From: Alicyclobacillus acidocaldarius subsp. acidocaldarius Tc-4-1
GTDB taxonomy: Bacteria > Bacillota > Bacilli > Alicyclobacillales > Alicyclobacillaceae
NCBI RefSeq assembly: GCF_000219875.1
Contig: NC_017167.1
Span: forward strand, 62,001 to 126,000
Reading direction: 5' to 3'
DNA length: 64,000 nt
The notes under the pieces were generated by a model, which searched no databases, had not been told where the DNA came from, and saw only the letters and a program-made list of their open reading frames with translations. A program made the position numbers and the translations under genes. Shown here in pieces: positions 1-64,000 of the stretch. How positions within the stretch are numbered: the stretch's first letter is position 1; every line of letters starts with the position of its first letter.

Positions 1-1
1 G

Positions 2-628
2 CTCACGTCCATCCTCGGTTTCGTGAAGGCGCTCAAATCGGAAGGGCTGTCGGAAGGCGAACGGCGCCACTATCTCGACATCATTGAGGCGGAGAGCGAG
101 CGGTTGTCCCGCCTGGCGGACAACCTGCTCAAACTCACCTCGCTCGAATCTGGCCATCACCCGGTGACGCTCAAGCGCTTCCGTCTCGACCGCCAGCTGC
201 GCGAGGTGGCGATTGCGTGCGAGCCGCTCTGGACGGAGAAGGGTCTCCTTCTCGACATGCAGGTGGAGCCCGTCGAGTTGGAAGGCGATGAGGACCTCCT
301 CGGCCAGGTGTGGATGAATCTCCTGTCCAACGCCATCAAGTTCACGGAGCCGGGCGGCCGAATTCAAGTGCGCCTCGAGAAGGAAGACACAGGCGTCTGC
401 GCCTTGGTTGCGGACACGGGCATCGGCATCCGTCCGGAGGATATGAGCCGCGTATTCACTCGCTTCTTCAAGGCGGATAGGTCGCGCGGCAAGCCGGGCA
501 ATGGGCTTGGCCTTGCCATCGCCAAGCGCATTGTGGAGATGCACCACGGGGACATCTCGGTCGAAAGCGAGCCAGGGCGTGGGTCGACATTCAAGGTGCA
601 CCTGCCGTATACTCAGGGTGGAAGATGA
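2..628 (+). CDS. Sensor histidine kinase, C-terminal part
   Basis: The reading frame is open from the left edge, so the gene starts outside the window and about 208 residues remain. The first visible residues (LTSILGFV) are the stretch that normally follows the phospho-accepting His, which is therefore just off the edge. A helical dimerisation segment leads into an HATPase_c domain with N box (NLLSNAIKF), G1 (DTGIGI), F box (FTRFF) and G2 (GNGLGLAIAK). It ends with the usual HLPY strand. Role by family: autophosphorylates on His and passes the phosphate to a response regulator, probably encoded upstream beyond the window. The stimulus cannot be inferred because the sensor half is missing. Confidence 0.93.
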   Translation, partial: LTSILGFVKALKSEGLSEGERRHYLDIIEAESERLSRLADNLLKLTSLESGHHPVTLKRFRLDRQLREVAIACEPLWTEKGLLLDMQVEPVELEGDEDLLGQVWMNLLSNAIKFTEPGGRIQVRLEKEDTGVCALVADTGIGIRPEDMSRVFTRFFKADRSRGKPGNGLGLAIAKRIVEMHHGDISVESEPGRGSTFKVHLPYTQGGR

Positions 629-688
629 GGATTGGCGTTCCATCGCCGAAGCTCATGAATTCGGGTGTCCTTCGGGGAGGCGTGATGC

Positions 689-880
689 GTGCTCGCCACC
701 GAAATTCTCCTTCTTCTCCTGTACGCGGCGATTGAATTCGCCGTCGGACTGTTCTTTGCCTGGGCGTTTGCGCGCATGTTTCAGGTGAAGTTGTCGAAAA
801 GGAAGAGGCTGTGGATAGCGACCGCCTGGGCTGTTCTCGGCGTGATTCCCACTGTGCTTGGAATCAACGGAGGATTATGA
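689..880 (+). CDS. Small hypothetical membrane protein
   Basis: A 63-residue protein with a GTG start 8 bases after a GGGGAGG ribosome site. Two hydrophobic segments are visible, roughly residues 4-28 and 41-58, separated by a basic loop (KLSKRKR), giving a hairpin two-TM topology. It lies between the kinase and a LysE-type exporter on the same strand with short gaps, so it may be cotranscribed. I do not recognise a family. The supporting evidence is the good ribosome site, the coherent membrane topology and the absence of a competing gene. Confidence 0.6.
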   Translation: MLATEILLLLLYAAIEFAVGLFFAWAFARMFQVKLSKRKRLWIATAWAVLGVIPTVLGINGGL

Positions 881-913
881 ATCGGTTGAACGAACGCCGG
901 AAAGGAGTTTCGC

Positions 914-1534
914 ATGGTCGGCGCGTTTTGGCACGGCCTGATTTTGGCGTTCGCGCTCATCCTGCCGATTGGCATGCAGAACGGATTTCTCCTCAGCCAA
1001 GGCGCGCTGCACCGGCGATGGCTGGCGGCCCTGCCGGCCGTGGTAACGGCGGCTCTCTGTGACACGTTTCTCGTGGCGCTCGCGGTCTTTGGGGTGTCGG
1101 GCGCCGTCTTTCACATCGTTTGGCTGCGCGTCGCGCTTGGCATCGTGGGCGTGGCCTTTCTGTTGTACATGGGCTTTCAGACGTGGCGCGAGAATCCTGA
1201 CCATGACGCCGTCACATCCGAGGTCTGGTCGCCGCGTCGGCAGATGGGCTTCGCGATGTCGGTCTCCCTTCTGAATCCGCACGCGCTCATGGATACGCTC
1301 GCCGTGATCGGCGGGAGCGCGGCCGTGTACGGCACTTGGGGCGAGAGGGCGTCGTTCGCGGCGGCGTGCGCACTTGTCTCGTGGGTTTGGTTTTTCTTCC
1401 TCATGACGCTCGGCCATGTGGCGGGCCGCGCCGCGGCGGGGGTGGGGCTGAAGCGGGTCATCAACCGCATCTCCGCCCTCATGATGTGGTTCTCCGCGGG
1501 GCTCCTCATCCACATCCTGCTCACGTTCCGCTGA
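914..1534 (+). CDS. LysE/ArgO-family amino-acid exporter
   Basis: A 206-residue integral membrane protein, normal length for the LysE/RhtB superfamily. The N-terminus (LILAFALILPIGMQNGFLL) carries the family's P-x-G-M/P-Q-N signature in TM1, and the region around residues 115-125 (SLLNPHALMDTL) is the conserved second half-repeat NP motif. Six hydrophobic segments are apparent. By family it exports basic or other amino acids from the cytoplasm. An AAAGGAG ribosome site lies 7 bases before the ATG. Substrate is not determinable from sequence; arginine or lysine is the best guess because the NP-H pattern resembles ArgO and LysE more than RhtB. Confidence 0.88.
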   Translation: MVGAFWHGLILAFALILPIGMQNGFLLSQGALHRRWLAALPAVVTAALCDTFLVALAVFGVSGAVFHIVWLRVALGIVGVAFLLYMGFQTWRENPDHDAVTSEVWSPRRQMGFAMSVSLLNPHALMDTLAVIGGSAAVYGTWGERASFAAACALVSWVWFFFLMTLGHVAGRAAAGVGLKRVINRISALMMWFSAGLLIHILLTFR

Positions 1535-1632
1535 CAGAAGGTCCGGTCTTCGCCCGTCGCGGCGAGCGCATGCCCGTGGGCGACGGGCCCGATGCGCGCA
1601 TTCGCGCGACGGCAGGAAGCCCGGACGCGCAG

Positions 1633-1654
1633 ATGGCGCCCTTGCGGGCGCCAT
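1633..1654. terminator. Hairpin between convergent genes
   Basis: A perfect 9-bp stem (ATGGCGCCC / GGGCGCCAT) with a TTGC loop sits between the exporter gene and the convergent celB gene. There is no U-run on either side, so this is a probable but not classical bidirectional terminator. Confidence 0.5.
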
Positions 1655-1678
1655 CCGGCAATGGCCGGGGCGAGCGGG

Positions 1679-4570
1679 TCAGCTCACGACAAAGTTGACC
1701 ACGCCGCCGTTGGTGAAGTAGCAGTTGCCCGTCCAGTTGCTCGTGTCAAACGCCTGGAAGTTGAGCGGATACGTGCCTGCGGTCACCGACGACGGCACCT
1801 GCCAGGTGGCCGTCACGGTCTGGGTCTGGCCGGGAAGGAGCGTGGTGCTCGGCCAGTACTTTTGGAAGATGGCGCCGCTCTGTCCGTCCACCTCCACGTC
1901 GATGAGCCCGTTCTGGAGCGCGTCGGTCGACGAGACGTTCGCGAACGTGGTCTGGATGGTCACCGTGTCACCCGGCGCAATGGAGATGTTGGTTCCTGAC
2001 GGATAGTGGCCGTTCGCGTCCGGCGCCGGCACGGTGTACGTTGTGCCGTTCACCGTGATGACCGTGTTCTGCGTGACAATGTCGCCGTACTTGGCCGCGG
2101 GCGGCTGATTCACGGTCAAGGTTGCGCCCGCCGTATCGGCGTCGTACGTGGCGCCTGTGGCCGGATCGAAGGCGAACGCCTCGACGCTGTAGGTCCCGTT
2201 GGCGGATGGGGCCGCGAAGCTCCAGGATTCGCTCGCGGGCGCGCCTGGCGCGATATCCACTCCTGTCACCTGGTGGCTCGCGACGAGATCGCCCGTCGAG
2301 TCGTACAGCTCAAGTTCCACCGTCGCGCCGTGCACGGGCCTATCCGAGTTGAACGACGCGGTCACGGTCTCCGAGCCGCCGGCGGTCACGGTGGGCGAGG
2401 AGAGCGCCAGGGTGTCCGTCACCGACGCAGCGGCGTGCGGCGCGGGGATGAGCGGATGCAGGACGAGATCCATGCCACTGTACGGCATGAGTTTGACCGA
2501 GTGGGCGGTTGGCAGCGTCAGCGCTGGGGTGACGGCACTCGATCCTTCGCCGTACACGAGTGCCTTCGTGATGGCGTAGGGCCCCACGCCGAGCACGTTC
2601 AGATTTGCGCTGTAGATGGTCGAAGGGCTGCGGTTGACGAGCATCAGGGAGATGTCGCCGTTTGGTTCCCGCACCGCGTGCACGTCGATGTCGCTCTGGG
2701 ACGATGCGGAGCCCAGGAAGGTGTCGCCCGGCCGTGCGAAGTCGGACACGAGCTGGAAGCCGTAGTACGGCGGCAGCGGGGTGTACTCAGGCGGCTCCTG
2801 AACGCCCTTGGGCGTGGTCTGCCCGGACGACAGCAGCCCGTAATCGCCGAACAGGTTCTGCCCGTAGAGGCTCGGACTTGTGTAGTTGTCCTCGGCGCCG
2901 TTCAGGAGGTCCCACCAGTCGACGTTGGCCGCGCCCGCCTGCACGAAGCCGGCGAGATCGTCCGCTAGGAACAGCGCCTCGGGCAGGTTCGTCGACTGCT
3001 GCCCCGGATTGTAGGACACGCTGTTGGTCTCGGTCACGAAGATTTGGATATTTTTGCGTTCGATCCGGCGTATGCGTTGATCTCGCGATTGAGTTCCGCC
3101 ACCATGGCGGGGATCTGATCCGTGTCGGCGAGGAGCCCGGGCGTCGGTCTCCTGGCCGGGGGTCTCAGGGTACCAGTGGACGTCGACGAAGTCGATGTAC
3201 GGGCCGAGCGCCTTGAGCACGACGGTGTTCCAGTCGTCGTTGCCGTTCACGGTGGCGCCCCAGGGCCAGTTGTACGGCATGGTGAGCACCGCGCCAATTT
3301 TGATGTTGGGATCGACGGCGCGCATGGCCTGGATGAACTGCAGGGCGTTCTGGGCGTAGGCCTCCGGGCTCAGGCCAGGGTTGCCCTTCTGCGGCTCGTT
3401 CGGGACGGCGTGATCGTCCGCCTCCCAGCCGTTGCCGTTGTAGTAGCCGTTCCCGTAGACCTCGTTGCCGAGCTCCCAATAAAGGACGTTGTCGTGATGG
3501 GTGACGTCGGCGTACTTGACCCAGTCGGCTGCGAGTTGGGGCGTGCCGGTGCCGTAGTTGACGGTGATGATGGGTGTGGAACCTACGGCGTTCACGAACT
3601 GCATGAAGTTGTCAAAGGTGTCGTTGGGGTTGACGTAGCCGCCGTCGTTGCGCGTGTTGGTCTCCCAGTTGTACACGTCCGAGATGGAGCCGCCGGGCCA
3701 GCGGATGAGTGCGGGATGGAGCGCCTGCACCTCGGAGATGACGGTCTGTGAGTTGAGCCCGCTGTCCCACACGGCCGCGTTCAAGCCAAAGGCGGTGGCG
3801 GGGACGGTCCGGAGGCGGGCGGCTGCGTTCACGGTGATGTTGGCGCTCGCGGTGGGCGCGCCGAAGCCGAGCGCGTTCGTGCAGATGCGGGTCATGAGCG
3901 CGGTCTGCGCGGCGCCCTGCGGATCGACCTGCGTTTCAAAGCTCGACCAAGTGCGGGCGAGATCGGACGGAGACAGCCCATTCTGGCGCAGGTAGGCGGA
4001 GATGGTGGGGGACAAGGACGCGGCTTGCGCGAGCGCGTTGCCCACGGTCGAGCTTGAGGCTTGGCCGGCCAAGATGGCTTTGGACGATTGGCCGATCACG
4101 GTCAAAAACGATTGATAGAAGAGGCCGACGGCGGGCGACGAGAGCAAGGGAGAAATCGACTGAAGCGTCTGTAAAATCTGTGCGGCGTTGCTCCCGCGAG
4201 TCGACACGGCGCCGTACGTGGCCAGGTTGAACAGGTTGGCGACGGCCTGCGCAGCCTGGGACTGCGCGCTCGTCGCCGGGGACGCATTCGGATACAGCCA
4301 TTGGAGCCACTGCGACGTCGACAGGTTGGACGCTGCCTGCGCTGCGGCCTGGACGGCGTCGAGCTCGGGCACCGTGAGCGCGTCGTGAATGACCTGCATC
4401 TCCATGGTCATGGACGTCGACGCGAGGTCGTCGGCGCGCACGCGAGAGGCGAGGCTCGGGCGATGTTGCGAGGCCAGATGGGCCGTGGGATGGGCCGCGG
4501 CCCATGTGGGTGACGCCCCGGTCCACAGCGTGATGACGGCGGCGAGCGAAGCGGACCAAGTCTTCTTCAA
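1679..4570 (-). CDS. celB: Secreted GH51-like endoglucanase CelB (contains a compensated frameshift)
   Basis: About 963 residues, starting at a TTG 7 bases after GGAGG; upstream in-frame codons have no ribosome site. A Sec signal peptide is clear (basic LKKTW, hydrophobic core, cut near TWAA-A). The catalytic GH51-type barrel spans roughly residues 260-740, with acid/base Glu about 370 (WELGNEVYG) and nucleophile Glu about 514 (FVTETNS). Two beta-sandwich modules follow (about 745-860 and 870-963). GH51 enzymes are mostly arabinofuranosidases, but the A. acidocaldarius CelB endoglucanase has this layout and I identify the gene with it by recall. Residues about 477-505 are read in a wrong frame between two opposing 1-base indels (near 3136-3141 and 3051-3055). 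The other frame gives a normal helix-forming sequence (IPAMVAELNREINAYAG). This segment lies just before the nucleophile, so folding could be affected if the indels are real. Confidence 0.85.
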   Translation of the reverse strand: MKKTWSASLAAVITLWTGASPTWAAAHPTAHLASQHRPSLASRVRADDLASTSMTMEMQVIHDALTVPELDAVQAAAQAASNLSTSQWLQWLYPNASPATSAQSQAAQAVANLFNLATYGAVSTRGSNAAQILQTLQSISPLLSSPAVGLFYQSFLTVIGQSSKAILAGQASSSTVGNALAQAASLSPTISAYLRQNGLSPSDLARTWSSFETQVDPQGAAQTALMTRICTNALGFGAPTASANITVNAAARLRTVPATAFGLNAAVWDSGLNSQTVISEVQALHPALIRWPGGSISDVYNWETNTRNDGGYVNPNDTFDNFMQFVNAVGSTPIITVNYGTGTPQLAADWVKYADVTHHDNVLYWELGNEVYGNGYYNGNGWEADDHAVPNEPQKGNPGLSPEAYAQNALQFIQAMRAVDPNIKIGAVLTMPYNWPWGATVNGNDDWNTVVLKALGPYIDFVDVHWYPETPGQETDARAPRRHGSDPRHGGGTQSRDQRIRRIERKNIQIFVTETNSVSYNPGQQSTNLPEALFLADDLAGFVQAGAANVDWWDLLNGAEDNYTSPSLYGQNLFGDYGLLSSGQTTPKGVQEPPEYTPLPPYYGFQLVSDFARPGDTFLGSASSQSDIDVHAVREPNGDISLMLVNRSPSTIYSANLNVLGVGPYAITKALVYGEGSSAVTPALTLPTAHSVKLMPYSGMDLVLHPLIPAPHAAASVTDTLALSSPTVTAGGSETVTASFNSDRPVHGATVELELYDSTGDLVASHQVTGVDIAPGAPASESWSFAAPSANGTYSVEAFAFDPATGATYDADTAGATLTVNQPPAAKYGDIVTQNTVITVNGTTYTVPAPDANGHYPSGTNISIAPGDTVTIQTTFANVSSTDALQNGLIDVEVDGQSGAIFQKYWPSTTLLPGQTQTVTATWQVPSSVTAGTYPLNFQAFDTSNWTGNCYFTNGGVVNFVVS

Positions 4571-4609
4571 CGTGATCCCTCCATGGACGAAAGCGGTTTC
4601 ACCAAGATC

Positions 4610-4634
4610 AAAACGATTTAGTAAAATCGATTTA
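4610..4634. promoter_or_regulatory. Candidate LacI-family operators
   Basis: Two related sites with a central CG, 14 bases apart: AAAACGATTTA and AAAATCGATTTA. The second contains the perfect 10-bp palindrome AAATCGATTT (4624-4633), the size and symmetry expected for LacI/PurR-type proteins. They lie at and just after the predicted celB transcription start, where a repressor would block it. The adjacent divergent LacI-type gene is the likely binder. This is inferred from sequence pattern and position only. Confidence 0.6.
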
Positions 4635-4639
4635 CTTTC

Positions 4640-4668
4640 GTTATAGCTTCGGTTGTCTATAATGTCAA
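4640..4668 (-). promoter_or_regulatory. celB promoter
   Basis: On the minus strand TTGACA is followed by 17 bases and TATAAC, a near-consensus SigA promoter. The start point would fall about 4633, inside the operator pair, with a 60-base leader before the TTG start codon. Confidence 0.75.
4658..4663 (+). promoter_or_regulatory. Probable -10 box for the LacI-type regulator
   Basis: A perfect TATAAT on the plus strand overlaps the celB promoter in the divergent direction. No convincing -35 is visible at 17 bases. Overlap with the celB promoter suggests that transcription of the two genes may interfere. Confidence 0.45.
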
Positions 4669-4743
4669 TGAGCATCTTTTTCGCGATTCCAACAGCAGCG
4701 GTTTCCGCATTGCATCGCATTCGAGCACCGGGAGGGATTGAAT

Positions 4744-5757
4744 GTGGCCACGGTGAAGGACATCGCGCGGCTGGCCGGGGTCTCGCCCACGACGGTATCC
4801 TGGGCGCTGAACGGCAAGCGCGTGAGCGAGGAGTCGCTGCGCAAAGTGCTGGAAGCCGCGCGCGAACTCAACTATCACCCGAAGATGAGCGCTCGAAGTC
4901 TGCGCGCGGGCAAGGTCTTTTCCATCGGATTCTACATCGTCAACCCAAGCCTGGATCCGCGCTTGAACGGGTATTTGTTTCCCATGCTCGCAGGCATTTC
5001 GAAGGTGCTTGCCGAGGACAACTATGCAATGCAGTTTGACATCGTCACACCCGAGACACTCGATATTTTAGCGAAGAAAGCGCTCGAACATTCTGTCGAC
5101 GGGATGCTCGTGCTGCCCCAGTTTAGCGGCGTGACGGAGCGGTTGTTGAAGGAACTGCCCGAGAAATTCCCTGTGGTCTATATGCAACAGGACCCGGCGG
5201 CGAGCCCCGGGCACTGCGTCGTGATCGATCAAGCCGCGGGCGTGGAATTGGCCATTCGGCACCTGCATCATCTCGGCCATCGCGCCATCGGCGTCATCGC
5301 AGGCCCGGCGGAACACGTGGACAACGTGCTTCGCTTACAGGCGGTGCAGGCGGTGTTTCGCGATCTCGGCCTCAGCTGGCGCGAGGAGTGGGTGGCGCAC
5401 GGGCAGTTCGACATGGAGAGCGGCGAGGCGGGCATGCGCCGGATCTTGGAGGCGCCGGATCGCCCCACGGCGGTCCTTTGCTTCAACGACTATATGGCCA
5501 TCGGCGCGCTGCGAGCGGCGGCGAGTGCGGGTCTACGGGTCCCAGACGATATCTCCATCCTGGGTTTCGACGACACGGACGTGGCCGAGGCGAGCACGCC
5601 CGCGCTGACGACCATTCAGCAACCGGTATTTCAGCAGGGCCAGCAGGCGGCCGCCATGCTCATGCGGCTCATCAAGGGAGAGGAGTTGCCCAAGCAGGTG
5701 AAGCGCATCCGGCCTGTGGTGATTGAGCGGTCGTCCGCGGAGCGGAGGCGGGCATGA
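4744..5757 (+). CDS. LacI-family transcriptional regulator
   Basis: 337 residues from a GTG that sits 8 bases after GGAGG; an in-frame TTG two codons earlier is too close to that site. The N-terminal helix-turn-helix and hinge are typical (VATVKDIARLAGVSPTTVSW, with the hinge helix near YHPKMSARSLR). The rest is a periplasmic-binding-protein-like effector domain with family landmarks (MLVLPQ, GVIAGP, TAVLCFND, ISILGFDD, LTTIQQP). It is divergent from celB, and LacI-type palindromes lie between the two, so the simplest role is sugar-responsive repression of celB. The inducer (cello-, xylo- or arabino-oligosaccharide) cannot be told. The stop overlaps the glpP start (ATGA). Confidence 0.93.
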   Translation: MATVKDIARLAGVSPTTVSWALNGKRVSEESLRKVLEAARELNYHPKMSARSLRAGKVFSIGFYIVNPSLDPRLNGYLFPMLAGISKVLAEDNYAMQFDIVTPETLDILAKKALEHSVDGMLVLPQFSGVTERLLKELPEKFPVVYMQQDPAASPGHCVVIDQAAGVELAIRHLHHLGHRAIGVIAGPAEHVDNVLRLQAVQAVFRDLGLSWREEWVAHGQFDMESGEAGMRRILEAPDRPTAVLCFNDYMAIGALRAAASAGLRVPDDISILGFDDTDVAEASTPALTTIQQPVFQQGQQAAAMLMRLIKGEELPKQVKRIRPVVIERSSAERRRA

Positions 5758-6305
5758 ATCCGTTCGAGGGCCGGCGCGTGCTTCCTGCGGTGCGCAGCCC
5801 AAAGGATTTCGAGGAGCTGATGCAGGGGCCGCATCCGGTGGTGGTGCTCTTGGAGACGAATCTCACCGCGCTTCCGAGCCTGATGCGCCTGGCGAACAAG
5901 GCGGGAAAGCGTCTCATCCTCCATGCGGACCTGATTCAAGGGTTGAAGCACGACGAAGCGGGGACCCAGTTTCTGTGCCAGATGATCCGGCCGTACGGCA
6001 TCATCTCCACGCATGCGAGCGTGATTGCGACGGCGAAGAAGCAGGGCGTGATCGCCATCCAGCGCGTGTTTCTCATCGACTCGCACAGCCTGCGCACGAG
6101 TTACCGCGTTCTGCAGCAGGCGAAGCCGGATTACCTGGAGGTCCTGCCGGGCGTGGTGCCGCAGCTCATTGCGGAGATTCGCGAGCAGACGGGCCTGCCG
6201 GTGCTTGCGGGAGGGTTTGTGCGGACGAAGGAGGACGTGGAGCGGGCCGTCGCGGCTGGCGCGACGGCGGTGACCACCTCCGTGAAGGAACTGTGGCAGA
6301 TGTAG
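5754..6305 (+). CDS. glpP: Glycerol-3-phosphate-responsive antiterminator GlpP
   Basis: 183 residues, the normal size of the GlpP family, which folds as a phosphate-binding TIM-like barrel. Recognisable family stretches include VVVLLETNLTALPSLM, LHADLIQGLKHDE, GIISTHASVI and the C-terminal GLPVLAGGFV with a DVERAVAAGATAVTTS phosphate-binding end. By family it binds leader mRNA of glp genes when loaded with glycerol-3-phosphate, preventing termination. The expected targets are glpK and glpD about 7 kb away, both of which have hairpin leaders. Its start overlaps the stop of the LacI-type gene by 4 bases, so it is probably cotranscribed with a polysaccharide-use regulator, an unusual partner. 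Confidence 0.93.
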   Translation: MNPFEGRRVLPAVRSPKDFEELMQGPHPVVVLLETNLTALPSLMRLANKAGKRLILHADLIQGLKHDEAGTQFLCQMIRPYGIISTHASVIATAKKQGVIAIQRVFLIDSHSLRTSYRVLQQAKPDYLEVLPGVVPQLIAEIREQTGLPVLAGGFVRTKEDVERAVAAGATAVTTSVKELWQM

Positions 6306-6323
6306 GTGGGTTGTACGTCGGCC

Positions 6324-8042
6324 TCACTTGGCGATGCGCTCCGCTTCGCGCGTCGGCATGGCCTGCGGCTCTTGGTACGTGCCTCGAAATATCGAGGCCA
6401 CTGCGCCAATCACCATGAGGATGGCGGAGATGACAAACGCGAGCGCGAGGCCGGTGTGAAACGGCGACGAGATGAGCGTCGGGAAGAAGTACTTGCCCGT
6501 GATCACGGCGGCCTGGGACGCGGGCAGCTTGTTCAGGATGTTGAGGCCGCTTGGGCCGAGCAGGGACTCGAGTGGATTGTACCCGAGGAGCGCCGCGAAC
6601 AGCGACGAGGTGGGTGGAAGTTTCGCGATGGCCTCCGCCGCCTTGACGGGCACGCCGTGCGCCGTGAGCCCCGACACGAGCGCCTGTGGCAGCTTCGCCG
6701 CGAGCCCGGCCACCACGATGGAGAAAAAGATCCCCATGCTCATCATTTGCCCCGCATTGTTGAAGGTGGAGCGCATGCCGGACGCCACGCCCCGGTACTG
6801 CGCCGGTACGGAGCTCATGATGGAGGCGTTGTTCGGCGACGCAAACAGCCCCATCCCCACGCCGATGACGAAGATGTCCGCCCAGAACGCAAAGCGGTTG
6901 AAATCGATGGGAAGTGCGGCGAGCAGCAAAAATCCCACTGCACTCACCAAGAGGCCGCCCGTCGCGAAGGCGCGCTGCCCGAACTTGTCGGACAAGTAAC
7001 CGCTAAGTGGCCCCGCGGCAAGAAATCCCACCATCTGTGGCAGCGTGTAAAGCCCCGCGATAAGCGGTGTGTTCTCATACGACACGCCATGCAATGGCAG
7101 GTAGATCCCCTGCAGCCAGATGATCAGCATAAAGCTCAGGCCGCCTCGCGCGAGCGATCCCATGAACAGCGCCACGTTACCCAGCGTGAACGGCCGGATC
7201 CGGAACAGCTCGAGGCGAAACAGCGGATCTGGCATACGCCGCTCGATCACGGCGAACACGCCGAGCATCACGACGCCACCGACAAGGAGCGCAATGACCA
7301 TCGGCGACGACCAGCCCATGCTGTGTCCCCCGTACGGCATAATGCCATAGGTCAGCGCGAGCATGAGGGCCAGGACGCCGAGGGCCAAGGTCGCGTTACC
7401 CGGGATGTCGAGTTTCGCGTCGCGCTGCGGTTTGGCAATCTCCTTCAGCATCAGGTACGCCCACACGGTCCCGACGATCCCGATGGGCACATTGACGAGG
7501 AACACGTAACGCCAATGCCCGGTCGAGGCCAGGATCCCACCCAGCACAAGGCCCACGACGCTGCCCGCCACTGCGGCGATTTGGTTCAGGCCAAGCGCAA
7601 GACCGCGTTGGTTGTTGGGGAACGCGTCGGTCAGAATGGCGGCACTGTTGGAAAAGAGGAATGCACCGCCGATGCCCTGGATCATGCGGAAGATGATGAG
7701 CTCCAGTTCTCCCGCCCTGCCGTGGCTCCACGTCAGCGAGCAGAGCACCGAGCCGACGGTGAACACCAGGAATCCCAGGTTGTACAGGCGAACGCGGCCG
7801 AACATGTCGGAAAGTCGGCCGAACGTCACGAGTAACACCGTCGTCGCAACGTTGAAGCCCATCAGGACCCAGAGCAACAAACTCGTCTGCCCGCTCTGCA
7901 GCGGATTGACCTGAATCCCCGCAAAGATGACCGGGAGCGCGATGATGAGAATGGTACCATTGATGGAAGCCATCAACACGCCAAGCGTGGTGTTGGAGAG
8001 CGCAATCCACTTGTATGCGGAGCTTCGCGCGTCCAAGGCCAT
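6324..8042 (-). CDS. DHA2-type MFS multidrug transporter
   Basis: 572 residues with about 14 membrane segments, typical of the EmrB/QacA (DHA2) branch of the major facilitator superfamily. The motif A-like loop GRLSDMFGRVRLYNLG follows TM2, and a motif C-like stretch (GSVVGLVLGGIL) is in TM5. By family it is a proton antiporter exporting drugs or lipophilic compounds. The ATG start overlaps the stop codon of the upstream merR-type gene (TGATG), so the pair is one operon under that regulator. An in-frame GTG one codon earlier is also possible. Convergent with glpP, with only an 18-base gap. Confidence 0.93.
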   Translation of the reverse strand: MALDARSSAYKWIALSNTTLGVLMASINGTILIIALPVIFAGIQVNPLQSGQTSLLLWVLMGFNVATTVLLVTFGRLSDMFGRVRLYNLGFLVFTVGSVLCSLTWSHGRAGELELIIFRMIQGIGGAFLFSNSAAILTDAFPNNQRGLALGLNQIAAVAGSVVGLVLGGILASTGHWRYVFLVNVPIGIVGTVWAYLMLKEIAKPQRDAKLDIPGNATLALGVLALMLALTYGIMPYGGHSMGWSSPMVIALLVGGVVMLGVFAVIERRMPDPLFRLELFRIRPFTLGNVALFMGSLARGGLSFMLIIWLQGIYLPLHGVSYENTPLIAGLYTLPQMVGFLAAGPLSGYLSDKFGQRAFATGGLLVSAVGFLLLAALPIDFNRFAFWADIFVIGVGMGLFASPNNASIMSSVPAQYRGVASGMRSTFNNAGQMMSMGIFFSIVVAGLAAKLPQALVSGLTAHGVPVKAAEAIAKLPPTSSLFAALLGYNPLESLLGPSGLNILNKLPASQAAVITGKYFFPTLISSPFHTGLALAFVISAILMVIGAVASIFRGTYQEPQAMPTREAERIAK

Positions 8043-8512
8043 CACCGCCTTTCTTCATCTTCTTGTGCCGCTTGGAGCGCCGATTGTTCGCGCTGAAGGC
8101 GATCCCGAATGCGCGTCAACCGATCGACGTAACGCTCGCGCATCGCCGCGAGGCGCGCCATCTTCTCGTCGATGTGGCGGACGACGTCTTCAAGCAGGCG
8201 CACCGATTCAGTGAGCATGTGCAAGTTGCATTCGGGCTCGTGTCCTGAAGCGATGCGTTCCCGGTATGCCTTCAGTTGGTCTTCGGTCGCAAGGATGGAT
8301 CGGATCTCCTGAAGCGAGTAACCGAGGGCGTCCTTGAGGCGAAGAATGTGTTCCATGCGCTCGATGGTTTCCTCGTCGTAGAGCCGGTGGCCTCCCGGGG
8401 TGCGGCGGACCTCCGGGATGAGGCCCATCTCCTCGTAATAGTGCAGTGTGCGTGGCGTGACGCCGAGTCGCTCCGCCGCGGCCTCCACGGTCCACAGTTT
8501 GTCGCGATCCAT
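8042..8512 (-). CDS. MerR-family transcriptional regulator
   Basis: 156 residues: winged-helix DNA-binding domain at residues 7-75 (VEAAAERLGVTPRTLHYYEE, TPGGHRLYDEETIERM), then a long coiled coil (about 80-150) used for dimerisation. There is no extended effector domain, and the few Cys do not form an obvious metal site, so it may be a short TnrA/GlnR- or drug-type MerR. GGAGGTGG ribosome site before the ATG. It is translationally coupled to the MFS exporter and likely controls it and itself through the operator at 8562-8577. Confidence 0.93.
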   Translation of the reverse strand: MDRDKLWTVEAAAERLGVTPRTLHYYEEMGLIPEVRRTPGGHRLYDEETIERMEHILRLKDALGYSLQEIRSILATEDQLKAYRERIASGHEPECNLHMLTESVRLLEDVVRHIDEKMARLAAMRERYVDRLTRIRDRLQREQSALQAAQEDEERR

Positions 8513-8542
8513 CTTCCACCTCCTCGCACCTTGCCGTTCACC

Positions 8543-8577
8543 AGTCTACGCCGTTTAAAATCTAACGTCAACGTGAG
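8543..8577 (-). promoter_or_regulatory. merR-MFS promoter with MerR-type operator
   Basis: Minus-strand TTGACG, 17 bases, TAGACT. The -35 box lies within the imperfect palindrome CTCACGT-TG-ACGTTAG (8562-8577). The arms CTCACGT/CTAACGT resemble operators of other MerR proteins. Assignment to this regulator is by position. Confidence 0.5.
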
Positions 8578-8646
8578 GATTGGATTTGGGGGCGGACTCG
8601 AGAACGGACGGGGCGTGGGAGAGGTTCGAGGCTTCCATGCAGACGA

Positions 8647-8669
8647 AGGGCCAGCTTTGCGCTGGCCCT
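8647..8669 (-). terminator. Terminator of the peptide-binding protein gene
   Basis: A 9-bp perfect stem (AGGGCCAGC / GCTGGCCCT) around a 5-base loop, 6 bases past the stop of the gene at 8675. No long U-run follows. Confidence 0.6.
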
Positions 8670-8674
8670 GTCGC

Positions 8675-10456
8675 TCACTTCGACATCCAGATGTAATTGT
8701 AGAGCGGAACGCCTACCACAGGGTTCATCACGTCGTCGGTGACGTTGTGCACGTTCTTGGCGACGACGCGGATGCCAGCCGGGACGTTGACCCAGAGGAC
8801 CGGGAGGTCCTTCGCCGCCAACTCCTCGTAGGCGTAGAAGTCGTTCAGCGTTGCCTGCAGCGAGGGTTCGGGACTTGTCGTCTTGTCGATCAGTTTGTCG
8901 AGCTGCGGATCGTCAAACCCGAAGTTGTCCAGTCCTCCGGGTTTGAAGAGCAACTCGCCGGATGGGTACGAGCCGCCGTAAATGATGCCCGTGCCGGACG
9001 CGGCCTCCCACTTCTTCGGATCGGAGCTCGCCATGACGCTGAACTCTTCGGAGAGCGGCATCTCCTTCAGGTTGGCGATCACGCCGATGCTCTTCCAGTC
9101 CTCTTGGATGAGCTCGGCCTCCAGCAGCGCCGTTTGTTCGCCGGACGGCACCAGCATGTCGAACGACAACTGCACCCCGTCCTTGGTGCGAACGCCATTT
9201 TGCAGCTTCCAGCCCGCCTGATCCAGGAGTTGAGCTGCCTTCGTGAGATTGAACGGATACAAAGGCTTGGACAGCTTCGGATCGAAGAACTGCGTCCTTG
9301 GCGTCGACGGGATGGGTCCGTAGAGCGGAGGCGCGTAGCCGTGGTAGATGTCTTTGTTGATGCTGTCTTGGTCGATGGCCATCTCGAGCGCCTGCCGCAC
9401 GCGCAGATCCGAGAACGCGCTGTAGAGAGGCGATCCCTTCAGCATGTTCAACTCGATAAAGTCATAGGCAAACGAATAGGCGGGTTGCACCGTGTACCCC
9501 TGCTGGATGAGCTGCTGCCTGGCGTTCCACATGCTCCAGTCGAGGTAGCCAATGCCAATGGTGCCCGAGCGGAGGCCGGCGAACTCGGCCGCGGTCGACG
9601 CCTCGTACTGGAAGATCAACTTATCCAGTGTGCTCTTGTGGCCCGCGAACGTGGGGTTGGGCACGAGCGTCCAGGCCTGATTTTGTTTCGCGCTCTGCAA
9701 CATGAACGGTCCGTCGACGACCTTGACAAAGTTCGGATTCTGTGCTTCTTTGCCGAGGTACGTGATCTCGGCGGTCATGTCGTTCGGATACTTGTCCCAG
9801 GCGTGCTTTGGAATCGGTCCGAACAGTCCTATGCCGTTGTAAATGAACCACTGCTGGTTGACCGGCTTCTTCAGTGTAATTTGAATGGTGTAGTTGTTCA
9901 GCTTCTTCACGCTCTTGATGTTATCCGGAACTCCGCCAGAACCTGCCGCAGTGTTGGGCCAAGGCTTCGGCGCGTTCGGTGCGCTGGTCGCCGCAAACAC
10001 GTCGTAATCGAAGATCACGTCGTCGGCCGTGACCGGTGTGCCGTCCGACCACTTCCAGTTCTTTTTCAGGTAGATGGTGTAGACCGTGCCGGCAGCGTTG
10101 TACGTGATCCGGTCCGCAAACGAATCCTGCCAGTCAATTTTGTATTGGTCGTTGATGTAAAGGAGCCCCGGGTATAGGCAGCTGATGAGCCGAGAGTTGT
10201 ACAGGCTGTTGTTCGACGCGTTGACGATAGGAATGTACCATGTGATGGAGGCTCCTGCCGGAAGTGCAATGATTAATGTTCCGCCCTTTTGTGGTGCAAC
10301 CGTGTCAGCGGCAGCCCGAGCAGAAGTCTCGGATGCGGAAGCATTGCCTGCAGAATGCGGGCTTGAACCCGCCACGCCGCAGCCCGCTGCGAGGCCTGCA
10401 GCAGTCACTACAGATAGCGCGGAGACCCCCCATGAAAACCGTCTCTTTTTGGACAC
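8675..10456 (-). CDS. Peptide/nickel-type ABC substrate-binding lipoprotein
   Basis: 593 residues. The N-terminus is a lipoprotein signal (SKKRRF, hydrophobic stretch, lipobox AAGC with Cys about 26). The mature part is an SBP_bac_5 (cluster C) solute-binding protein with family stretches such as YTIYLKKNWKWSDGTPVTADD and LRVRQALEMAIDQDSI. By family it captures oligopeptides or similar solutes outside the membrane and delivers them to an Opp/Dpp permease. GTG start, preceded by GGGAGGT about 11 bases upstream. No permease or ATPase genes adjoin it, so it is an orphan that must use a transporter encoded elsewhere. Confidence 0.93.
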   Translation of the reverse strand: MSKKRRFSWGVSALSVVTAAGLAAGCGVAGSSPHSAGNASASETSARAAADTVAPQKGGTLIIALPAGASITWYIPIVNASNNSLYNSRLISCLYPGLLYINDQYKIDWQDSFADRITYNAAGTVYTIYLKKNWKWSDGTPVTADDVIFDYDVFAATSAPNAPKPWPNTAAGSGGVPDNIKSVKKLNNYTIQITLKKPVNQQWFIYNGIGLFGPIPKHAWDKYPNDMTAEITYLGKEAQNPNFVKVVDGPFMLQSAKQNQAWTLVPNPTFAGHKSTLDKLIFQYEASTAAEFAGLRSGTIGIGYLDWSMWNARQQLIQQGYTVQPAYSFAYDFIELNMLKGSPLYSAFSDLRVRQALEMAIDQDSINKDIYHGYAPPLYGPIPSTPRTQFFDPKLSKPLYPFNLTKAAQLLDQAGWKLQNGVRTKDGVQLSFDMLVPSGEQTALLEAELIQEDWKSIGVIANLKEMPLSEEFSVMASSDPKKWEAASGTGIIYGGSYPSGELLFKPGGLDNFGFDDPQLDKLIDKTTSPEPSLQATLNDFYAYEELAAKDLPVLWVNVPAGIRVVAKNVHNVTDDVMNPVVGVPLYNYIWMSK

Positions 10457-10679
10457 CTACCAACGACCTCCCTTTGAGATGTTTTTGAGATGACCTCAAC
10501 GCCATGATAATTATGGTTCATAGTCTTGTAAAGATACTGAAAAAAATAAGATTTCAGCTGGAATTGGCGAGATCGCAGAAATGTAGCGGGATCTCAGGCG
10601 CTTGTTCCAAAGTTAAGAAAGATCTTAGAAATGCAGGCGGCATGACCGAGTCGGGGTTGCACCATCTCGAAAAAACCCA

Positions 10680-11024
10680 CGTATCAACTCACGAAAAAAC
10701 CTTACCGAACGGACGGGCGATCACTCATCATAGAATCTAACTTTCTCCCTTTCTCCTTTCCCAGGAGTGGGAGGGGTGAATGGCCGAAGGCCCGAGGGGA
10801 GGAGCGAAGCGGCTTCCCCTCATCGAGCCTGTGGAGTTGTGGGCAACCCGTAGGGTTGTCCATCAAATCCACAGGCCAACTCCGATGGGCAGCGCGGAGG
10901 CTCTGGCGTGATCAGAGCCCCATCGGGCCCTTGCGCGACCAGCGTCACGCACCCTTCGGTAAGATTTCGAGATGAGTGATTCAGACCCCTTTCGGTTAGA
11001 TTTTAGGCGAGTGATTGCGACATG
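10680..11024. mobile_element. MITE-like element with long inverted ends and folded interior
   Basis: The 650-base gap 10457-11106 holds no convincing gene. Within it, about 70 bases at 10680-10749 align as an inverted copy (my estimate is about 70% identity) with 10951-11024. Each end contains two related units, for example ATCACTCATCATAGAATCTA on the left and the complement of TAGATTTTAGGCGAGTGATT on the right. The interior is rich in hairpins: GGGGAG...CTTCCCC near 10797-10819, CCTGTGGA...TCCACAGG at 10828-10875, and CCGATGGG...CCCATCGG at 10882-10925 enclosing GGCTCTG/CAGAGCC. No transposase frame is present. This fits a non-autonomous transposable element or an orphan structured RNA. Confidence 0.5.
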
Positions 11025-11047
11025 TTCTCAAGTTCACCATGGCGCGC

Positions 11048-11053
11048 TATAAT
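11048..11053 (+). promoter_or_regulatory. -10 box of the pit operon
   Basis: A perfect TATAAT with a weak -35 (TTCTCA) 17 bases upstream, 54 bases before the pit start. It lies immediately outside the right end of the MITE-like element. Confidence 0.5.
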
Positions 11054-11106
11054 GTATCTTCTACTCCCAGTCTCAACGTCGTGAGATCTAAGGGGGTGGC
11101 CAATGG

Positions 11107-12090
11107 GTGAGTGTTCTCGTGGTATACGCGCTCGTAGCGGTTTTTGCGGCGCTCTCGGGATTGAATGATGGAGGAAATTTGCTCGCGGTGCTCGCGAGTT
11201 CACGAATCCTGCCAGTGGCGGTCGTGATCGCCGAGATGGGCACGTGCATGGCGGCTGCTCCTTTCCTCGTCGGCACGCGCGTGGCTCATACCATTGGCGC
11301 TGGCATCCTGCCGCTTCCAGAACTGAGCCTACCGGTGGTGACGGCGGCACTATTGGCGACGCTCCTGACGCTTGCCGCGTGTTACGTGTCAGGGCTGCCG
11401 ACCAGCATCACGTTTGCGCTCGTAGGCGCAATGGGCGGAGTGGGAGCTGTGATGCTGGGGATGGATCGGGTTCACTGGTTGAGCGTCGGGCGCGTGGCAG
11501 GATGGCTCGTCTTGAGCGTGGTCCTGGCAGGGGGTGCGGGATATGCAGTTCACTATGTCGCCAAGGTCCTCCTGGGACGTGTGTCCGCGCGAGCGGGCCG
11601 GGCGGCGCTGTGGACGGAGATTGCGACATCGGCTTGCGTATGCATAGGATACGGCGCGAACGATGCGGAGAAGACGCTGGGCCTTTTGGCGCTCGTGACG
11701 GGCGTGTCGAATCATCACGTGACTTTTCGCGTGGCGCCGTGGATGGTCGGATTCTCGACCGCAGCCTTTCTGGGGGGGCTTCTCGTGGGCGGCTGGCGCG
11801 TGGCTCGCACCATCCAAGGTCACGTCTTTCGTATCCGCCCTATCCACGCGGTCATGAACGAGTTGGCCACTGCGGCGGTCGTGATCGCGGCCTCAAGCCT
11901 GGGCGGGCCGGTGAGCACGACGCAGGCGCTCGACAGCTCGCTCGTGGGTGTGGGGGCGAGCGCGCACGCGCGGCGGGTGCGGTGGCGCGTGGTGCGGAAG
12001 ATGGCCGGGGTGTGGCTCATGACCATGCCGCTGGCATTTCTCGTCGGGTGTGTGACGGGACAACTGTTTGTTTGGGGGGGATACCGATGA
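11107..12090 (+). CDS. pit: Inorganic phosphate transporter, PiT family
   Basis: 327 residues with about 8-10 membrane segments and the duplicated PiT signature: GLNDGGNLLAVLASSR near the N-terminus and GYGANDAEKTLGLLAL about residue 181. Family members are low-affinity proton- or sodium-coupled (metal)phosphate importers in the cytoplasmic membrane. In the first repeat the usual N-D-x-A-N reads NDGGN, a modest deviation. GTG start, 11 bases after GGGGG. The stop overlaps the DUF47 gene (ATGA), the standard Pit partner. Confidence 0.92.
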   Translation: MSVLVVYALVAVFAALSGLNDGGNLLAVLASSRILPVAVVIAEMGTCMAAAPFLVGTRVAHTIGAGILPLPELSLPVVTAALLATLLTLAACYVSGLPTSITFALVGAMGGVGAVMLGMDRVHWLSVGRVAGWLVLSVVLAGGAGYAVHYVAKVLLGRVSARAGRAALWTEIATSACVCIGYGANDAEKTLGLLALVTGVSNHHVTFRVAPWMVGFSTAAFLGGLLVGGWRVARTIQGHVFRIRPIHAVMNELATAAVVIAASSLGGPVSTTQALDSSLVGVGASAHARRVRWRVVRKMAGVWLMTMPLAFLVGCVTGQLFVWGGYR

Positions 12091-12722
12091 GCAAACTGGC
12101 GCAGTGGCTTCGCCCGCATGAGTCGAGGTTCTTCGCGCTTCTGGAGGCGCAGGCGCGGCAGGCACAACGAGGCGTGCATTTGCTCGGCGAGATCGTGGAG
12201 ATGAAGCCGGGTGAGGCCGAGCTGCGCCGGTATGCGGAGCGGATGCGCGCGCTGGAGCAGGAGGGAGACGCCATTCGGCGGAACGTCATTGAGGAACTCA
12301 TCCGCAGCTTCATGACGCCGATGGATCGGGAGGATATTTACGATCTCTCCCGCAGCCTGGACGACATTCTCGACTATGCGCACACGACGGTGCAGGAGTT
12401 TCTGGTGTACGCGATTCCGTTTGAGCCCGCCATTCATGAGATGGCCGAAGCGCTGAAGGAAGGCGTGGATGCCTTGGCCGAGGCGGTGGCCGGGCTCGTG
12501 AAGCCGGGGCCGTCTGTGCACGCGGCGATTGTGCGCGCGAAGAAGATGGAGAATCGGATGGAGGAACTGTATCGGGAGTCGAACGCCGAGCTGTTCATGA
12601 GCCAGGACGTGCACCACATCTTCCGCATGCGCGAGGTGTACCGGCACCTGAGCAATGCTGCGGATAGGCTCGATAGGGCCGCGGACATGGTGGGGAGCAT
12701 CTTGATCAAGGGGCTGGGGTGA
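12087..12722 (+). CDS. DUF47/PhoU-like Pit accessory protein
   Basis: 211 residues, entirely helical by composition, with DUF47 family hallmarks: YAERMRALEQEGDAIRRNVI, FMTPMDREDIYDLSRSLDDI and the C-terminal HIFRMREVYRHLSNAADRLD. These E/D-rich repeats bind metal clusters in PhoU relatives. DUF47 genes are regularly coupled to pit and are thought to regulate the transporter. The start overlaps the pit stop by 4 bases, so they are translationally coupled. Soluble, probably bound to the inner face of Pit. Confidence 0.92.
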   Translation: MSKLAQWLRPHESRFFALLEAQARQAQRGVHLLGEIVEMKPGEAELRRYAERMRALEQEGDAIRRNVIEELIRSFMTPMDREDIYDLSRSLDDILDYAHTTVQEFLVYAIPFEPAIHEMAEALKEGVDALAEAVAGLVKPGPSVHAAIVRAKKMENRMEELYRESNAELFMSQDVHHIFRMREVYRHLSNAADRLDRAADMVGSILIKGLG

Positions 12723-12761
12723 GGGGGTGGCGCGCGACGGCCCGCAGTCCAACTGAAACCC

Positions 12762-12790
12762 TTTACAGAATGCGTGCGGCACGGTACAGT
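12762..12790 (+). promoter_or_regulatory. glpK promoter
   Basis: TTTACA, 17 bases, TACAGT. A start about 12797 would give a leader of roughly 120 bases before glpK, containing the hairpin at 12826-12875. Confidence 0.6.
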
Positions 12791-12825
12791 GGAGGCAAGT
12801 TGAAAGGTTAGCCTCTGAGCGTCTG

Positions 12826-14421
<1,596 letters not shown>

Positions 14422-14451
14422 CGGCTCGTAGATCCGCGCCTTCGCGTAAGA

Positions 14452-14457
14452 TATAAT
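14452..14457 (+). promoter_or_regulatory. glpD -10 box
   Basis: A perfect TATAAT 31 bases after the glpK stop. The -35 at 17 bases (TAGATC) is poor. It would start a leader of about 110 bases holding the hairpin at 14494-14547. A TTGACA just downstream lacks a matching -10. Confidence 0.45.
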
Positions 14458-14493
14458 AAACTTGACAAGTTCATCAAGCATGGTTGAGACGAT

Positions 14494-14550
14494 GAGAAAA
14501 CCACAGGTCAGGTGCCTGAGAGAGGCGCTTGGTTTGTGGTTTTTCTCTTG
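14494..14550 (+). terminator. glpD leader terminator (GlpP antitermination target)
   Basis: Twelve bases GAGAAAACCACA pair with TGTGGTTTTTCTC, with an inner stem AGGTGCCT/AGGCGCTT (wobbles). It ends 25 bases before the glpD start codon, in the style of an intrinsic terminator in a leader. Together with the glpK leader, this is the expected substrate pair for the GlpP antiterminator. Confidence 0.65.
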
Positions 14551-14575
14551 TTCGGAGGTAAAGGAGGCATACAAC

Positions 14576-16270
14576 ATGGCGGAGGCGCGGTTTTCGACGA
14601 TGGCGAGATCGGTCATCAAAGCGGAGATGGCTGGCGAGCCGTTTGATTTGCTCATCATCGGCGGGGGCATCACGGGGGCGGGCATCCTGCTCGACGCGAC
14701 GGCGCGGGGCATGAAGGCGGCGCTCGTCGAAATGCAAGACTTCGCTGCGGGCACATCCAACCGGTCGACGAAGCTCGTGCACGGCGGCTTGCGGTATCTG
14801 AAGCAGTTTGAGATAGGGCTCGTTGCCGAGGTCGGGAAGGAGCGCGCTATCGTCTACGAGAACGGCCCGCACATCACGACCCCCGTGTGGATGCTGTTGC
14901 CCATCATCGAGGGCGGCACGTACGGCTGGCTGGCGACGAGCGTGGGCATCTACGTCTACGACAAGCTCGCGGGCGTCAAGCGCTCCGAGCGGCGCAAGAT
15001 GCTCACCGCCGAGCAGGCGCTTGAGATCGAGCCGCTGCTCCGCCGCGATGGCCTGAAGGGCGCCGGCTATTATGTCGAATACCGGACAGACGACGCCCGC
15101 CTCACGCTCGAGATTCTGAAAAAGGCGGTAGAGATGGGCGGTATCGCGCTGAACTACGCGAAGGCCACCGGTTTTCTCTACCATGAGGGCCGCGTCGCGG
15201 GTGCCGAAGTCGAGGACGTGCTCACCGGCGAAACGTTCGCCGTCCGAGCGAAGAAGGTCGTCAACGCCACCGGCCCCTGGGTCGATGAGCTCCGGGAGAA
15301 GGACGGGTCGAAGTCCGGCAAAACCCTGCATCACACCAAAGGCGTGCACATCGTGGTGGACGGCAAGCGGTTTCCGCTCCGAAATTCCGTGTACTTCGAC
15401 GTGCCCGACGGGCGCATGGTCTTCGCCATTCCACGAGACGGCAAGACCTACATCGGCACTACCGACACGGATTACCACGGCGATCTCGTCCATCCCCGCA
15501 TGACCAAGGCGGATCGCGACTATCTCATCGACTGCGTCAACTTCATGTTCCCAAGCGTCAAGCTGACGGCGGCGGACATCGAGAGCAGTTGGGCGGGCGT
15601 TCGGCCGCTCATCCACGAAGAAGGCAAAGATCCGTCCGAGATCTCGCGCAAGGACGAGGTGTTCGTCTCGCCGTCTGGGCTTCTCACCATCGCGGGCGGC
15701 AAGCTCACCGGCTACCGCAAGATGGCGGAGAAGGTCGTTGACATGGTGGCGAGCCATCTCGCCCACGAAGGGCAGCGCTTCGGACCGTGCACCACGGACA
15801 AAATCCCTTATTCGGGCGGGGATTTCGGCGGATCAGACAAGATGCCGGCGTTTGTCGAGGATCGCGTGCAGCGCGGCGTGAAGCTCGGCCTGGCGGAGGA
15901 GGATGCGCGGCGCCTCGCCCGCCGCTATGGCACCAACGTGGATGTCGTCTTCAACCTGCTGGTGTCCGGGCGGGATCGCGCAGAGGCGTATGGGCTCAGG
16001 CCCGATGTGTACGCGGAATTGGAGTACGGCCTGCGGCACGAGATGGTGGTGACGCCGTCGGATTTCTTCGTCCGGCGAACGGGCGCGCTTTACTTCGACA
16101 TCGACTGGGTGAAGGAGAATCAGGATTCCGTCATCCGTTACATGGCTGCGGCATGCGGCTGGAGCGATGAAGAGACCGAGCGGCACGCGCGGGAACTTCA
16201 GGCGCGCGTCATGGAGGCAACCACGGTGGAAGAAGACATTCCCGCATCGGGCAACCTCGTGGGGGCGTGA
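14576..16270 (+). CDS. glpD: Aerobic glycerol-3-phosphate dehydrogenase
   Basis: 564 residues from an ATG after AAAGGAGG, matching the GlpD length; the upstream open frame is leader. The FAD-binding Rossmann motif is LLIIGGGITGAGILLDA (about residues 22-38), followed by the family's STKLVHGGLRYLKQFEIGLV. The C-terminal DAO_C domain closes the protein. It oxidises glycerol-3-phosphate to dihydroxyacetone phosphate and passes electrons to the quinone pool at the membrane. With glpK it completes glycerol catabolism, and with the ugp genes at 39-42 kb it also serves scavenged glycerol phosphate. Confidence 0.97.
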   Translation: MAEARFSTMARSVIKAEMAGEPFDLLIIGGGITGAGILLDATARGMKAALVEMQDFAAGTSNRSTKLVHGGLRYLKQFEIGLVAEVGKERAIVYENGPHITTPVWMLLPIIEGGTYGWLATSVGIYVYDKLAGVKRSERRKMLTAEQALEIEPLLRRDGLKGAGYYVEYRTDDARLTLEILKKAVEMGGIALNYAKATGFLYHEGRVAGAEVEDVLTGETFAVRAKKVVNATGPWVDELREKDGSKSGKTLHHTKGVHIVVDGKRFPLRNSVYFDVPDGRMVFAIPRDGKTYIGTTDTDYHGDLVHPRMTKADRDYLIDCVNFMFPSVKLTAADIESSWAGVRPLIHEEGKDPSEISRKDEVFVSPSGLLTIAGGKLTGYRKMAEKVVDMVASHLAHEGQRFGPCTTDKIPYSGGDFGGSDKMPAFVEDRVQRGVKLGLAEEDARRLARRYGTNVDVVFNLLVSGRDRAEAYGLRPDVYAELEYGLRHEMVVTPSDFFVRRTGALYFDIDWVKENQDSVIRYMAAACGWSDEETERHARELQARVMEATTVEEDIPASGNLVGA

Positions 16271-16460
16271 GGTTGGTTTGGCGAGTTTTCGCCTAGATCC
16301 TCGGCGAGATGGGACGGCGGCGCAAAGTCGAGCGAGTTGCGACTTGCGCCGCTTTCCTGCTTTTTCTACAAAAATCGATGCATTTCGTGGCAGGAATCTT
16401 GGCAGGCGTTGCCGAATCCATCCCGCGCAAGCTTCGATTCGGATGTCAGGGGGCGTTCTC

Positions 16461-18341
16461 GTGGGACTGTGGAAACAACTTGCTTTCGGGCTGCCTGCCG
16501 CGCTCGGCATGCTGGCCGTCGGGGTGCCGACCATGGACGCGGACGCTGTGCAGGCGGCGCCGCTCGCCAATCCGTCGACGGAAAACGCGCAGGATCTGGG
16601 GCCCGCCAACGCGAGCCAGACCGTCACGGCGTCGGTCATTCTGCGCGTGCAGAACCCGACGGCTTTGCAGAACTATATCCAGCAGACAGAGACGCCGGGC
16701 AGCGCGCAGTATCACAAGTTTTTGACGACGAGCCAATTCGCCGCGCAGTTCGCGCCCTCGTCTCAGACCATTCAGCAAATCGAGCAGGAGCTTCAGCAGT
16801 ACGGCCTGCAGGTGGTGAACGTCAGCGCGGATCATCTGGATCTCCAGGTGCAGGGGACCATCCAGCAGTTTGATCACGCGTTCAACACCGTGATCGACTT
16901 GTTCAAGGCAAACGGCCAGGTGTTCCGCGCGCCGAAGAAGCCGCCGCAGATTCCGGTGGCGCTCCTCACCAACGTGCTCGCGGTGGTGGGCCTCGATACG
17001 GCGAACGCGGCGCAGTCGCTCACCGTAAAGACGCCGAATGTGTCGGGGATGCCGTCTCCTAAAGCGGTGCTGCCGCAAGGAGGCAGCACGGCGACGGGCA
17101 CGCCGGGGAGCTACACCGTCGGCGACACGGCGAATCGCTACGACATCAATCCACTCTATCAACAGGGCATCACGGGCAAGGGCGAGACGGTCGGCATTGT
17201 GACGCTGTCGAGCTTTAACCCACAGGACGCCTACACCTACTGGAAGGGCATTGGCCTGCACGTGGCGCAGAACCGCATTCAGATGGTGAACGTTGACGGC
17301 GGTGGCCAGATGGACGACGGCTCTGTCGAGACGGCGCTCGACGTGGAGCAGGCGGGCGGCATCGCACCGAGCTCCAACGTTGTGGTGTATGATGCGCCAA
17401 ACACGGATCAGGGCTTTATCGATGCGTTTTACCAGGCCGTTTCCGACAACCAGGTGGACTCGCTGTCGGTAAGTTGGGGGCAGCCGGAGATCGACTATTT
17501 GCCTCAGATGAACCAGGGACAGTCGTACGTCGATGAGTTACTCGCATTCACGCAGGCGTTCATGGAGGCGGCGGCTCAAGGCATCTCCGTCTATGCGGCA
17601 GCCGGGGATTCTGGTGCGTACGATACGGCTCGGGACTTCCCGCCCTCGCAAGGGTTTTCGACGCCGCTGACGGTCGACTTCCCGGCGTCGGATCCGTTCG
17701 TCACGGCGGCGGGTGGCACGACGGTGCCGTTTTCCGCCACCTTCTCGCTCGGCACGGTCAACATCACGCAGGAGCAGCCGTGGTCGTGGCAATACCTGCA
17801 GAACCTCGGCTACCAAGGGCTTTTCCCCATCGGTACAGGGGGCGGCGTAAGCGTTATTTTTCCGCGCCCATGGTATCAGTTCGGCGTGAGTGGCGTGCAG
17901 AACAGCGCGGCGAATCAGGCCTTCACCGACTCGCAGGGCATATTATACGGTTCTCCTTTCACCTACAACCTGCCGAGAAACTATCCGGGCCGGAATCTGC
18001 CGGACCTCTCGATGGACGCGGATCCGGAGACGGGTTATCTCGTGTATTGGAGCGCAGGGGGCGGCTGGCTGGCGGGCTACGGTGGCACGAGTTTTGTGGC
18101 GCCGCAGCTGAACGGCATCACGGCGCTCATCGATCAGTACGTCGGCGGCCGCGTCGGCTTCCTCGACCCGGTCTTCTATCGACTCATGCAGCAGAACGGG
18201 TATGGTGCGAATCAGCCGTTCAACGACTTGACGACCGGGAACAACTGGTATTGGTCCGCGGTGCCCGGGTACGATCCGGCCTCCGGAATTGGTACGCCGA
18301 ATGTCGCCAACCTGGCGCAGGCCATCAAGTCGATGGGTTGA
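16461..18341 (+). CDS. Secreted sedolisin (kumamolisin-like) serine-carboxyl peptidase
   Basis: 626 residues from a GTG 7 bases after AGGGGG; the frame extends upstream without a better site. A signal peptide (GLWKQLAFG... to QAAP) is followed by an S53 activation prodomain (about residues 40-240, with the NPTALQNYIQQTETPGSAQY core). The catalytic domain follows, with triad elements Glu and Asp in VETALDVEQAGG, an oxyanion Asp region in DSLSVSWG, and the Ser in GYGGTSFVAP. The C-terminal calcium site is DPASGIGTPN. Sedolisins digest proteins at low pH and high temperature, as kumamolisin does in Alicyclobacillus relatives. No inhibitor or exporter gene adjoins. Confidence 0.95.
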   Translation: MGLWKQLAFGLPAALGMLAVGVPTMDADAVQAAPLANPSTENAQDLGPANASQTVTASVILRVQNPTALQNYIQQTETPGSAQYHKFLTTSQFAAQFAPSSQTIQQIEQELQQYGLQVVNVSADHLDLQVQGTIQQFDHAFNTVIDLFKANGQVFRAPKKPPQIPVALLTNVLAVVGLDTANAAQSLTVKTPNVSGMPSPKAVLPQGGSTATGTPGSYTVGDTANRYDINPLYQQGITGKGETVGIVTLSSFNPQDAYTYWKGIGLHVAQNRIQMVNVDGGGQMDDGSVETALDVEQAGGIAPSSNVVVYDAPNTDQGFIDAFYQAVSDNQVDSLSVSWGQPEIDYLPQMNQGQSYVDELLAFTQAFMEAAAQGISVYAAAGDSGAYDTARDFPPSQGFSTPLTVDFPASDPFVTAAGGTTVPFSATFSLGTVNITQEQPWSWQYLQNLGYQGLFPIGTGGGVSVIFPRPWYQFGVSGVQNSAANQAFTDSQGILYGSPFTYNLPRNYPGRNLPDLSMDADPETGYLVYWSAGGGWLAGYGGTSFVAPQLNGITALIDQYVGGRVGFLDPVFYRLMQQNGYGANQPFNDLTTGNNWYWSAVPGYDPASGIGTPNVANLAQAIKSMG

Positions 18342-18415
18342 GATGGATCACCTCGGGGGCGCCGCTGGCTCCGGAGTCGGCGGCGCACCGCACCGGAGGG
18401 TGAGCTATGCGGCGT

Positions 18416-18445
18416 TTGCTAGGGTATACAAGTATACGATACAAT
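18416..18445 (+). promoter_or_regulatory. Promoter with FadR/GntR-type operator
   Basis: TTGCTA, 18 bases, TACAAT. The spacer contains GTATACAAGTATAC (18424-18437), two perfect GTATAC palindromes. GntR/FCD regulators of the UxuR/ExuR group bind sites of the TTGTATACAA type, so autoregulation by the next gene is likely. Confidence 0.6.
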
Positions 18446-18479
18446 GTCGATCGACTTGAGACTGCGAGGAGGTGGAGGC

Positions 18480-19184
18480 GTGATCGCGGGTGTGACCTAC
18501 GGTGTGGCCAAGAAGACGCTCGGAGAACAGGCGTATGAGGCCATCCGCGAGGAGATTTTGTCGCTTCGGCTGCATCCGGGGCAGACGGTCTACGAGTCGG
18601 ATTTCACGCGCATGTTGAACATGAGCCGCACGCCGGTGCGCGAAGCGGTGCGCGCGCTTGCGATGGAGCGGCTGATTGAGGTGCTGCCCCAGCGGGGCAT
18701 GAAGGTGGCCCTGATTTCGGAACGGCAGGTGGAAGAGACCCGATTCGTTCGGGAGAGCCTGGAGCTCGCGGTCGTCCGCCGCGTCGCCGAGGACGTCTCG
18801 CGGGACGCGTCGGTGCGTGCCCGGCTGGAGAGGGAGATGGCGAGATCGCTCCAGGACCAGCGGGAGGCGGCCGAGGCGGGGGATGCGCTCCAATTTATGC
18901 ACGCGGACGATGCGTTTCACCAGATCTTTCTGCAGCACTTCGACAACGAGACGCTCTCGGCCATCGTGGCGCAGATGCGGGGGCATCTGAACCGGGTGCG
19001 GATGCTTTCGCTCTTCGAGCCGGAGCGGATGAAGCGGCTCGTCGGAGAGCACGAGCGGGTCGCCGAGGCGGTGCTTTCGGGCGACGCCGATAAGTCTGCG
19101 GAGGCGATGCACCATCACCTGGCGAAGCTGATGGAGGATCTGCCTGGGATTAAAGCTCGCCATCCGGCGTTCTTTGGCCCCTGA
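18480..19184 (+). CDS. GntR/FadR-family regulator
   Basis: 234 residues from a GTG directly after a strong GAGGAGGTGGAGG site. An N-terminal winged helix (AYEAIREEILSLRLHPGQTV, SRTPVREAVRALAMERLIEV) is followed by an FCD effector domain with metal-site positions (ADDAFHQIFL, EHERVAEAVLSGD, AMHHHLAKLM). FCD regulators usually respond to sugar acids or organic acids. Neighbours are an SDR dehydrogenase and a GH67 alpha-glucuronidase on the same strand, so a hexuronate is a sensible inducer. The operator in its own promoter suggests repression of the cluster. Confidence 0.92.
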   Translation: MIAGVTYGVAKKTLGEQAYEAIREEILSLRLHPGQTVYESDFTRMLNMSRTPVREAVRALAMERLIEVLPQRGMKVALISERQVEETRFVRESLELAVVRRVAEDVSRDASVRARLEREMARSLQDQREAAEAGDALQFMHADDAFHQIFLQHFDNETLSAIVAQMRGHLNRVRMLSLFEPERMKRLVGEHERVAEAVLSGDADKSAEAMHHHLAKLMEDLPGIKARHPAFFGP

Positions 19185-19207
19185 CCGGCGCGTGAGGAGG
19201 TTTGAAC

Positions 19208-19975
19208 ATGCGGTTACAAGATAAGGTGGCGCTCGTGACGGGCGGCGGGCGGGGTATTGGCGCCGCGATTGCGCGCCGATTCGCGCAGGAGGGCGCCGAC
19301 GTCTGCCTCGTCAGCCGGACGGAGGCCGAGCTCGAGGCACAGGCGCAGTGGATTGCGTCGCAAACGGGGCGCGCCGCGTTGCCTGTGGTGTGCGATGTGT
19401 CAAATCCGGCGGACGTCGAGCGCGCGGTGGCGGCCGCCGAGGAGCGCTTTGGCCGGATCGACATTCTGGTCAACGCGGCGGGCATCTCCGTCGCGGCCCC
19501 TTCCACGGATCTCTCCTTCGAGCGATGGAAGGCGTGCTTGAACATCAATCTCGACGGGACGTTTCTGTTCTGTCAGGTGGTGGGGCGCGGGATGATTGCG
19601 CGCGGGCAGGGCGGAAAGATCATCAACATCACGTCGATTGTGGCGCACGCAGGGATCCCGGAGCGGGCGACGTATGCGGCGAGCAAGGGCGGCGTGCGGC
19701 AGCTCACGCAGGCGCTCGCGGTGGAGTGGGCGAAGCACAACATCCAGGTGAACGCCATCAGTCCGGGCTTCATCATGACGGAGATTGTGCGCGATTACAT
19801 CCAGCGCGGCATTCACAAGCCCGAGAAGCTCGTCGCGCGCATCCCAGCCGGCCGTATGGGCCAACCCGACGACATCGCGGGCCCAGCGGTGTTTCTTGCC
19901 TCAAACGATTCCGACTACGTCACGGGCACCATTCTTATCGCCGACGGCGGGTTTCTCGCCAACGGCTACGTGTGA
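19208..19975 (+). CDS. SDR oxidoreductase, possibly D-mannonate oxidoreductase type
   Basis: 255 residues, ATG 7 bases after GAGGAGG. Classical SDR: cofactor motif TGGGRGIG (about 12-19), NAAG at about 90, catalytic Ser region (NITSIVAHAG) and YAASKGG with Tyr and Lys. The C-terminal IADGGF is usual. The family reduces or oxidises secondary alcohols with NAD(P). Placed between a GntR/FCD regulator and GH67, it may be the fructuronate-reducing step; Bacillus UxuB is also an SDR. Without alignment, 3-oxoacyl-ACP reductase-like or gluconate dehydrogenase activities cannot be excluded. Confidence 0.85.
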   Translation: MRLQDKVALVTGGGRGIGAAIARRFAQEGADVCLVSRTEAELEAQAQWIASQTGRAALPVVCDVSNPADVERAVAAAEERFGRIDILVNAAGISVAAPSTDLSFERWKACLNINLDGTFLFCQVVGRGMIARGQGGKIINITSIVAHAGIPERATYAASKGGVRQLTQALAVEWAKHNIQVNAISPGFIMTEIVRDYIQRGIHKPEKLVARIPAGRMGQPDDIAGPAVFLASNDSDYVTGTILIADGGFLANGYV

Positions 19976-19986
19976 GGTGACGCACC

Positions 19987-22059
19987 TTGACGAACACCTC
20001 TCAGGGCGATCTCGACTACTGCGCTTGGTTGCAGGAGAGCCCTCTGACCCACGGTGTGCCGGAGGCGGCGCGGCGGATGGCGGTGTACGGCCCAGCCGAT
20101 GATCCGGTGCTTCGCATCGCGGCGGCAGAGTGGGCGCGCGCGGTTCGCGCGGCGTTTGGAGAAAGCCTGGCGCCCTTGGCGGCAGATCCAGGTGGTGTGC
20201 CGAGTGCCCCCTGCGTCGCCATAGGGCTTTTGTCGGCGATGCCGCGCGGGCTTCGCGAAGCCGCGCAGGCTGCGCTCGCCGGCGTGCCTTCGGACGAGGC
20301 CTACGCCATCTTGCCGGTGGACGGGCAGGGCACCGCAGTCGTGTCGCGGACGCCCGCCGGTGTGCTGTACGGCGTGTTCCACCTGATTCGCCGCCTACGG
20401 CTTTGTGAATCGCTCCACGAGCCTTGCGTCTCCTCACCCAAGAACGCCTGGCGGATGCTGGACCACTGGGACAACGCCGACGGCACGATTGAGCGCGGAT
20501 ACGCGGGGAAATCGCTGTTTTTTCGCGGAGGACAAATCGATTTTGACGGGGCGCGCGTGCGGGACTACGCGCGGCTTTTGGCGTCCATCGGTGTGAACGC
20601 CATCGCCATCAACAACGTCAACGTGCACGAGACCGAGACGCGCTTCCTCACGGAAGCGCATCTGCCGAGCGTCGCGCGGCTGGCCGACGTGTTTCGTCCG
20701 TACGGCATCCGGCTGTTCCTCAGCATCAACTTCGCGAGCCCCGTCGATCTCGGCGACCTGCCGATCGCAGATCCGCTCGATCCGCGTGTCCAGGACTGGT
20801 GGTCTGCGGCGGCGGATCGCATCTATCAGCACATCCCGGACTTCGGCGGCTTCCTCGTGAAAGCGGACTCCGAGTTCCGCCCCGGTCCCTTCACCTACGG
20901 GCGCGATCACGCCGATGGCGCGAACATGCTCGCCCGAGCGCTGGCGCCTCACGGCGGCGTGGTCATCTGGCGTGCTTTCGTGTACAACTGCCTCATGGAC
21001 TGGCGGGACAGGCGCGCCGACCGCGCCCGGGCGGCGTACGATCACTTCGTGCCGCTCGACGGCCGCTTTCTGGACAACGTCCTGATTCAGATCAAAAACG
21101 GGCCGATGGACTTTCAAGTGCGCGAGCCGGTCTCGCCGCTCGTCGGCGGGCTTTCGGCGACGAACGTGATGCTCGAATTTCAGATCACGCAGGAGTACAC
21201 CGGCCAGCAGCGCCACGTGTGCTATCTCGCGCCGATGTGGAAAGAGGTGCTCGACTTCGATACGCACGCGCGCGGACCGGGATCGACCGTGGCTGAGATT
21301 GCGAGCGGCAGGCTGTTCGGGCGGCCGCACGGGGGCGTGGCGGGCGTCGCGAACGTGGGCGACGATGTCAACTGGACGGGACACTCGCTGGCGCAGGCCA
21401 ACCTGTACGCGTTTGGCCGCCTCGCCTGGGATCCGTCGCTTGACCCGGCCGAGATCGCGCACGAGTGGGCGCGGCTCACGTACGGCGACGATCCGGATGT
21501 CGTCCGCGCGGTGGTGGGCATCCTCATGGCCTCCTGGCCGGCGTACGAGGCGTACACGGCGCCGCTCGGCGTGGGCTGGATGGTAAACCCAGGCCACCAC
21601 GACGGGCCCAATCCGGAGGGGTATGAGTACTCGAAGTGGGGCACGTACCATTACGCGGATTGGCAGGGCGTCGGCGTGGATCGGACGATGGCCACGGGCA
21701 CGGGCTACACCGGCCAGTACCACGAGCCGGTGCGAAGCCTGTACGAGCACCTGGAGACGTGTCCCGACGAGCTGCTCCTCTTCTTTCACCACGTGCCGTA
21801 TACGCACGTGCTGCACTCGGGGAAGACGGTCATTCAGCACATCTACGATGCGCACTTCGACGGCGTCGAGGCGGTGGCCTGGATGATGGAGGCGTGGCGG
21901 CGGCTTCAGGGGCGGATCGATCCCGTCCGCTTCGAGCGCGTCCTCGCGCGGCTCGAGGATCAGATGCAGCGCGCCATCGAGTGGCGGGACGTGATCAACA
22001 CCTATTTTTATCGAAAGTGTGGCATTCCTGACGAACGGGGGCGCCACATCTACCCGTGA
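19987..22059 (+). CDS. aguA: Alpha-glucuronidase, GH67
   Basis: 690 residues, the GH67 size, starting with TTG 6 bases after GAGGTGA. An N-terminal alpha/beta domain (to about 140) is followed by the barrel, with GH67 stretches [26 protein letters not shown] (Glu region), [29 protein letters not shown] and [12 protein letters not shown] with catalytic acidic residues, and [10 protein letters not shown]. No signal peptide, so it acts in the cytoplasm, removing (4-O-methyl)glucuronic acid from imported xylo-oligosaccharides. Its neighbours are the GntR regulator and SDR, 11 bases upstream. No xylosidase or transporter adjoins. Confidence 0.95.
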
Positions 22060-22120
22060 GCAGGGATTCAAGCCATCGGCCGAGAAGGATACGGCGGATC
22101 TTGGCCGATGGAGGGGTTCT

Positions 22121-22783
22121 GTGGCGTCGTCTCGAATGAGGAAGAGGTTTGGGTGGGTTGGTGGAGCGGTCTTCTTGGCGGCCGCGCTGTACGTGGTGTA
22201 CATGGCCTACGAGAGCTTCATCGCGGATCCGGGGGATGTGTCGTTCCTCGCGCACAAGACGGGCCTTCACCGCCATCTGTCGCACGGGGCGTGGCTCGTC
22301 GCCCTTCATGTTCACGTCGCGAGCGCACTCGTCGCCATCCTGGCTGGCGCGCTGAATTTCGGCTGGACGCGGGCCCGCGCGCACCCGGTGCTGCATCGCG
22401 CCTTGGGCTATGTGTACCTCGCCGGTGTCCTCGGCGTAGACGGGACGAGCGGTTATCTCGCGCCCGAGGCGACGGGCGGAGAGGTGGTCACCGTCGCCTT
22501 CAATTTGCTGAACGTGTACTGGTTGGTGACGGCGTTTCTGGTGTACTGGATGGCCCGAAAGCGCCGCCCTGACGCGCACAGGCGATGGACTGTAAGGAGC
22601 TACGTGTTTCTCGACACCAACGCGCTGAACCGCGGATTCACCTGGCTCGGCGTGCACGCCGCGGGGCTTTCGTTTGGTGCGGCGTACACCATGGCCGTCT
22701 GCCTGAGCATTGTGGTGAACGTTGCACTGGGCGAGGTTCTCGCCCGAACGCTGTATCCCTGCACTTCCACGCGGCGCGTATGA
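22121..22783 (+). CDS. DUF2306-like membrane protein
   Basis: 220 residues from a GTG 6 bases after GGAGG. Six or so hydrophobic helices are visible (around residues 10-32, 58-80, 90-110, 125-145, 160-180, 190-212). His residues are spread through it (HLSHG, LHVHV, HPVLHRALGYVYL, AHRRW), which together with the HPVLHRALGYVY stretch resembles the DUF2306 (YozB-like) family. Function is unknown in that family. It lies 61 bases after the GH67 gene and is followed by a strong terminator, so it may be at the end of that transcript or separate. Confidence 0.65.
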   Translation: MASSRMRKRFGWVGGAVFLAAALYVVYMAYESFIADPGDVSFLAHKTGLHRHLSHGAWLVALHVHVASALVAILAGALNFGWTRARAHPVLHRALGYVYLAGVLGVDGTSGYLAPEATGGEVVTVAFNLLNVYWLVTAFLVYWMARKRRPDAHRRWTVRSYVFLDTNALNRGFTWLGVHAAGLSFGAAYTMAVCLSIVVNVALGEVLARTLYPCTSTRRV

Positions 22784-22802
22784 GTTTTGCACTTGCAGAA
22801 CG

Positions 22803-22830
22803 AAACGGGGCCCAATGCGGGCCCCGTTTT
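22803..22830. terminator. Strong bidirectional terminator
   Basis: An 11-bp perfect stem AAACGGGGCCC / GGGCCCCGTTT with TTTT after it on the plus strand and AAA before it, lying between convergent genes (22783 and 22855). Confidence 0.85.
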
Positions 22831-22854
22831 GCGTGGTGGGTTGTGGCCACCCGA

Positions 22855-24366
22855 TCACGCGGACGCATCCACGTCCAGGCGGTAGTCGGACGGGCTCGTC
22901 TCGTCTTCGCCGTTCGACAGGCCCATGGCCCGGAAGATGGCGCTGAGAACGATCACCACGATGACGTTGGCGATGAGCGCCCAGATGCCAGCGTAAGCGG
23001 TCACGCCGCCCACCGCGTAGCTTGTGGACTGGTACCCGGTGCTCGCCCACATGAGGAAGCCGAGCACGATGCCCACCAGCCAGCCGAGGAAGAGCCCACG
23101 GCGGTGGAACCAGCGCGTGAACAGGCCAAACACGACGGCCGGCAGCGTCTGTAAGATGAGGATGCCGCCCACTTGCTGCATGCTGATGGCGTACTGCTGC
23201 GGGAACCCGAGGATGAACACGAGCGCCAAGAGAATGATGATGAGCGACACAATCTTCGCCACGCGTGCCTCGTTTTCATGCGAGGCGTTCGGCGCGAAGA
23301 ACGCCTTGTAGATGTTGCGCGTGAACAAGTTGGCCGACGCAATGGACATGATGGCCGCCGGAACCAGCGCGCCGATGCCGATGGCGGCAAAGCCAAAGCC
23401 TGCGAACCAGGTCGGGAACTCCTTCAGGAACAGGAGCGGAACGGCCTCGCTCGTCGATTTGGTGTGAACGCCCGCGGCGAGCGCCATGTAGCCAAGCAGC
23501 GCGATAATGCCGAGCGCAAACGAGTAGGCCGGCAACAGCGCCATGTTCCGCTTCACGACGCGGCGGCTGGACGCGCTGAACACGCCGGTGACCGCGTGTG
23601 GGTAGAGGAACAGCGCGAGCGCGGAGCCCAGTGCGAGCGTCCCGTACGTCGCATATAGCTTCGGCGACAGCGCGATGGACCCCGGCGGATGGTGCTTGGC
23701 GAGCGCCGCGGCCGACGCGTGGAAGATAGGCCCGAAGCCGCCCAGCTTGATGGGGATGAGGATGACCGCCACGATGATGGTGATGTAGATCATGAGGTCC
23801 TTCACGATGGCGATCATCGCCGGCGCGCGCAGGCCGCTCGTATAGGCGAACAGGGCCAGGATGATGAACGCGATGATGAGCGGCCAACTGCCTGGGATGC
23901 CCATGGCCGTAATGACGGCCTGCATGCCCGTGAGCTGCAGGGCGATGTACGGAATGGTCGCGACAATGCCCGTCAGCGCTACGACAAACGACAGCAGGCG
24001 ATCTCCGTAGCGCCCTTGTACGAAGTCGGAGGCGGTGACGTAGCCTTTGGATCTGGCGACGGACCAGAATCTCGGGAGAATCAACAGGAAGATAGGATAG
24101 ACGACGGTGGTATACGGCACGGCGTAAAAGCCTAGCGCGCCCTTGCCATACATGAGTCCCGGCACAGCGATGAAGGTATAGGCCGTGTACAGATCTCCAC
24201 CGACGAGGAACCACGTGATGAGCGTGCCAAACCGGCGCCCCGCGAGTCCCCATTCTTCTAGGTGAGACAAATCGCCACGCCGCCATCTTGCCGCGACAAA
24301 GCCGAGAACGGCGACAAAGAGAAAGAAAATAATAAAAATAGAGAATGCAGTCCAGTTGATCTGCAT
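22855..24366 (-). CDS. Sodium:solute symporter (SSS family)
   Basis: 503 residues, about 13 membrane segments. SSS landmarks include GGDLYTAYTFIAVPGLMYGKG after TM2, YVTASDFVQGRYGDRLL and the IGIGALVPAAIMSIASANLFTRNI region. The paired DUF3311 gene upstream (gap 18 bases) is characteristic of SSS carriers for mono- or dicarboxylates of the MctP/YodF type. It imports its substrate with sodium or protons; the substrate is not determinable. A GGGGGGTGA ribosome site precedes the ATG. A cre site upstream indicates carbon catabolite repression. Confidence 0.93.
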   Translation of the reverse strand: MQINWTAFSIFIIFFLFVAVLGFVAARWRRGDLSHLEEWGLAGRRFGTLITWFLVGGDLYTAYTFIAVPGLMYGKGALGFYAVPYTTVVYPIFLLILPRFWSVARSKGYVTASDFVQGRYGDRLLSFVVALTGIVATIPYIALQLTGMQAVITAMGIPGSWPLIIAFIILALFAYTSGLRAPAMIAIVKDLMIYITIIVAVILIPIKLGGFGPIFHASAAALAKHHPPGSIALSPKLYATYGTLALGSALALFLYPHAVTGVFSASSRRVVKRNMALLPAYSFALGIIALLGYMALAAGVHTKSTSEAVPLLFLKEFPTWFAGFGFAAIGIGALVPAAIMSIASANLFTRNIYKAFFAPNASHENEARVAKIVSLIIILLALVFILGFPQQYAISMQQVGGILILQTLPAVVFGLFTRWFHRRGLFLGWLVGIVLGFLMWASTGYQSTSYAVGGVTAYAGIWALIANVIVVIVLSAIFRAMGLSNGEDETSPSDYRLDVDASA

Positions 24367-24384
24367 GAATTCACCCCCCTACCC

Positions 24385-24597
24385 TCAGTCGTCTTTCAGG
24401 ATGTTGTACAGAAATGCGGTGATGATGGCCGCGATGATGATCCAGAGCATCTGGTACCAGTAGAAGTACGGGATGCCCCACAGCTCCGGCTTGAGCGATC
24501 CGTACAGGCCCGGAAACAGCGATCCGATGACGGGTGCGAGGATGAGCAGGTACCACCACCGCTTCGCTTTGGTGGACGGCTTCTGGGTGTCGTTCAC
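24385..24597 (-). CDS. DUF3311 small membrane protein
   Basis: 70 residues from a GTG after GGGAGGTG; an ATG 13 codons earlier has no ribosome site. Two hydrophobic segments (WWYLLILAPVIGSLFPGLYG and YWYQMLWIIIAAIITAFLYN) match DUF3311, a family that accompanies SSS symporters and probably acts as a small subunit. It is first in an operon with the symporter. Confidence 0.88.
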   Translation of the reverse strand: MNDTQKPSTKAKRWWYLLILAPVIGSLFPGLYGSLKPELWGIPYFYWYQMLWIIIAAIITAFLYNILKDD

Positions 24598-24666
24598 CGT
24601 GTGCACCTCCCTTCCGAATGGCTGGCGCTTGCCCATGTAAACAACCGATTGTTTTGTCTCTCCGGC

Positions 24667-24680
24667 TGTCAGCGCTTACA
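24667..24680 (-). promoter_or_regulatory. CcpA catabolite-response element (cre)
   Basis: TGTAAGCGCTGACA on the minus strand matches the TGWNANCGNTNWCA consensus at every defined position. It lies about 15-28 bases after the predicted start of the DUF3311-symporter transcript, a position used for roadblock or initiation repression. Confidence 0.8.
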
Positions 24681-24699
24681 GATGGGCAGTGCGACACTA

Positions 24700-24729
24700 T
24701 TTATAAGCTACGACAGGCTTGTTTGTCAA
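24700..24729 (-). promoter_or_regulatory. Promoter of the DUF3311-symporter operon
   Basis: Minus-strand TTGACA, 18 bases, TATAAA. It lies upstream of the cre site and about 100 bases before the DUF3311 start. Confidence 0.65.
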
Positions 24730-24833
24730 AGACATGCATTGGAAAGATGGCGGCAGCCGTGCACGCAAGGTGTGCTCGGCATCCGGGCCACGCGCCTTGC
24801 CCAATGTGCGGAAAAGGCGCGTGGCAAAGCGAG

Positions 24834-26531
24834 TCATCTCCGGAGCGTCGGAAGGTGCACTTCCACCACTGTGCCCGTGGGCGCCTCGGTGCGGCGCAAG
24901 TGGATCTGGCCGCCGTGCAGTTGCACGATGCGATGCGCCACCATCAGCCCGAGGCCTGTCCCCTTTTCCCTCGTGTGGTACAGCGGCTCGCCCAGGTGCT
25001 CGAGCACGGAGTCCGGAATGCCGGGCCCCGTGTCCTGGATGTGCACGATGGCCTCGGCCTCCGTCGCCGTGACCCACAGAACCACCCGTCCTCGCGTTTC
25101 TGCGGCCGCCTCGATGGCGTTTCGCAGGAGGTGAACCATCATTTGCCGCAATTGGCCTGGGTGGCCGAAAACCTGGGCCGGCGGCAGCGGCCCGAGATCG
25201 ACCGGCACGCCTCGTTCGAGGGCGAGCGGTTCGCACACGCCGGCGGCGGTGCGGGCCATCTCGGCGAGATTGCACGGAATGGGTTTGACGGCCTCGGGTC
25301 TGGCGAGCACCATCAGGGCGTCGATCACGTCCTTCATCCGCTCGAGTTCGCCCCAGATGGCCTCGTATGCGCCAGGCGCAAGCTCGTCGAACTGTGAGCG
25401 AAACAATTGCACAAAACCCATCACGGTCGTCAAAGGGTTGCGAAACTCGTGCGCGATGCTCGCGGCGAGCTGGCCGACGGCTTCGAGCCGCTCCTCACGA
25501 CGGCGGGCGGCTTCCCTGCGCAGGCGCGGCGAAAGGTCGCGGGCCTGGAGGATGTAGCTCGCGGAATGGGACGTGCCCGAACGGATGAGGGTGAGGCGCA
25601 GCGCGACGTCGACGCGCACACCGTCAATCTCGAGCGCCAAATCGTGCTCCTGGCCGTTTGCGCCGGCCGGCGTGAACAGCTCGTCGAAGCGGGCGAAGTC
25701 TTCGGGCGCGACGAGATCGAACACGGAGCGGCCGACGAAGGATTCGCGGCTGAAGCCGGCGGCGGCGAGGAAGCCGGGAGACGCGAAGGTGATTTCGCCG
25801 CTCGACGCGGCGATGAGGACGAGATCGGCCGAGTGTTCCGCGATGACGCGGTACGTTTGGCGCGCCGACTCGCATTCGTCGGCGAGGCGCGCGTGGGCGC
25901 GGGATAGCCAGAGGAAGCTGAACAAGAGCGCCGCGGTGGGAAGCGTGACGGCCCAATCCGCTTCGTGCGCGGAGAGAAGCGAGGCGAGCGACGCGGGAAT
26001 GATGAGCGCGACTAGGTGAAGGCTGCGAAGCGCCGCGATCGCCGAGCCGAGTCGGCGCATGGCGCCTTGACCGCACGCGAGCGCGGCGAAGCGAACGAGC
26101 TCGAACAGGACGGCGGCGAGGGCGGATCGAATCAGGTAGGGCAGGGAAAGCGCGTCGTGAAGCACGGCGTAAGCTGGGACGAGCGCGAGTTGGCGCGCGC
26201 CGAGCGAGATGAGAAGGTGTCTCAAGTGCGTGCCTGTGAGCTTGCCTTCGACAGAACGAAGGAATGCGGCGATGACGCTGAACAAGATGGTGGTGCTCGC
26301 CGCCCAGAAGCCAAACTGATGGGCCGCCCACACGTAACAGAAGACAGACGTGGACCACTGCCGCCCGCCGGGAAGATGAAGGGGAAAAAGTTCGAGCGCG
26401 CACGCGGCGGCGATGAGCATCCAGATAAGGCTGTGGGTTTGCCCGTACAGGCCCCAGGCTGCGCAAAAAGGCACCGTCATCCCGATGATGAGTAGGGCAT
26501 AGGGATAGGCGCGGCGAAAGACGTGGTTCAA
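24834..26531 (-). CDS. Membrane PAS sensor histidine kinase (KinB-like)
   Basis: 565 residues from a TTG about 11 bases after AAAGGAG; earlier in-frame codons run through a terminator hairpin. The N-terminus has about 6-7 membrane helices (residues 5-200), then a PAS domain (YRVIAEHSADLVLIAASSG onward), HisKA with phospho-acceptor in SIAHEFRNPLTTVMGF, and HATPase_c (LLRNAIEAA, DTGPGIP, KGTGLGLMVAHRI). The HEFRNPLTTV(M/I)GF block is typical of Bacillota kinases that feed Spo0F/Spo0A, so a sporulation or stress phosphorelay is plausible. No response regulator is adjacent. Confidence 0.93.
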   Translation of the reverse strand: MNHVFRRAYPYALLIIGMTVPFCAAWGLYGQTHSLIWMLIAAACALELFPLHLPGGRQWSTSVFCYVWAAHQFGFWAASTTILFSVIAAFLRSVEGKLTGTHLRHLLISLGARQLALVPAYAVLHDALSLPYLIRSALAAVLFELVRFAALACGQGAMRRLGSAIAALRSLHLVALIIPASLASLLSAHEADWAVTLPTAALLFSFLWLSRAHARLADECESARQTYRVIAEHSADLVLIAASSGEITFASPGFLAAAGFSRESFVGRSVFDLVAPEDFARFDELFTPAGANGQEHDLALEIDGVRVDVALRLTLIRSGTSHSASYILQARDLSPRLRREAARRREERLEAVGQLAASIAHEFRNPLTTVMGFVQLFRSQFDELAPGAYEAIWGELERMKDVIDALMVLARPEAVKPIPCNLAEMARTAAGVCEPLALERGVPVDLGPLPPAQVFGHPGQLRQMMVHLLRNAIEAAAETRGRVVLWVTATEAEAIVHIQDTGPGIPDSVLEHLGEPLYHTREKGTGLGLMVAHRIVQLHGGQIHLRRTEAPTGTVVEVHLPTLRR

Positions 26532-26608
26532 CGCAACAAGCGCTCCTTTGCGCGACGAGAGATTGGGCGCATGGGCGGGTTGTCGACAAGCCCCTGAAAA
26601 GCACAGAA

Positions 26609-26633
26609 AGAATCGGGACGAAGCCCCGATTCT
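26609..26633 (-). terminator. Terminator downstream of the FUSC gene
   Basis: A 9-bp stem AGAATCGGG / CCCGATTCT with a 7-base loop. On the minus strand it is followed by TTCTGTGCTTTT. It lies between the FUSC gene and the kinase. Confidence 0.65.
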
Positions 26634-26789
26634 TCCGCGCCGGCCAAGATGTCGAGTGATGCCAATCCCCCATGCATGTCGAAGTGTAGCGCATGGCGGC
26701 TGCATTGGAAAGCGAAACATGTCGAAACAAAGGGACAGGCGTCGAGATGAGGTGCAGACGTTCGGGTGGGAACGCCGCCTATGCGGGGT

Positions 26790-27892
26790 TCAGGCGCCGC
26801 GCGGCAGTCTCCACAAGAGCCTGAGCGCGAGCGCAATGGCGCAGCCGAGCAGCGTGTCCCATAGCCGAGCCTGGACGATGGCAGGCGCGCCGAGGCTGGC
26901 GTGTCCCGTCTCGGCAATGAGAATGGCGAGCGGCGTGATCAAGATGACCGCGAGGCCGTAGTTTCGCGGAATGAGGAGTTCAGCAACGGTCTGGAGTGCG
27001 AAGAGCACGAGCGCCAACTCCATCGGGCGGGGATGGGCGCGCAAGATGGCACCTGCGAGGACGACGCCGAGCGCGCTGCCCAAAGCGCGCTGGATGGCGC
27101 GGTGCAACGTGCCCATCACCGTCATGCCGACGAGGGTCGCCGCGCACCCGACGGCCGCCCAATAACTACGAGGACTGCCGATGGCGTGCGCAATCACGGC
27201 AGAGGCGAAGAGGCCGACCGCCATCCGGAGGGCGCCCATGAACGCCGTATCGCGGACTCGAAGATGCTTTCTCAACATTGGGGCGATCCGCCGCGCGCTC
27301 ACGCGGCGAAACCGGCTCGCGTGCACTGGCACATGGCGAGGCCACGTGATGGCGAGGAGGACGGAGAGCAACCAGGCCACGGCCGCTCCGGCGAGGACGA
27401 GCGCTATGGACGGGGCTATGGCATGTCCCAGCGGCTGTCCACTCGCGATGGCGGCCGCCATCACAAAAAGAAAGGCCCCGGTGGCGCCATGGCGAGGGCG
27501 ACGGCGACGTAAGTCGCGACAGCTCCTACGCACGCGAGTGCAGCGGCGCCCCCGTACGGGCTGAAGCTTGTCGCGGCGCCAATGGCAAAGGAGGCTGTGA
27601 GCCCCAGGCCGACGGCGGCCAGTTTGGCGGCAAGTCGAACGGCGGGCAAATCCGTCGCATAGATGCCGGTGAAGGCTCCAATGGACGCCAGGAGCCCATC
27701 CGCTGGGTGGTGGAACAGCGCGCCGAGCGCCACCACGGCAAACAGGCTGAGGCCGGCGGAGAGCGCTCGCCGCCATGGCCAAGGTGCCTTGCGCAGGAGA
27801 AAGGCGTGGTACACGCGCGCTTCGCCCGCATTCCGCGCTTCTGTCGCAAGCTGGGGCGGTGTGCCCCGGCGGATAGGTTGCCGAGCGTCCAA
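26790..27892 (-). pseudogene. FUSC-family exporter gene interrupted by a one-base frameshift
   Basis: Two overlapping frames together make one FUSC/ArAE-type membrane protein of about 367 residues. The first (from a TTG after AAAGGAGAGG) covers the N-terminal helices and stops with a TGA near 27461. The second carries on in another frame (GAFLFVMAAAIASG onward) with further helices and the conserved RMAVGLFASAVIAHA and YWAAVGCAATLVGMTVMGT stretches. Adding one G to the four-base run complementary to 27476-27479 restores a continuous reading (PPGAFLFVM). Family members are aromatic-acid or amphiphile efflux proteins. Either a recent inactivating deletion or a homopolymer error. Confidence 0.8.
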
Positions 27893-28040
27893 CGCGGTCC
27901 TCTCCTTTCCCGTCCGGCGCTATGGCGCCGAACGCGTGATGCATCTCGCGCGATGAGACTCTCTTTCAATTTTCGCCCAGGGGCGGAGAGAGCGGCGCAT
28001 GGTGAAAGCGGTTTGAGGTTGACATTTCGATGAACATCTC

Positions 28041-29237
28041 TTATGGGCGGCGCATTTCGTACGGCCGCCCCTTCCAGTGATCTCCTGTATGGAACCAGAA
28101 CCGCCTGGCGGAATCGAGCGTCATGAGCGTGTACAGGAAGCCTGCCACGGGAAGCAGGGCGGATCGCGCCGGCGACAGGTGGTACCAGCGGAGCATCGGC
28201 ACGAAGGTCGCGGCGAGAATGGCGTATGCGATTCCGCCAAGGCACAAAGCGTCGAGTCCCCCCTGCGCGCCCGCCAGAAGACCTGCGAGGCCGGCGATAA
28301 GAGCTATGGGGGGCACGGCGTACAAGAGCAGCATGCCGAGGGCGGTGCCCACGAGCAGCCAGGCGGAAAACCGCAGCTGCACGAACGCGGTGCGCGCAAT
28401 CATCCGCCAGATCTCGCCGAGGCTTCCGTAGGCACGCACGCTCACCACGTCGTCGCCAAGCCCGAGCCAGAGGCGCCCGCCGCCATCCGCCACGAGCCGA
28501 GCGAGCGCACAGTCGTCGATCACGGCATTGCGAATGGGCTCAAGGCCCGGGGGCATGGGCAACAGGCGGCGCCGGACGAGCACGCATCCGCCCGCCGCGG
28601 CCGCGGTCCTTCGCCTAGGGTGGGACACCCACGCGAACGGGTACAGCTTCGCGAAGAAGTACACGAAGGCCGGAATGAGGAGCTTTTCCCATGGGCTCTC
28701 GGCCCTGAGCCGGACCATGAGCGAGACGAGGTCCAACCCGTCTCGCTCGGCCCGCGCCACGAGGGCCTGGACGCTCGTCGGTGCATGCGAGATGTCCGCG
28801 TCCGTGAACAGCACGTACGCCGCATCGTCCGGCACGTGCCTGAGCCCATTCTGCATGGCCCACACCTTGCCCGCCCACCCGGGCGGAAGCGCATCCGCGC
28901 GCACCACGCGCAGCCGGTCCGCCAGGCCAAGCTCCGCCGCAATGCGCTCGGCCACCTCCGCCGTGCCGTCTGTGCTGTGATCGTCCACGAGCACGACGTG
29001 GAACTCACCGGGATACGCCTGCGAGAGAAGCGTCGGAAGCGTCCTCGACAGGACGTCCGCCTCGTTGCGCGCGGGCACCACGGCCCACACGGCCGGCCAC
29101 GCGTCGGGCGCCCTCGCCTCGGCCGCCATTCTTGCGGTATTCATGGAGAGCGCCGTGCGCCAATAGAAGCCGCGTCCGACAAGCAGAAAGATCCACGCCA
29201 CGAGACTTACGGCCGCGGCCCAAGCCAGCGCCGTCAT
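28041..29237 (-). CDS. hpnB: Hopene-associated glycosyltransferase HpnB
   Basis: 398 residues, GT2 family. N-terminal TM anchor (residues 1-22), GT-A domain with VVPARNEADVLSRTLPTLL, LVDDHSTDGTAEVA and FTDADISHAPTSVQALV (DxD), an acceptor-side IDDCALARLV, and 3-4 C-terminal membrane helices ending in RFWFHTGDHWKGRPYE. The length, C-terminal helices and D-D-C-A-L-A pattern match HpnB, which is associated with hopanoid gene clusters. Alicyclobacillus membranes are known to be rich in hopanoids. No other hopanoid gene (shc, hpnG, hpnH) lies in the window. GGAAGGAGCG ribosome site before the ATG. Confidence 0.85.
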   Translation of the reverse strand: MTALAWAAAVSLVAWIFLLVGRGFYWRTALSMNTARMAAEARAPDAWPAVWAVVPARNEADVLSRTLPTLLSQAYPGEFHVVLVDDHSTDGTAEVAERIAAELGLADRLRVVRADALPPGWAGKVWAMQNGLRHVPDDAAYVLFTDADISHAPTSVQALVARAERDGLDLVSLMVRLRAESPWEKLLIPAFVYFFAKLYPFAWVSHPRRRTAAAAGGCVLVRRRLLPMPPGLEPIRNAVIDDCALARLVADGGGRLWLGLGDDVVSVRAYGSLGEIWRMIARTAFVQLRFSAWLLVGTALGMLLLYAVPPIALIAGLAGLLAGAQGGLDALCLGGIAYAILAATFVPMLRWYHLSPARSALLPVAGFLYTLMTLDSARRFWFHTGDHWKGRPYEMRRP

Positions 29238-29290
29238 GGGGCAACGCTCCTTCCTTCGCGGCGCCTATCGCCGCGTTGTCCAACGATGCC

Positions 29291-29321
29291 TGTACAATTG
29301 CTTCTGAACTCAGTATACTGA
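29291..29321 (+). promoter_or_regulatory. Promoter and palindromic operator of the XRE-kinase gene
   Basis: TGTACA, 17 bases, TATACT. The -10 box is the centre of a perfect 12-bp palindrome TCAGTATACTGA (29310-29321). The XRE domain of the following gene is the obvious candidate binder, suggesting autorepression. Confidence 0.5.
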
Positions 29322-29345
29322 TTAGAAACTTGCGTGCGGGGACGG

Positions 29346-30140
29346 ATGCCCGTGAGTCAAATTCGCTTTCACCTGGATCGGCTCCTGTCTGAGCGAAACT
29401 GGAAAGTTCCCGACCTGGTGAAACGGTCCGGTGTCAACAAGAACACGCTTTACGCCATGAAGAAAAACGCCATCACCCGCGTGGATCTCCGGGTGTTAGA
29501 ACGAATTTGCGACGCGCTCGCGTGCAAGCTGTCCGATCTCATGACCTACGAACCAGAGGGGGAGACGCATACGAAGGGCCTGCTCTTCATCCTGTCCGGG
29601 CCGTCCGGAGCAGGAAAAAACACGCTCATCAACGCGCTCCGGGATCGGTACGATCTCGGCCTTACGTTCATCCCGTCGTTTTCGACGAGGCCGATGCGGC
29701 CGGGTGAGACGAACGGCAATCCCTACTACTTCGTGTCCCGCGAAGAGTTCATGCGCATGGCCGAGCGGGGCGAATTCCTCGAGTACGAAACCATCCATGG
29801 GAACTTGTACGGCACGCACCTGTTGAGTTACGAGCGGGCCCTCAACGAGGGCCGCATGATCATCAAGGACATCGACGTAAACGGCGCGCTCAACATGAAG
29901 CGCGTGTTTGGCGATCGCGTCATCCTGATCTACGTCCGCCCGACGTGCCTCGACGATCTCGAAGGAAGGCTTCACCACCGCGGCGACAAAGAGGAAGACA
30001 TACGCATCCGCATGCAGCGTCTCAAGTACGAGGAGTCGCTGTCGGATCAGTTCGATTTCCTCATCTTCAACGATGACGTCGCCACCGCCACGGCGGAACT
30101 CGCCCACATCATTCGCACCTGCACGAGAAAGCACGCGTAA
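29346..30140 (+). CDS. XRE helix-turn-helix fused to a guanylate kinase-like domain
   Basis: 264 residues. Residues about 5-66 form a Cro/CI-type helix-turn-helix (VPDLVKRSGVNKNTLYAMKK, LRVLERICDALACKLSDLM). Residues about 77-264 are a guanylate kinase-like domain with P-loop GPSGAGKNT (85-93), GMP-binding STRPMRPGETNGNPYYFVS and FLEYETIHGNLYGT, and a lid region rich in Arg. In the P-loop an Asn replaces the usual Ser/Thr/Gly after Lys. It could be a nucleotide-sensing repressor or an active kinase under self-control. A start at 29352 (GTG) is also possible; the ribosome site is weak. Followed 12 bases later by a sensor kinase gene. Confidence 0.85.
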   Translation: MPVSQIRFHLDRLLSERNWKVPDLVKRSGVNKNTLYAMKKNAITRVDLRVLERICDALACKLSDLMTYEPEGETHTKGLLFILSGPSGAGKNTLINALRDRYDLGLTFIPSFSTRPMRPGETNGNPYYFVSREEFMRMAERGEFLEYETIHGNLYGTHLLSYERALNEGRMIIKDIDVNGALNMKRVFGDRVILIYVRPTCLDDLEGRLHHRGDKEEDIRIRMQRLKYEESLSDQFDFLIFNDDVATATAELAHIIRTCTRKHA

Positions 30141-30152
30141 AGGCGGGACAGC

Positions 30153-32108
30153 ATGCAGGTCAACGTTCATCCCCGCGTGCGCTTTTCGCTGCGCTACAAG
30201 ATCATCGCCATCCTCTTTGGCGCCATGCTCGTGGTCCTCGCGCTCGGCGGGACGCTGTTTTACAGCGTCGCCAGGCAGCAGATGCTCAAGAGCGCGGACA
30301 AGCAGGCGCAGCTCCTCGCGCAACAGATTGAGCTCGAGGTCGAGTCGAGCGAGGCCGGGCAAGCCTACATCGACAACCTCCTCGGCAACGAGCTGCGCAT
30401 CGCCTCCATCGCGATTGAAAAGCAACTCCGGCCCCACTGGCGGGACGTGACCAACGCTCAGTTGCGCCAGTTATCCGCAGAGCTCGGCGTGAGCGGCATC
30501 ACGCTTCTCGCGCCCACGGCCGACGACATCGTGGGCGTGCGCTCGTCGGATCCGCGCGAGATTGGCCTTTCCACGCGCGGCATGGGCAAATGGTACATCG
30601 CTTTCCGCGATCTTCTCGCCGGAAGGCCCCAAGCGTCCACGTACGGCACCGCAGAGAAAAACTACTGGTCCGGGCCCTTCGCCAACGCCGCCTCCGATCC
30701 GTCCAAGGTCGACAAGTGGGGCTACTACTACGACGGCACGACGGACTACATCATCGATCCGTTTTACGTCCAGACGTCCATCCCCGGCTACGAACAGGTG
30801 GTCAGCGTCAACAGCACCATCCGCCACATCCTGGCGACCGAGCCTGACATCCTGTCCATCGCCGTGCTGAACAAGACCTTTGACGAAAAGCCGATTCGTT
30901 ACTCGTACAAGGGCCTCTCCTGGATCGATATCGCCAATCAGCCCGTCATGTACGGCGCCTATCGGTATGCCGATCACGACCTCGACGTCAAGCTCAAAGA
31001 CCGCGCTTTGTCCACGGGCCACATGCAGACGGCCCTCGATCACATCGACGGCACGACGGTGATGAAGGCGTTCATCCCCGAGTCGGAGCAGGGGAGTCGA
31101 TACGTCGTCGAGATCGTGATGAACTACCACCTCATCACGGCACAACTGGCGGATCTTCTGCACGACATGGCCATTCTGGGCGGGGCGCTCCTCGTGCTGA
31201 CTGGCGTGCTCTCGTTCGTCGGCGCGGAGCTCATCACGCGCCCGCTCAAGCGCATCACCGAGGCGGTGGACGAAATTGCCGACCGGAATTTCGCGGCGCA
31301 CGTCGAGGTGGCGCGATCGGACGAGATTGGCGTGCTCGCCGCGCACGTGAACGAGATGTCGGAGAAGCTGGTGGAATATTTGCGCGAACTCACGCGCCGG
31401 GAGCGCGGCAGGGGCGTCGATTACCTCGTGATGGCTACCCAGGCGCTGGTGCACGAGCTCGGCACGCCGCTCGCCGCCATGCGGCAGATGGCGGAGCTCT
31501 TGCCGAGGATCGAGCCGAACCTCGGAGAGAAGGCGCGCGAGATCCTCGAGCGGATGCGATCCGCTTCTGAATACGCGAATCGAATCGCACGAGACTTCAC
31601 GGCGTTCTTGCGCAACGGCATGCTGACCGTGAGGCGCCGCGACGTGGTGCGGCTGGTGTCGGACGCCGTTGGCCTGTGTTCGTCCATGGCCCAGGCCCGC
31701 CATGTGAAGCTCTCGTTTCGAAACGAGACCGGACATCGGCACGTGTACCTCGATGTGGATGAAGACAAGCTGTTTGGCGCCATCGTGAACCTCGTGAGAA
31801 ACGCCATTGACGCCATTCCGGACGATCGCGCCCGGCGCGAGGTGGACGTGACGGTGAGAATAGAAGCCGAAGAGCTGCACATCGACGTGATCGACAGCGG
31901 CGTCGGGATCCCGCGGGACCGCTGGGACCGGATTTTTGTTCCGTACAGTTCCACGAAAAAGGGCGGGCTGGGCCTTGGGCTCACGTTCTGCGGCCTCATC
32001 GCCATCGCGCACGGCGGGACGGTGGGCGTGGTCCAGTCCAGCCCTCAGGGCACGCACATCCGCATGCGCCTGCCCCTCAAGCACGAGCCGATTCAGGTGG
32101 ACGCGTAG
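30153..32108 (+). CDS. Sensor histidine kinase with Cache-type sensor and HAMP
   Basis: 651 residues. TM1 at about 17-40, a large extracytoplasmic domain of about 290 residues with Cache-like features (WYIAFRDLLAGRP, YYYDGTTDYIIDPFY), TM2 at about 337-360, HAMP to about 413 (ITRPLKRITEAVDEIADRNF), HisKA with His434 (ALVHELGTPLAAMRQ) and HATPase_c (NLVRNAIDAI, DSGVGIPRDRW, GLGLGLTFCGLIA). The H-box reads HELGTPL rather than HELRTPL. It senses an external ligand and should phosphorylate a partner regulator, but none is encoded nearby. It probably shares a transcript with the XRE-guanylate kinase gene 12 bases upstream. Confidence 0.92.
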   Translation: MQVNVHPRVRFSLRYKIIAILFGAMLVVLALGGTLFYSVARQQMLKSADKQAQLLAQQIELEVESSEAGQAYIDNLLGNELRIASIAIEKQLRPHWRDVTNAQLRQLSAELGVSGITLLAPTADDIVGVRSSDPREIGLSTRGMGKWYIAFRDLLAGRPQASTYGTAEKNYWSGPFANAASDPSKVDKWGYYYDGTTDYIIDPFYVQTSIPGYEQVVSVNSTIRHILATEPDILSIAVLNKTFDEKPIRYSYKGLSWIDIANQPVMYGAYRYADHDLDVKLKDRALSTGHMQTALDHIDGTTVMKAFIPESEQGSRYVVEIVMNYHLITAQLADLLHDMAILGGALLVLTGVLSFVGAELITRPLKRITEAVDEIADRNFAAHVEVARSDEIGVLAAHVNEMSEKLVEYLRELTRRERGRGVDYLVMATQALVHELGTPLAAMRQMAELLPRIEPNLGEKAREILERMRSASEYANRIARDFTAFLRNGMLTVRRRDVVRLVSDAVGLCSSMAQARHVKLSFRNETGHRHVYLDVDEDKLFGAIVNLVRNAIDAIPDDRARREVDVTVRIEAEELHIDVIDSGVGIPRDRWDRIFVPYSSTKKGGLGLGLTFCGLIAIAHGGTVGVVQSSPQGTHIRMRLPLKHEPIQVDA

Positions 32109-33214
32109 ATGGTGATGCGCGTGGTGAGCTTGTGCGTCTCGTCGAACAGGGTGGGCGGCACGTCAAACCACGCGTCCTGGGCGGAGCCCCAGGTGGGGTC
32201 CACCAGGATGTACCGGTCTTGGTTCGGAATCCACACCTCGTTCCACGCGTGGGACCCTTCCACCCCGCCGGTCACCGCCACGCCCTCGTCGATGCGCACG
32301 GTCAGACCCACGGCATGCGCCATGTCCGCATAGAGGAGCGCGTAGTCGGCGCACACGCCCTTTCCGGTCTCGAGCGTGGTGAGCGGGGACTGAGCGTCCC
32401 ATTTGCCATCGTAGACATAGTCGTCATATTTCTTCCAGTCGTAGTGGATGTGGTGGATCTCCCACTCGTACAAGGCGCGCGCCTTGGCGTACGGAGAGGT
32501 TAAGCCGCGCGTGATGGCAAGGGCTTTTTCGGCCACCGGCTTTGGAACGACCAGGATGCCTGTCTCCTCGCCGGGGCCCGTGGGCACGACGAACAGAGAG
32601 ATATCGGCTGCCACGGTCTGCGCCGCACCTTTGGCCAAAATCGGCATTTCCCGCTCCGCGACGGGCCGAAGCCATGGCGTGTAGACGTGATGCGAAAGCC
32701 AGCGGTACGCGGGCGACGCCTGGGCGGCTCGCGCGAGGGCCGGCGCCGAGACGTACTGGAGAACGAGAAACACGCAAGCGCCGGCGGCCGCGGCGCGAAC
32801 GGCGCCGAGCGCGCCGCCGACCACGAGCCCGCCGGCGCGGCTCAAGGCGCGGACGCGTCCCCGCGGCCGGATCCACCTGGCGAAAAGTGGCGCGAGCAGC
32901 GCTCCGATGGCGGACGAGACGATGAGATACGCGGCGAGAAACGCTATCCAGTTGCACAGCCTCGGAGATTGCTGCCAAAACGCGGCGAGATGCGCTAGCC
33001 AGCCTGGCACAAAAGCGCGCTGGCCATCCTCCAGGACGAAGTTGCGGATGGAGCGGCTCGCCGCAAAGGCGGATGCGGACGAGGCGACCACCTCGGCGAC
33101 AAATGCCGCGGTCTGTACAAGCCTCCGCGACTCTCGTTCAAATCCGCGCCGCAAGCCCGACAAGGCCGAAACCGCCACAATCGCCCACAACACCCACTCT
33201 AGCCAGTCGTTCAC
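32093..33214 (-). CDS. CvpA-like membrane domain fused to a transglutaminase-like domain
   Basis: 373 residues from a GTG after GGAGGTG. Residues 1-160 hold four membrane segments with a CvpA-like start (WVLWAIVAVSALSGLRRGFERE). Residues about 235-373 are a transglutaminase/protease-like domain with triad Cys about 288 (GKGVCADYALLY), His about 322 (GSHAWNEV) and Asp about 339 (YILVDPTWG). The catalytic domain should face outside or be attached to the membrane. The family includes peptidases and amidases acting on cell-wall or surface protein; the substrate is unknown. Its 3' end overlaps the convergent kinase gene by 16 bases. Confidence 0.85.
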   Translation of the reverse strand: MNDWLEWVLWAIVAVSALSGLRRGFERESRRLVQTAAFVAEVVASSASAFAASRSIRNFVLEDGQRAFVPGWLAHLAAFWQQSPRLCNWIAFLAAYLIVSSAIGALLAPLFARWIRPRGRVRALSRAGGLVVGGALGAVRAAAAGACVFLVLQYVSAPALARAAQASPAYRWLSHHVYTPWLRPVAEREMPILAKGAAQTVAADISLFVVPTGPGEETGILVVPKPVAEKALAITRGLTSPYAKARALYEWEIHHIHYDWKKYDDYVYDGKWDAQSPLTTLETGKGVCADYALLYADMAHAVGLTVRIDEGVAVTGGVEGSHAWNEVWIPNQDRYILVDPTWGSAQDAWFDVPPTLFDETHKLTTRITIYAST

Positions 33215-33235
33215 CGGAACACCTCCAGGTCTTCA

Positions 33236-33278
33236 GTCTATCCCGATTCCCGCCGATGGAGTAGTATGAGGGATAGAC
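33236..33278. repeat. Inverted repeat between divergent genes
   Basis: Perfect 9-bp arms GTCTATCCC (33236-33244) and GGGATAGAC (33270-33278) separated by 25 bases, just upstream of the SDR gene at 33303 and of the transglutaminase gene on the other strand. Could be a shared operator; no regulator gene adjoins. Confidence 0.4.
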
Positions 33279-33302
33279 ATCGGCTGGCGCGGGGGGATGC
33301 GT

Positions 33303-34235
33303 GTGGCATGGACGGCGGATCAGATTCCGAATCTCAAGGGGAAGTGGGCCGTCATCACGGGATCGAATAGCGGCATCGGTTGGCAGGCGGCGCGTTGGCT
33401 GGCGAAGCGCGGCGCGCGGGTCACGCTTGCGGTCCGCAACCGCGGGCGCGGCGAAGACGCCAAGGCCCGCATCCTGGCGGAGGTGCCGAGCGCGGAGGTG
33501 GACGTGCGCCTGTTGGATCTGGCCGATCTCGACAGCGTTCGGTCGTTCGCGGAGGCGCTCGTGGCGGACGGCCGGCCGCTCGACCTGCTGATCAACAATG
33601 CGGGCGTGATGGCCACCTCATACGGCACCACGCGCCAGGGCTATGAGCTTCAGTTCGGTACCAATCACCTCGGCCACTTCGCGCTCACGCTTCAGTTGCT
33701 CCCGATTCTCGCCGGGACCACGGGCGCGCGCGTGGTGACCGTAAGCAGCATGGCGCATCAGATGGCGAAGCGCCTCGATCTCGCGTACGTGCGCGGGAGT
33801 GGGCGCTATAGGCGATTCCAGAGCTACGCGCAGAGCAAACTCGCGAATCTCCTCTTTGCCTACGAGCTTGACCGGCGCCTCAAGCGCCGCGGACTCCCCT
33901 TGAAGAGCATCGCGTGCCATCCCGGGTTTGCCGCAACGTCCCTCGTGGAAAACGGCATGCTGAAGAGTTCCTGGGCCAAGCCGCTGGCTCGGGTGGTGAA
34001 CCGCTTTGCTCAGCCGAGCGAGATGGGCGCGCTTCCTACGCTGTACGCCGCTACGCATCCGGACCTCGAGGGCGGCGAGTACGTCGGTCCTGACCGGGGA
34101 TCTCGGGGATATCCCGTCGTCATGAATTCGTCCCCGGCTTCTCGCGATCTCGCCGCAGCGCGCGAGCTTTGGAGCGCCTCGCTCGACATGGCCGGCATTC
34201 CGCGCGATGCCTGGTACGCGCTCGAGGACGAATGA
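33303..34235 (+). CDS. SDR oxidoreductase, retinol dehydrogenase-like
   Basis: About 310 residues. The GTG at 33303 lies 6 bases after a GGGGGG run; an ATG two codons earlier is almost on top of that run, so GTG is preferred. Cofactor motif TGSNSGIGWQAA, NNAGVM, the Ser region VTVSSMAHQ and YAQSKLANLLFAYEL with catalytic Tyr and Lys. The spacing and the NLLFAYELDRR stretch place it with the SDR subgroup of retinol dehydrogenase/WWOX-like enzymes. NADP preference is likely from the R-rich loop (VRNRGRGEDAK). The natural substrate is unknown. Confidence 0.9.
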   Translation: MAWTADQIPNLKGKWAVITGSNSGIGWQAARWLAKRGARVTLAVRNRGRGEDAKARILAEVPSAEVDVRLLDLADLDSVRSFAEALVADGRPLDLLINNAGVMATSYGTTRQGYELQFGTNHLGHFALTLQLLPILAGTTGARVVTVSSMAHQMAKRLDLAYVRGSGRYRRFQSYAQSKLANLLFAYELDRRLKRRGLPLKSIACHPGFAATSLVENGMLKSSWAKPLARVVNRFAQPSEMGALPTLYAATHPDLEGGEYVGPDRGSRGYPVVMNSSPASRDLAAARELWSASLDMAGIPRDAWYALEDE

Positions 34236-34280
34236 ATCCGCGCCATCCTGTGCTCCCGGGAGCCAGAAAGAGGGATACAC

Positions 34281-34875
34281 GTGGCGAAGTTGTACTTTCG
34301 CTTTGGGCAGATGAACGCCAGCAAGTCCATCCAACTGTTGACCGTTGCGCACAGCTACGAGGAGCAGGGCAAAAGGTGGCGCTTTTACGCCTGCCATCGA
34401 CGACCGGTACGGGCGCGGCGTCATCGCATCCCGGGTGGGCATTTCGAAGCAGGCCCTCGTCGTCGAGGAGGACACTGACCTCTTCGAGAGCGTGCGCGCG
34501 CAGATGCCCGACTGTGTGCTGGTGGACGAGGTTCAGTTTCTCCGCGCCTATCACGTGCAGCAGCTGGCGCGCGTGGCGGACGATCTCGACATTCCCGTGA
34601 TCATGTACGGCCTGCTCAAGGACTACCGCAACCGCCTATTCGAGGGCAGTGAGGCGGCCATCCTGTGGGCGGACCGGATAGAAGAGATCAAGACCATCTG
34701 CGCGCATCCCGGCTGCGACCGCAAGGCGACGATGATTCTCAAGGTCAAGGACGGGCGCCCGGTGTACGAGGGCGAGCAGATTGAAGTCGGCGGGAACGAT
34801 CTCTACAAATCCGTCTGCCGCAAGCACTACTTTCACCCGGACGTGGAGGGCCTGATGCGCGCCACGGGCCCGTGA
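34281..34875 (+). pseudogene. tdk: Thymidine kinase gene with frame disruption
   Basis: The first frame (from a GTG after AAAGAGGG) gives the N-terminus [17 protein letters not shown] with the P-loop variant MNASKS. The rest lies in another frame: [18 protein letters not shown], Walker B-like VLVDEVQFL, and a zinc site (CAHPGCDRK, CRKHYF). The switch is at about 34373-34388. Restoring one G after AAAAGG and one T in TTTT gives [13 protein letters not shown], the exact spacing of the family, and a protein of about 198 residues. Intact Tdk phosphorylates thymidine in the salvage pathway. As written, the gene cannot make it; sequencing error is a serious alternative. Confidence 0.85.
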
Positions 34876-34919
34876 GGCAAGCGTTCAGCGGCGCAGTGCT
34901 CCGCCCCGGCGCCTCGGTG

Positions 34920-35273
34920 TCACAGTTCGAGCGAAAGCTGGATGGCGGGCGCCTTCGCCAGGTCCTCTTCCGCCGCGCGAAGACAAGCGGTAAGCGTATA
35001 GACGGGCATGTTCAATTGGCATGCCACGTACACTTCCAGTCGGGCGCCGCGCGAGCGTTCCCATCCGGGAAGGGTCACGACGGCGTCCGCATCCATGAGC
35101 ATGCGGATGTCGCGGCGCATGGCGGCATACCAATCGTCTTCGGGCGAACCATACTCGGCCGGGTTGATGACCTCAAGGCCCCGCGCTCGGAGCGCCTTTG
35201 CTGCCTCCAGGAACGCCGGACGATTCCCGTGCGGGAGCCCTGTCATGGGACCGGACAGATAGACGCGCTTCAC
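34920..35273 (-). CDS. DUF4406 protein, nucleoside deoxyribosyltransferase-like, under LexA control
   Basis: 117 residues from a GTG after GGGAGGCGA; the frame upstream has no ribosome site. The start KRVYLSGPMTGLPHGNRPAFLEAA and the later MRRDIRMLMDADAVVTLPGWERSRGARLE are the DUF4406 signature, a family related to nucleoside 2-deoxyribosyltransferases (Rossmann-like, S-G-P-M nucleotide loop). Its biochemical role is not established. Its promoter has a LexA box in the spacer, so it is a predicted SOS gene. It is convergent with tdk, another deoxynucleoside gene. Confidence 0.82.
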   Translation of the reverse strand: MKRVYLSGPMTGLPHGNRPAFLEAAKALRARGLEVINPAEYGSPEDDWYAAMRRDIRMLMDADAVVTLPGWERSRGARLEVYVACQLNMPVYTLTACLRAAEEDLAKAPAIQLSLEL

Positions 35274-35303
35274 GTGATCTCGCCTCCCCAGCATCTTGAG
35301 TCC

Positions 35304-35332
35304 AGAATATGCGAACATGTGTTCGGTGTCAA
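35304..35332 (-). promoter_or_regulatory. SOS promoter with LexA box
   Basis: Minus-strand TTGACA, 17 bases, TATTCT. The spacer holds CGAACATGTGTTCG (35312-35325), which fits the Bacillota LexA consensus CGAAC-N4-GTTCG. A repressor bound here would cover both boxes of the DUF4406 gene promoter. Confidence 0.8.
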
Positions 35333-35350
35333 GAGGGTGGCGCAATCTCC

Positions 35351-35387
35351 TTGGCGAACGTTTTGTCTTTATATACAATGAACGTTC
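35351..35387 (+). promoter_or_regulatory. Promoter of the FAD dehydrogenase gene with flanking inverted repeat
   Basis: TTGGCG, 17 bases, TACAAT. The -10 is bracketed by GAACGTT (35356-35362) and AACGTTC (35381-35387), a possible operator. The arms also look like LexA half-sites, but the spacing does not fit LexA. Confidence 0.5.
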
Positions 35388-35443
35388 GGATCACGGGGGG
35401 CGAAACGGTTCGCCTCAGGCCGCGATAACGAGGAGGATTTCGC

Positions 35444-36871
35444 ATGGCTGAGCACTACGACGTGATCATCGTGGGCGCGGGGCCCGCCGGACTCTACGCC
35501 GCCTACGAGTTGGTGGAGAAGGCGCCGAAGCTCAAGGTGCTGCTCATCGACAAGGGCGTGGAGGCGCGGTTTCGCCACTGCCCCATCATGGAGGGGCGGA
35601 TCGACAAGTGCCCGCCGCCCAACAAGATCAAGACGTACGCGAGCTGCTGGCCCGCGTGCGGCGTCATCAACGGCGCGGGCGGCGCGGGGAGCTTTTCGGA
35701 CGGCAAGTTCAACATTACCGCCGAATACGGCGGCTACCTGACGGAGTACCTGCCCGCGAGCGAGGTGCTCGGGCTCATCGAGTATGTGGACGCCATCAAC
35801 CTTCGGCACGGGGCACCCGACGCCGTGACGGATCCGTCCACGCCCGCCGTGGCTGCCATCGAGCGGCGGGCCATGGCTGCCGGGCTCAAGTTGCTTCGCG
35901 CGCGAGTCCGCCACATCGGCACCGACAAGAACCTGGAGCTCATCCAGTCGCTGTTCGAGCACCTCGGCCGTCACATCGATCTCCGGTTTCGCACCTTCGT
36001 CGAGGACATTGTGGTGGAGGGCGATCGCGTCGGCGGCGTGATCCTGCGCGGGGGCGAGATGGTCCGAAGCCGGTACGTGCTGCTCGCGCCGGGGCGGGAC
36101 GGGGCGACGTGGCTGTCCGACTTGTTCCGTCGCCACAAGCTCAAGATGACCAACAACCAGGTGGACATCGGCGTGCGCGTGGAGACGTCGAACGTGGTCA
36201 TGCAGGAGTTGAACGAGCACCTGTACGAGGCCAAGTTCCTGTTCCAGTCGCCTGCGACCGGCCTCATGGTGCGGACGTTCTGCGCGAACCCGTCCGGCCA
36301 CGTCGTGATTGAAAACCACACGGGCGTCATGGCGGCCAACGGCCACGCGTATCACGATCCGGCGCTGGGATCGCAGAACACGAACTTTGCGCTTCTCGTC
36401 AGCCATCGGTTCACCGAGCCGTTCGACAAGCCGAACGAGTTCGCCAAGAGCATCTGCCGGCACGCGAACGAGCTGTCGAACGGGTCCATCATCCTGCAGA
36501 AATACGGCGATCTGCGCAAGGGCCGCCGATCCACCCCTCAGCGCATTCGCGAAGGGTTTGTGGAGCCGACGCTCAAGGAGGCCGTACCGGGCGATCTCGG
36601 CCTGGTGCTGCCGTACAAGACGATGGTCGCGCTGATGGAGATGATGGAGGCGCTCGACAAGGTGGCGCCTGGCGTCGCGAGCGATCACACGCTGTTCTAC
36701 GGCGTGGAGGCGAAGTTCTACGCTGCGCGCGCCGAGGTGGGGCCGGATCTGCAGACGAAGATCGACGGGTTGTACTGCGCGGGCGACGGTCCGGGCATCT
36801 CGCGCGGAATCTCGCAGGCGGCCTCGTGCGGCGTGCACGTGGCGCGGCAGATCGCAAAGCGCGAGGCGTGA
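35444..36871 (+). CDS. FAD-dependent dehydrogenase (COG2509 type)
   Basis: 475 residues, ATG after GAGGAGG. Rossmann FAD motif DVIIVGAGPAGLYAAYEL at the N-terminus, and a C-terminal FAD-contacting GLYCAGDGPGISRGISQAA. A Cys-bearing middle (CPPPNKIKTYASCWPACG) and GGAGSFSDGKFN are characteristic of the uncharacterised COG2509 dehydrogenases related to BFD/GidA-like flavoproteins. Cytoplasmic. The substrate and electron partner are unknown; the Cys cluster could be redox-active. It is a single-gene unit with its own promoter and terminator. Confidence 0.88.
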   Translation: MAEHYDVIIVGAGPAGLYAAYELVEKAPKLKVLLIDKGVEARFRHCPIMEGRIDKCPPPNKIKTYASCWPACGVINGAGGAGSFSDGKFNITAEYGGYLTEYLPASEVLGLIEYVDAINLRHGAPDAVTDPSTPAVAAIERRAMAAGLKLLRARVRHIGTDKNLELIQSLFEHLGRHIDLRFRTFVEDIVVEGDRVGGVILRGGEMVRSRYVLLAPGRDGATWLSDLFRRHKLKMTNNQVDIGVRVETSNVVMQELNEHLYEAKFLFQSPATGLMVRTFCANPSGHVVIENHTGVMAANGHAYHDPALGSQNTNFALLVSHRFTEPFDKPNEFAKSICRHANELSNGSIILQKYGDLRKGRRSTPQRIREGFVEPTLKEAVPGDLGLVLPYKTMVALMEMMEALDKVAPGVASDHTLFYGVEAKFYAARAEVGPDLQTKIDGLYCAGDGPGISRGISQAASCGVHVARQIAKREA

Positions 36872-36903
36872 TGGGCAGGCGGCGCGTGCCTGACGCGCAA
36901 GGG

Positions 36904-36938
36904 AAAGGCCCAGGGTTGTCTAGGGTCCTGGGCCTTTT
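36904..36938. terminator. Bidirectional terminator
   Basis: An 11-bp stem AAAGGCCCAGG / CCTGGGCCTTT with a 12-base loop, between convergent genes. It has T-runs on the plus strand (TTTT) and A-runs on the other side (AAA). Confidence 0.8.
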
Positions 36939-36953
36939 CGCCGTGCGCCGGTG

Positions 36954-38255
36954 TCATCGCGAGACGTGCACCAGCTTGCCGTCCTGGAAGTACAGCCGCG
37001 CGCCGTTCGGATACGTCCAGACGGTCTCGGGCCTGCCGTGGTACGTGGTGGACGAGATGGACGACGGCGGTCCCCACTTCGCCCGCGCCTCCGACTCGGA
37101 AATCCCGAGCGGCAAGTAGGGATATGTCCTGCCTGAGCTCGCGGACTTCCCGCTTCCGGATGTCCAGGTGTCGGACGTCCCGGATGCGCTCGACAACGGC
37201 TGTGCCTTCTGCCAATAATGGGAAAACCATGCCTCTGCCTGCGCACGCACGAGGGGCTGGGTGACGACCATGCCGACCTCCCGGTTGTCGTTGAGCGAGT
37301 TGGCGGAGAGGTTCTCGCTGCCGACGAAGACGGCCTCCGTGCCCGCAATGAGTTTCGCGTGCACGTAAGGCGACGACAGAAGGCGCACCTGCACGCCGTG
37401 GTTCGCGAGCATGCGCGCGTTCGCCATCTCCTCGCTGTCGATGGAGGACGGGAGCAAGAGCTCGAGCTGGCGGCCTTTCGCCTCCATGGCTGCCATGACG
37501 TCCGGGGCGTCGTACAGCTCCTCCTCGGCCATCATGACCGGGCCGGGCTGGCGGATCTGATTGGCGAGCGCCTCAGCCGATCCCGGCGACACAATGAGCG
37601 CGGGCGGGAGGCTCGGCCGTGGGCGGCCCGACCAGTCCGCCTGGAACAGGGCGTCGAGATCGGCTGGGAGGATGCCGCCGTCGATCTCGACGTTGTCCTC
37701 GAGGTTGGCGCCGCCATCGAGAGCCGAATACGTGGCGTTGGCCGAGCCGACAATGGCGACGCGCCCGTCCACGACCAGGTACTTGGCGTGATCGTAGCTC
37801 GTCGCGGAGGGCGACCACGTCTTCACCTGCACCTTCGAGCCGCGGAACATCGCGAGTTCCTTCGAGACAGCGTCCGGGAAGTCGTAGGGGTGGCTGTCCA
37901 GGATGACGCGCACCGCCACGCCGCGCGCGGCGGCCTGCTTGAGCGCGTTGGCGATGTTTTCGTCGGTGAGCAGATAGACGTTGTAATCCACGCGCTGGCG
38001 CGCCCGACTAATCGCCTTCACCCACGGCGCCGATCCGGCCCCGGGCTCCCCAATCCAGGTGAATTGGCTGGCGGACGCCGCGATGGAAGCGACGCCTTTC
38101 GAGGGCGCGGCGCCTGTCGACTTGCCATGGGCAGGTGCGCTGTTCACCGCGTTTTGGGGCGCGACGTTTGCCGGGCCGCACGCCGTCAAGAAAAGCAGGG
38201 CGGGTGCCAGCGTGGCGGTCAGCCTGAGCCGAAGCCGACCTTTGTTCACGCGCAT
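36954..38255 (-). CDS. Phospholipase D-like lipoprotein
   Basis: 433 residues from an ATG after GAGGGAGCG. Lipoprotein signal with lipobox FLTAC (Cys about 25). Two PLD (HxK) motifs: HAKYLVVDGRVAIVGSAN and HAKLIAGTEAVFVGSEN, as in bacterial PLD and cardiolipin synthase-like enzymes. The last 55 residues (LPLGISESEARAKWGPPSS, VWTYPNGARLYFQDGKL) resemble a BamE/SmpA-like fold. It should act on the outer face of the membrane on phosphodiesters. It is the last gene of the ugp-phosphodiesterase run, 51 bases behind the phosphodiesterase, suggesting breakdown of phospholipid or teichoic material. Confidence 0.87.
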   Translation of the reverse strand: MRVNKGRLRLRLTATLAPALLFLTACGPANVAPQNAVNSAPAHGKSTGAAPSKGVASIAASASQFTWIGEPGAGSAPWVKAISRARQRVDYNVYLLTDENIANALKQAAARGVAVRVILDSHPYDFPDAVSKELAMFRGSKVQVKTWSPSATSYDHAKYLVVDGRVAIVGSANATYSALDGGANLEDNVEIDGGILPADLDALFQADWSGRPRPSLPPALIVSPGSAEALANQIRQPGPVMMAEEELYDAPDVMAAMEAKGRQLELLLPSSIDSEEMANARMLANHGVQVRLLSSPYVHAKLIAGTEAVFVGSENLSANSLNDNREVGMVVTQPLVRAQAEAWFSHYWQKAQPLSSASGTSDTWTSGSGKSASSGRTYPYLPLGISESEARAKWGPPSSISSTTYHGRPETVWTYPNGARLYFQDGKLVHVSR

Positions 38256-38306
38256 CGCTCCCTCTGTGAAATGGTGATCCGATTGTAACAAATCTCTCCC
38301 CTGCCA

Positions 38307-39080
38307 TCACGCGGAGGGCGGCGTGGGCGACGGGACAGCCTTGGTGACGGTTTGCCTCAGCCGGAGATCGTCCAGAATGATGCCAGACACCCGGCACGCA
38401 AGCGCCCGGTTCACGGCCATCTCGTCCTTCGCGGTCCACGCGTACACGGCGAGGTGGTGGGCTTTGGCCTCGGCCACAAACAGCGGATCCAGGTGTTCGA
38501 TGTCGGGGTGGAGGCTCTGCGCGCCGAGGCGCTCCGCGAGCTGAATGGGCTCGAGCAGGCGCCCGGTAAAGAGCACGCCGAGGGCGATGTCGCGGTCGAA
38601 GCGGCGGATTTCGGCCAGCGCGGCGTGATCGAAGGAGGAGAGGAGGACGCGATCCCGCGCGTTGTGGCGGTAGATAGCGCCAAGCACGCGGCGGATGAGC
38701 TGGCGGGTGTGCGCGACGGGACTCGTCTTCAGTTCGATGTTCAGGCACATGTTCGGCACGGTCGCGAACACCTCGTCGAGCGTGGGGATGAGCGTGCCGC
38801 GAAAGCGGGCGTCAAACCACGATCCGGCGTCGAGCTTGCGCAAATCTGAGAGCCGCATGTCGGCTATCAGGCCGCTGCCGTCGGTCGTCCGGTCGACCGT
38901 CGGATCGTGCAGGACCACGACGCCGCCGTCGCCCGTCAGGCGGACGTCGAGCTCAATCATGTCGGCGCCCAACTCCGCCGCCCGCACGAAGGCGGGCAGC
39001 GTGTTCTCCGGGCACTCGGCGGACGCGCCGCGGTGGGCGATATAGAGCGTGTCGTCGCGCATCAGGAGTTCTCGGATCAT
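38307..39080 (-). CDS. glpQ: Glycerophosphodiester phosphodiesterase
   Basis: 257 residues, ATG after AAGGAGG. GDPD hallmarks: AHRGASAECPENTLPAF (catalytic His and Glu-Asn), IELDVRLTGDGGVVVLHDPTVDRTT (metal ligands E, D and second His), and NIELKTS with the later Glu ligand. It hydrolyses glycerophosphodiesters to glycerol-3-phosphate and alcohol. No signal peptide, so it is cytoplasmic like UgpQ. It lies 31 bases after the ugpB-type gene and supplies glycerol-3-phosphate to glpD or to lipid synthesis. Confidence 0.95.
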   Translation of the reverse strand: MIRELLMRDDTLYIAHRGASAECPENTLPAFVRAAELGADMIELDVRLTGDGGVVVLHDPTVDRTTDGSGLIADMRLSDLRKLDAGSWFDARFRGTLIPTLDEVFATVPNMCLNIELKTSPVAHTRQLIRRVLGAIYRHNARDRVLLSSFDHAALAEIRRFDRDIALGVLFTGRLLEPIQLAERLGAQSLHPDIEHLDPLFVAEAKAHHLAVYAWTAKDEMAVNRALACRVSGIILDDLRLRQTVTKAVPSPTPPSA

Positions 39081-39111
39081 GCGAAAACCTCCTTGCCATC
39101 CAGCGCGGTCA

Positions 39112-40434
39112 TCATCCGAGATTTTGATCGGCGGCTTCTGCGGCCTGATGCATGGTGGCTGCGACGGGCTTACCCTCGTCGAAGATGCCTTGCAGCGCCT
39201 GTTGCACCGGCTGCAACACGGCCAGGTACGCGGGGGACGCCGGCGAAGGATGCTCGTACTGAAGCTCCTCGATGGCGGTCCGGTACTGCGGGTGCTGCTT
39301 CAGATATGCCTGGTAGACGGGATCCTTCAAGTCCGCCTTTTGCACAGGCAGGTAGCCGGTCTCGGTGGACCATTGGACCGACTGCTTGGGCGAGGTCCAC
39401 CACTGAATGAACGTCCACGCGGCTTTCTGCTGCGCAGGTGTGGCGTCCTTGAAGATGGCGAGATCGCCACCGCCCGGCGGGACCGCGAGCGTCTTGCTGC
39501 GCGGCAGGAGCGCGGTGCCCCACTGGAACTTGTCGCCCACGCCCTTGGTCACCTTGCCCGCGCTGCCGATGGAGTCGATGTCCATGGCCACCTGGCCGTT
39601 GATGAAGTCCTGCGTCATGAGGTCCCAGTAGTTCGGCCCCGTCTCCACCTTCGCGTAGCCCTGCTTCACGAGCGACTGCTCCGTCTCCAGGATGGAGAGC
39701 GCGGGCGGCTGGTCGAACGTGGCGCGCTTCAAATCGGCCGACAGAATGGAGCCGCCGCCGGACTCCACCGCGTACTCCCACGGCCACCAGTCGACGAGCG
39801 GCTCGAAGCCGTAGATTTTGTTCGATCCGGCCCCGCTCGTGAGCTTCTTCGCGTCCGCCGCGAGTTCGGTCCAGTTGGAAGGCGGCGAGGCGATGTGCGC
39901 CTTCGCGAAGAGCGTCTTGTTGTAGTAGAGCACCGGAACGCTCCGATTGAACGGCACCCCATAGTACCGGCCCTGGTACTGCGTCGAGACGAGGATACCC
40001 GGCAGGAAGTTGGACGGCTTGTCGATGCTCGACGACTGCATTAGGTTGGTGAGATCGAGCAATTGCCCGCTCGCCGCGAACACCGGCATCGCGTGCACTT
40101 CAATCTGCGCGATGGTGGGCGGATCGCCCGCCTTGATGGCCGCGAGCAGCTTCTGCTGTTCCTCGCCGCCGCCGGAGTAGCTGCCCTGGTACGTGGCCAC
40201 GACCTTGATGCCGGGGTGGGTCTTGTTGAACTGCTGCACCATCTGCTGAATGTCTTGGCTGAGCGTCGTGCCGACGCCGTACCAGAAGGTGATGGTCACG
40301 GGCTGACTGGATGCCGCTGCCTGGCTGGCACTCGTCGCTGTCTGCCCGCCGCCGTTTGCGGCGGTGCCGCACCCCGTTGCCACGAGTCCGAGCGCCAGGA
40401 GCGCGCCGGATTTCCACAGTCGATCTCGCTTCAT
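39112..40434 (-). CDS. ugpB: ABC substrate-binding lipoprotein, UgpB-like
   Basis: 440 residues. Lipoprotein signal with lipobox VATGC (Cys about 22). A type 1 (cluster D) sugar/glycerol-phosphate binding protein: ITFWYGVGTTLSQDIQQMV, YYGVPFNRSVPVLYYNKTLF, and aromatic pocket residues (DWWPWEYAVES). UgpB-type identity is inferred from the operon: permeases upstream, glycerophosphodiesterase downstream and a PhoP box in front. Sugar binding cannot be excluded from the sequence alone. The gene order (permeases before the binding protein) is opposite to E. coli ugp. Confidence 0.85.
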   Translation of the reverse strand: MKRDRLWKSGALLALGLVATGCGTAANGGGQTATSASQAAASSQPVTITFWYGVGTTLSQDIQQMVQQFNKTHPGIKVVATYQGSYSGGGEEQQKLLAAIKAGDPPTIAQIEVHAMPVFAASGQLLDLTNLMQSSSIDKPSNFLPGILVSTQYQGRYYGVPFNRSVPVLYYNKTLFAKAHIASPPSNWTELAADAKKLTSGAGSNKIYGFEPLVDWWPWEYAVESGGGSILSADLKRATFDQPPALSILETEQSLVKQGYAKVETGPNYWDLMTQDFINGQVAMDIDSIGSAGKVTKGVGDKFQWGTALLPRSKTLAVPPGGGDLAIFKDATPAQQKAAWTFIQWWTSPKQSVQWSTETGYLPVQKADLKDPVYQAYLKQHPQYRTAIEELQYEHPSPASPAYLAVLQPVQQALQGIFDEGKPVAATMHQAAEAADQNLG

Positions 40435-40475
40435 GTTTTCCCTCCCAATGTATGCGCCTCGAGCGGGCGCCGTGT

Positions 40476-41303
40476 TTATCCCTTCACGGCCGTCTGGGCC
40501 ACGCCCTGGACGAAGTAGCGCTGGCCGATGAGGAACAGGATGACGACGGGCGCGATGGCGAAGATGTCAAACGCCATCGCGTAGTTCCACTGCAACGTCT
40601 GGCCGGCGTCCTGGGTCAGGAAGTACGACAGCGCCACGGGCACCACGCGCATGTTGGTGGAGTTGGTGGCCACGAGCGGCCAGAACAGGCTGTTGTAGTG
40701 GTAGACAAAGTTCAGCAACACGAGCGTCACGATGGTCGGCTTGTTGTTCGGCAGGACGATGCGCGTCAAAATCCACCACTCGCTCGCGCCGTCCACCCGC
40801 GCGGCGTCGACGATGTCCCGTGGCAGCGTCAGAAAGCCTTGGCGCATGAGGAAGATACCGAAGGCTGATCCGGCGTACGGCAGGATGAGCGCGCCGTAGG
40901 TGTTGATGAGATGCACCGCGGACAGCATGGTGTAGACGGGAACGAACGTCGCCTGCATGGGCACCATCATGGCCACGAGCACGGCGAAGAACAGCCAGCG
41001 CTTGCCGCGGAGCGGGATGAAGACGAGCGCGTACGCGGCGAGCGAAGACGTGACGACCTGCAGCGCGACGATGGCGCCGTTGGTGAACACGCTGTTCCAC
41101 AGGTAGAGGAGGAACGGCTGGGCGCGCCACGCGGCGGCGAAGTTGCTCCACGCGGGGTGCGCGGGCCACAGCGCGGAGGACAAGAGACTGCTCGTCGGCA
41201 TGAGCGACGTGCGGATCATCCAGTACACGGGCGCCAGGCAGAGCAAGGCCGCGATGGTCAACAGCGCGTACGAGACGCCCTTCAGCAGGGGGTTCGCCTT
41301 CAC
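40476..41303 (-). CDS. ugpE: ABC permease, UgpE-like
   Basis: 275 residues from a GTG after GGTGGAGG, overlapping the stop of the upstream permease (GTGA). Six membrane helices, with the MalG-type EAA loop DIVDAARVDGASEWWILTRIVLP and the N-terminal APVYWMIRTSLMP. By family it is one half of the membrane channel of a sugar or glycerol-phosphate importer. No ATPase (UgpC/MsmX type) is present in the window, so a shared ATPase is presumed. Confidence 0.9.
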   Translation of the reverse strand: MKANPLLKGVSYALLTIAALLCLAPVYWMIRTSLMPTSSLLSSALWPAHPAWSNFAAAWRAQPFLLYLWNSVFTNGAIVALQVVTSSLAAYALVFIPLRGKRWLFFAVLVAMMVPMQATFVPVYTMLSAVHLINTYGALILPYAGSAFGIFLMRQGFLTLPRDIVDAARVDGASEWWILTRIVLPNNKPTIVTLVLLNFVYHYNSLFWPLVATNSTNMRVVPVALSYFLTQDAGQTLQWNYAMAFDIFAIAPVVILFLIGQRYFVQGVAQTAVKG

Positions 41304-42235
41304 GATTCCTCCACCACCCATCGGCGGCCGAGGCGCATCTGCAGGTACGAGAGGCACGCGAGCACCAGGATCAGAATGACGCTTGCCGCCGAAGACTCCC
41401 CGATATTGAACGCCTGAAAGCCTTTCTCGAAGATGTAGTAGGCAAACGTGGTGGTCGCGCCGTCTGGACCGCCTCCCGTCATGACGTACACCTGATCGAA
41501 GGTCTGGAACGTCTGGATGAGGCAGATGACGACGGCGAAAAACAGGCTTGGCCCGAGCGCGCGCAGCGTCACGTGCCGAAACACCTGCCAGCGCCCGCCG
41601 CCGTCCACCTGGCACGCCTCCATCAGGGACGTCGGCACGCTCTGCAACCCAGCCAGGAAGATGATGGCGTAATATCCGGTGAACTGCCACGCGGTGAGGA
41701 TGAGCACGGACAGAAGCGCAGTGCGCCCTTGGCCGAGCCAGTTGACCGGCGCCAGGCCGAGGCGCTGCAGGGCCAGATTCACCGGTCCTCCGTCCGTGGA
41801 GAAGAGCAGCGAAAAGATGAGGCCTGAGCTCACGAGCGGGATCACGTACGGGCCGAAGATGGCCGTTCGGAATATCGCCTGCCCTCGGATGCGCTGGTTC
41901 AGGAGCACGGCGAGGAGGAGCGCGGCGGGTAGCGACAGCGCCATCATGCCGACCGCCAGCCACACCGTGTTCGACGCCGCCTGCCAAAAGTCGGGCGCGG
42001 CGAGCAGGTGCGCGTAGTTGGCAAATCCGGCGAACACCGGTTGCGGTGTGTACAGCGTCGACTGGTAGAGGCTCAGGTACACCGCGTAGCCCATCGGCAC
42101 AAAGACAAACGCGAGCAGAAAGAGAAGCGCGGGCGCCATCATCGCGACGCCGGTGAGTTGAAGCGACACCCGGCTTCGCGCAAAGCGCCTCTCCTCGATG
42201 CGCTCTGCGATCACGGCTTCGGCGGCCTTGGCCAC
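41300..42235 (-). CDS. ugpA: ABC permease, UgpA-like
   Basis: 311 residues from a GTG after AAGGAGGGCC; 55 in-frame codons upstream lie over the regulatory region and are not used. Six membrane helices and a MalF-type EAA loop (SLMEACQVDGGGRWQVFRHVTLRAL). A YVMTGGGPDGATTTFAYYIF segment is typical of UgpA/LacF permeases. First gene of the operon, directly behind a PhoP-type repeat array, which fits import of glycerol-3-phosphate or phosphodiesters under phosphate limitation. Confidence 0.9.
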   Translation of the reverse strand: MAKAAEAVIAERIEERRFARSRVSLQLTGVAMMAPALLFLLAFVFVPMGYAVYLSLYQSTLYTPQPVFAGFANYAHLLAAPDFWQAASNTVWLAVGMMALSLPAALLLAVLLNQRIRGQAIFRTAIFGPYVIPLVSSGLIFSLLFSTDGGPVNLALQRLGLAPVNWLGQGRTALLSVLILTAWQFTGYYAIIFLAGLQSVPTSLMEACQVDGGGRWQVFRHVTLRALGPSLFFAVVICLIQTFQTFDQVYVMTGGGPDGATTTFAYYIFEKGFQAFNIGESSAASVILILVLACLSYLQMRLGRRWVVEES

Positions 42236-42286
42236 GATGGCCCTCCTTTCCAATGCGGGATATTCAAGCGGATGGGCTTCAAGGTG

Positions 42287-42351
42287 AGTGTAAGCGTCGT
42301 CTGTGAATCGCCTGCGAAGGAAGTGTGTCCCTTGTGTGAAGCTCTCGTGAA
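42287..42351 (-). promoter_or_regulatory. PhoP box array in front of the ugp operon
   Basis: Read on the minus strand, five hexamers TTCACG, TTCACA, GACACA, TTCGCA, TTCACA begin every 11 bases exactly (plus coordinates 42346, 42335, 42324, 42313, 42302). This is the TT(A/C/T)ACA direct repeat with 11-base period bound by Bacillus PhoP. A -10-like TACACT (42287-42292) follows, 9 bases past the last repeat. Phosphate starvation should activate the operon. Confidence 0.82.
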
Positions 42352-42362
42352 CTCGCGCGATT

Positions 42363-42371
42363 TGATATAGT
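42363..42371 (+). promoter_or_regulatory. Extended -10 for the M29 aminopeptidase gene
   Basis: TGATATAGT (TGN plus TATAGT) on the plus strand, just beyond the PhoP repeats. PhoP bound there could also repress this divergent promoter. Confidence 0.4.
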
Positions 42372-42427
42372 GGGGGAGGAGCGTTCGTGCAGAATCGCAT
42401 TCATGGCTGACAAGGGGAGCGAACGAC

Positions 42428-43669
42428 GTGATCGAACCATTGCGCAAATATGCAGAACTCATCGTGCGGGTGGGGGTGAATCTGCAGCCGGGCCAACCGC
42501 TCGTCATTGGCTTCGGATCGCGCCAGGTGTATCCGGACCAGGTGCCGTTTGCAAGGCTTCTCGCGCAGGCCGCCTACGACGCGGGAGCGAGCTACGTGCA
42601 CATCGACTGGGGCGACGAGTGGTGGCTGCGCGAGACGGTCAAGCGCGCGGATCTCGCCATTCTGCGACAGCGCGCCAAGTGGCAAGTCGAGTGGGTGGAG
42701 CGCCTCGCGGAGATGGGCGCTGCGTACATCGCCATGCCGGCGAGCGATCCGGCGCTGTTTGCCGGTATCCCGCGCGATCGCGTCGAGCAGGCGGAGCGGG
42801 CGGTGCGAGAGGCCTTCCGGCCATTCGACAATGAGCGCACAAGCGACAAATATCGCTGGACGCTCGCCTCGGCGCCGACGCAGGCTTGGGCCGACGCGGT
42901 GCACCCGGAGTTGCCGCGCGAGGAGCGGTTCGAAGCGCTCTGGCGGGATATCCTGCAGGCGTCAAGGGCGACGGGCGAAGATCCCATCGCGGACTGGGAG
43001 CAGCACATCGCCAACCTGAAGCGCCGAGCGGCCTGGCTGAACGGCCTCAAGATTCACGCGCTGCACTATCGGGCGCCCGGCACGGATCTCACCATCGAGC
43101 TCGCGGAGGGCCACTACTTTGAGGCGGCCGGCCATCCCGACGTCCAGGGACTTCGCTTCGTCGCGAATATCCCGACGGAAGAGGTGTTCACGGCGCCCAA
43201 GAAGACCGGCGTGAACGGCACGGTTACGAGCACCATGCCGCTCAATCACGGTGGTTCGCTCATCGAAGGCATCCGCCTGCGCTTCGAAAACGGGCGCATT
43301 GTCGAGTACAGCGCGCAGAAGGGCGAGGAGGCGCTCAAGGCCATTATCGAGGCGGACGAGGGCAGCCACTACCTCGGCGAGGTGGCGCTCGTGCCCGTGG
43401 ACTCGCCCATCGCGCAGATGAACCGGATCTTCTACAACACGCTGTTTGATGAGAACGCCAGCTGCCACTTGGCCATCGGCCGCGCGTATCCGCTCATCGA
43501 GGGCGGCCACCAGCTCGCGCACGAGGACTGGGAGGCGCACGGCTTGAACGACAGCCTCATGCACGTGGACTTCATGATTGGCTCGCCTCATCTCGACATC
43601 GACGCGGTGCTTCAGGACGGCCGCACGGTGCCCATCTTCCGCGGCGGGCGGTGGGCGAGCGAGGTGTAA
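42428..43669 (+). CDS. M29 (AmpS/PepS-type) aminopeptidase
   Basis: 413 residues starting at a GTG after GGGAGCGA. Family M29 thermophilic aminopeptidase: the N-terminal alpha/beta domain begins LRKYAELIVRVGVNLQPGQPL. The metal-binding C-terminal half has FVANIPTEEVFTAPKK (Glu ligands), INDS-like GLNDSLMHVDFMIG (His, Asp ligands) and FDENASCHLAIGRAYP. It removes N-terminal residues from cytoplasmic peptides with two metal ions, often cobalt or zinc. Thirty bases later comes gamma-glutamyltransferase on the same strand, so the two may form a peptide-recycling operon. Confidence 0.95.
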   Translation: MIEPLRKYAELIVRVGVNLQPGQPLVIGFGSRQVYPDQVPFARLLAQAAYDAGASYVHIDWGDEWWLRETVKRADLAILRQRAKWQVEWVERLAEMGAAYIAMPASDPALFAGIPRDRVEQAERAVREAFRPFDNERTSDKYRWTLASAPTQAWADAVHPELPREERFEALWRDILQASRATGEDPIADWEQHIANLKRRAAWLNGLKIHALHYRAPGTDLTIELAEGHYFEAAGHPDVQGLRFVANIPTEEVFTAPKKTGVNGTVTSTMPLNHGGSLIEGIRLRFENGRIVEYSAQKGEEALKAIIEADEGSHYLGEVALVPVDSPIAQMNRIFYNTLFDENASCHLAIGRAYPLIEGGHQLAHEDWEAHGLNDSLMHVDFMIGSPHLDIDAVLQDGRTVPIFRGGRWASEV

Positions 43670-43699
43670 GGCCGCTTGCGGCGGAGAGGGGGACGAGAG

Positions 43700-45316
<1,617 letters not shown>

Positions 45317-45327
45317 TGCGCAGGGGC

Positions 45328-45367
45328 GCGGGTGGGGACTTGGAGGCGACTTCTGTCCCCAGCCCGC
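45328..45367. terminator. Bidirectional terminator-like hairpin
   Basis: GCGGGTGGGGAC pairs with GTCCCCAGCCCGC (one bulged G), between convergent ggt and pcp. No clear U-run. Confidence 0.55.
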
Positions 45368-45373
45368 GTCCCG

Positions 45374-46012
45374 CTAGCACTTCGGCACGCCCGCCGGCCC
45401 GAGCGCCGAGGCGACGACGGCAAGCGCAGTCCGGACGCCTGCCACCAGGGTGGTGAGCGGCAGGGACGGCGCCTGTTTGTGAAGGACCTGTTCAGTCATG
45501 TACGGCACGTGAATAAAGCCTCCGATGATGCCCGGCGACTCTGCGGCGATGAAGTGCATCAGGCGATAGAACGTGTCATTGCACACGAAGGTCCCCGCCG
45601 TGTTCGAGATGTACGCGGGAACGCCGGCGCCGCACATGGCTTTGACCATGGCGCGAATCGGAAGCGTCGAGAAGTAGGCGGCGGGCCCGTCCGGCGCGAT
45701 GGGTTCGTCGATGGGCTTTTGGCCCGCATTGTCCGGGATGCGCGCGTCCATGATATTGATGGCGATGCGCTCCGGGGTCACGTGCGTGCGGCCGCCGGCT
45801 TCGCCCAGGCAGACGACGGCGCGCGGCCTGACCTCTCGGATGGCGCTCACGAGTTCCTCTCCGGCCCGGCCGTACACTGTGGGCAGGCGCCGCGCAATCA
45901 CCCGATAGTGGACGCCCACGGTCTCGCCCGCGAGCGATCTCGCCACCTCCCACGAAGGGTTGAGCGCCTCGCCCTGAAACGGTTCGAATCCTGTCACCAA
46001 TATCGCGTCCAT
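45374..46012 (-). CDS. pcp: Pyroglutamyl-peptidase I
   Basis: About 212 residues; the ATG is preceded by a G-rich GGGGAAGG site, and a TTG eight codons upstream is less likely. C15 family features: LVTGFEPFQGEALNPSW, CLGEAGGRTHVTPERIAINI (Glu), SNTAGTFVCNDTFYRLMH with catalytic Cys, and FIHVPYMTEQ with catalytic His. It removes N-terminal pyroglutamate from peptides in the cytoplasm. Pyroglutamate-capped peptides can arise from gamma-glutamyl turnover, which suits its neighbour ggt, although the genes are convergent. Confidence 0.95.
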   Translation of the reverse strand: MDAILVTGFEPFQGEALNPSWEVARSLAGETVGVHYRVIARRLPTVYGRAGEELVSAIREVRPRAVVCLGEAGGRTHVTPERIAINIMDARIPDNAGQKPIDEPIAPDGPAAYFSTLPIRAMVKAMCGAGVPAYISNTAGTFVCNDTFYRLMHFIAAESPGIIGGFIHVPYMTEQVLHKQAPSLPLTTLVAGVRTALAVVASALGPAGVPKC

Positions 46013-46121
46013 GGGCCTTCCCCCATCGCCGACCAATTTCCGCGGTGTCGCCGCGGTGTCCTGCGCTAAACTGTTCGCCCTCGTGTCGAGGAAATCCTGT
46101 CGGCCGGCGCAAGCGATGCAC

Positions 46122-46158
46122 TTGCAATGACCAAATGACTAAATTAGAATTTTGGTCA
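46122..46158 (+). promoter_or_regulatory. TetR promoter and operator
   Basis: TTGCAA, 17 bases, TAGAAT. The 8-bp arms TGACCAAA (46128-46135) and TTTGGTCA (46151-46158), 15 bases apart, bracket the -10 box. Position points to autoregulation by the TetR-type gene that follows. Confidence 0.6.
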
Positions 46159-46192
46159 GAGCGCCACAGCGCGCAGAAAGCGAGGGATGACC

Positions 46193-46801
46193 ATGCGGGA
46201 TCGCATTGAGGAGGCCGCCAAGCGCGCGTTCTCCGAATTTGGCTACAAGGGCACGACGATGGATCAGATCGCCCGGCTCGCGGGTGTGAGCAAGGGGGCC
46301 ATTTATCTCCACTTCCCGAGCAAGGAAGCGCTGTTTCAGCACATGCTGCGCGGGGTCATCGCGCAGGTGCGGGACGCGTTCGAGTCGGCCCAGGTGGATG
46401 GCGACGACTACTTTCGCAATCTCGAGCGAGGTCTGCGCGCGCTCATGCGGTTTCGCGCCGATCACGCCATGCTCTCGAAGCTCGTCCAGGAGGTCCGTCA
46501 GTTTGGGACGGCGGAGGCACGCGCAGGTCTGCAGGAGCTTGAGACCGCCATCCTAGATTATCTCGCGCGTCATCTGAAGCGCGGCGTGGATCTTGGTGTG
46601 GTACGGCCGTGCCGGCTGGACCTCGTGGCGTTCGTCCTGTTGCGCGCGTACACGGCAGTGTTGCGCGACTTTTCGCCTGCGGAAGGTGCGCTCTCGGAAG
46701 AGGAGCTGTACGACCTTTTCACGGGCCTGTTTGTCGACGGTTTGCGCCTGAGGCCCGGCGATGGCGAGCCCGCGACCGCGCAGACTGAGCAGGAGAGGTG
46801 A
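46193..46801 (+). CDS. TetR-family regulator
   Basis: 202 residues. The ATG at 46193 is 6 bases after GAGGG; an ATG two codons earlier touches that site. Helix-turn-helix in residues about 5-50 (IEEAAKRAFSEFGYKGTTMD, RLAGVSKGAIYLHFPSKEALF), then an all-helical ligand domain. It overlaps or abuts the YhgE/Pip gene, the same pair as yhgD-yhgE in B. subtilis, where the regulator controls the membrane protein. Ligand unknown. Confidence 0.92.
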   Translation: MRDRIEEAAKRAFSEFGYKGTTMDQIARLAGVSKGAIYLHFPSKEALFQHMLRGVIAQVRDAFESAQVDGDDYFRNLERGLRALMRFRADHAMLSKLVQEVRQFGTAEARAGLQELETAILDYLARHLKRGVDLGVVRPCRLDLVAFVLLRAYTAVLRDFSPAEGALSEEELYDLFTGLFVDGLRLRPGDGEPATAQTEQER

Positions 46802-46806
46802 GGCGG

Positions 46807-49164
46807 ATGACCAGTGCTTCCGAAGGCGCTGCGCGCGGCAATGTCTTTCAGGAGTTCGCGAGGCTAAGAAAACCCAAGATGATGGTGCAAGCCGTCGGGA
46901 TCGCGCTCATCCCGGTGTTGTACGCGAGTGCGTTTCTCTGGGCGTTCTGGAACCCGTATGGCCATCTCGACCGCCTGCCGGTGGCCGTGGTCAACGAGGA
47001 TGCGGGCGCCTCGTTTCACGGCGAGCGCTTGAACGCGGGGCGAGACCTCGTCGAGAAGTTGAAAAGCGATCACAGCCTCGGCTGGCATTTCGTGACGCCG
47101 GCCGAGGCCTCGGCCGGGATGGCGGACGGGGCGTACGCGATGGAAATCGTCATCCCGCGCGACTTTTCGAAGCGCGCCGTCAATAGGGCCGAACATACCG
47201 GTGCGCCCGCGCCGGAGATCACGAGCGTCACGAATGACCGGTACAACTATATCGAAGGCGTCATGGGGCGGAACGCGGCGGTGAAGCTCGCGTCGGAGAC
47301 GGCGCTGGGACTTGCGAAGTCCTACACGGCGTCGCTGGTCGATGCGCTCGAAAGCTCGGGCGCGGGGCTTCACAAGGCGGCGAAGGCCGCGGATGCGCTC
47401 GCCTCCGGCGGGCGAGAGCTTGAGGCGAAAGGCGAGTTGCTCGTGAGTGGAGCGTCCCAGTTGGCTGCGGGCGCGAATCGCCTGGAAGGTGGACTTTATC
47501 AGGCGTCTCAGGGCGCGGGGGCGCTGGCGCAAGGTGCGTCGCAGGCCGTGTCCGGTGCGGACCGCTTGAACGCGGGCCTTTCGCGGCTGAACCAAGGCGC
47601 CGAGGCGCTCGCGCAGGGCGCTTCGTCCTGGGCCAACCAAGCGCGCGCCTTCGGCGAGGCAGGGGAGAAGCTTGGCGCAGGGGCTCAACAGGTCGGACAG
47701 GGCGCTTCCCAGCTGGCCGCGGGCGCGGGCAAGCTGACGACCAGCCTAGGCCAGTTGGATACCGGCGCGTCTCATCTCGCGTCTGGTGCCGAGTCGCTCG
47801 CGCAAAACGCGTCCCAATTTGCACAGGCTGCGAATCAGACCGCGGCGGGATCGCAACAGGTGGCATCCGGTGCAGCACAGTTGGCGGAAGGACTTCAGCA
47901 GTTGGCGAAGGCCAATCCGGCGCTCGCCGGGACGCCTGCCTTCCAACAACTCCTCACGGCGAGCGCCGAAGTGGCATCCGGTGCTTCGAAGACCGCGTCG
48001 GCCAATCAGCAACTCGCGGCGGGCGCGGAAGGGCTGTCGCAAGGGGCCGCGCAGGTGGCTTCGGGCGCATCGTCGCTTGCGTCTGGGCTGACGCAGGCGG
48101 AAGCCGGCGCGGCCCCGCTGCAACAGGGGCTTCAGCGGTTGGCGCAGGGCGCAAGCGGCGTGGCGGAAGGAGGCGCACGGTTGGCGGCGGCGTCCGGCCA
48201 ACTCGCCTCGGGCGCCGGCCAAATCGCGCAAGGGGCGAAGGGTCTTGCGGCGGGCACAGGCCGCGCGCAGCAGGCTTCGTCCGCGCTGCACGACGGGTTG
48301 TTGCAGCTTCAGGCCGGTGCCACCAAGCTCGCGGATGGAAACCACGCTCTCGCGGGCGGCGCGGCCTCGCTCGCAAGCGGCGCCGAGAAGCTTGCAAACG
48401 GCCTCGGCGCCTATCAGGCGGGCGTGGGCAAGCTTGCGAGCGGTTCCGCCGATCTCGCTTCGAATCTCACAAGTGGCGCGTCCAAGCTACAGGCGCTCCA
48501 CGGCGGCGCCGTGCTGACAGCCGTGGCGCACCCGGTTTCCCTGCGCCAGGTGGAGCTCGGCGACATTCAGACGTACGGGAACGGCTTGGCGCCGTATTTT
48601 CTATCGCTCGGGCTGTACGTTGGCGTGCTGATGATGAGCGTCATCTTCCCGTTCCGTGAGCCTTACGGCGAACCGAAAAACGGCGTCGCGTGGTTCTTCT
48701 CCAAGTGGCTGCTCGTCGTCGCCATTGCGTGGACGCAGGCGCTCATCGCCGACGCTGTCGTGCTCGGCCTCATCGGGGTACACACGGCGCATCCTGTCGA
48801 ATTTGTGCTGTTTTCGCTGCTTGCGAGCACGACTTTTGCGTCCATCTTGCTCGCGCTGGTGGCGCTGCTCGACAATCCCGGCCGCTTCCTCGGCGTGGTG
48901 CTGCTCATTCTGCAGCTCACGTCGACATCGGGAACCTACCCCGTGAACCTGTCCCCCCGCTTCTTCCAGGCGGTGGGGCCCTGGCTGCCGATGAACGCCA
49001 CCGTGAGCGGATTCCGCTATCTCATCGGCGGCGGCAATCCGCCCCTGATGGCGCGCGATCTCGCGGAGCTCGCCATCTACACAGTGGCGTTTATCGTCAT
49101 CGGCGTGGTCATTTTCGCGGGTTTCTTCCGCCGCCTTGGGCGCGCGGAGCCCAAAACGGTGTAA
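46807..49164 (+). CDS. yhgE: YhgE/Pip-type membrane protein with long Ala/Gly repeat domain
   Basis: About 785 residues; ATG after GAGGTGAGG, with a GTG three codons upstream as alternative. TM1 at about 25-48 (IALIPVLYASAFLWAFWNPYGHL) and the Pip domain (LPVAVVNEDAG, ITSVTNDRYNYIEGVMGRN). Residues about 195-565 are degenerate short repeats (ASQLAAGANRLEGGL, GASQVAQGA and similar) predicted to form a long helical or coiled rod outside the cell. Five or six C-terminal helices resemble ABC-2 permeases. Homologues include phage infection protein and parts of type VII secretion (EsaA-like) systems. The exported cargo, if any, is unknown. Confidence 0.88.
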   Translation: MTSASEGAARGNVFQEFARLRKPKMMVQAVGIALIPVLYASAFLWAFWNPYGHLDRLPVAVVNEDAGASFHGERLNAGRDLVEKLKSDHSLGWHFVTPAEASAGMADGAYAMEIVIPRDFSKRAVNRAEHTGAPAPEITSVTNDRYNYIEGVMGRNAAVKLASETALGLAKSYTASLVDALESSGAGLHKAAKAADALASGGRELEAKGELLVSGASQLAAGANRLEGGLYQASQGAGALAQGASQAVSGADRLNAGLSRLNQGAEALAQGASSWANQARAFGEAGEKLGAGAQQVGQGASQLAAGAGKLTTSLGQLDTGASHLASGAESLAQNASQFAQAANQTAAGSQQVASGAAQLAEGLQQLAKANPALAGTPAFQQLLTASAEVASGASKTASANQQLAAGAEGLSQGAAQVASGASSLASGLTQAEAGAAPLQQGLQRLAQGASGVAEGGARLAAASGQLASGAGQIAQGAKGLAAGTGRAQQASSALHDGLLQLQAGATKLADGNHALAGGAASLASGAEKLANGLGAYQAGVGKLASGSADLASNLTSGASKLQALHGGAVLTAVAHPVSLRQVELGDIQTYGNGLAPYFLSLGLYVGVLMMSVIFPFREPYGEPKNGVAWFFSKWLLVVAIAWTQALIADAVVLGLIGVHTAHPVEFVLFSLLASTTFASILLALVALLDNPGRFLGVVLLILQLTSTSGTYPVNLSPRFFQAVGPWLPMNATVSGFRYLIGGGNPPLMARDLAELAIYTVAFIVIGVVIFAGFFRRLGRAEPKTV

Positions 49165-49183
49165 ACTGATACGGAGAACTCCA

Positions 49184-49216
49184 TCGAGGCGCTCCCCCGC
49201 TCCTGACGGGAGCGCC
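49184..49216 (+). terminator. Terminator after the YhgE/Pip gene
   Basis: An 11-bp perfect stem GAGGCGCTCCC / GGGAGCGCCTC with an 11-base loop, followed by CGTCTGTT. Separates the TetR-YhgE unit from helD. Confidence 0.75.
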
Positions 49217-49298
49217 TCCGTCTGTTGAGACGGCGTCGCGCGGACCGCGAAGGTCGTCGCGCCGTTCGCAGAGCGCCACGCCGAAGGAGGAACATCGC

Positions 49299-51656
49299 AT
49301 GGAAGGACAACCCTCAGCGCAACACCCAGCATGGCGGGCGGAACAAGCCTACGTCGATCGCGTCGTGGCCGCCATGCGCGCCAAGCTCGCGGAGCTTGAA
49401 GGCGTCTTGCGCGGCGTGCGCGGCGAGATCGTCGAATTTCGCCGGCACTTCTGGGACGATGTCACCATCAACCTGAGCACCTTGGACGATCTCGTCGAAA
49501 CCCACTTTGCCATCCGCCAGCAGGCGGAGGTCCTCGGCGAGCGGGAGCGGCGTCACCAACAGGCGGCGCAGACCAAGCGCACCCTGGAGCGCCAGATTTC
49601 GTCGCCGTTTTTCGCGCGAATTGACTTCCAATACGAAGGCGAAAGCGAGGCCGAGCCCATCTACATCGGAATCGCGTCGTTTCGCGATGAGCGAGATCAT
49701 ACCTTCCTCGTGCACGACTGGCGCGCGCCCATCTCGAGCGTGTACTACGACGCACTGCCGGGGCCGGCGTCGTTCAAGGCGCCGGCCGGGATAGTGCGGG
49801 GCGAGCTCAAGCTCAAGCGCCAATTCGTCATCCGCGGCGGCACCATCTTGGCCATGTTTGATGCAGGGCTGACCATCGGGGACGAGCTCCTCATGTACGC
49901 CCTGTCGCGCCGCTCCGATGCGCAGATGCACAACATCGTCGCGACCATCCAGCGCCAACAGAATGTCGTCATCCGCGACGACGAGTCGCCGGCGCTCCTT
50001 GTCACCGGCGCGGCCGGCAGCGGCAAGACGTCGGCCGCTCTCCAGCGCGCCGCGTATCTTTTGTACAAGCACCGGGGCGATCTCGACGCGCGCCAGATGC
50101 TCTTTTTCTCGCCGAATCCGCTTTTCATGTCGTACGTCTCGAACGTGCTGCCCGAGCTCGGCGAGGACAACATCGAACAGGCGACATTCTACGACTATCT
50201 CTGCGCCAGGCTTCAGGACGAGTTCGTCGTCGAAGATCCCTTCGATCAAATGGAGCGCCTGCTCGAGGCGGGCGAGGACAGTCGCATGGCGAGGGCCGTG
50301 CGGTACAAGGCGTCGAAGGCCTTTGCGGACGAGATGGATCGCTACGTCGCCGGCCTCGCGCCGCGGATGCGCTTCCATCCCATTCTGGTGGAGGGGCGCG
50401 TCATCGCGACGGCGACCGACGTCAAGGCGGCGTTCGATAGGACGGATCCAAGGCTTCGCCTCCCGCTTCGCGTGGATCTCGTCAAGGACGAACTCTTGCA
50501 TCGCCTGCGCCAGTTCGAGCGCGACGAGGCGCTTTCCGACTGGGTGCAGAAAGCCGTGGACGGGCTGCCGGACGAGGCGTACCGGCGCGCGGAGCGCACG
50601 GCGGCCAAGCGCAAGCGCGAGCGCCCGGAACTGGACGAGCAGGAGGAGGCGCGCCGGCTGCTCGGACGCGAGGTGCTTCGCCGGATGCTTCGGCCCGTGC
50701 GCCACTTCGTGGAGACGCTTCGCTTCGTGGACACGGCGGGGATGTACCGCGCTTGGTTCGAACAGGCGGCGTCGAACCCGCCCGAGGGCTTTCATCCGGA
50801 CGATTGGGCTCAGATCTGCCGCCAGACCGTGCGCGAGATGGACGAGGGCACGCTCTGGTACGAGGACGCGACGCCGTACCTGTATATGAAGGAGCAGATC
50901 CTCGGCCGCGCGGTGAGCGCGCCCATCCGGCACGTGTTGGTGGACGAGGTGCAGGACTACTCCGTGCTTCAGTTGCGCCTCATCCGCAGCCTCTTCCCCT
51001 ACAGCCGCATCACCATGCTCGGCGATCCAGAGCAGCTCGTGTCGCCTCATCTTCCCGGTATCCTCGAGGAGGACGAGATGGCGCGGCTCTTCCCCGGGCT
51101 TGTCCGGGTGGCGTTTGGGCAGAGCTATCGCTCGACGAAGCAGATTGTGCTCTTTACGCGCGGCATGGCGCAAAAGGGCGCGGAGATTCAGCCGTTCGAT
51201 CGCGACGGCGCGCTGCCGCAGCTGGCGGAGGTGTCCGGCGAGGCGCAGCAGGCCGGCGTGATCGCGCGGTGGCTCGGCGAGTTTGCGGATGCGGGGTATC
51301 AGACGACGGCGGTGCTGACCAAGACGCAGGCCGAGGCGGAGCGGCTGGCGAAAGCGCTGGAGCGGCTCGGCGTGAAGCTTCGGCGCCTCGACAAGCGCGC
51401 GGTGAGCCTCGAGCCGGGCGTCGTGGTGGCGCCGGTGTATCTGGCGAAGGGCGTCGAGTTCGACGGCGTCATCGTCGCCAACGCGTCGCGGGAACAGTAC
51501 CAAACGGCGTTCGACCGGCAGCTTTTGTATACGGCCTGCACGCGCGCGATGCATGATCTGCGCATGGTGTCCGTGGGGGAGGCGAGCCCGTGGGTCCTCT
51601 CGCAGCCCGCAGAAACCTATGAGCGCGTGGACGCAGCAGAGGTGAACGCCACGTGA
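49299..51656 (+). CDS. helD: HelD-type RNA polymerase recycling ATPase
   Basis: 785 residues, ATG after AAGGAGG. UvrD-like superfamily 1 ATPase with a long N-terminal coiled coil (about 15-110), the arm that enters the RNA polymerase secondary channel in HelD. Walker A GAAGSGKTSAALQ (about 232-244), Walker B HVLVDEVQDYSVLQ, motif IV-VI blocks FGQSYRSTKQI, VYLAKGVEFDGVIV and LLYTACTRAMHDL. Known role: removes stalled RNA polymerase from DNA. The next gene overlaps by 4 bases (GTGA). Confidence 0.93.
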   Translation: MEGQPSAQHPAWRAEQAYVDRVVAAMRAKLAELEGVLRGVRGEIVEFRRHFWDDVTINLSTLDDLVETHFAIRQQAEVLGERERRHQQAAQTKRTLERQISSPFFARIDFQYEGESEAEPIYIGIASFRDERDHTFLVHDWRAPISSVYYDALPGPASFKAPAGIVRGELKLKRQFVIRGGTILAMFDAGLTIGDELLMYALSRRSDAQMHNIVATIQRQQNVVIRDDESPALLVTGAAGSGKTSAALQRAAYLLYKHRGDLDARQMLFFSPNPLFMSYVSNVLPELGEDNIEQATFYDYLCARLQDEFVVEDPFDQMERLLEAGEDSRMARAVRYKASKAFADEMDRYVAGLAPRMRFHPILVEGRVIATATDVKAAFDRTDPRLRLPLRVDLVKDELLHRLRQFERDEALSDWVQKAVDGLPDEAYRRAERTAAKRKRERPELDEQEEARRLLGREVLRRMLRPVRHFVETLRFVDTAGMYRAWFEQAASNPPEGFHPDDWAQICRQTVREMDEGTLWYEDATPYLYMKEQILGRAVSAPIRHVLVDEVQDYSVLQLRLIRSLFPYSRITMLGDPEQLVSPHLPGILEEDEMARLFPGLVRVAFGQSYRSTKQIVLFTRGMAQKGAEIQPFDRDGALPQLAEVSGEAQQAGVIARWLGEFADAGYQTTAVLTKTQAEAERLAKALERLGVKLRRLDKRAVSLEPGVVVAPVYLAKGVEFDGVIVANASREQYQTAFDRQLLYTACTRAMHDLRMVSVGEASPWVLSQPAETYERVDAAEVNAT

Positions 51657-52276
51657 AGATCTACTTGTTCCGCCACGGGCAGACCGTGTATAACGCGGAC
51701 GGCGAGCGGTTCTGCGGTACCTCCGACGTGGGACTAACCGCGCTCGGATGGCAGCAGGCCCGCCGCGCCGCGCGGCTCATCCGCGGCGTCCGCCCGGCCG
51801 CTATCATCCACTCCGGCCTGCGCCGATCGCTCGAGACCGCAACGGCCATCCGCGAGTCGCTGGAGGGGGCCGAGGACTGCCCGCTTGTCGCCCACGAGGG
51901 CTTTCGCGAGGTCGGGTTTGGCGCCTGGGAGGGGTTGACGCGGGCCGAGGTGAATCGGCTGTACCCGGAACTGTACGCCGAGTGGCTCGCACACCCGGAG
52001 GAGGTGCGCATTCCTGGAGGGGACAACTTGTACGAGCGCCAACAGGAGGCCGTCGACGCCTTTTTGGACGTCGTGGCGCGCTATCGCGAGGGCGATCTCG
52101 TCATCGTCGCCCACAACACGCTCAACCGGCTGCTCATCCTCGGCCTTTTGGGGCTCGACGCGCGCCATTACCGCCGCATTGTCCAGGAGAACGCCTGCCT
52201 CAACATCCTGGAGTATCGCGAGGAGGAGGGCGTGCGGCTGCACGCGCTCAACCGAGTGCCGGAGCGGGACGAATAG
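51653..52276 (+). CDS. Histidine phosphatase family protein
   Basis: 207 residues. Phosphoglycerate mutase-like fold with the phosphohistidine motif FRHGQTVYN (His about 8), the Arg-bearing SGLRRSLETA, the acid EVGFGAWEGLT and the second His in VIVAHNTLNRLL. The family includes CobC, PhoE-type and sugar-phosphate phosphatases; the substrate is uncertain. The start is coupled to helD (GTGA overlap). The phosphoglucose isomerase gene follows after 73 bases with its own ribosome site. Confidence 0.93.
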   Translation: MKIYLFRHGQTVYNADGERFCGTSDVGLTALGWQQARRAARLIRGVRPAAIIHSGLRRSLETATAIRESLEGAEDCPLVAHEGFREVGFGAWEGLTRAEVNRLYPELYAEWLAHPEEVRIPGGDNLYERQQEAVDAFLDVVARYREGDLVIVAHNTLNRLLILGLLGLDARHYRRIVQENACLNILEYREEEGVRLHALNRVPERDE

Positions 52277-52349
52277 GCGGCGCGGAATGGTTTGTCCGCG
52301 CGTTGTGGTAAGATACTTTCGGAGATTCGCGACGCTAGGAGGGGAAGAC

Positions 52350-53630
52350 GTGATCGAACTATCCCTGGAGAAAGCGAGAAGATGGTTCACGGAGGAACAC
52401 GAGGCGCGGCTTGCGCCTTTGGCGGAGTTCGCGCTCGGCGAGTTGAATAACCCGAATCGCGACGCCTTCGGGAAAGGGTGGATCGACTGGCCGGCGGCGG
52501 ATCATAGCGCGCTGTACCGCGATGTGGACGCCATTGCGGCCGACTTTCGCGCGAAGTCGAATGCGACGGTGGTCATTGGCATTGGCGGGTCGTACCTGGG
52601 TGCGCAGTCGGCCCTGTCCATGGCGAAGCCCGCGTTCACGGGCGAGGGCGAGGGCGAGCACCAGGTGATTTTCGCGGGCCAGCAGCTTAGCCCGACGTAT
52701 CACGCGCACCTGCTCCAATACCTGGACAAGCGGGAGGTCACGCTGGTCGTGGTCTCCAAATCGGGCACGACGCTCGAGCCCTCCGCGGTCTTCCACACGT
52801 TTCGCGAATACCTGGAGAAGCGGTACGGCGCCGAGGAGGCCAATCGGCGCATCTGCGCCATTACGGACGCCGAGAAGGGCAGTCTGCGCCAGTTCGCGGA
52901 CGAGCGGAAGTACGTGACCCTGCCCATTCCGGATGACATCGGCGGGCGGTACTCGGTGCTCACAGCGGTCGGGCTATTGCCGATGGCGCTGGCCGGGATC
53001 GACTACAAGCGCGTGATGCAGGGCGCGGCGCGCATGCGCGAGGAGCTCTCGAAGCTCAAGGTGGCGGATCACCCGGCGGTGAAGTACGCGCTTGCGCGCC
53101 ACGTGCTGTATCAGCAGGGCTTCGTGGCGGAAGCGCTTGTCACGTACGAGCCGCGCGCCGCAGATTTCGCCGGTTGGTGGCAGCAGTTGTTCGGCGAGAG
53201 CCAGGGCAAGGACGGCACGGGCCTTTTTCCCACGATGCTGCGGTACACGACGGATCTTCACTCCATGGGGCAATACGTCCAAGACGCGCGCAAGATCCTC
53301 GTGGAGACGGTGCTCGACGTCCATTTCTCGGACGAGCCGGAGCTCGTGGTGCCGCACGGCCTCGACGAGAAGAACGCGTATCTCAACGGCGTCTCGTTCT
53401 CGCGGCTGCAGGAGGTGGCCGTGGAGTCCGTGATGGTGGCCCACAGCGAGGCCGGCGTCCCCAACATCCTGATTCGGGCGAAGGGCGATCCGGAGTCGCT
53501 CTACGGGGAACTCGTGTACTTCTTTGAAGTCGCCTGCGCGGTCGGGGGATACCTCATGGGCACCAACCCGTTCGATCAGCCGGGCGTCGAGGCGTACAAG
53601 AACGAGATGCGATCGCGCCTGAAGGCGTAA
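52350..53630 (+). CDS. pgi: Glucose-6-phosphate isomerase
   Basis: 426 residues from a GTG after AGGAGGGGA; the longer open frame overlaps the phosphatase gene and is not used. Short bacterial-type PGI: IGIGGSYLGAQSAL, VVVSKSGTTLEPSAVF (sugar-phosphate site), GGRYSVLTAVGLLPMAL, QLFGESQGKDGTGLFP with catalytic Glu, and the C-terminal NPFDQPGVEAYKNEM with Lys. Interconverts glucose-6-phosphate and fructose-6-phosphate. Glucokinase follows 25 bases later, so the pair channels free glucose, for instance from cellulose, into glycolysis. Confidence 0.97.
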   Translation: MIELSLEKARRWFTEEHEARLAPLAEFALGELNNPNRDAFGKGWIDWPAADHSALYRDVDAIAADFRAKSNATVVIGIGGSYLGAQSALSMAKPAFTGEGEGEHQVIFAGQQLSPTYHAHLLQYLDKREVTLVVVSKSGTTLEPSAVFHTFREYLEKRYGAEEANRRICAITDAEKGSLRQFADERKYVTLPIPDDIGGRYSVLTAVGLLPMALAGIDYKRVMQGAARMREELSKLKVADHPAVKYALARHVLYQQGFVAEALVTYEPRAADFAGWWQQLFGESQGKDGTGLFPTMLRYTTDLHSMGQYVQDARKILVETVLDVHFSDEPELVVPHGLDEKNAYLNGVSFSRLQEVAVESVMVAHSEAGVPNILIRAKGDPESLYGELVYFFEVACAVGGYLMGTNPFDQPGVEAYKNEMRSRLKA

Positions 53631-53655
53631 GGGACTAGAGGAGAAGGGGCAACGG

Positions 53656-54597
53656 ATGGAACAGAAGCTTGCGCTTGGCATCGATATTGGCGGCACAAAC
53701 GTGAAATTGGCCATCGTGCGAAGCGATGGCCGCGTGTTGGCGGACAAGTCCATCCCCACGGCCCCCGACCGGGGGCCGGAGGCCTTCTCCCGCACGGTCG
53801 GCGCAGAGGCTCGTGCCATGGCGGACGAGGCGTCCGTGGCGTGGGACTCCGTCGTGGGAGCGGGTGTGGGCATGGCGGGCTTCCTGGACGTGGAGCGCGG
53901 ATGGGTGGAGGAAGCGGTCAACCTGCATTGGCGAGACGTCCCCCTAGCGGATCTGCTCCAGGCGTCGCTAGACAAACCTGTCCGCGTGGACAACGACGCA
54001 AACGTCGCGGCGCTCGGCGAAGTGTGGCTCGGCGCGGGTCAGAACGCGCACACCGCGCTCTGCGTGACGCTCGGCACCGGTGTCGGCGGCGGCATCGTCA
54101 TTGGCGGGCGCATTCACCGCGGCGCTTCGACCATGGCGGGTGAAATCGGTCACATCATGGTGAAAAACGGCGGGGAACTGTGCAACTGCGGCCACCGCGG
54201 CTGCCTGGAGACCCTCGCCTCGGCCACCGCGCTCGTGCGCCACGCTGTGGCGGCGGGCGTCAAGAGCCCGGACGGCGGAGAGCTCACCGCGAAAGACGTC
54301 TTTGCGCTGGCAGCAGAGGGCCATCCGGCCGCGCGCGCGGTGGTTGACGACATGATTCATTGGCTTGCGGTCGGGCTGGCGATTGTCGCCAACATCCTGA
54401 ACCCGGACGTCATCGTCGTCGCGGGCGGGCTCGTGAACGCGGGAGATCAGCTGATGGCGCCGCTCCGCGAGGCATTTCAACGTGAGGCGCTGGCCCGCGT
54501 TGCGCGCGCGTGCAGATTGGTTCCGGCGAAACTCGGGGATCAGGCGGGCGTCCTGGGCGCCGCCCGGCTCGTGTTGCAGGATATCGAAAGCCTGTGA
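53656..54597 (+). CDS. glcK: ROK-family glucokinase
   Basis: 313 residues, ATG after GAGAAGGGG. ROK protein with phosphate loop GIDIGGTNVKLAIV, VDNDANVAALGEVWLG (catalytic Asp), LGTGVGGGIV, and the zinc motif GHIMVKNGGELCNCGHRGCL carrying His and three Cys. No DNA-binding domain, so it is an enzyme rather than a ROK repressor. Phosphorylates glucose with ATP in the cytoplasm. Cotranscribed with pgi. Confidence 0.95.
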   Translation: MEQKLALGIDIGGTNVKLAIVRSDGRVLADKSIPTAPDRGPEAFSRTVGAEARAMADEASVAWDSVVGAGVGMAGFLDVERGWVEEAVNLHWRDVPLADLLQASLDKPVRVDNDANVAALGEVWLGAGQNAHTALCVTLGTGVGGGIVIGGRIHRGASTMAGEIGHIMVKNGGELCNCGHRGCLETLASATALVRHAVAAGVKSPDGGELTAKDVFALAAEGHPAARAVVDDMIHWLAVGLAIVANILNPDVIVVAGGLVNAGDQLMAPLREAFQREALARVARACRLVPAKLGDQAGVLGAARLVLQDIESL

Positions 54598-54621
54598 GGC
54601 AGGCGTTTTCCCCTGCCTCAC
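54594..54621. terminator. Terminator after glcK
   Basis: A 10-bp stem GTGAGGCAGG / CCTGCCTCAC overlapping the glcK stop codon, followed by GTTTGG. Serves convergent genes. Confidence 0.7.
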
Positions 54622-54644
54622 GTTTGGGCCAACGTCACGCGAAG

Positions 54645-54884
54645 TCAGCGGAGGTAATCCTTGACGCGATCGTACACGGCTTCAGGCGAAAGGCCGTCCG
54701 CGGAGATGACGGGGACCTGCTGGATGGCGCTCTGCATGCCCATGAGGTTCTTGTCGAGCCCCGTGATCACGACGGCGCCGACCGACGGCTCCATGTGGGA
54801 GGACATGTCGACCACCTGACAGCCTTGGCGTTGAAGGTACTCTTTGACCGGCGTCAGACCAGGTTCCACAGCCACGGCTTTCAT
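54645..54884 (-). CDS. YkuS/UPF0180 family protein
   Basis: 79 residues, ATG after GGAGGG. The sequence VAVEPGLTPVKEYLQRQGCQVVDM and GAVVITGLDKNLMGM matches the small UPF0180 (YkuS) family of Bacillota, a compact alpha/beta protein of unknown function. Monocistronic, convergent with glcK. Confidence 0.85.
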   Translation of the reverse strand: MKAVAVEPGLTPVKEYLQRQGCQVVDMSSHMEPSVGAVVITGLDKNLMGMQSAIQQVPVISADGLSPEAVYDRVKDYLR

Positions 54885-54982
54885 GAAGCATCCCTCCTTG
54901 GGCGTTCGTTCACGGCATAGTGTTTGAGGGCGGCTCGAAAATATGCGGGCGGGGTATTGCCTTGGAAGGAGGTGTCACCCAA

Positions 54983-55312
54983 GTGGGACACGTGCACATG
55001 ATCTTCGGCGTCATCCTCATCATTCTGGCCATCCTGGCGACGGCGTGGGAAATTGCGACGCAGCGCGGGCTGCCTCGAGCGCTGCGCGGTATCGTCATCG
55101 GACTCTTTGACCTGCAGGTGTTGCTCGGCATCATCACGTGGATTGTGCGTAGGCCGAACTGGTCGTTTGTGTTTCACCCCATCATCATGATTGTGGCGGT
55201 CATCATCCTGCACGTGATGACGTCGCCGTCAGCGCCGAGGTCTCGCCGGTTGACCGGGTGGGTTGTCGCCACGGTGCTGTTCATCATCGGCGCGGCCATT
55301 TACCATCACTGA
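54983..55312 (+). CDS. Small four-helix membrane protein, possibly YisL/DUF1516-like
   Basis: 109 residues from a GTG 8 bases after AAGGAGGTG. Four hydrophobic segments (GVILIILAILATAWEI, IVIGLFDLQVLLGIITWIV, FVFHPIIMIVAVIILHVM, GWVVATVLFIIGAAIY). Conserved-looking His residues near the start (GHVHM), in FHP and in LHVM could bind a metal or haem. Length and topology resemble DUF1516 proteins, but I cannot confirm this. Divergent from the YkuS gene. Confidence 0.6.
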   Translation: MGHVHMIFGVILIILAILATAWEIATQRGLPRALRGIVIGLFDLQVLLGIITWIVRRPNWSFVFHPIIMIVAVIILHVMTSPSAPRSRRLTGWVVATVLFIIGAAIYHH

Positions 55313-55449
55313 GGGTCTTGGCCGGAAAGTGGATGGCAGTTCGCGGCCATGCGATCCCGAGAGGCAACAATCACCAGCAGACAATCGGTTCAGATCTTTG
55401 TAAAATCGATAGAGAATGGAGATTGGCTTGCCGACAAGGGGCTTGACGC

Positions 55450-55764
55450 ATGGCCGACCGACTGCAGTTGCAAATCCGATACCCGGAACAAGGGCTCACC
55501 GAGCGCGAACGACAGCTCGTCGTCTGTCTGGTTCAGCGCATCTGCGTGCACCATCTTCAGCGGCGGCGAGATCGCTCGGTTCACATTCGGCCAGCGAATG
55601 TGGATTCCATCCATCTACTCGTGAATCAGGTGATTGAGGTGAACCCGGCTTTGGCCGAAGACGAGCGCGGCGAGATCCTGCGGGCGCTCGTGGAAGACGT
55701 GAATCACACGCTGGCGCTCTGCGACATCCGCGGTGACGACATTGTGCGCGTGCACCTGGCGTAG
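55450..55764 (+). CDS. Hypothetical small soluble protein
   Basis: 104 residues from an ATG with a weak AAGGGG site. No family recognised. It is charged (many Arg, Glu, Asp) with predicted helices at residues 16-35 and 75-92, and no membrane segment or signal. Codon use resembles its neighbours, which supports it being real. It precedes another small gene and the tRNA pair. Confidence 0.55.
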   Translation: MADRLQLQIRYPEQGLTERERQLVVCLVQRICVHHLQRRRDRSVHIRPANVDSIHLLVNQVIEVNPALAEDERGEILRALVEDVNHTLALCDIRGDDIVRVHLA

Positions 55765-55814
55765 CCAGCCAAACTGGCGCGGAGGGGCGGGCTGGAGTAG
55801 AATCGGGATGGGGA

Positions 55815-56045
55815 GTGAGTGTGGTGAAACTTCACATCTCGACGTTTCAGATGCCCGACGGCATGTACCTGGCGACATGCGCAGAGATCCCTATGTGCCG
55901 GGCGCTGCGGCAAAACAAGGGGCACGCGGTACAGGACGTGAAGCAGCAGATCCGGCGCTTTCTCGCGGAGCGGCAGGCGGAGAATCGCCCGTTCGAGCCG
56001 GAGCCGCTGTTGGAAATTGAAATGGAGGCGCCGAATGGCGCTTGA
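55815..56045 (+). CDS. Small HicB-like protein
   Basis: 76 residues or slightly fewer; GTG at 55815, 55821 or 55824 after GGGGAG. The pattern MPDGMYLATCAEIPMCRALR, then VKQQIRRFLAER, resembles the partial RNase-H fold of HicB antitoxins and UPF0150 proteins (strand, strand, helix). No HicA toxin gene is adjacent and there is no attached DNA-binding domain. It could be an orphan antitoxin-like or a general ligand-binding domain. Function not assignable. Confidence 0.5.
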   Translation: MSVVKLHISTFQMPDGMYLATCAEIPMCRALRQNKGHAVQDVKQQIRRFLAERQAENRPFEPEPLLEIEMEAPNGA

Positions 56046-56070
56046 CGAAAAGGGCATGCTGTGTTATAGT
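56042..56070 (+). promoter_or_regulatory. tRNA promoter
   Basis: TTGACG, 17 bases, TATAGT, 41 bases before tRNA-fMet. Overlaps the stop of the preceding small gene. Confidence 0.75.
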
Positions 56071-56110
56071 CTAAAGCGTTCGCCGCGTTAGACGAACGGC
56101 AAAGCAACCT

Positions 56111-56186
56111 CGCGGGGTGGAGCAGTTGGCAGCTCGTCGGGCTCATAACCCGAAGGTCGCAGGTTCGAGTCCTGCCCCCGCAACCA
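56111..56186 (+). tRNA. tRNA-Met (CAT), initiator
   Basis: A full cloverleaf: acceptor CGCGGGG / CCCCGCA with the C1-A72 mismatch that marks initiator tRNA, anticodon stem GTCGGGCTCATAACCCGA with CAT, T arm GCAGGTTCGAGTCCTGC, and an encoded CCA end. The three GC pairs of the anticodon stem (GGG/CCC) also fit tRNA-fMet. Confidence 0.97.
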
Positions 56187-56189
56187 GAT

Positions 56190-56266
56190 GGAGCCGTGGT
56201 GTAGAGGCCTAACATGCCTGCCTGTCACGCAGGAGATCGCGGGTTCGAATCCCGTCGGCTCCGCCA
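56190..56266 (+). tRNA. tRNA-Asp (GTC)
   Basis: Acceptor GGAGCCG / CGGCTCC with discriminator G, anticodon loop CTGTCAC with GTC, T arm GCGGGTTCGAATCCCGT, and an encoded CCA end. It starts 3 bases after tRNA-fMet and shares its transcript. Confidence 0.97.
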
Positions 56267-56269
56267 AAG

Positions 56270-56293
56270 AGGACCGCTCTAACGAGCGGTCCT
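56270..56293. terminator. Terminator of the tRNA operon
   Basis: A 10-bp perfect stem AGGACCGCTC / GAGCGGTCCT around TAAC, followed by TTCACTTT. Lies between the tRNAs and the convergent MMPL gene. Confidence 0.85.
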
Positions 56294-56329
56294 TTCACTT
56301 TGTATGGGACCAGCTTCCGGCGTTGTGCG

Positions 56330-58468
56330 CTAGGTGCCCCTCGGCCACCGCGCCGCGTCTCCGAGAATCGCGGTGATGGCGGGGACCATCCAGGGCCGCA
56401 CCACGAAGGTGTCCAGCAGCACGCCGATGGCCGTGACCACGCCAAATTGCAGCAGCACCTGGATGGGCAGCGACGCGAGCATGGCAAACGTGCCTGCCAG
56501 GATGAGACCGGCGGAAGTGATGACGCTTGCCGTGTCGGCGACGCCCCGTTCCACGGCGGCGTGAGCCCGTCCCTGGTGCCAGACCTCCCAGATGCGCGAC
56601 ATGACGAAGATGTTGTAATCTTCCCCGAGTGCCACCAGAAAGACGAACGCGTAAAGCGGGATAGCCCCCTGCATGGCGGGCTGATGGAGGACCTCACGAA
56701 TCACGAGCCAACCAAGGCCCATGGCGGCGCCGTAGGAGAGCACGATGGTCGCGAGGAGATAGAGCGGCGCGACGACCGACCGCAAATAGACGAGCAGGAG
56801 GAGCCCAATGGCGACAAGCACAATGGGGATGACCACCCGCGTGTCTCGAGCCGTGATCGCTCGCGTGTCTTCTTGCGCGGCGGTTTCGCCGGCCAGGTAG
56901 ACGTGCGCGGCTTGCCCGCCCGCTGAAGCGCCCTTAGCCGCAGCTCGCTCGATGGATGGCAGCGCCGCCATGGCGGTTTCGCTATAAGGGTTCGTTCGCA
57001 GCTCCACCTGCATCAAGGCCACGTGGGCATGGTCACGGACCGCCACCAGGTGCACCTGCTCGACGGCGGCGAGCGATTGCACGGCGCGGACGGCACCTTC
57101 GGGGCTGCCGCCCTCGACCAGCACGTCGATGGGCGCGAGCGCACCAGGGCTCTCGTGGGCCGACAGCACGGCGTAGCCTTCGCGCGAAGGCATGTCCGCC
57201 GGGAAGGACGAGAGCAGGTCGTAGCTGGTGCGCACGTGTGGCAGAGCGAGGCAGCAGGCGGCGAGGGCGAGCGAGCCAAGGACGGCCACCGGCGTGCGGC
57301 GCCGCACCGCTGTCCGCCCGAGCCAACGCGAGACGCGTCCTGGTTGCCCTGCGTCCGGCGCATCTGGTTCATAGCGGGGAATTCGCGGCCAAAACGCCGC
57401 GCGCCCAAGCGAGCCAATGAGCGCCGGCACGAAGGTGATGGCGACGAGGGCCATCACGAATACCGCGACGCTGAAGGGGATCGCGAACTCGTGAAACGAC
57501 GGCGATCGCGCCGCCAACAGCGAAAGCAGCGAGGCGGACACCGTCAGGCCGCTCATCAGAATGGCACCTGCCGCACCCTTGTAGCTAGCCCGCAAGGCGT
57601 CGATCGGCCGCCCATGACGCCGCAGCTCCTGGCGGTAGCGGGCGATGAGGAACAGGCAGTAATCCGTTCCGGCGCCAAAGAGTAGCACCGTCAGGATAGA
57701 CAGGGTCTGCGCGTCGAAGGTCAGGCCCCCGTAACGCGCCCACGCGCCAAGCAGCGAGCTCACGACGGTGTATGCAATCCCGACGCTCACGAGCGGCACC
57801 AAGGCCAGGATGGGCGAGCGGTAAAGAACGATCATGAGTGCCAGCACGAGCAACGTCGTCGCGATGAGTAGGGCGAGATCCGCATGCTGGAACAGATGCG
57901 TGGCGTCGACCGCAATGCCTACTGGCCCCGTCACGTAGGCGTGCAGGCCGGGACGGTCCGGTGCGCGATTGAGCGCGTCGGCGCCGACGGCGCGGCGGAG
58001 GTCCTGATCGATCTCGTCCACGGCTTGATTCAGCTGGTCCTGCGATGCGTCCGCGCGCAGGAGCACCGGGAAGCTCACCACTTTGCCGTCATCCGAGGCG
58101 AAGCGCGCCGCAGCTCCGGGCGGGAGCGCATCGAGCTGGGGCACCTGCGTTTGAGCCGTCACGGGATGCGTGCGAAGTTCGCGCACGGTGCGGCGAATGG
58201 CAGCCCAATCGGCGGAGGAGATGCCGGTCGGATTGTAGAAGACGAGGATGGCGGGCGTGCCGGACGATGCGGGGAACGCATCCCGCACTCGGACGGCTGC
58301 CATCTGGCTGGGAGCCGAGGCGGGCAGAAGCGTGGAGCGGTTGATCTCCTCTTTGGACGCCGCGGGGAAGACCGCGGCGAGTAAGGCAGCGGCGAGGAGC
58401 CATGCGAGGATAGCCGCCGCGCGCCAGGTCCGGCTCCACGTTCGGACTTTCGGTTCGAATCGATGCAA
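56330..58468 (-). CDS. MMPL/RND-family exporter
   Basis: 712 residues from a TTG after AGGAGGTCG. Twelve membrane helices in two halves (TM1 at about 15-35; TM2-6 about 200-360; TM7 about 385-405; TM8-12 about 560-700) with two extracytoplasmic loops. The second TM block has the MMPL proton-relay motif FGAGTDYCLFLIARYRQEL, repeated in weaker form as ALGEDYNIFVMSRIWE. MMPL proteins export lipids or amphiphiles using the proton gradient. It is divergent from a TetR gene, the usual regulator of such pumps. Confidence 0.93.
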   Translation of the reverse strand: MHRFEPKVRTWSRTWRAAAILAWLLAAALLAAVFPAASKEEINRSTLLPASAPSQMAAVRVRDAFPASSGTPAILVFYNPTGISSADWAAIRRTVRELRTHPVTAQTQVPQLDALPPGAAARFASDDGKVVSFPVLLRADASQDQLNQAVDEIDQDLRRAVGADALNRAPDRPGLHAYVTGPVGIAVDATHLFQHADLALLIATTLLVLALMIVLYRSPILALVPLVSVGIAYTVVSSLLGAWARYGGLTFDAQTLSILTVLLFGAGTDYCLFLIARYRQELRRHGRPIDALRASYKGAAGAILMSGLTVSASLLSLLAARSPSFHEFAIPFSVAVFVMALVAITFVPALIGSLGRAAFWPRIPRYEPDAPDAGQPGRVSRWLGRTAVRRRTPVAVLGSLALAACCLALPHVRTSYDLLSSFPADMPSREGYAVLSAHESPGALAPIDVLVEGGSPEGAVRAVQSLAAVEQVHLVAVRDHAHVALMQVELRTNPYSETAMAALPSIERAAAKGASAGGQAAHVYLAGETAAQEDTRAITARDTRVVIPIVLVAIGLLLLVYLRSVVAPLYLLATIVLSYGAAMGLGWLVIREVLHQPAMQGAIPLYAFVFLVALGEDYNIFVMSRIWEVWHQGRAHAAVERGVADTASVITSAGLILAGTFAMLASLPIQVLLQFGVVTAIGVLLDTFVVRPWMVPAITAILGDAARWPRGT

Positions 58469-58498
58469 TCTCGTCGACCTCCTTTCAGCGATGTCGTA

Positions 58499-58528
58499 AT
58501 TATATATACTGGATAGTTAATTTGTAAA
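58499..58528 (-). promoter_or_regulatory. MMPL gene promoter
   Basis: Minus-strand TTTACA, 18 bases, TATAAT, about 30 bases before the TTG start. The AT-rich interval between the MMPL and TetR genes is the probable TetR target, but no clean palindrome was found. Confidence 0.65.
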
Positions 58529-58592
58529 TGTGCTTTGCTCGCCGTGCAAAATCCGATACCATCGAAGGCGATGTCGATGGGAAGGTGAGACC

Positions 58593-59216
58593 ATGCGGAA
58601 CGCGAGGAGCCGGCGACCTGGGCGCCCGCCGCAGGTGGAAATGGACGAGCCGACGGCTGAAAAAATTCTCCGCGCGGCTGCTGAGTGCTTCATGGATCAG
58701 GGATTCGCGGCGGTTTCGATGGACGACGTCGCGGAACGAGCTGGCGTCACGAAGGCCGTCGTGTATTACTACTATGGTTCCAAGACGGAGCTGTTTCAGC
58801 GCGCGATGATGGAGGTCATGCGCGCTTCCCGCGAGCGCACGCAGGCCATTCTGCGCGAGGACGGACCCCTGCGCGAGCGGCTGCAGAAGCTCACGCGAAC
58901 CCGCCTTGCCATTCCAGCGACGCTCGACATGAACCACATCCTTCGAGGCAGTCAACGCGCGCTTCGCCAGGATCAACTGGACGAGATGCACCGGGCGGAA
59001 GAGCAACTGGTGGAAGTCATCGCCCAAGCATTGCACGCGGAGATGGCAGAGGGGCGCTTGCGGCCGGTGGACGCCGTGTTCGTGGCGAGATCGTACCTTG
59101 CGCTGCTCGGCATGGGACAGGCGGAATTGCGGCGCCGCGGCGGGGGACAAGCCGCCATCGACGAGATTGCGGCAGACATCGTGGATCTGCTCTGGCGCGG
59201 CATCGAGCCGGGGTGA
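58593..59216 (+). CDS. TetR-family regulator
   Basis: 207 residues, ATG after GGGAAGGTGAGA. A basic N-terminus (RNARSRRPGRPP) is followed by the helix-turn-helix (AAAECFMDQGFAAVSMDDVA, RAGVTKAVVYYYYGSKTELF). A helical effector domain completes it. Divergent from the MMPL pump with a 124-base gap, so it most likely represses that pump until a lipophilic ligand binds. Confidence 0.92.
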   Translation: MRNARSRRPGRPPQVEMDEPTAEKILRAAAECFMDQGFAAVSMDDVAERAGVTKAVVYYYYGSKTELFQRAMMEVMRASRERTQAILREDGPLRERLQKLTRTRLAIPATLDMNHILRGSQRALRQDQLDEMHRAEEQLVEVIAQALHAEMAEGRLRPVDAVFVARSYLALLGMGQAELRRRGGGQAAIDEIAADIVDLLWRGIEPG

Positions 59217-59326
59217 AGCCGGGCGTGACGCGCGCCCATCTTGCCAAAACCGGGCGAACGTCTAGGCTGACGGGCGATGCGCCACATACCGTATAGCGAA
59301 CGCTCGCGAGAAGGAGGAGGATGTTC

Positions 59327-59437
59327 ATGTACGGTGTGTTTGGTGGGTACACCCGTTGGGCGGTCGTGTTCCTGATCATCTTCGTGCTGTTCTTCCTGTT
59401 TGTCCCGGCTGCGCCGGTTGCGACGGCGTCCTGCTGA
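59327..59437 (+). CDS. YjcZ-family sporulation peptide
   Basis: A 36-residue peptide (MYGVFGGYTRWAVV then a hydrophobic run ending FVPAAPVATASC). The ATG is 6 bases after AAGGAGGAGG; an ATG two codons earlier touches that site. The Tyr/Gly-rich start plus one C-terminal hydrophobic helix is the YjcZ-type small spore-protein pattern common in Bacillota. Terminal Cys is unusual. Function in the spore is not known. Confidence 0.65.
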   Translation: MYGVFGGYTRWAVVFLIIFVLFFLFVPAAPVATASC

Positions 59438-59451
59438 GCGGCAAGCCGTCG

Positions 59452-59479
59452 GGGCGGCGGCTTGGCCGGGCCGCCGCCC
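59452..59479 (+). terminator. Possible terminator
   Basis: A GC-rich stem GGGCGGCGG / CCGCCGCCC shortly after the YjcZ-type gene. There is no U-run, so it is weak. Confidence 0.35.
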
Positions 59480-59573
59480 GCCGCGCGGACGATCGGCTTG
59501 CGGACCGAGGTCCGTCACGGCTGCGTGGACATGAAAGAAGGCGGCGATGCCGGCCGCCCGTGCATGCGCGCGA

Positions 59574-60119
59574 TCACGCCTGTTGAAATGCGGGATCTTC
59601 GTACGGGTGCGCGACCCATCCCGCCGGATCGATGAACAGGCGGACAGCCACCACTTTGCGCTCGTCTGTGAGCGTGAAGAAGTGCGGGTTGCCCTCCGGC
59701 ACCGAGATGACGTCACCGGCGCTAAGCACCACGTCGAAATAGCCCCCGTCCTTGCCCTTGATGATGAAAATACCGCTCCCCGACACAATGGCGCGGACCT
59801 CGTCCTCGGTGTGCGTGTGCACCTGTTCAAACTTCTTTAGGAGTTCATCCAGATTCGGCGTCGACTCCGACAGCGAAATGACGTCCCACTTCACGTAGCC
59901 GCGCTTGCGGGAGAGGTCCTGGATTTCCTCCTGCAGCGCCTGAAGAATCTCATCCTTCTCCGCATCCGAGAGATCGAACTTGCCCTTGAGCGCGTCCGGG
60001 AGCCTCCGATCCACATCCCAGTGATCGTAATAGACCTCATTGCGGTTCAGAAATTCGCGCACCTGGTCCTCGCCGTGGATCTCTTCGCCCGTGTTGCGAA
60101 TCCGTACGTATGCCACCAC
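59574..60119 (-). CDS. mtnD: Acireductone dioxygenase
   Basis: 181 residues from a GTG after AAGGAGG, matching ARD length; the longer frame has no ribosome site. Cupin with metal ligands HTHTEDEVR (two His and Glu) and the later His in GNPHFFTL. N-terminal YVRIRNTGEEI and the Y-Y-D-H-W-D-V region are typical. It oxidises the acireductone of the methionine salvage pathway to the 2-oxo acid precursor of methionine (Fe form). It is on the opposite strand from mtnW-mtnX-mtnB, 1 kb away. Confidence 0.95.
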   Translation of the reverse strand: MVAYVRIRNTGEEIHGEDQVREFLNRNEVYYDHWDVDRRLPDALKGKFDLSDAEKDEILQALQEEIQDLSRKRGYVKWDVISLSESTPNLDELLKKFEQVHTHTEDEVRAIVSGSGIFIIKGKDGGYFDVVLSAGDVISVPEGNPHFFTLTDERKVVAVRLFIDPAGWVAHPYEDPAFQQA

Positions 60120-60233
60120 GCCGACCTCCTTGTATGCTTCTCCATGTCCGCGGACATCCGCCGCTTGCGTATATCGTAGAATTCCGCCCGGCATTTGTCC
60201 ACAGGCAGGCGACTCGGCAGCAGGGGCCTCATC

Positions 60234-61010
60234 TCAGCTCAGGCTGAGCCAGGCGCTTGTGCCCAACATCGCGGCGCCTGACGTGGCTTGGTAGATGACC
60301 CGGATTTGGCCCACCTGACCCTTCATCCACGGCGCATACACGAAGGTCATGGACGCCTGATTCGGATAGGCGAGAAACCCGGGTGCCGTGGCGTGCGCTT
60401 CGGCGCGAGCGACGGCCTGCGTCCACGTGTCAAACACGGCGTCGCCCTGCTTCGGGATCCACTCGATTTCTTCCAACCGGTACCCCTTCGGCGCATTCGC
60501 AATATGAAAACTCACGGTGTGTTCGCGCTCACTCGGCGGGCGGTCGATCACGACGCCCGGAGCCGGCTGGGTCGCCGCCATTAGGTCCACCGTGCCCTGG
60601 GGCCAAAAGACCGAGACGTGATCGACCGTGGGCCCGCGGCTGCCATTCGGTAGCCTCGAGAACACCCATAAAAGCTGGTAGTCAGGCCCTGCTGGATAGA
60701 GGTAGATGTAGGAGTCCTGCGTATACCGGACGCTGCCGGGCGTGCCGAGGACGCCGGCGATTTCATGGTACGTGAGCGTGCGCAGCGCCTGCGCGTAGGA
60801 TCGCACGTCGAAAATCTGTTCCCCTTTGTTGAGGCCAAACGCCACATCCTTCGCGCGGTACGTGAAGTAGACGCCGGCGCCCGCATACGCCTGCTGATCA
60901 TGAGACGATCCCGCCGCGCACGTTGTGACAGATCGCTGCCGCACCCTACCTCTCGCCGCCGTTGGCCTGCTGTCCACATGTTTATCCACAATTTCATCCC
61001 CAATATCCAC
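60234..61010 (-). CDS. Uncharacterised protein, part DUF4309-like
   Basis: Up to 258 residues; start uncertain. A GTG at about residue 22 (VRQRSVTTCAAG) after GAGAGGTAGGG is the most plausible start. The segment FDVRSYAQALRTLTYHEIAGVLGTPGSVRYTQDSYIYLYPAG resembles DUF4309 (YjgB-like), secreted Bacillota proteins, but no proper signal peptide is visible in this frame, only a Cys after a short polar stretch. The C-terminal 130 residues (IEWIPKQGDAVFDTWTQA, FVYAPWMKGQVGQIRV) are not recognised. The first codons overlap a cluster of DnaA-box-like sites, so the 5' end may be misread or eroded. Confidence 0.55.
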   Translation of the reverse strand: MDIGDEIVDKHVDSRPTAARGRVRQRSVTTCAAGSSHDQQAYAGAGVYFTYRAKDVAFGLNKGEQIFDVRSYAQALRTLTYHEIAGVLGTPGSVRYTQDSYIYLYPAGPDYQLLWVFSRLPNGSRGPTVDHVSVFWPQGTVDLMAATQPAPGVVIDRPPSEREHTVSFHIANAPKGYRLEEIEWIPKQGDAVFDTWTQAVARAEAHATAPGFLAYPNQASMTFVYAPWMKGQVGQIRVIYQATSGAAMLGTSAWLSLS

Positions 61011-61027
61011 AGGCTACTGTGGAAAAC
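60982..61027. promoter_or_regulatory. Cluster of DnaA-box-like sites upstream of mtnW
   Basis: TTATCCACA (60982-60990, perfect), ATATCCACA (61003-61011, one mismatch) and TGTGGAAAA (61019-61027, TTTTCCACA on the other strand). They lie just upstream of the mtnW -10 box. Direct sequence match; DnaA binding is inference. Confidence 0.5.
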
Positions 61028-61054
61028 CGCGTGTGGCGTGCGATCCCGCTTGTG

Positions 61055-61060
61055 TATAAT
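61055..61060 (+). promoter_or_regulatory. -10 box of the mtnWXB operon
   Basis: A perfect TATAAT 77 bases before mtnW; the -35 region is poor. The remaining leader is about 70 bases, too short for a SAM (S-box) riboswitch. A small hairpin ACTCGG/CCGAGT lies at about 61091-61103. Confidence 0.45.
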
Positions 61061-61137
61061 GGCGGATGGACTACCCACAGGGATGTGGATGACTCGGCCC
61101 GAGTTCCACGCTGACACGAAACGAGGTGGCCTTTGAG

Positions 61138-62373
61138 ATGGTGAACCATGATCCTTCCCCTCGCGATGCGGTGGTCGCCACCTATCGCCTGCGGGATCGC
61201 AAGGACAAGCTCGAGGCAAGAGCCGAGGGCATTGCCGTCGGCCTGACCATCGGGACCTGGACGGACCTCCCCGCCGCGCGCAAGTCGGAAGTGGAGAAGC
61301 ACTGCGGCCGCGTGGAGGGCATTCGCGTGCTCGAGGAGCGGCCGGAGGGAGACGTCGTCGCCGAGATCGACATCGCGTATCCGGTGGCAAATCTGAATGG
61401 CACCTTTGCGTCGCTGCTCGTGACGGTGTTTGGCAAGCTGTCGATGGACGGCGAGATTCGGCTCGAACGGCTCCAGATGCCGGACTCGCTCGTGCGCCAG
61501 TTCCCCGGGCCGAAGTTTGGCGTCGAGGGCGTCAGGCAGCGCCTCGGCGCGTACCATCGCCCGCTCGTCATGAGCATCTTCAAGGCGTGCGCGGGGCTCA
61601 CGCTGGACGAACTCGTGGAGGCGTTCGGCGAACAGGCCGAGGGTGGCGTCGATCTCGTCAAGGACGACGAGATCTTCTTCACGGAGGCGTACGCCACGCC
61701 AGAGGATCGCGTCCGCGCCTACGCGGCGAAGGCGGACGAGATCGCCCAGCGGACGGGGCGAAGGACCGCCTACGCCGTCAACCTGACCGGGCCGGTGCAC
61801 AGCCTGCGTGAGAGGGCCCGCCGGCTCGCGGACCTCGGCGCTGGCGCGCTGCTCGTCAACGTGGTGGCGTACGGCTACGACGTGGTGGCGGATCTCGCCC
61901 GAGACCCCGAGGTCCACGTGCCCATCCTCGCGCACCCGGCCGTGTCGGGGGCGCTGTACGGATCGCCCAACTACGGCATCGCGGCGGACATCGTGCTCGG
62001 GCAGCTCATGCGGCTCGCGGGCGCGGATATCGGCATCTTCCCGTCCATGTACGGCAGCGTGACGCTCGGCCGCGAGGCCACGGACCGGCTGCTTCAGCAC
62101 CTGCGGGCGGAAGGGGTGCACAAACCCGTCCTTCCCGCGCCGTCCGCCGGCATCTACCCCGGCCTCGTGCCGCGGCTGTATCAGGACTTCGGCGTCGATC
62201 TCGTCCTGAACGCCGGCGGCGGCATTCACGGCCACCCGGGCGGCGCGCGCATGGGCGGTCGCGCGTTCTTCGACGCCATCTGGGCCGTCGAGCACGGCGT
62301 GCCGCTTGAGGAAGCCGCGAAGGATCGCCCGGCCCTGCGCCAGGCGCTGGAGAAGTGGGGGATGCCCTCGTGA
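61138..62373 (+). CDS. mtnW: 2,3-diketo-5-methylthiopentyl-1-phosphate enolase (RuBisCO-like)
   Basis: 411 residues, ATG after GAGGTGG. RuBisCO-like protein: N-terminal domain to about 130, then barrel with KFGVEGVRQRLG, GGVDLVKDDE (the Lys carbamylated in the family) and metal ligands Asp/Glu after it. Further landmarks are HPAVSGALYGSPNYGI and VLNAGGGIHGHPGGARMGGRAF (phosphate site). It enolises the diketone phosphate in methionine salvage. It is coupled by GTGA overlap to mtnX. Confidence 0.96.
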   Translation: MVNHDPSPRDAVVATYRLRDRKDKLEARAEGIAVGLTIGTWTDLPAARKSEVEKHCGRVEGIRVLEERPEGDVVAEIDIAYPVANLNGTFASLLVTVFGKLSMDGEIRLERLQMPDSLVRQFPGPKFGVEGVRQRLGAYHRPLVMSIFKACAGLTLDELVEAFGEQAEGGVDLVKDDEIFFTEAYATPEDRVRAYAAKADEIAQRTGRRTAYAVNLTGPVHSLRERARRLADLGAGALLVNVVAYGYDVVADLARDPEVHVPILAHPAVSGALYGSPNYGIAADIVLGQLMRLAGADIGIFPSMYGSVTLGREATDRLLQHLRAEGVHKPVLPAPSAGIYPGLVPRLYQDFGVDLVLNAGGGIHGHPGGARMGGRAFFDAIWAVEHGVPLEEAAKDRPALRQALEKWGMPS

Positions 62374-63044
62374 CGGTGCGCGTGATCTGCGACTTTGACG
62401 GCACCATCTCCGAGCGGGACATGATTGTGAGCATCATGCGCCACTTTGCGCCCGAGGCAAGCGAGCCCATCATCCAGGCCGTGCGCGCCGGCGAGCGATC
62501 CGTCAAAGACGGCGTCGAGGCGATGTTCGCCCTGATCCCGTCGAACCAGTATGGCGCCGTGGTGGCGTACGCCCAGGCGGCGACCGCCGTGCGCCGGGGT
62601 TTTCCACAATTCATCCACACCTGTGAACAACTCGGGTGGAAAGTCGCGATAGTCAGCGGCGGATTCGACTTTTTCGTAGAGCCGGTTATCCACAACTTAT
62701 CCACAGCGTCTGTGGATATCTATTGCAACCGCATCGACGCAAGCGGCTCTCACCTGCGCGTGATGTGGTCAAAGCCCTGCGACGAGGCGTGCGACGGCGG
62801 CTGCGGCCTCTGTAAGCCGCGCGTCATCCGGGAGATGGTGCAGCCGAGCGATCACGTCATCGCCATCGGCGACGGGGTCACGGATGTCAAGGCGGCGAAG
62901 ATGGCCGATTTCGTCTTTGCGAGAAGTGATCTCCTGCGCCTGGCGCGGGAGTTGGGCCTGCCCCACCTTCCGTTTGAGACGTTTGACGACATCACAGCGG
63001 CGATTCTGGATAAGGGGAGCGAACTGTATGCCCACCTTTCATGA
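62370..63044 (+). CDS. mtnX: 2-hydroxy-3-keto-5-methylthiopentenyl-1-phosphate phosphatase
   Basis: 224 residues from a GTG overlapping the mtnW stop. HAD superfamily: VICDFDGTISERD (nucleophile Asp), VAIVSGGFDFFV (motif II Ser) and HVIAIGDGVTDVKAA (motif IV). Cys residues in CDEACDGGCGLCK match the MtnX pattern. It dephosphorylates the enol product of MtnW. The mRNA end overlaps mtnB. Four or five DnaA-box-like sequences lie inside this gene (62600-62719). Confidence 0.95.
   Translation: MTVRVICDFDGTISERDMIVSIMRHFAPEASEPIIQAVRAGERSVKDGVEAMFALIPSNQYGAVVAYAQAATAVRRGFPQFIHTCEQLGWKVAIVSGGFDFFVEPVIHNLSTASVDIYCNRIDASGSHLRVMWSKPCDEACDGGCGLCKPRVIREMVQPSDHVIAIGDGVTDVKAAKMADFVFARSDLLRLARELGLPHLPFETFDDITAAILDKGSELYAHLS
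62600..62719. promoter_or_regulatory. Cluster of DnaA-box-like sites within mtnX
   Basis: TTTTCCACA (62600-62608), TCATCCACA (62611-62619), TTATCCACA (62686-62694), TTATCCACA (62697-62705) and TGTGGATAT (62711-62719, reverse). Two are perfect consensus. Unexpectedly dense for coding sequence in a GC-rich genome. Binding is inferred, not shown. Confidence 0.55.
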
Positions 63045-63654
63045 GGCGCAGACGAGCGTGATGGAGCTTGCCCAGTTCGCGGCGAGCCGTGGCTGGTTGC
63101 CCGCGACGAGCGGCAATCTCTCGGTGCGGGTGTCGGATCAGCCGCTCACGTTTGCCATCACGCGAAGCGGCGCGGACAAGTCCCGCCTCCGGCCCGAGGA
63201 CGTGCTGCTACTTGACGCGGACATGCGCGCGCAAGGCGATACGCCGTACAAGCCTTCCGCGGAGACCACGGTGCACGTGGCGCTGTACCAGAAGTTCCAG
63301 TGTGGCAGCATTCTCCACGTTCACACGGTCTACAACAACCTGGTGAGCGAGCTGTATGCGGAGCACGGTTTCATCGAAATCCGCGGCCACGAGCTTGTGA
63401 AGGCGCTCGGCCACTGGGAGGAAGGTGCCGCCGTCCGCATCCCGATTGTGCCCAACTGGGCGGACCTTCATCGGCTCGGCTCAGCGGTGGCCGAGGCAGC
63501 GCAGGCCGACGTTCCCGCCGTCTTGGTGCGCGCGCACGGCGTGTACGCGTGGGGGGACACGCCGGACGATGCGCGCCGGCACCTGGAAGCCGTCGAGTTT
63601 TTGTGCGAATACATGTACAAGCTCCATCTCGCCTGGGGGCGCGGCGCCGTATAA
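63028..63654 (+). CDS. mtnB: Methylthioribulose-1-phosphate dehydratase
   Basis: 208 residues from the ATG after GGGGAGC, overlapping mtnX by 17 bases; the longer frame upstream is not used. Class II aldolase/adducin fold: ATSGNLSVRV, ITRSGADKSRLRPEDVLLL, zinc ligands in ILHVHTVYNN (two His) and a third His in RAHGVYAWG, with the family's PSAETTVHVALY. It dehydrates methylthioribulose-1-phosphate, the step before MtnW. mtnA and mtnK are not in the window. Confidence 0.95.
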   Translation: MPTFHEAQTSVMELAQFAASRGWLPATSGNLSVRVSDQPLTFAITRSGADKSRLRPEDVLLLDADMRAQGDTPYKPSAETTVHVALYQKFQCGSILHVHTVYNNLVSELYAEHGFIEIRGHELVKALGHWEEGAAVRIPIVPNWADLHRLGSAVAEAAQADVPAVLVRAHGVYAWGDTPDDARRHLEAVEFLCEYMYKLHLAWGRGAV

Positions 63655-63703
63655 CCGTAAGGCGTTCGGCGCACACTAGCCGCGGAAAGCGGGGTGGAGC
63701 GCC

Positions 63704-63880
63704 GTGGGCCCTGAATTTGCGTCATGGTTTCAAGGTCTTGATTCCGAAAGCATCATGTGGATGATCATCCTTTCGGTCATGCTCATGCTCGTCGGCGGAG
63801 GACTGCTGTATTGGGATCACGTGATGCGCCAACACGACGAACCCGTGCACCCGCTTGATTCTCCTGGAGAGCGGCGCTGA
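63704..63880 (+). CDS. Small single-pass membrane protein
   Basis: 58 residues from a GTG after GGGGTGGAG. One membrane helix (about residues 18-37, WMMIILSVMLMLVGGGLLYW) followed by a short polar tail rich in His and Asp (HVMRQHDEPVHPLD). No family recognised. A terminator directly after the stop supports it being a real transcription end of the mtn operon. Confidence 0.55.
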   Translation: MGPEFASWFQGLDSESIMWMIILSVMLMLVGGGLLYWDHVMRQHDEPVHPLDSPGERR

Positions 63881-63903
63881 GGCCTATGAAGGCCTTCGGC
63901 GCC
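63873..63903 (+). terminator. Terminator at the end of the mtn operon
   Basis: GGCGC and GGCCT pair with AGGCC and GCGCC across a 4-base loop with a small internal bulge, followed by ACTTTTCTG. Confidence 0.65.
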
Positions 63904-63923
63904 ACTTTTCTGTTCACGAAAAA

Positions 63924-63948
63924 CCGCGGCGATTCCATCTCGCCGCGG
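63924..63948 (-). terminator. Minus-strand terminator at the right edge
   Basis: A 9-bp perfect stem CCGCGGCGA / TCGCCGCGG with a 7-base loop, followed by TTTTT on the minus strand. It implies a minus-strand gene ending beyond or near the right edge; no coding end could be fixed in the last 50 bases. Confidence 0.7.
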
Positions 63949-64000
63949 AGAGCGTCGTGGGCAATTCGGGGACACCCGTGCGACCCAGCCGCATTCGGTG

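Follow-up and report, generated by a model that had tools for sequence, protein, structure and literature searches.

A helix-turn-helix domain on the sole predicted guanylate kinase of Alicyclobacillus acidocaldarius Tc-4-1, a possible regulator of its own gene

We analyzed a stretch of 64,000 nucleotides of the A. acidocaldarius Tc-4-1 genome (hereafter, the window; all positions refer to it unless stated otherwise). At the locus under study, a promoter-like sequence precedes a gene encoding a helix-turn-helix (HTH)–guanylate kinase (GMK) fusion, and a histidine kinase gene follows. The features of the locus are as follows.

29279–29294, plus strand: candidate operator A, TCCAACGATGCCTGTA, overlapping the −35 hexamer; a copy of an element common to five promoter groups
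29291–29319, plus strand: promoter-like match TGTACA-17-TATACT, the sole match in 29150–32300 (shuffle mean, 0.6)
29300–29315, plus strand: second, weaker copy of the element (B), located 21 bp 3′ of A and overlapping the −10 hexamer
29310–29321, no strand: 12-bp palindrome TCAGTATACTGA across the −10 hexamer, confined to the A. acidocaldarius group
29352–30140, plus strand: HTH–GMK fusion gene (262 aa from GTG 29352; 264 aa from ATG 29346)
29370–29558, plus strand: HTH_26 domain (Cro/C1-type), residues 9–71 of the fusion protein P0001 (E = 3.6e-19)
29583–30116, plus strand: Guanylate_kin domain, residues 80–257 of P0001 (E = 5.6e-36)
29598–29624, plus strand: P-loop GPSGAGKNT, read from the sequence
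30153–32108, plus strand: orphan HAMP/HisKA/HATPase_c histidine kinase, a neighbor and no conserved partner

A single open frame (29346–30140) contains the HTH and GMK domains in one protein, so that an HTH–GMK fusion is evident from the sequence; this agrees with the first-pass annotation, which had described an XRE HTH joined to a guanylate kinase-like domain. The GTG codon at 29352 is probably the start of the gene, since for many relatives the alignment begins at residue 3. The HTH scored 69.2 bits against PF13443 (gathering score, 22) and the fusion scored 169.8 bits against the NCBIfam guanylate kinase model TIGR03263 (cut-off, 160.45), both of which are passing scores. An AlphaFold2 model of the fusion had a mean pLDDT of 84.6 and a pTM of 0.63, and the best 50 Foldseek matches of this model were all guanylate kinases, with the E. 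coli GMK at the top (E = 5.1e-17). The fusion chain stops about 6 residues past the GMK domain, compared with about 22 in the E. coli chain. The architecture, an HTH fused to a metabolic enzyme, is the one known from bifunctional enzyme-regulators. The protein is 98.9% identical to the fusion of a second genome (G002), the named relatives with the same fusion gene are species of the acid-loving genus Alicyclobacillus, and one scan of viral_contigs revealed no relatives.

The complete genome of 3,124,048 bp was searched for other guanylate kinases using PF00625 and TIGR03263 (E up to 10). PF00625 gave one match, the fusion itself. TIGR03263 gave 18 matches at E up to 10, among which only the fusion exceeded the cut-off; the 17 others were weak, and the best two of these were the Der GTPase (L003) and an NYN-like ORF (L004). 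The separate, normal gmk gene whose existence the first-pass annotation had proposed to check was therefore absent from both searches of the complete genome. These results indicate that the fusion is the sole GMK encoded by this genome. In the genus (g1), all 15 genomes had exactly one PF00625 match, which was the fusion in 14 of them; the exception, G005, encodes a standard GMK in a 203-aa frame. At the family level, a PF00625 match was found in 40 of 41 genomes, the one without a match being G037 (91% complete). These 40 comprise 17 fusion genomes (the 14 of genus g1 plus G030, G031, and G032), one genome with an HTH-less GMK of the fusion lineage (G033, 85% complete), and 22 with a standard GMK; a standard gmk and a fusion-lineage GMK coexisted in none of the 40. 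Two of the standard-GMK genomes (G015 and G017) each gave an additional, weaker PF00625 match, and these second proteins are neither of the standard nor of the fusion type, because their P-loop reads GPSGSGKTT and their scores lie below the NCBIfam cut-off. They correspond to a second, shorter GMK-like protein beside the standard gmk (L212, 397–867; L213, 672–1136). Across 249 genomes of the phylum, the HTH was covered solely by the window's own match, among the matches listed. This patchy and mutually exclusive distribution allows near relatives with the fusion (e.g. G003) to be compared with one that lacks it (G005).

The fusion and the standard GMK of G005 were 34% identical in an alignment, and the residues identical in both proteins included K14, S34, R38, R41, Y50, E69, Y78, T80, D100, R131, R135, and R145 (alignment numbering), positions that act in GMP and ATP binding in the yeast enzyme and that include the lid arginine. 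The residue following the P-loop lysine is asparagine in the fusion, and the first-pass annotation was thus correct in reading a P-loop that ends in K-N-T rather than K-S/G-T. The same K-N-T was found in 12 of the 28 GMKs that were read outside the family, and the genomes encoding these 12 had one match each. GMK, which acts in GTP synthesis, is generally indispensable. Since the cell appears to have no other GMK, GMK activity is the natural expectation for the fusion, which is predicted to be catalytically competent in converting GMP and ATP to GDP and ADP.

Genomic context and phylogeny both bear on the origin of the fusion. According to gene coordinates, the 21 genomes outside the genus that encode a standard GMK all have remA directly 5′ of gmk. 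The corresponding locus in the window's genome (G000) reads yicC-rpoZ-coaBC, with both remA and gmk missing, and that of G030 reads yicC-remA-rpoZ-coaBC, with gmk missing; in G032 and G033, the gap from remA to rpoZ is ~130–140 bp, and in G005 gmk is retained between yicC and coaBC. A branch with an SH-aLRT support of 99 separated the family's 22 standard GMKs from the rest of a tree built from 69 GMK domains, and the fusions were placed in another clade than these (support, 99), together with the long row L107. The top-scoring relatives outside the family came from families f19 and f47 (eight genomes); these GMKs are unfused and of the K-N-T type, and each was the only match in its genome at E 1e-20. 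Since the joining of these GMKs with the fusion clade in the tree may be long-branch attraction, as a tool warning indicated, their kinship rests also on profile scores, which were 180–195 bits for f19/f47 and at most 161 bits for the rest, among the matches listed. Together, these comparisons indicate that the ancestral gmk was replaced by an unrelated version fused to an HTH. A YicC+CoaBC tree nested G005 within the fusion-bearing genus as sister to G003, G006, and G007 (support, 100) and placed genus g9 apart from g1 with weak support; therefore, loss, re-gain or transfer would have occurred more than once.

Several further observations concern these loci. RemA (PF04025) was found in none of the 15 genomes of genus g1 vs all 26 other genomes of the family, its loss extending to G005 despite the standard gmk of that genome. 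G005 also contains three RNA polymerase omega-like (PF01192) matches (C1 positions 2612629, 2854279, and 3691117). The HTH-less GMK of G033 (MAG HOG9; L061, 6473–7162) belongs to the fusion lineage and lacks the promoter element described below; its N-terminus carries the extension VVQFNPRYRRDREG, which is similar both to the linker found in the g9 fusions and to the N-terminal ends of the f19/f47 GMKs. Judging from these features, this gene perhaps represents a pre-fusion state or a loss.

We compared the conservation of the domains among 15 sequences. Invariant columns made up 32 of 64 in the HTH, 90 of 180 in the GMK domain, and 0 of 19 in the linker, and the HTH helix region SGVNKNTLYA was nearly constant over the 15 relatives. 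Where it could be computed, dN/dS was 0.010–0.185 for the HTH and 0.012–0.110 for the GMK domain. The HTH is thus strongly constrained, though somewhat less so over short distances, as its dN/dS exceeded that of the GMK domain in 6 of the 8 close pairs that had both values. These patterns indicate that the HTH is under purifying selection.

A promoter element accompanies the fusion gene. The perfect 12-bp palindrome that had been noted over the −10 box is indeed present, across the −10 of TGTACA-17-TATACT; it occurs once in the window and arose in 0 of 100 shuffles. It was exact in only 6 of 18 aligned promoters, all from the A. acidocaldarius group, and was rejected as a conserved site on this ground. 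Instead, the sequence TCCAAYGAWGNNTGTA was common to the upstream sequences of 18 genes, and the 16-bp element T[AC]CAAYGAW[CG]NNTGTA was matched by 16 of the 17 fusion promoters, that of L054 (sacchari) deviating by one base; no match was found upstream of the HTH-less L061 (n = 1). The best 16-mer common to the five promoter groups scored 54, whereas none of 60 shuffles exceeded 43. Matrices built by leaving out one group at a time found the site of each group, with a score reached once in the 127,970 16-mers of the window, at the window's own site. With zero mismatches, each of seven fusion genomes had a single TMCAAYGAWSNNTGTA site, located at the gmk fusion gene in all seven. A looser pattern matched at gmk in 8 of 10 fusion genomes (2 without) and elsewhere in G002, G032, and G007, two fusion genomes having an additional exact match elsewhere. 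These results point to a conserved promoter element that, at zero mismatch, is unique to the fusion gene. The promoters are related, and this conservation is in part due to common descent and to constraint on the core promoter; as it overlaps the promoter hexamers, the element could be the promoter itself.

The element occurs as two copies. In the window, the score of copy B at the 21-bp offset was reached by 0.4% of 16-mers. Each of the five groups had a weaker second copy at a distance of 21 bp from the strong copy, with a combined p of 3e-10, a value that is too small because the spacing was noticed by eye before the test and the related groups were treated as independent. Among 38 offsets tested over the five groups, 21 was the best (next best, 5e-4). 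Whether A or B is the strong copy depends on the group; in the suci/fastidiosus and ALC3 groups, it is the one over the −10. In the window, A lies over the −35 and B over the −10, a position that would suit a repressor. A Cro/C1-type dimer would usually want a clean palindrome, which the element is not.

Since the HTH is conserved and the promoter element is unique to the gene, the reading in which the fusion binds DNA gains support. With moderate confidence, we consider the protein to be a functional GMK that controls its own gene and is probably gated by guanine nucleotides. In this mechanism, the fusion would produce GDP from GMP as the only GMK of the cell, and its HTH would bind the two copies of the element, two helical turns (21 bp) apart over its own −35 and −10, thereby repressing its own promoter. 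A guanine nucleotide in the kinase site (GMP, GDP or an alarmone such as ppGpp) would alter the dimer and change its grip on DNA, such that the capacity to make GTP would be self-adjusting. That a guanine nucleotide modulates a DNA-binding repressor had been suggested by the first-pass annotation; this is still the most plausible reading, now with the conserved HTH and the gene-specific element beside it, although it is from sequence that we infer DNA binding, the sign of regulation, and ligand gating. The full proposal, in which the sole GMK is an autorepressor gated by guanine nucleotides or ppGpp, acts mainly on its own promoter, and was installed by replacing the gmk of the remA-gmk-rpoZ locus, is put forward only tentatively.

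Among other explanations, the first-pass annotation had proposed that the fusion forms a two-gene signaling unit with an orphan Cache sensor kinase starting 12 bases on. The spacing holds, as the kinase start lies 12 nt past the fusion stop codon, and so does the kinase assignment (HAMP/HisKA/HATPase_c); a Cache domain, in contrast, gave no Pfam match at E ≤ 0.1, and the model of the sensor region was poor (mean pLDDT, 40.9). The kinase gene is directly 3′ of the fusion in 6 of the 17 fusion loci, all in the A. acidocaldarius group. It lies one gene further in 4 of 17 (one cut by a contig end), with a PAS-GGDEF-EAL gene intervening in the hesperidum, sacchari, tengchongensis, and acidiphilus loci (domains called on L048 alone), and no histidine kinase was found near the fusion in 7 of 17 loci, although L059 has only ~5 kb downstream. 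Since the pairing is not conserved, the kinase was rejected as a partner, and a two-gene unit seems highly improbable. In L048, the PAS-GGDEF-EAL gene between gmk and the histidine kinase occupies 6257–8038. We regard it as equally remote that the kinase domain is a degenerate, BzdR-like one whose sole role is to sense nucleotides. A P-loop with K-N-T where K-G/S-T is expected would fit such a sensor, but K-N-T is no mark of degeneracy, because the active-site positions are kept, the genome has no other GMK, and K-N-T is also found in the sole GMKs of unrelated genomes.

It is also conceivable, but unlikely, that the HTH controls a wider regulon of purine or growth genes, with the gmk site as one target among several. 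When up to one mismatch was allowed, TMCAAYGAWSNNTGTA gave 90 matches (83 with one mismatch) vs 68 for a reversed-pattern control, with more matches in 6 of the 7 genomes, so there is room for further targets; against this, the zero-mismatch site occurs at gmk alone. A rather doubtful explanation, which nevertheless deserves more weight, is that the fusion functions as the sole GMK but that its HTH has lost DNA binding and acts solely as a dimerization or stability module, perhaps replacing the usual C-terminal helix. The short chain end would suit this role, dimer contacts of the C-terminal tail matter in other bacterial GMKs (PMC6783271), and the HTH has a higher dN/dS than the GMK domain in most close pairs. 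Against this explanation, SGVNKNTLYA is almost constant in 15 relatives, and a gene-specific promoter element is kept with the HTH and missing without it (n = 1).

The autoregulatory reading can be set against known systems. The fusion shares with a standard Gmk (TIGR03263/PF00625) the domain, fold, active-site positions, a score above the curated cut-off, and the status of sole copy; it differs in its N-terminal HTH, K-N-T, short C-terminus, separate clade, and locus. RbkR, an archaeal HTH-riboflavin kinase, likewise combines an HTH with a metabolic kinase, but it belongs to another kinase family and pathway and to archaea. In Enterobacterales, NadR carries an N-terminal repressor HTH on an active enzyme and represses NAD genes (PMC12421817). 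The fusion is similar in that a putative repressor HTH precedes an enzyme of nucleotide metabolism, a likeness of kind and not of descent. NadR acts in the NAD pathway with two enzymatic domains (PMC12421817), whereas the fusion concerns guanine nucleotides, has one enzyme and no second copy, and has its own promoter as the only candidate target. BzdR also joins an HTH-XRE through a linker to a P-loop kinase domain, in this case a shikimate kinase domain, but it is no longer active as an enzyme and instead senses benzoyl-CoA (PMC3602430); the enzyme of the fusion appears indispensable and intact. The Bacillus subtilis GMK is inhibited by ppGpp, and GMK is a control point of GTP supply in Firmicutes; how other GMKs respond to ppGpp is determined by the C-terminal tail of the partner subunit (PMC6783271). 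The fusion would resemble the B. subtilis enzyme as a GTP-supply control point with a ligand response via dimer contacts, but the known control of the latter is exerted on the enzyme, which has no DNA-binding domain (PMC6783271), whereas the fusion has an HTH. Because the C-terminus of the fusion is short, the protein may differ in its dimer contacts and in its response to ppGpp.

Enzyme–HTH fusions are thus already known (NadR and BzdR), and what appears new here is an HTH on the sole GMK; no description of an HTH fused to the only guanylate kinase of a cell was found in the library of open-licence papers searched. A natural replacement appears to have placed a DNA-binding domain on the enzyme controlling GTP supply throughout the genus (14 of 15 genomes). 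If the promoter is bound, the fusion would be a compact case in which a central nucleotide enzyme conveys its ligand state to transcription, and would offer a natural example of a metabolic enzyme gaining regulation with its activity retained. If it is indeed an autorepressor, one protein would form a circuit linking GTP-making capacity directly to transcription.

Two minor observations were made on neighboring and related sequences. On the minus strand of the window, 32093–33214 encodes a colicin V production-like part joined to a transglutaminase-like part. In addition, long C-terminal extensions are present on the GMK-like proteins L105, L116, L118, L119, and L120, from MAGs of Spirochaetia, Chloroflexota, and Clostridia.
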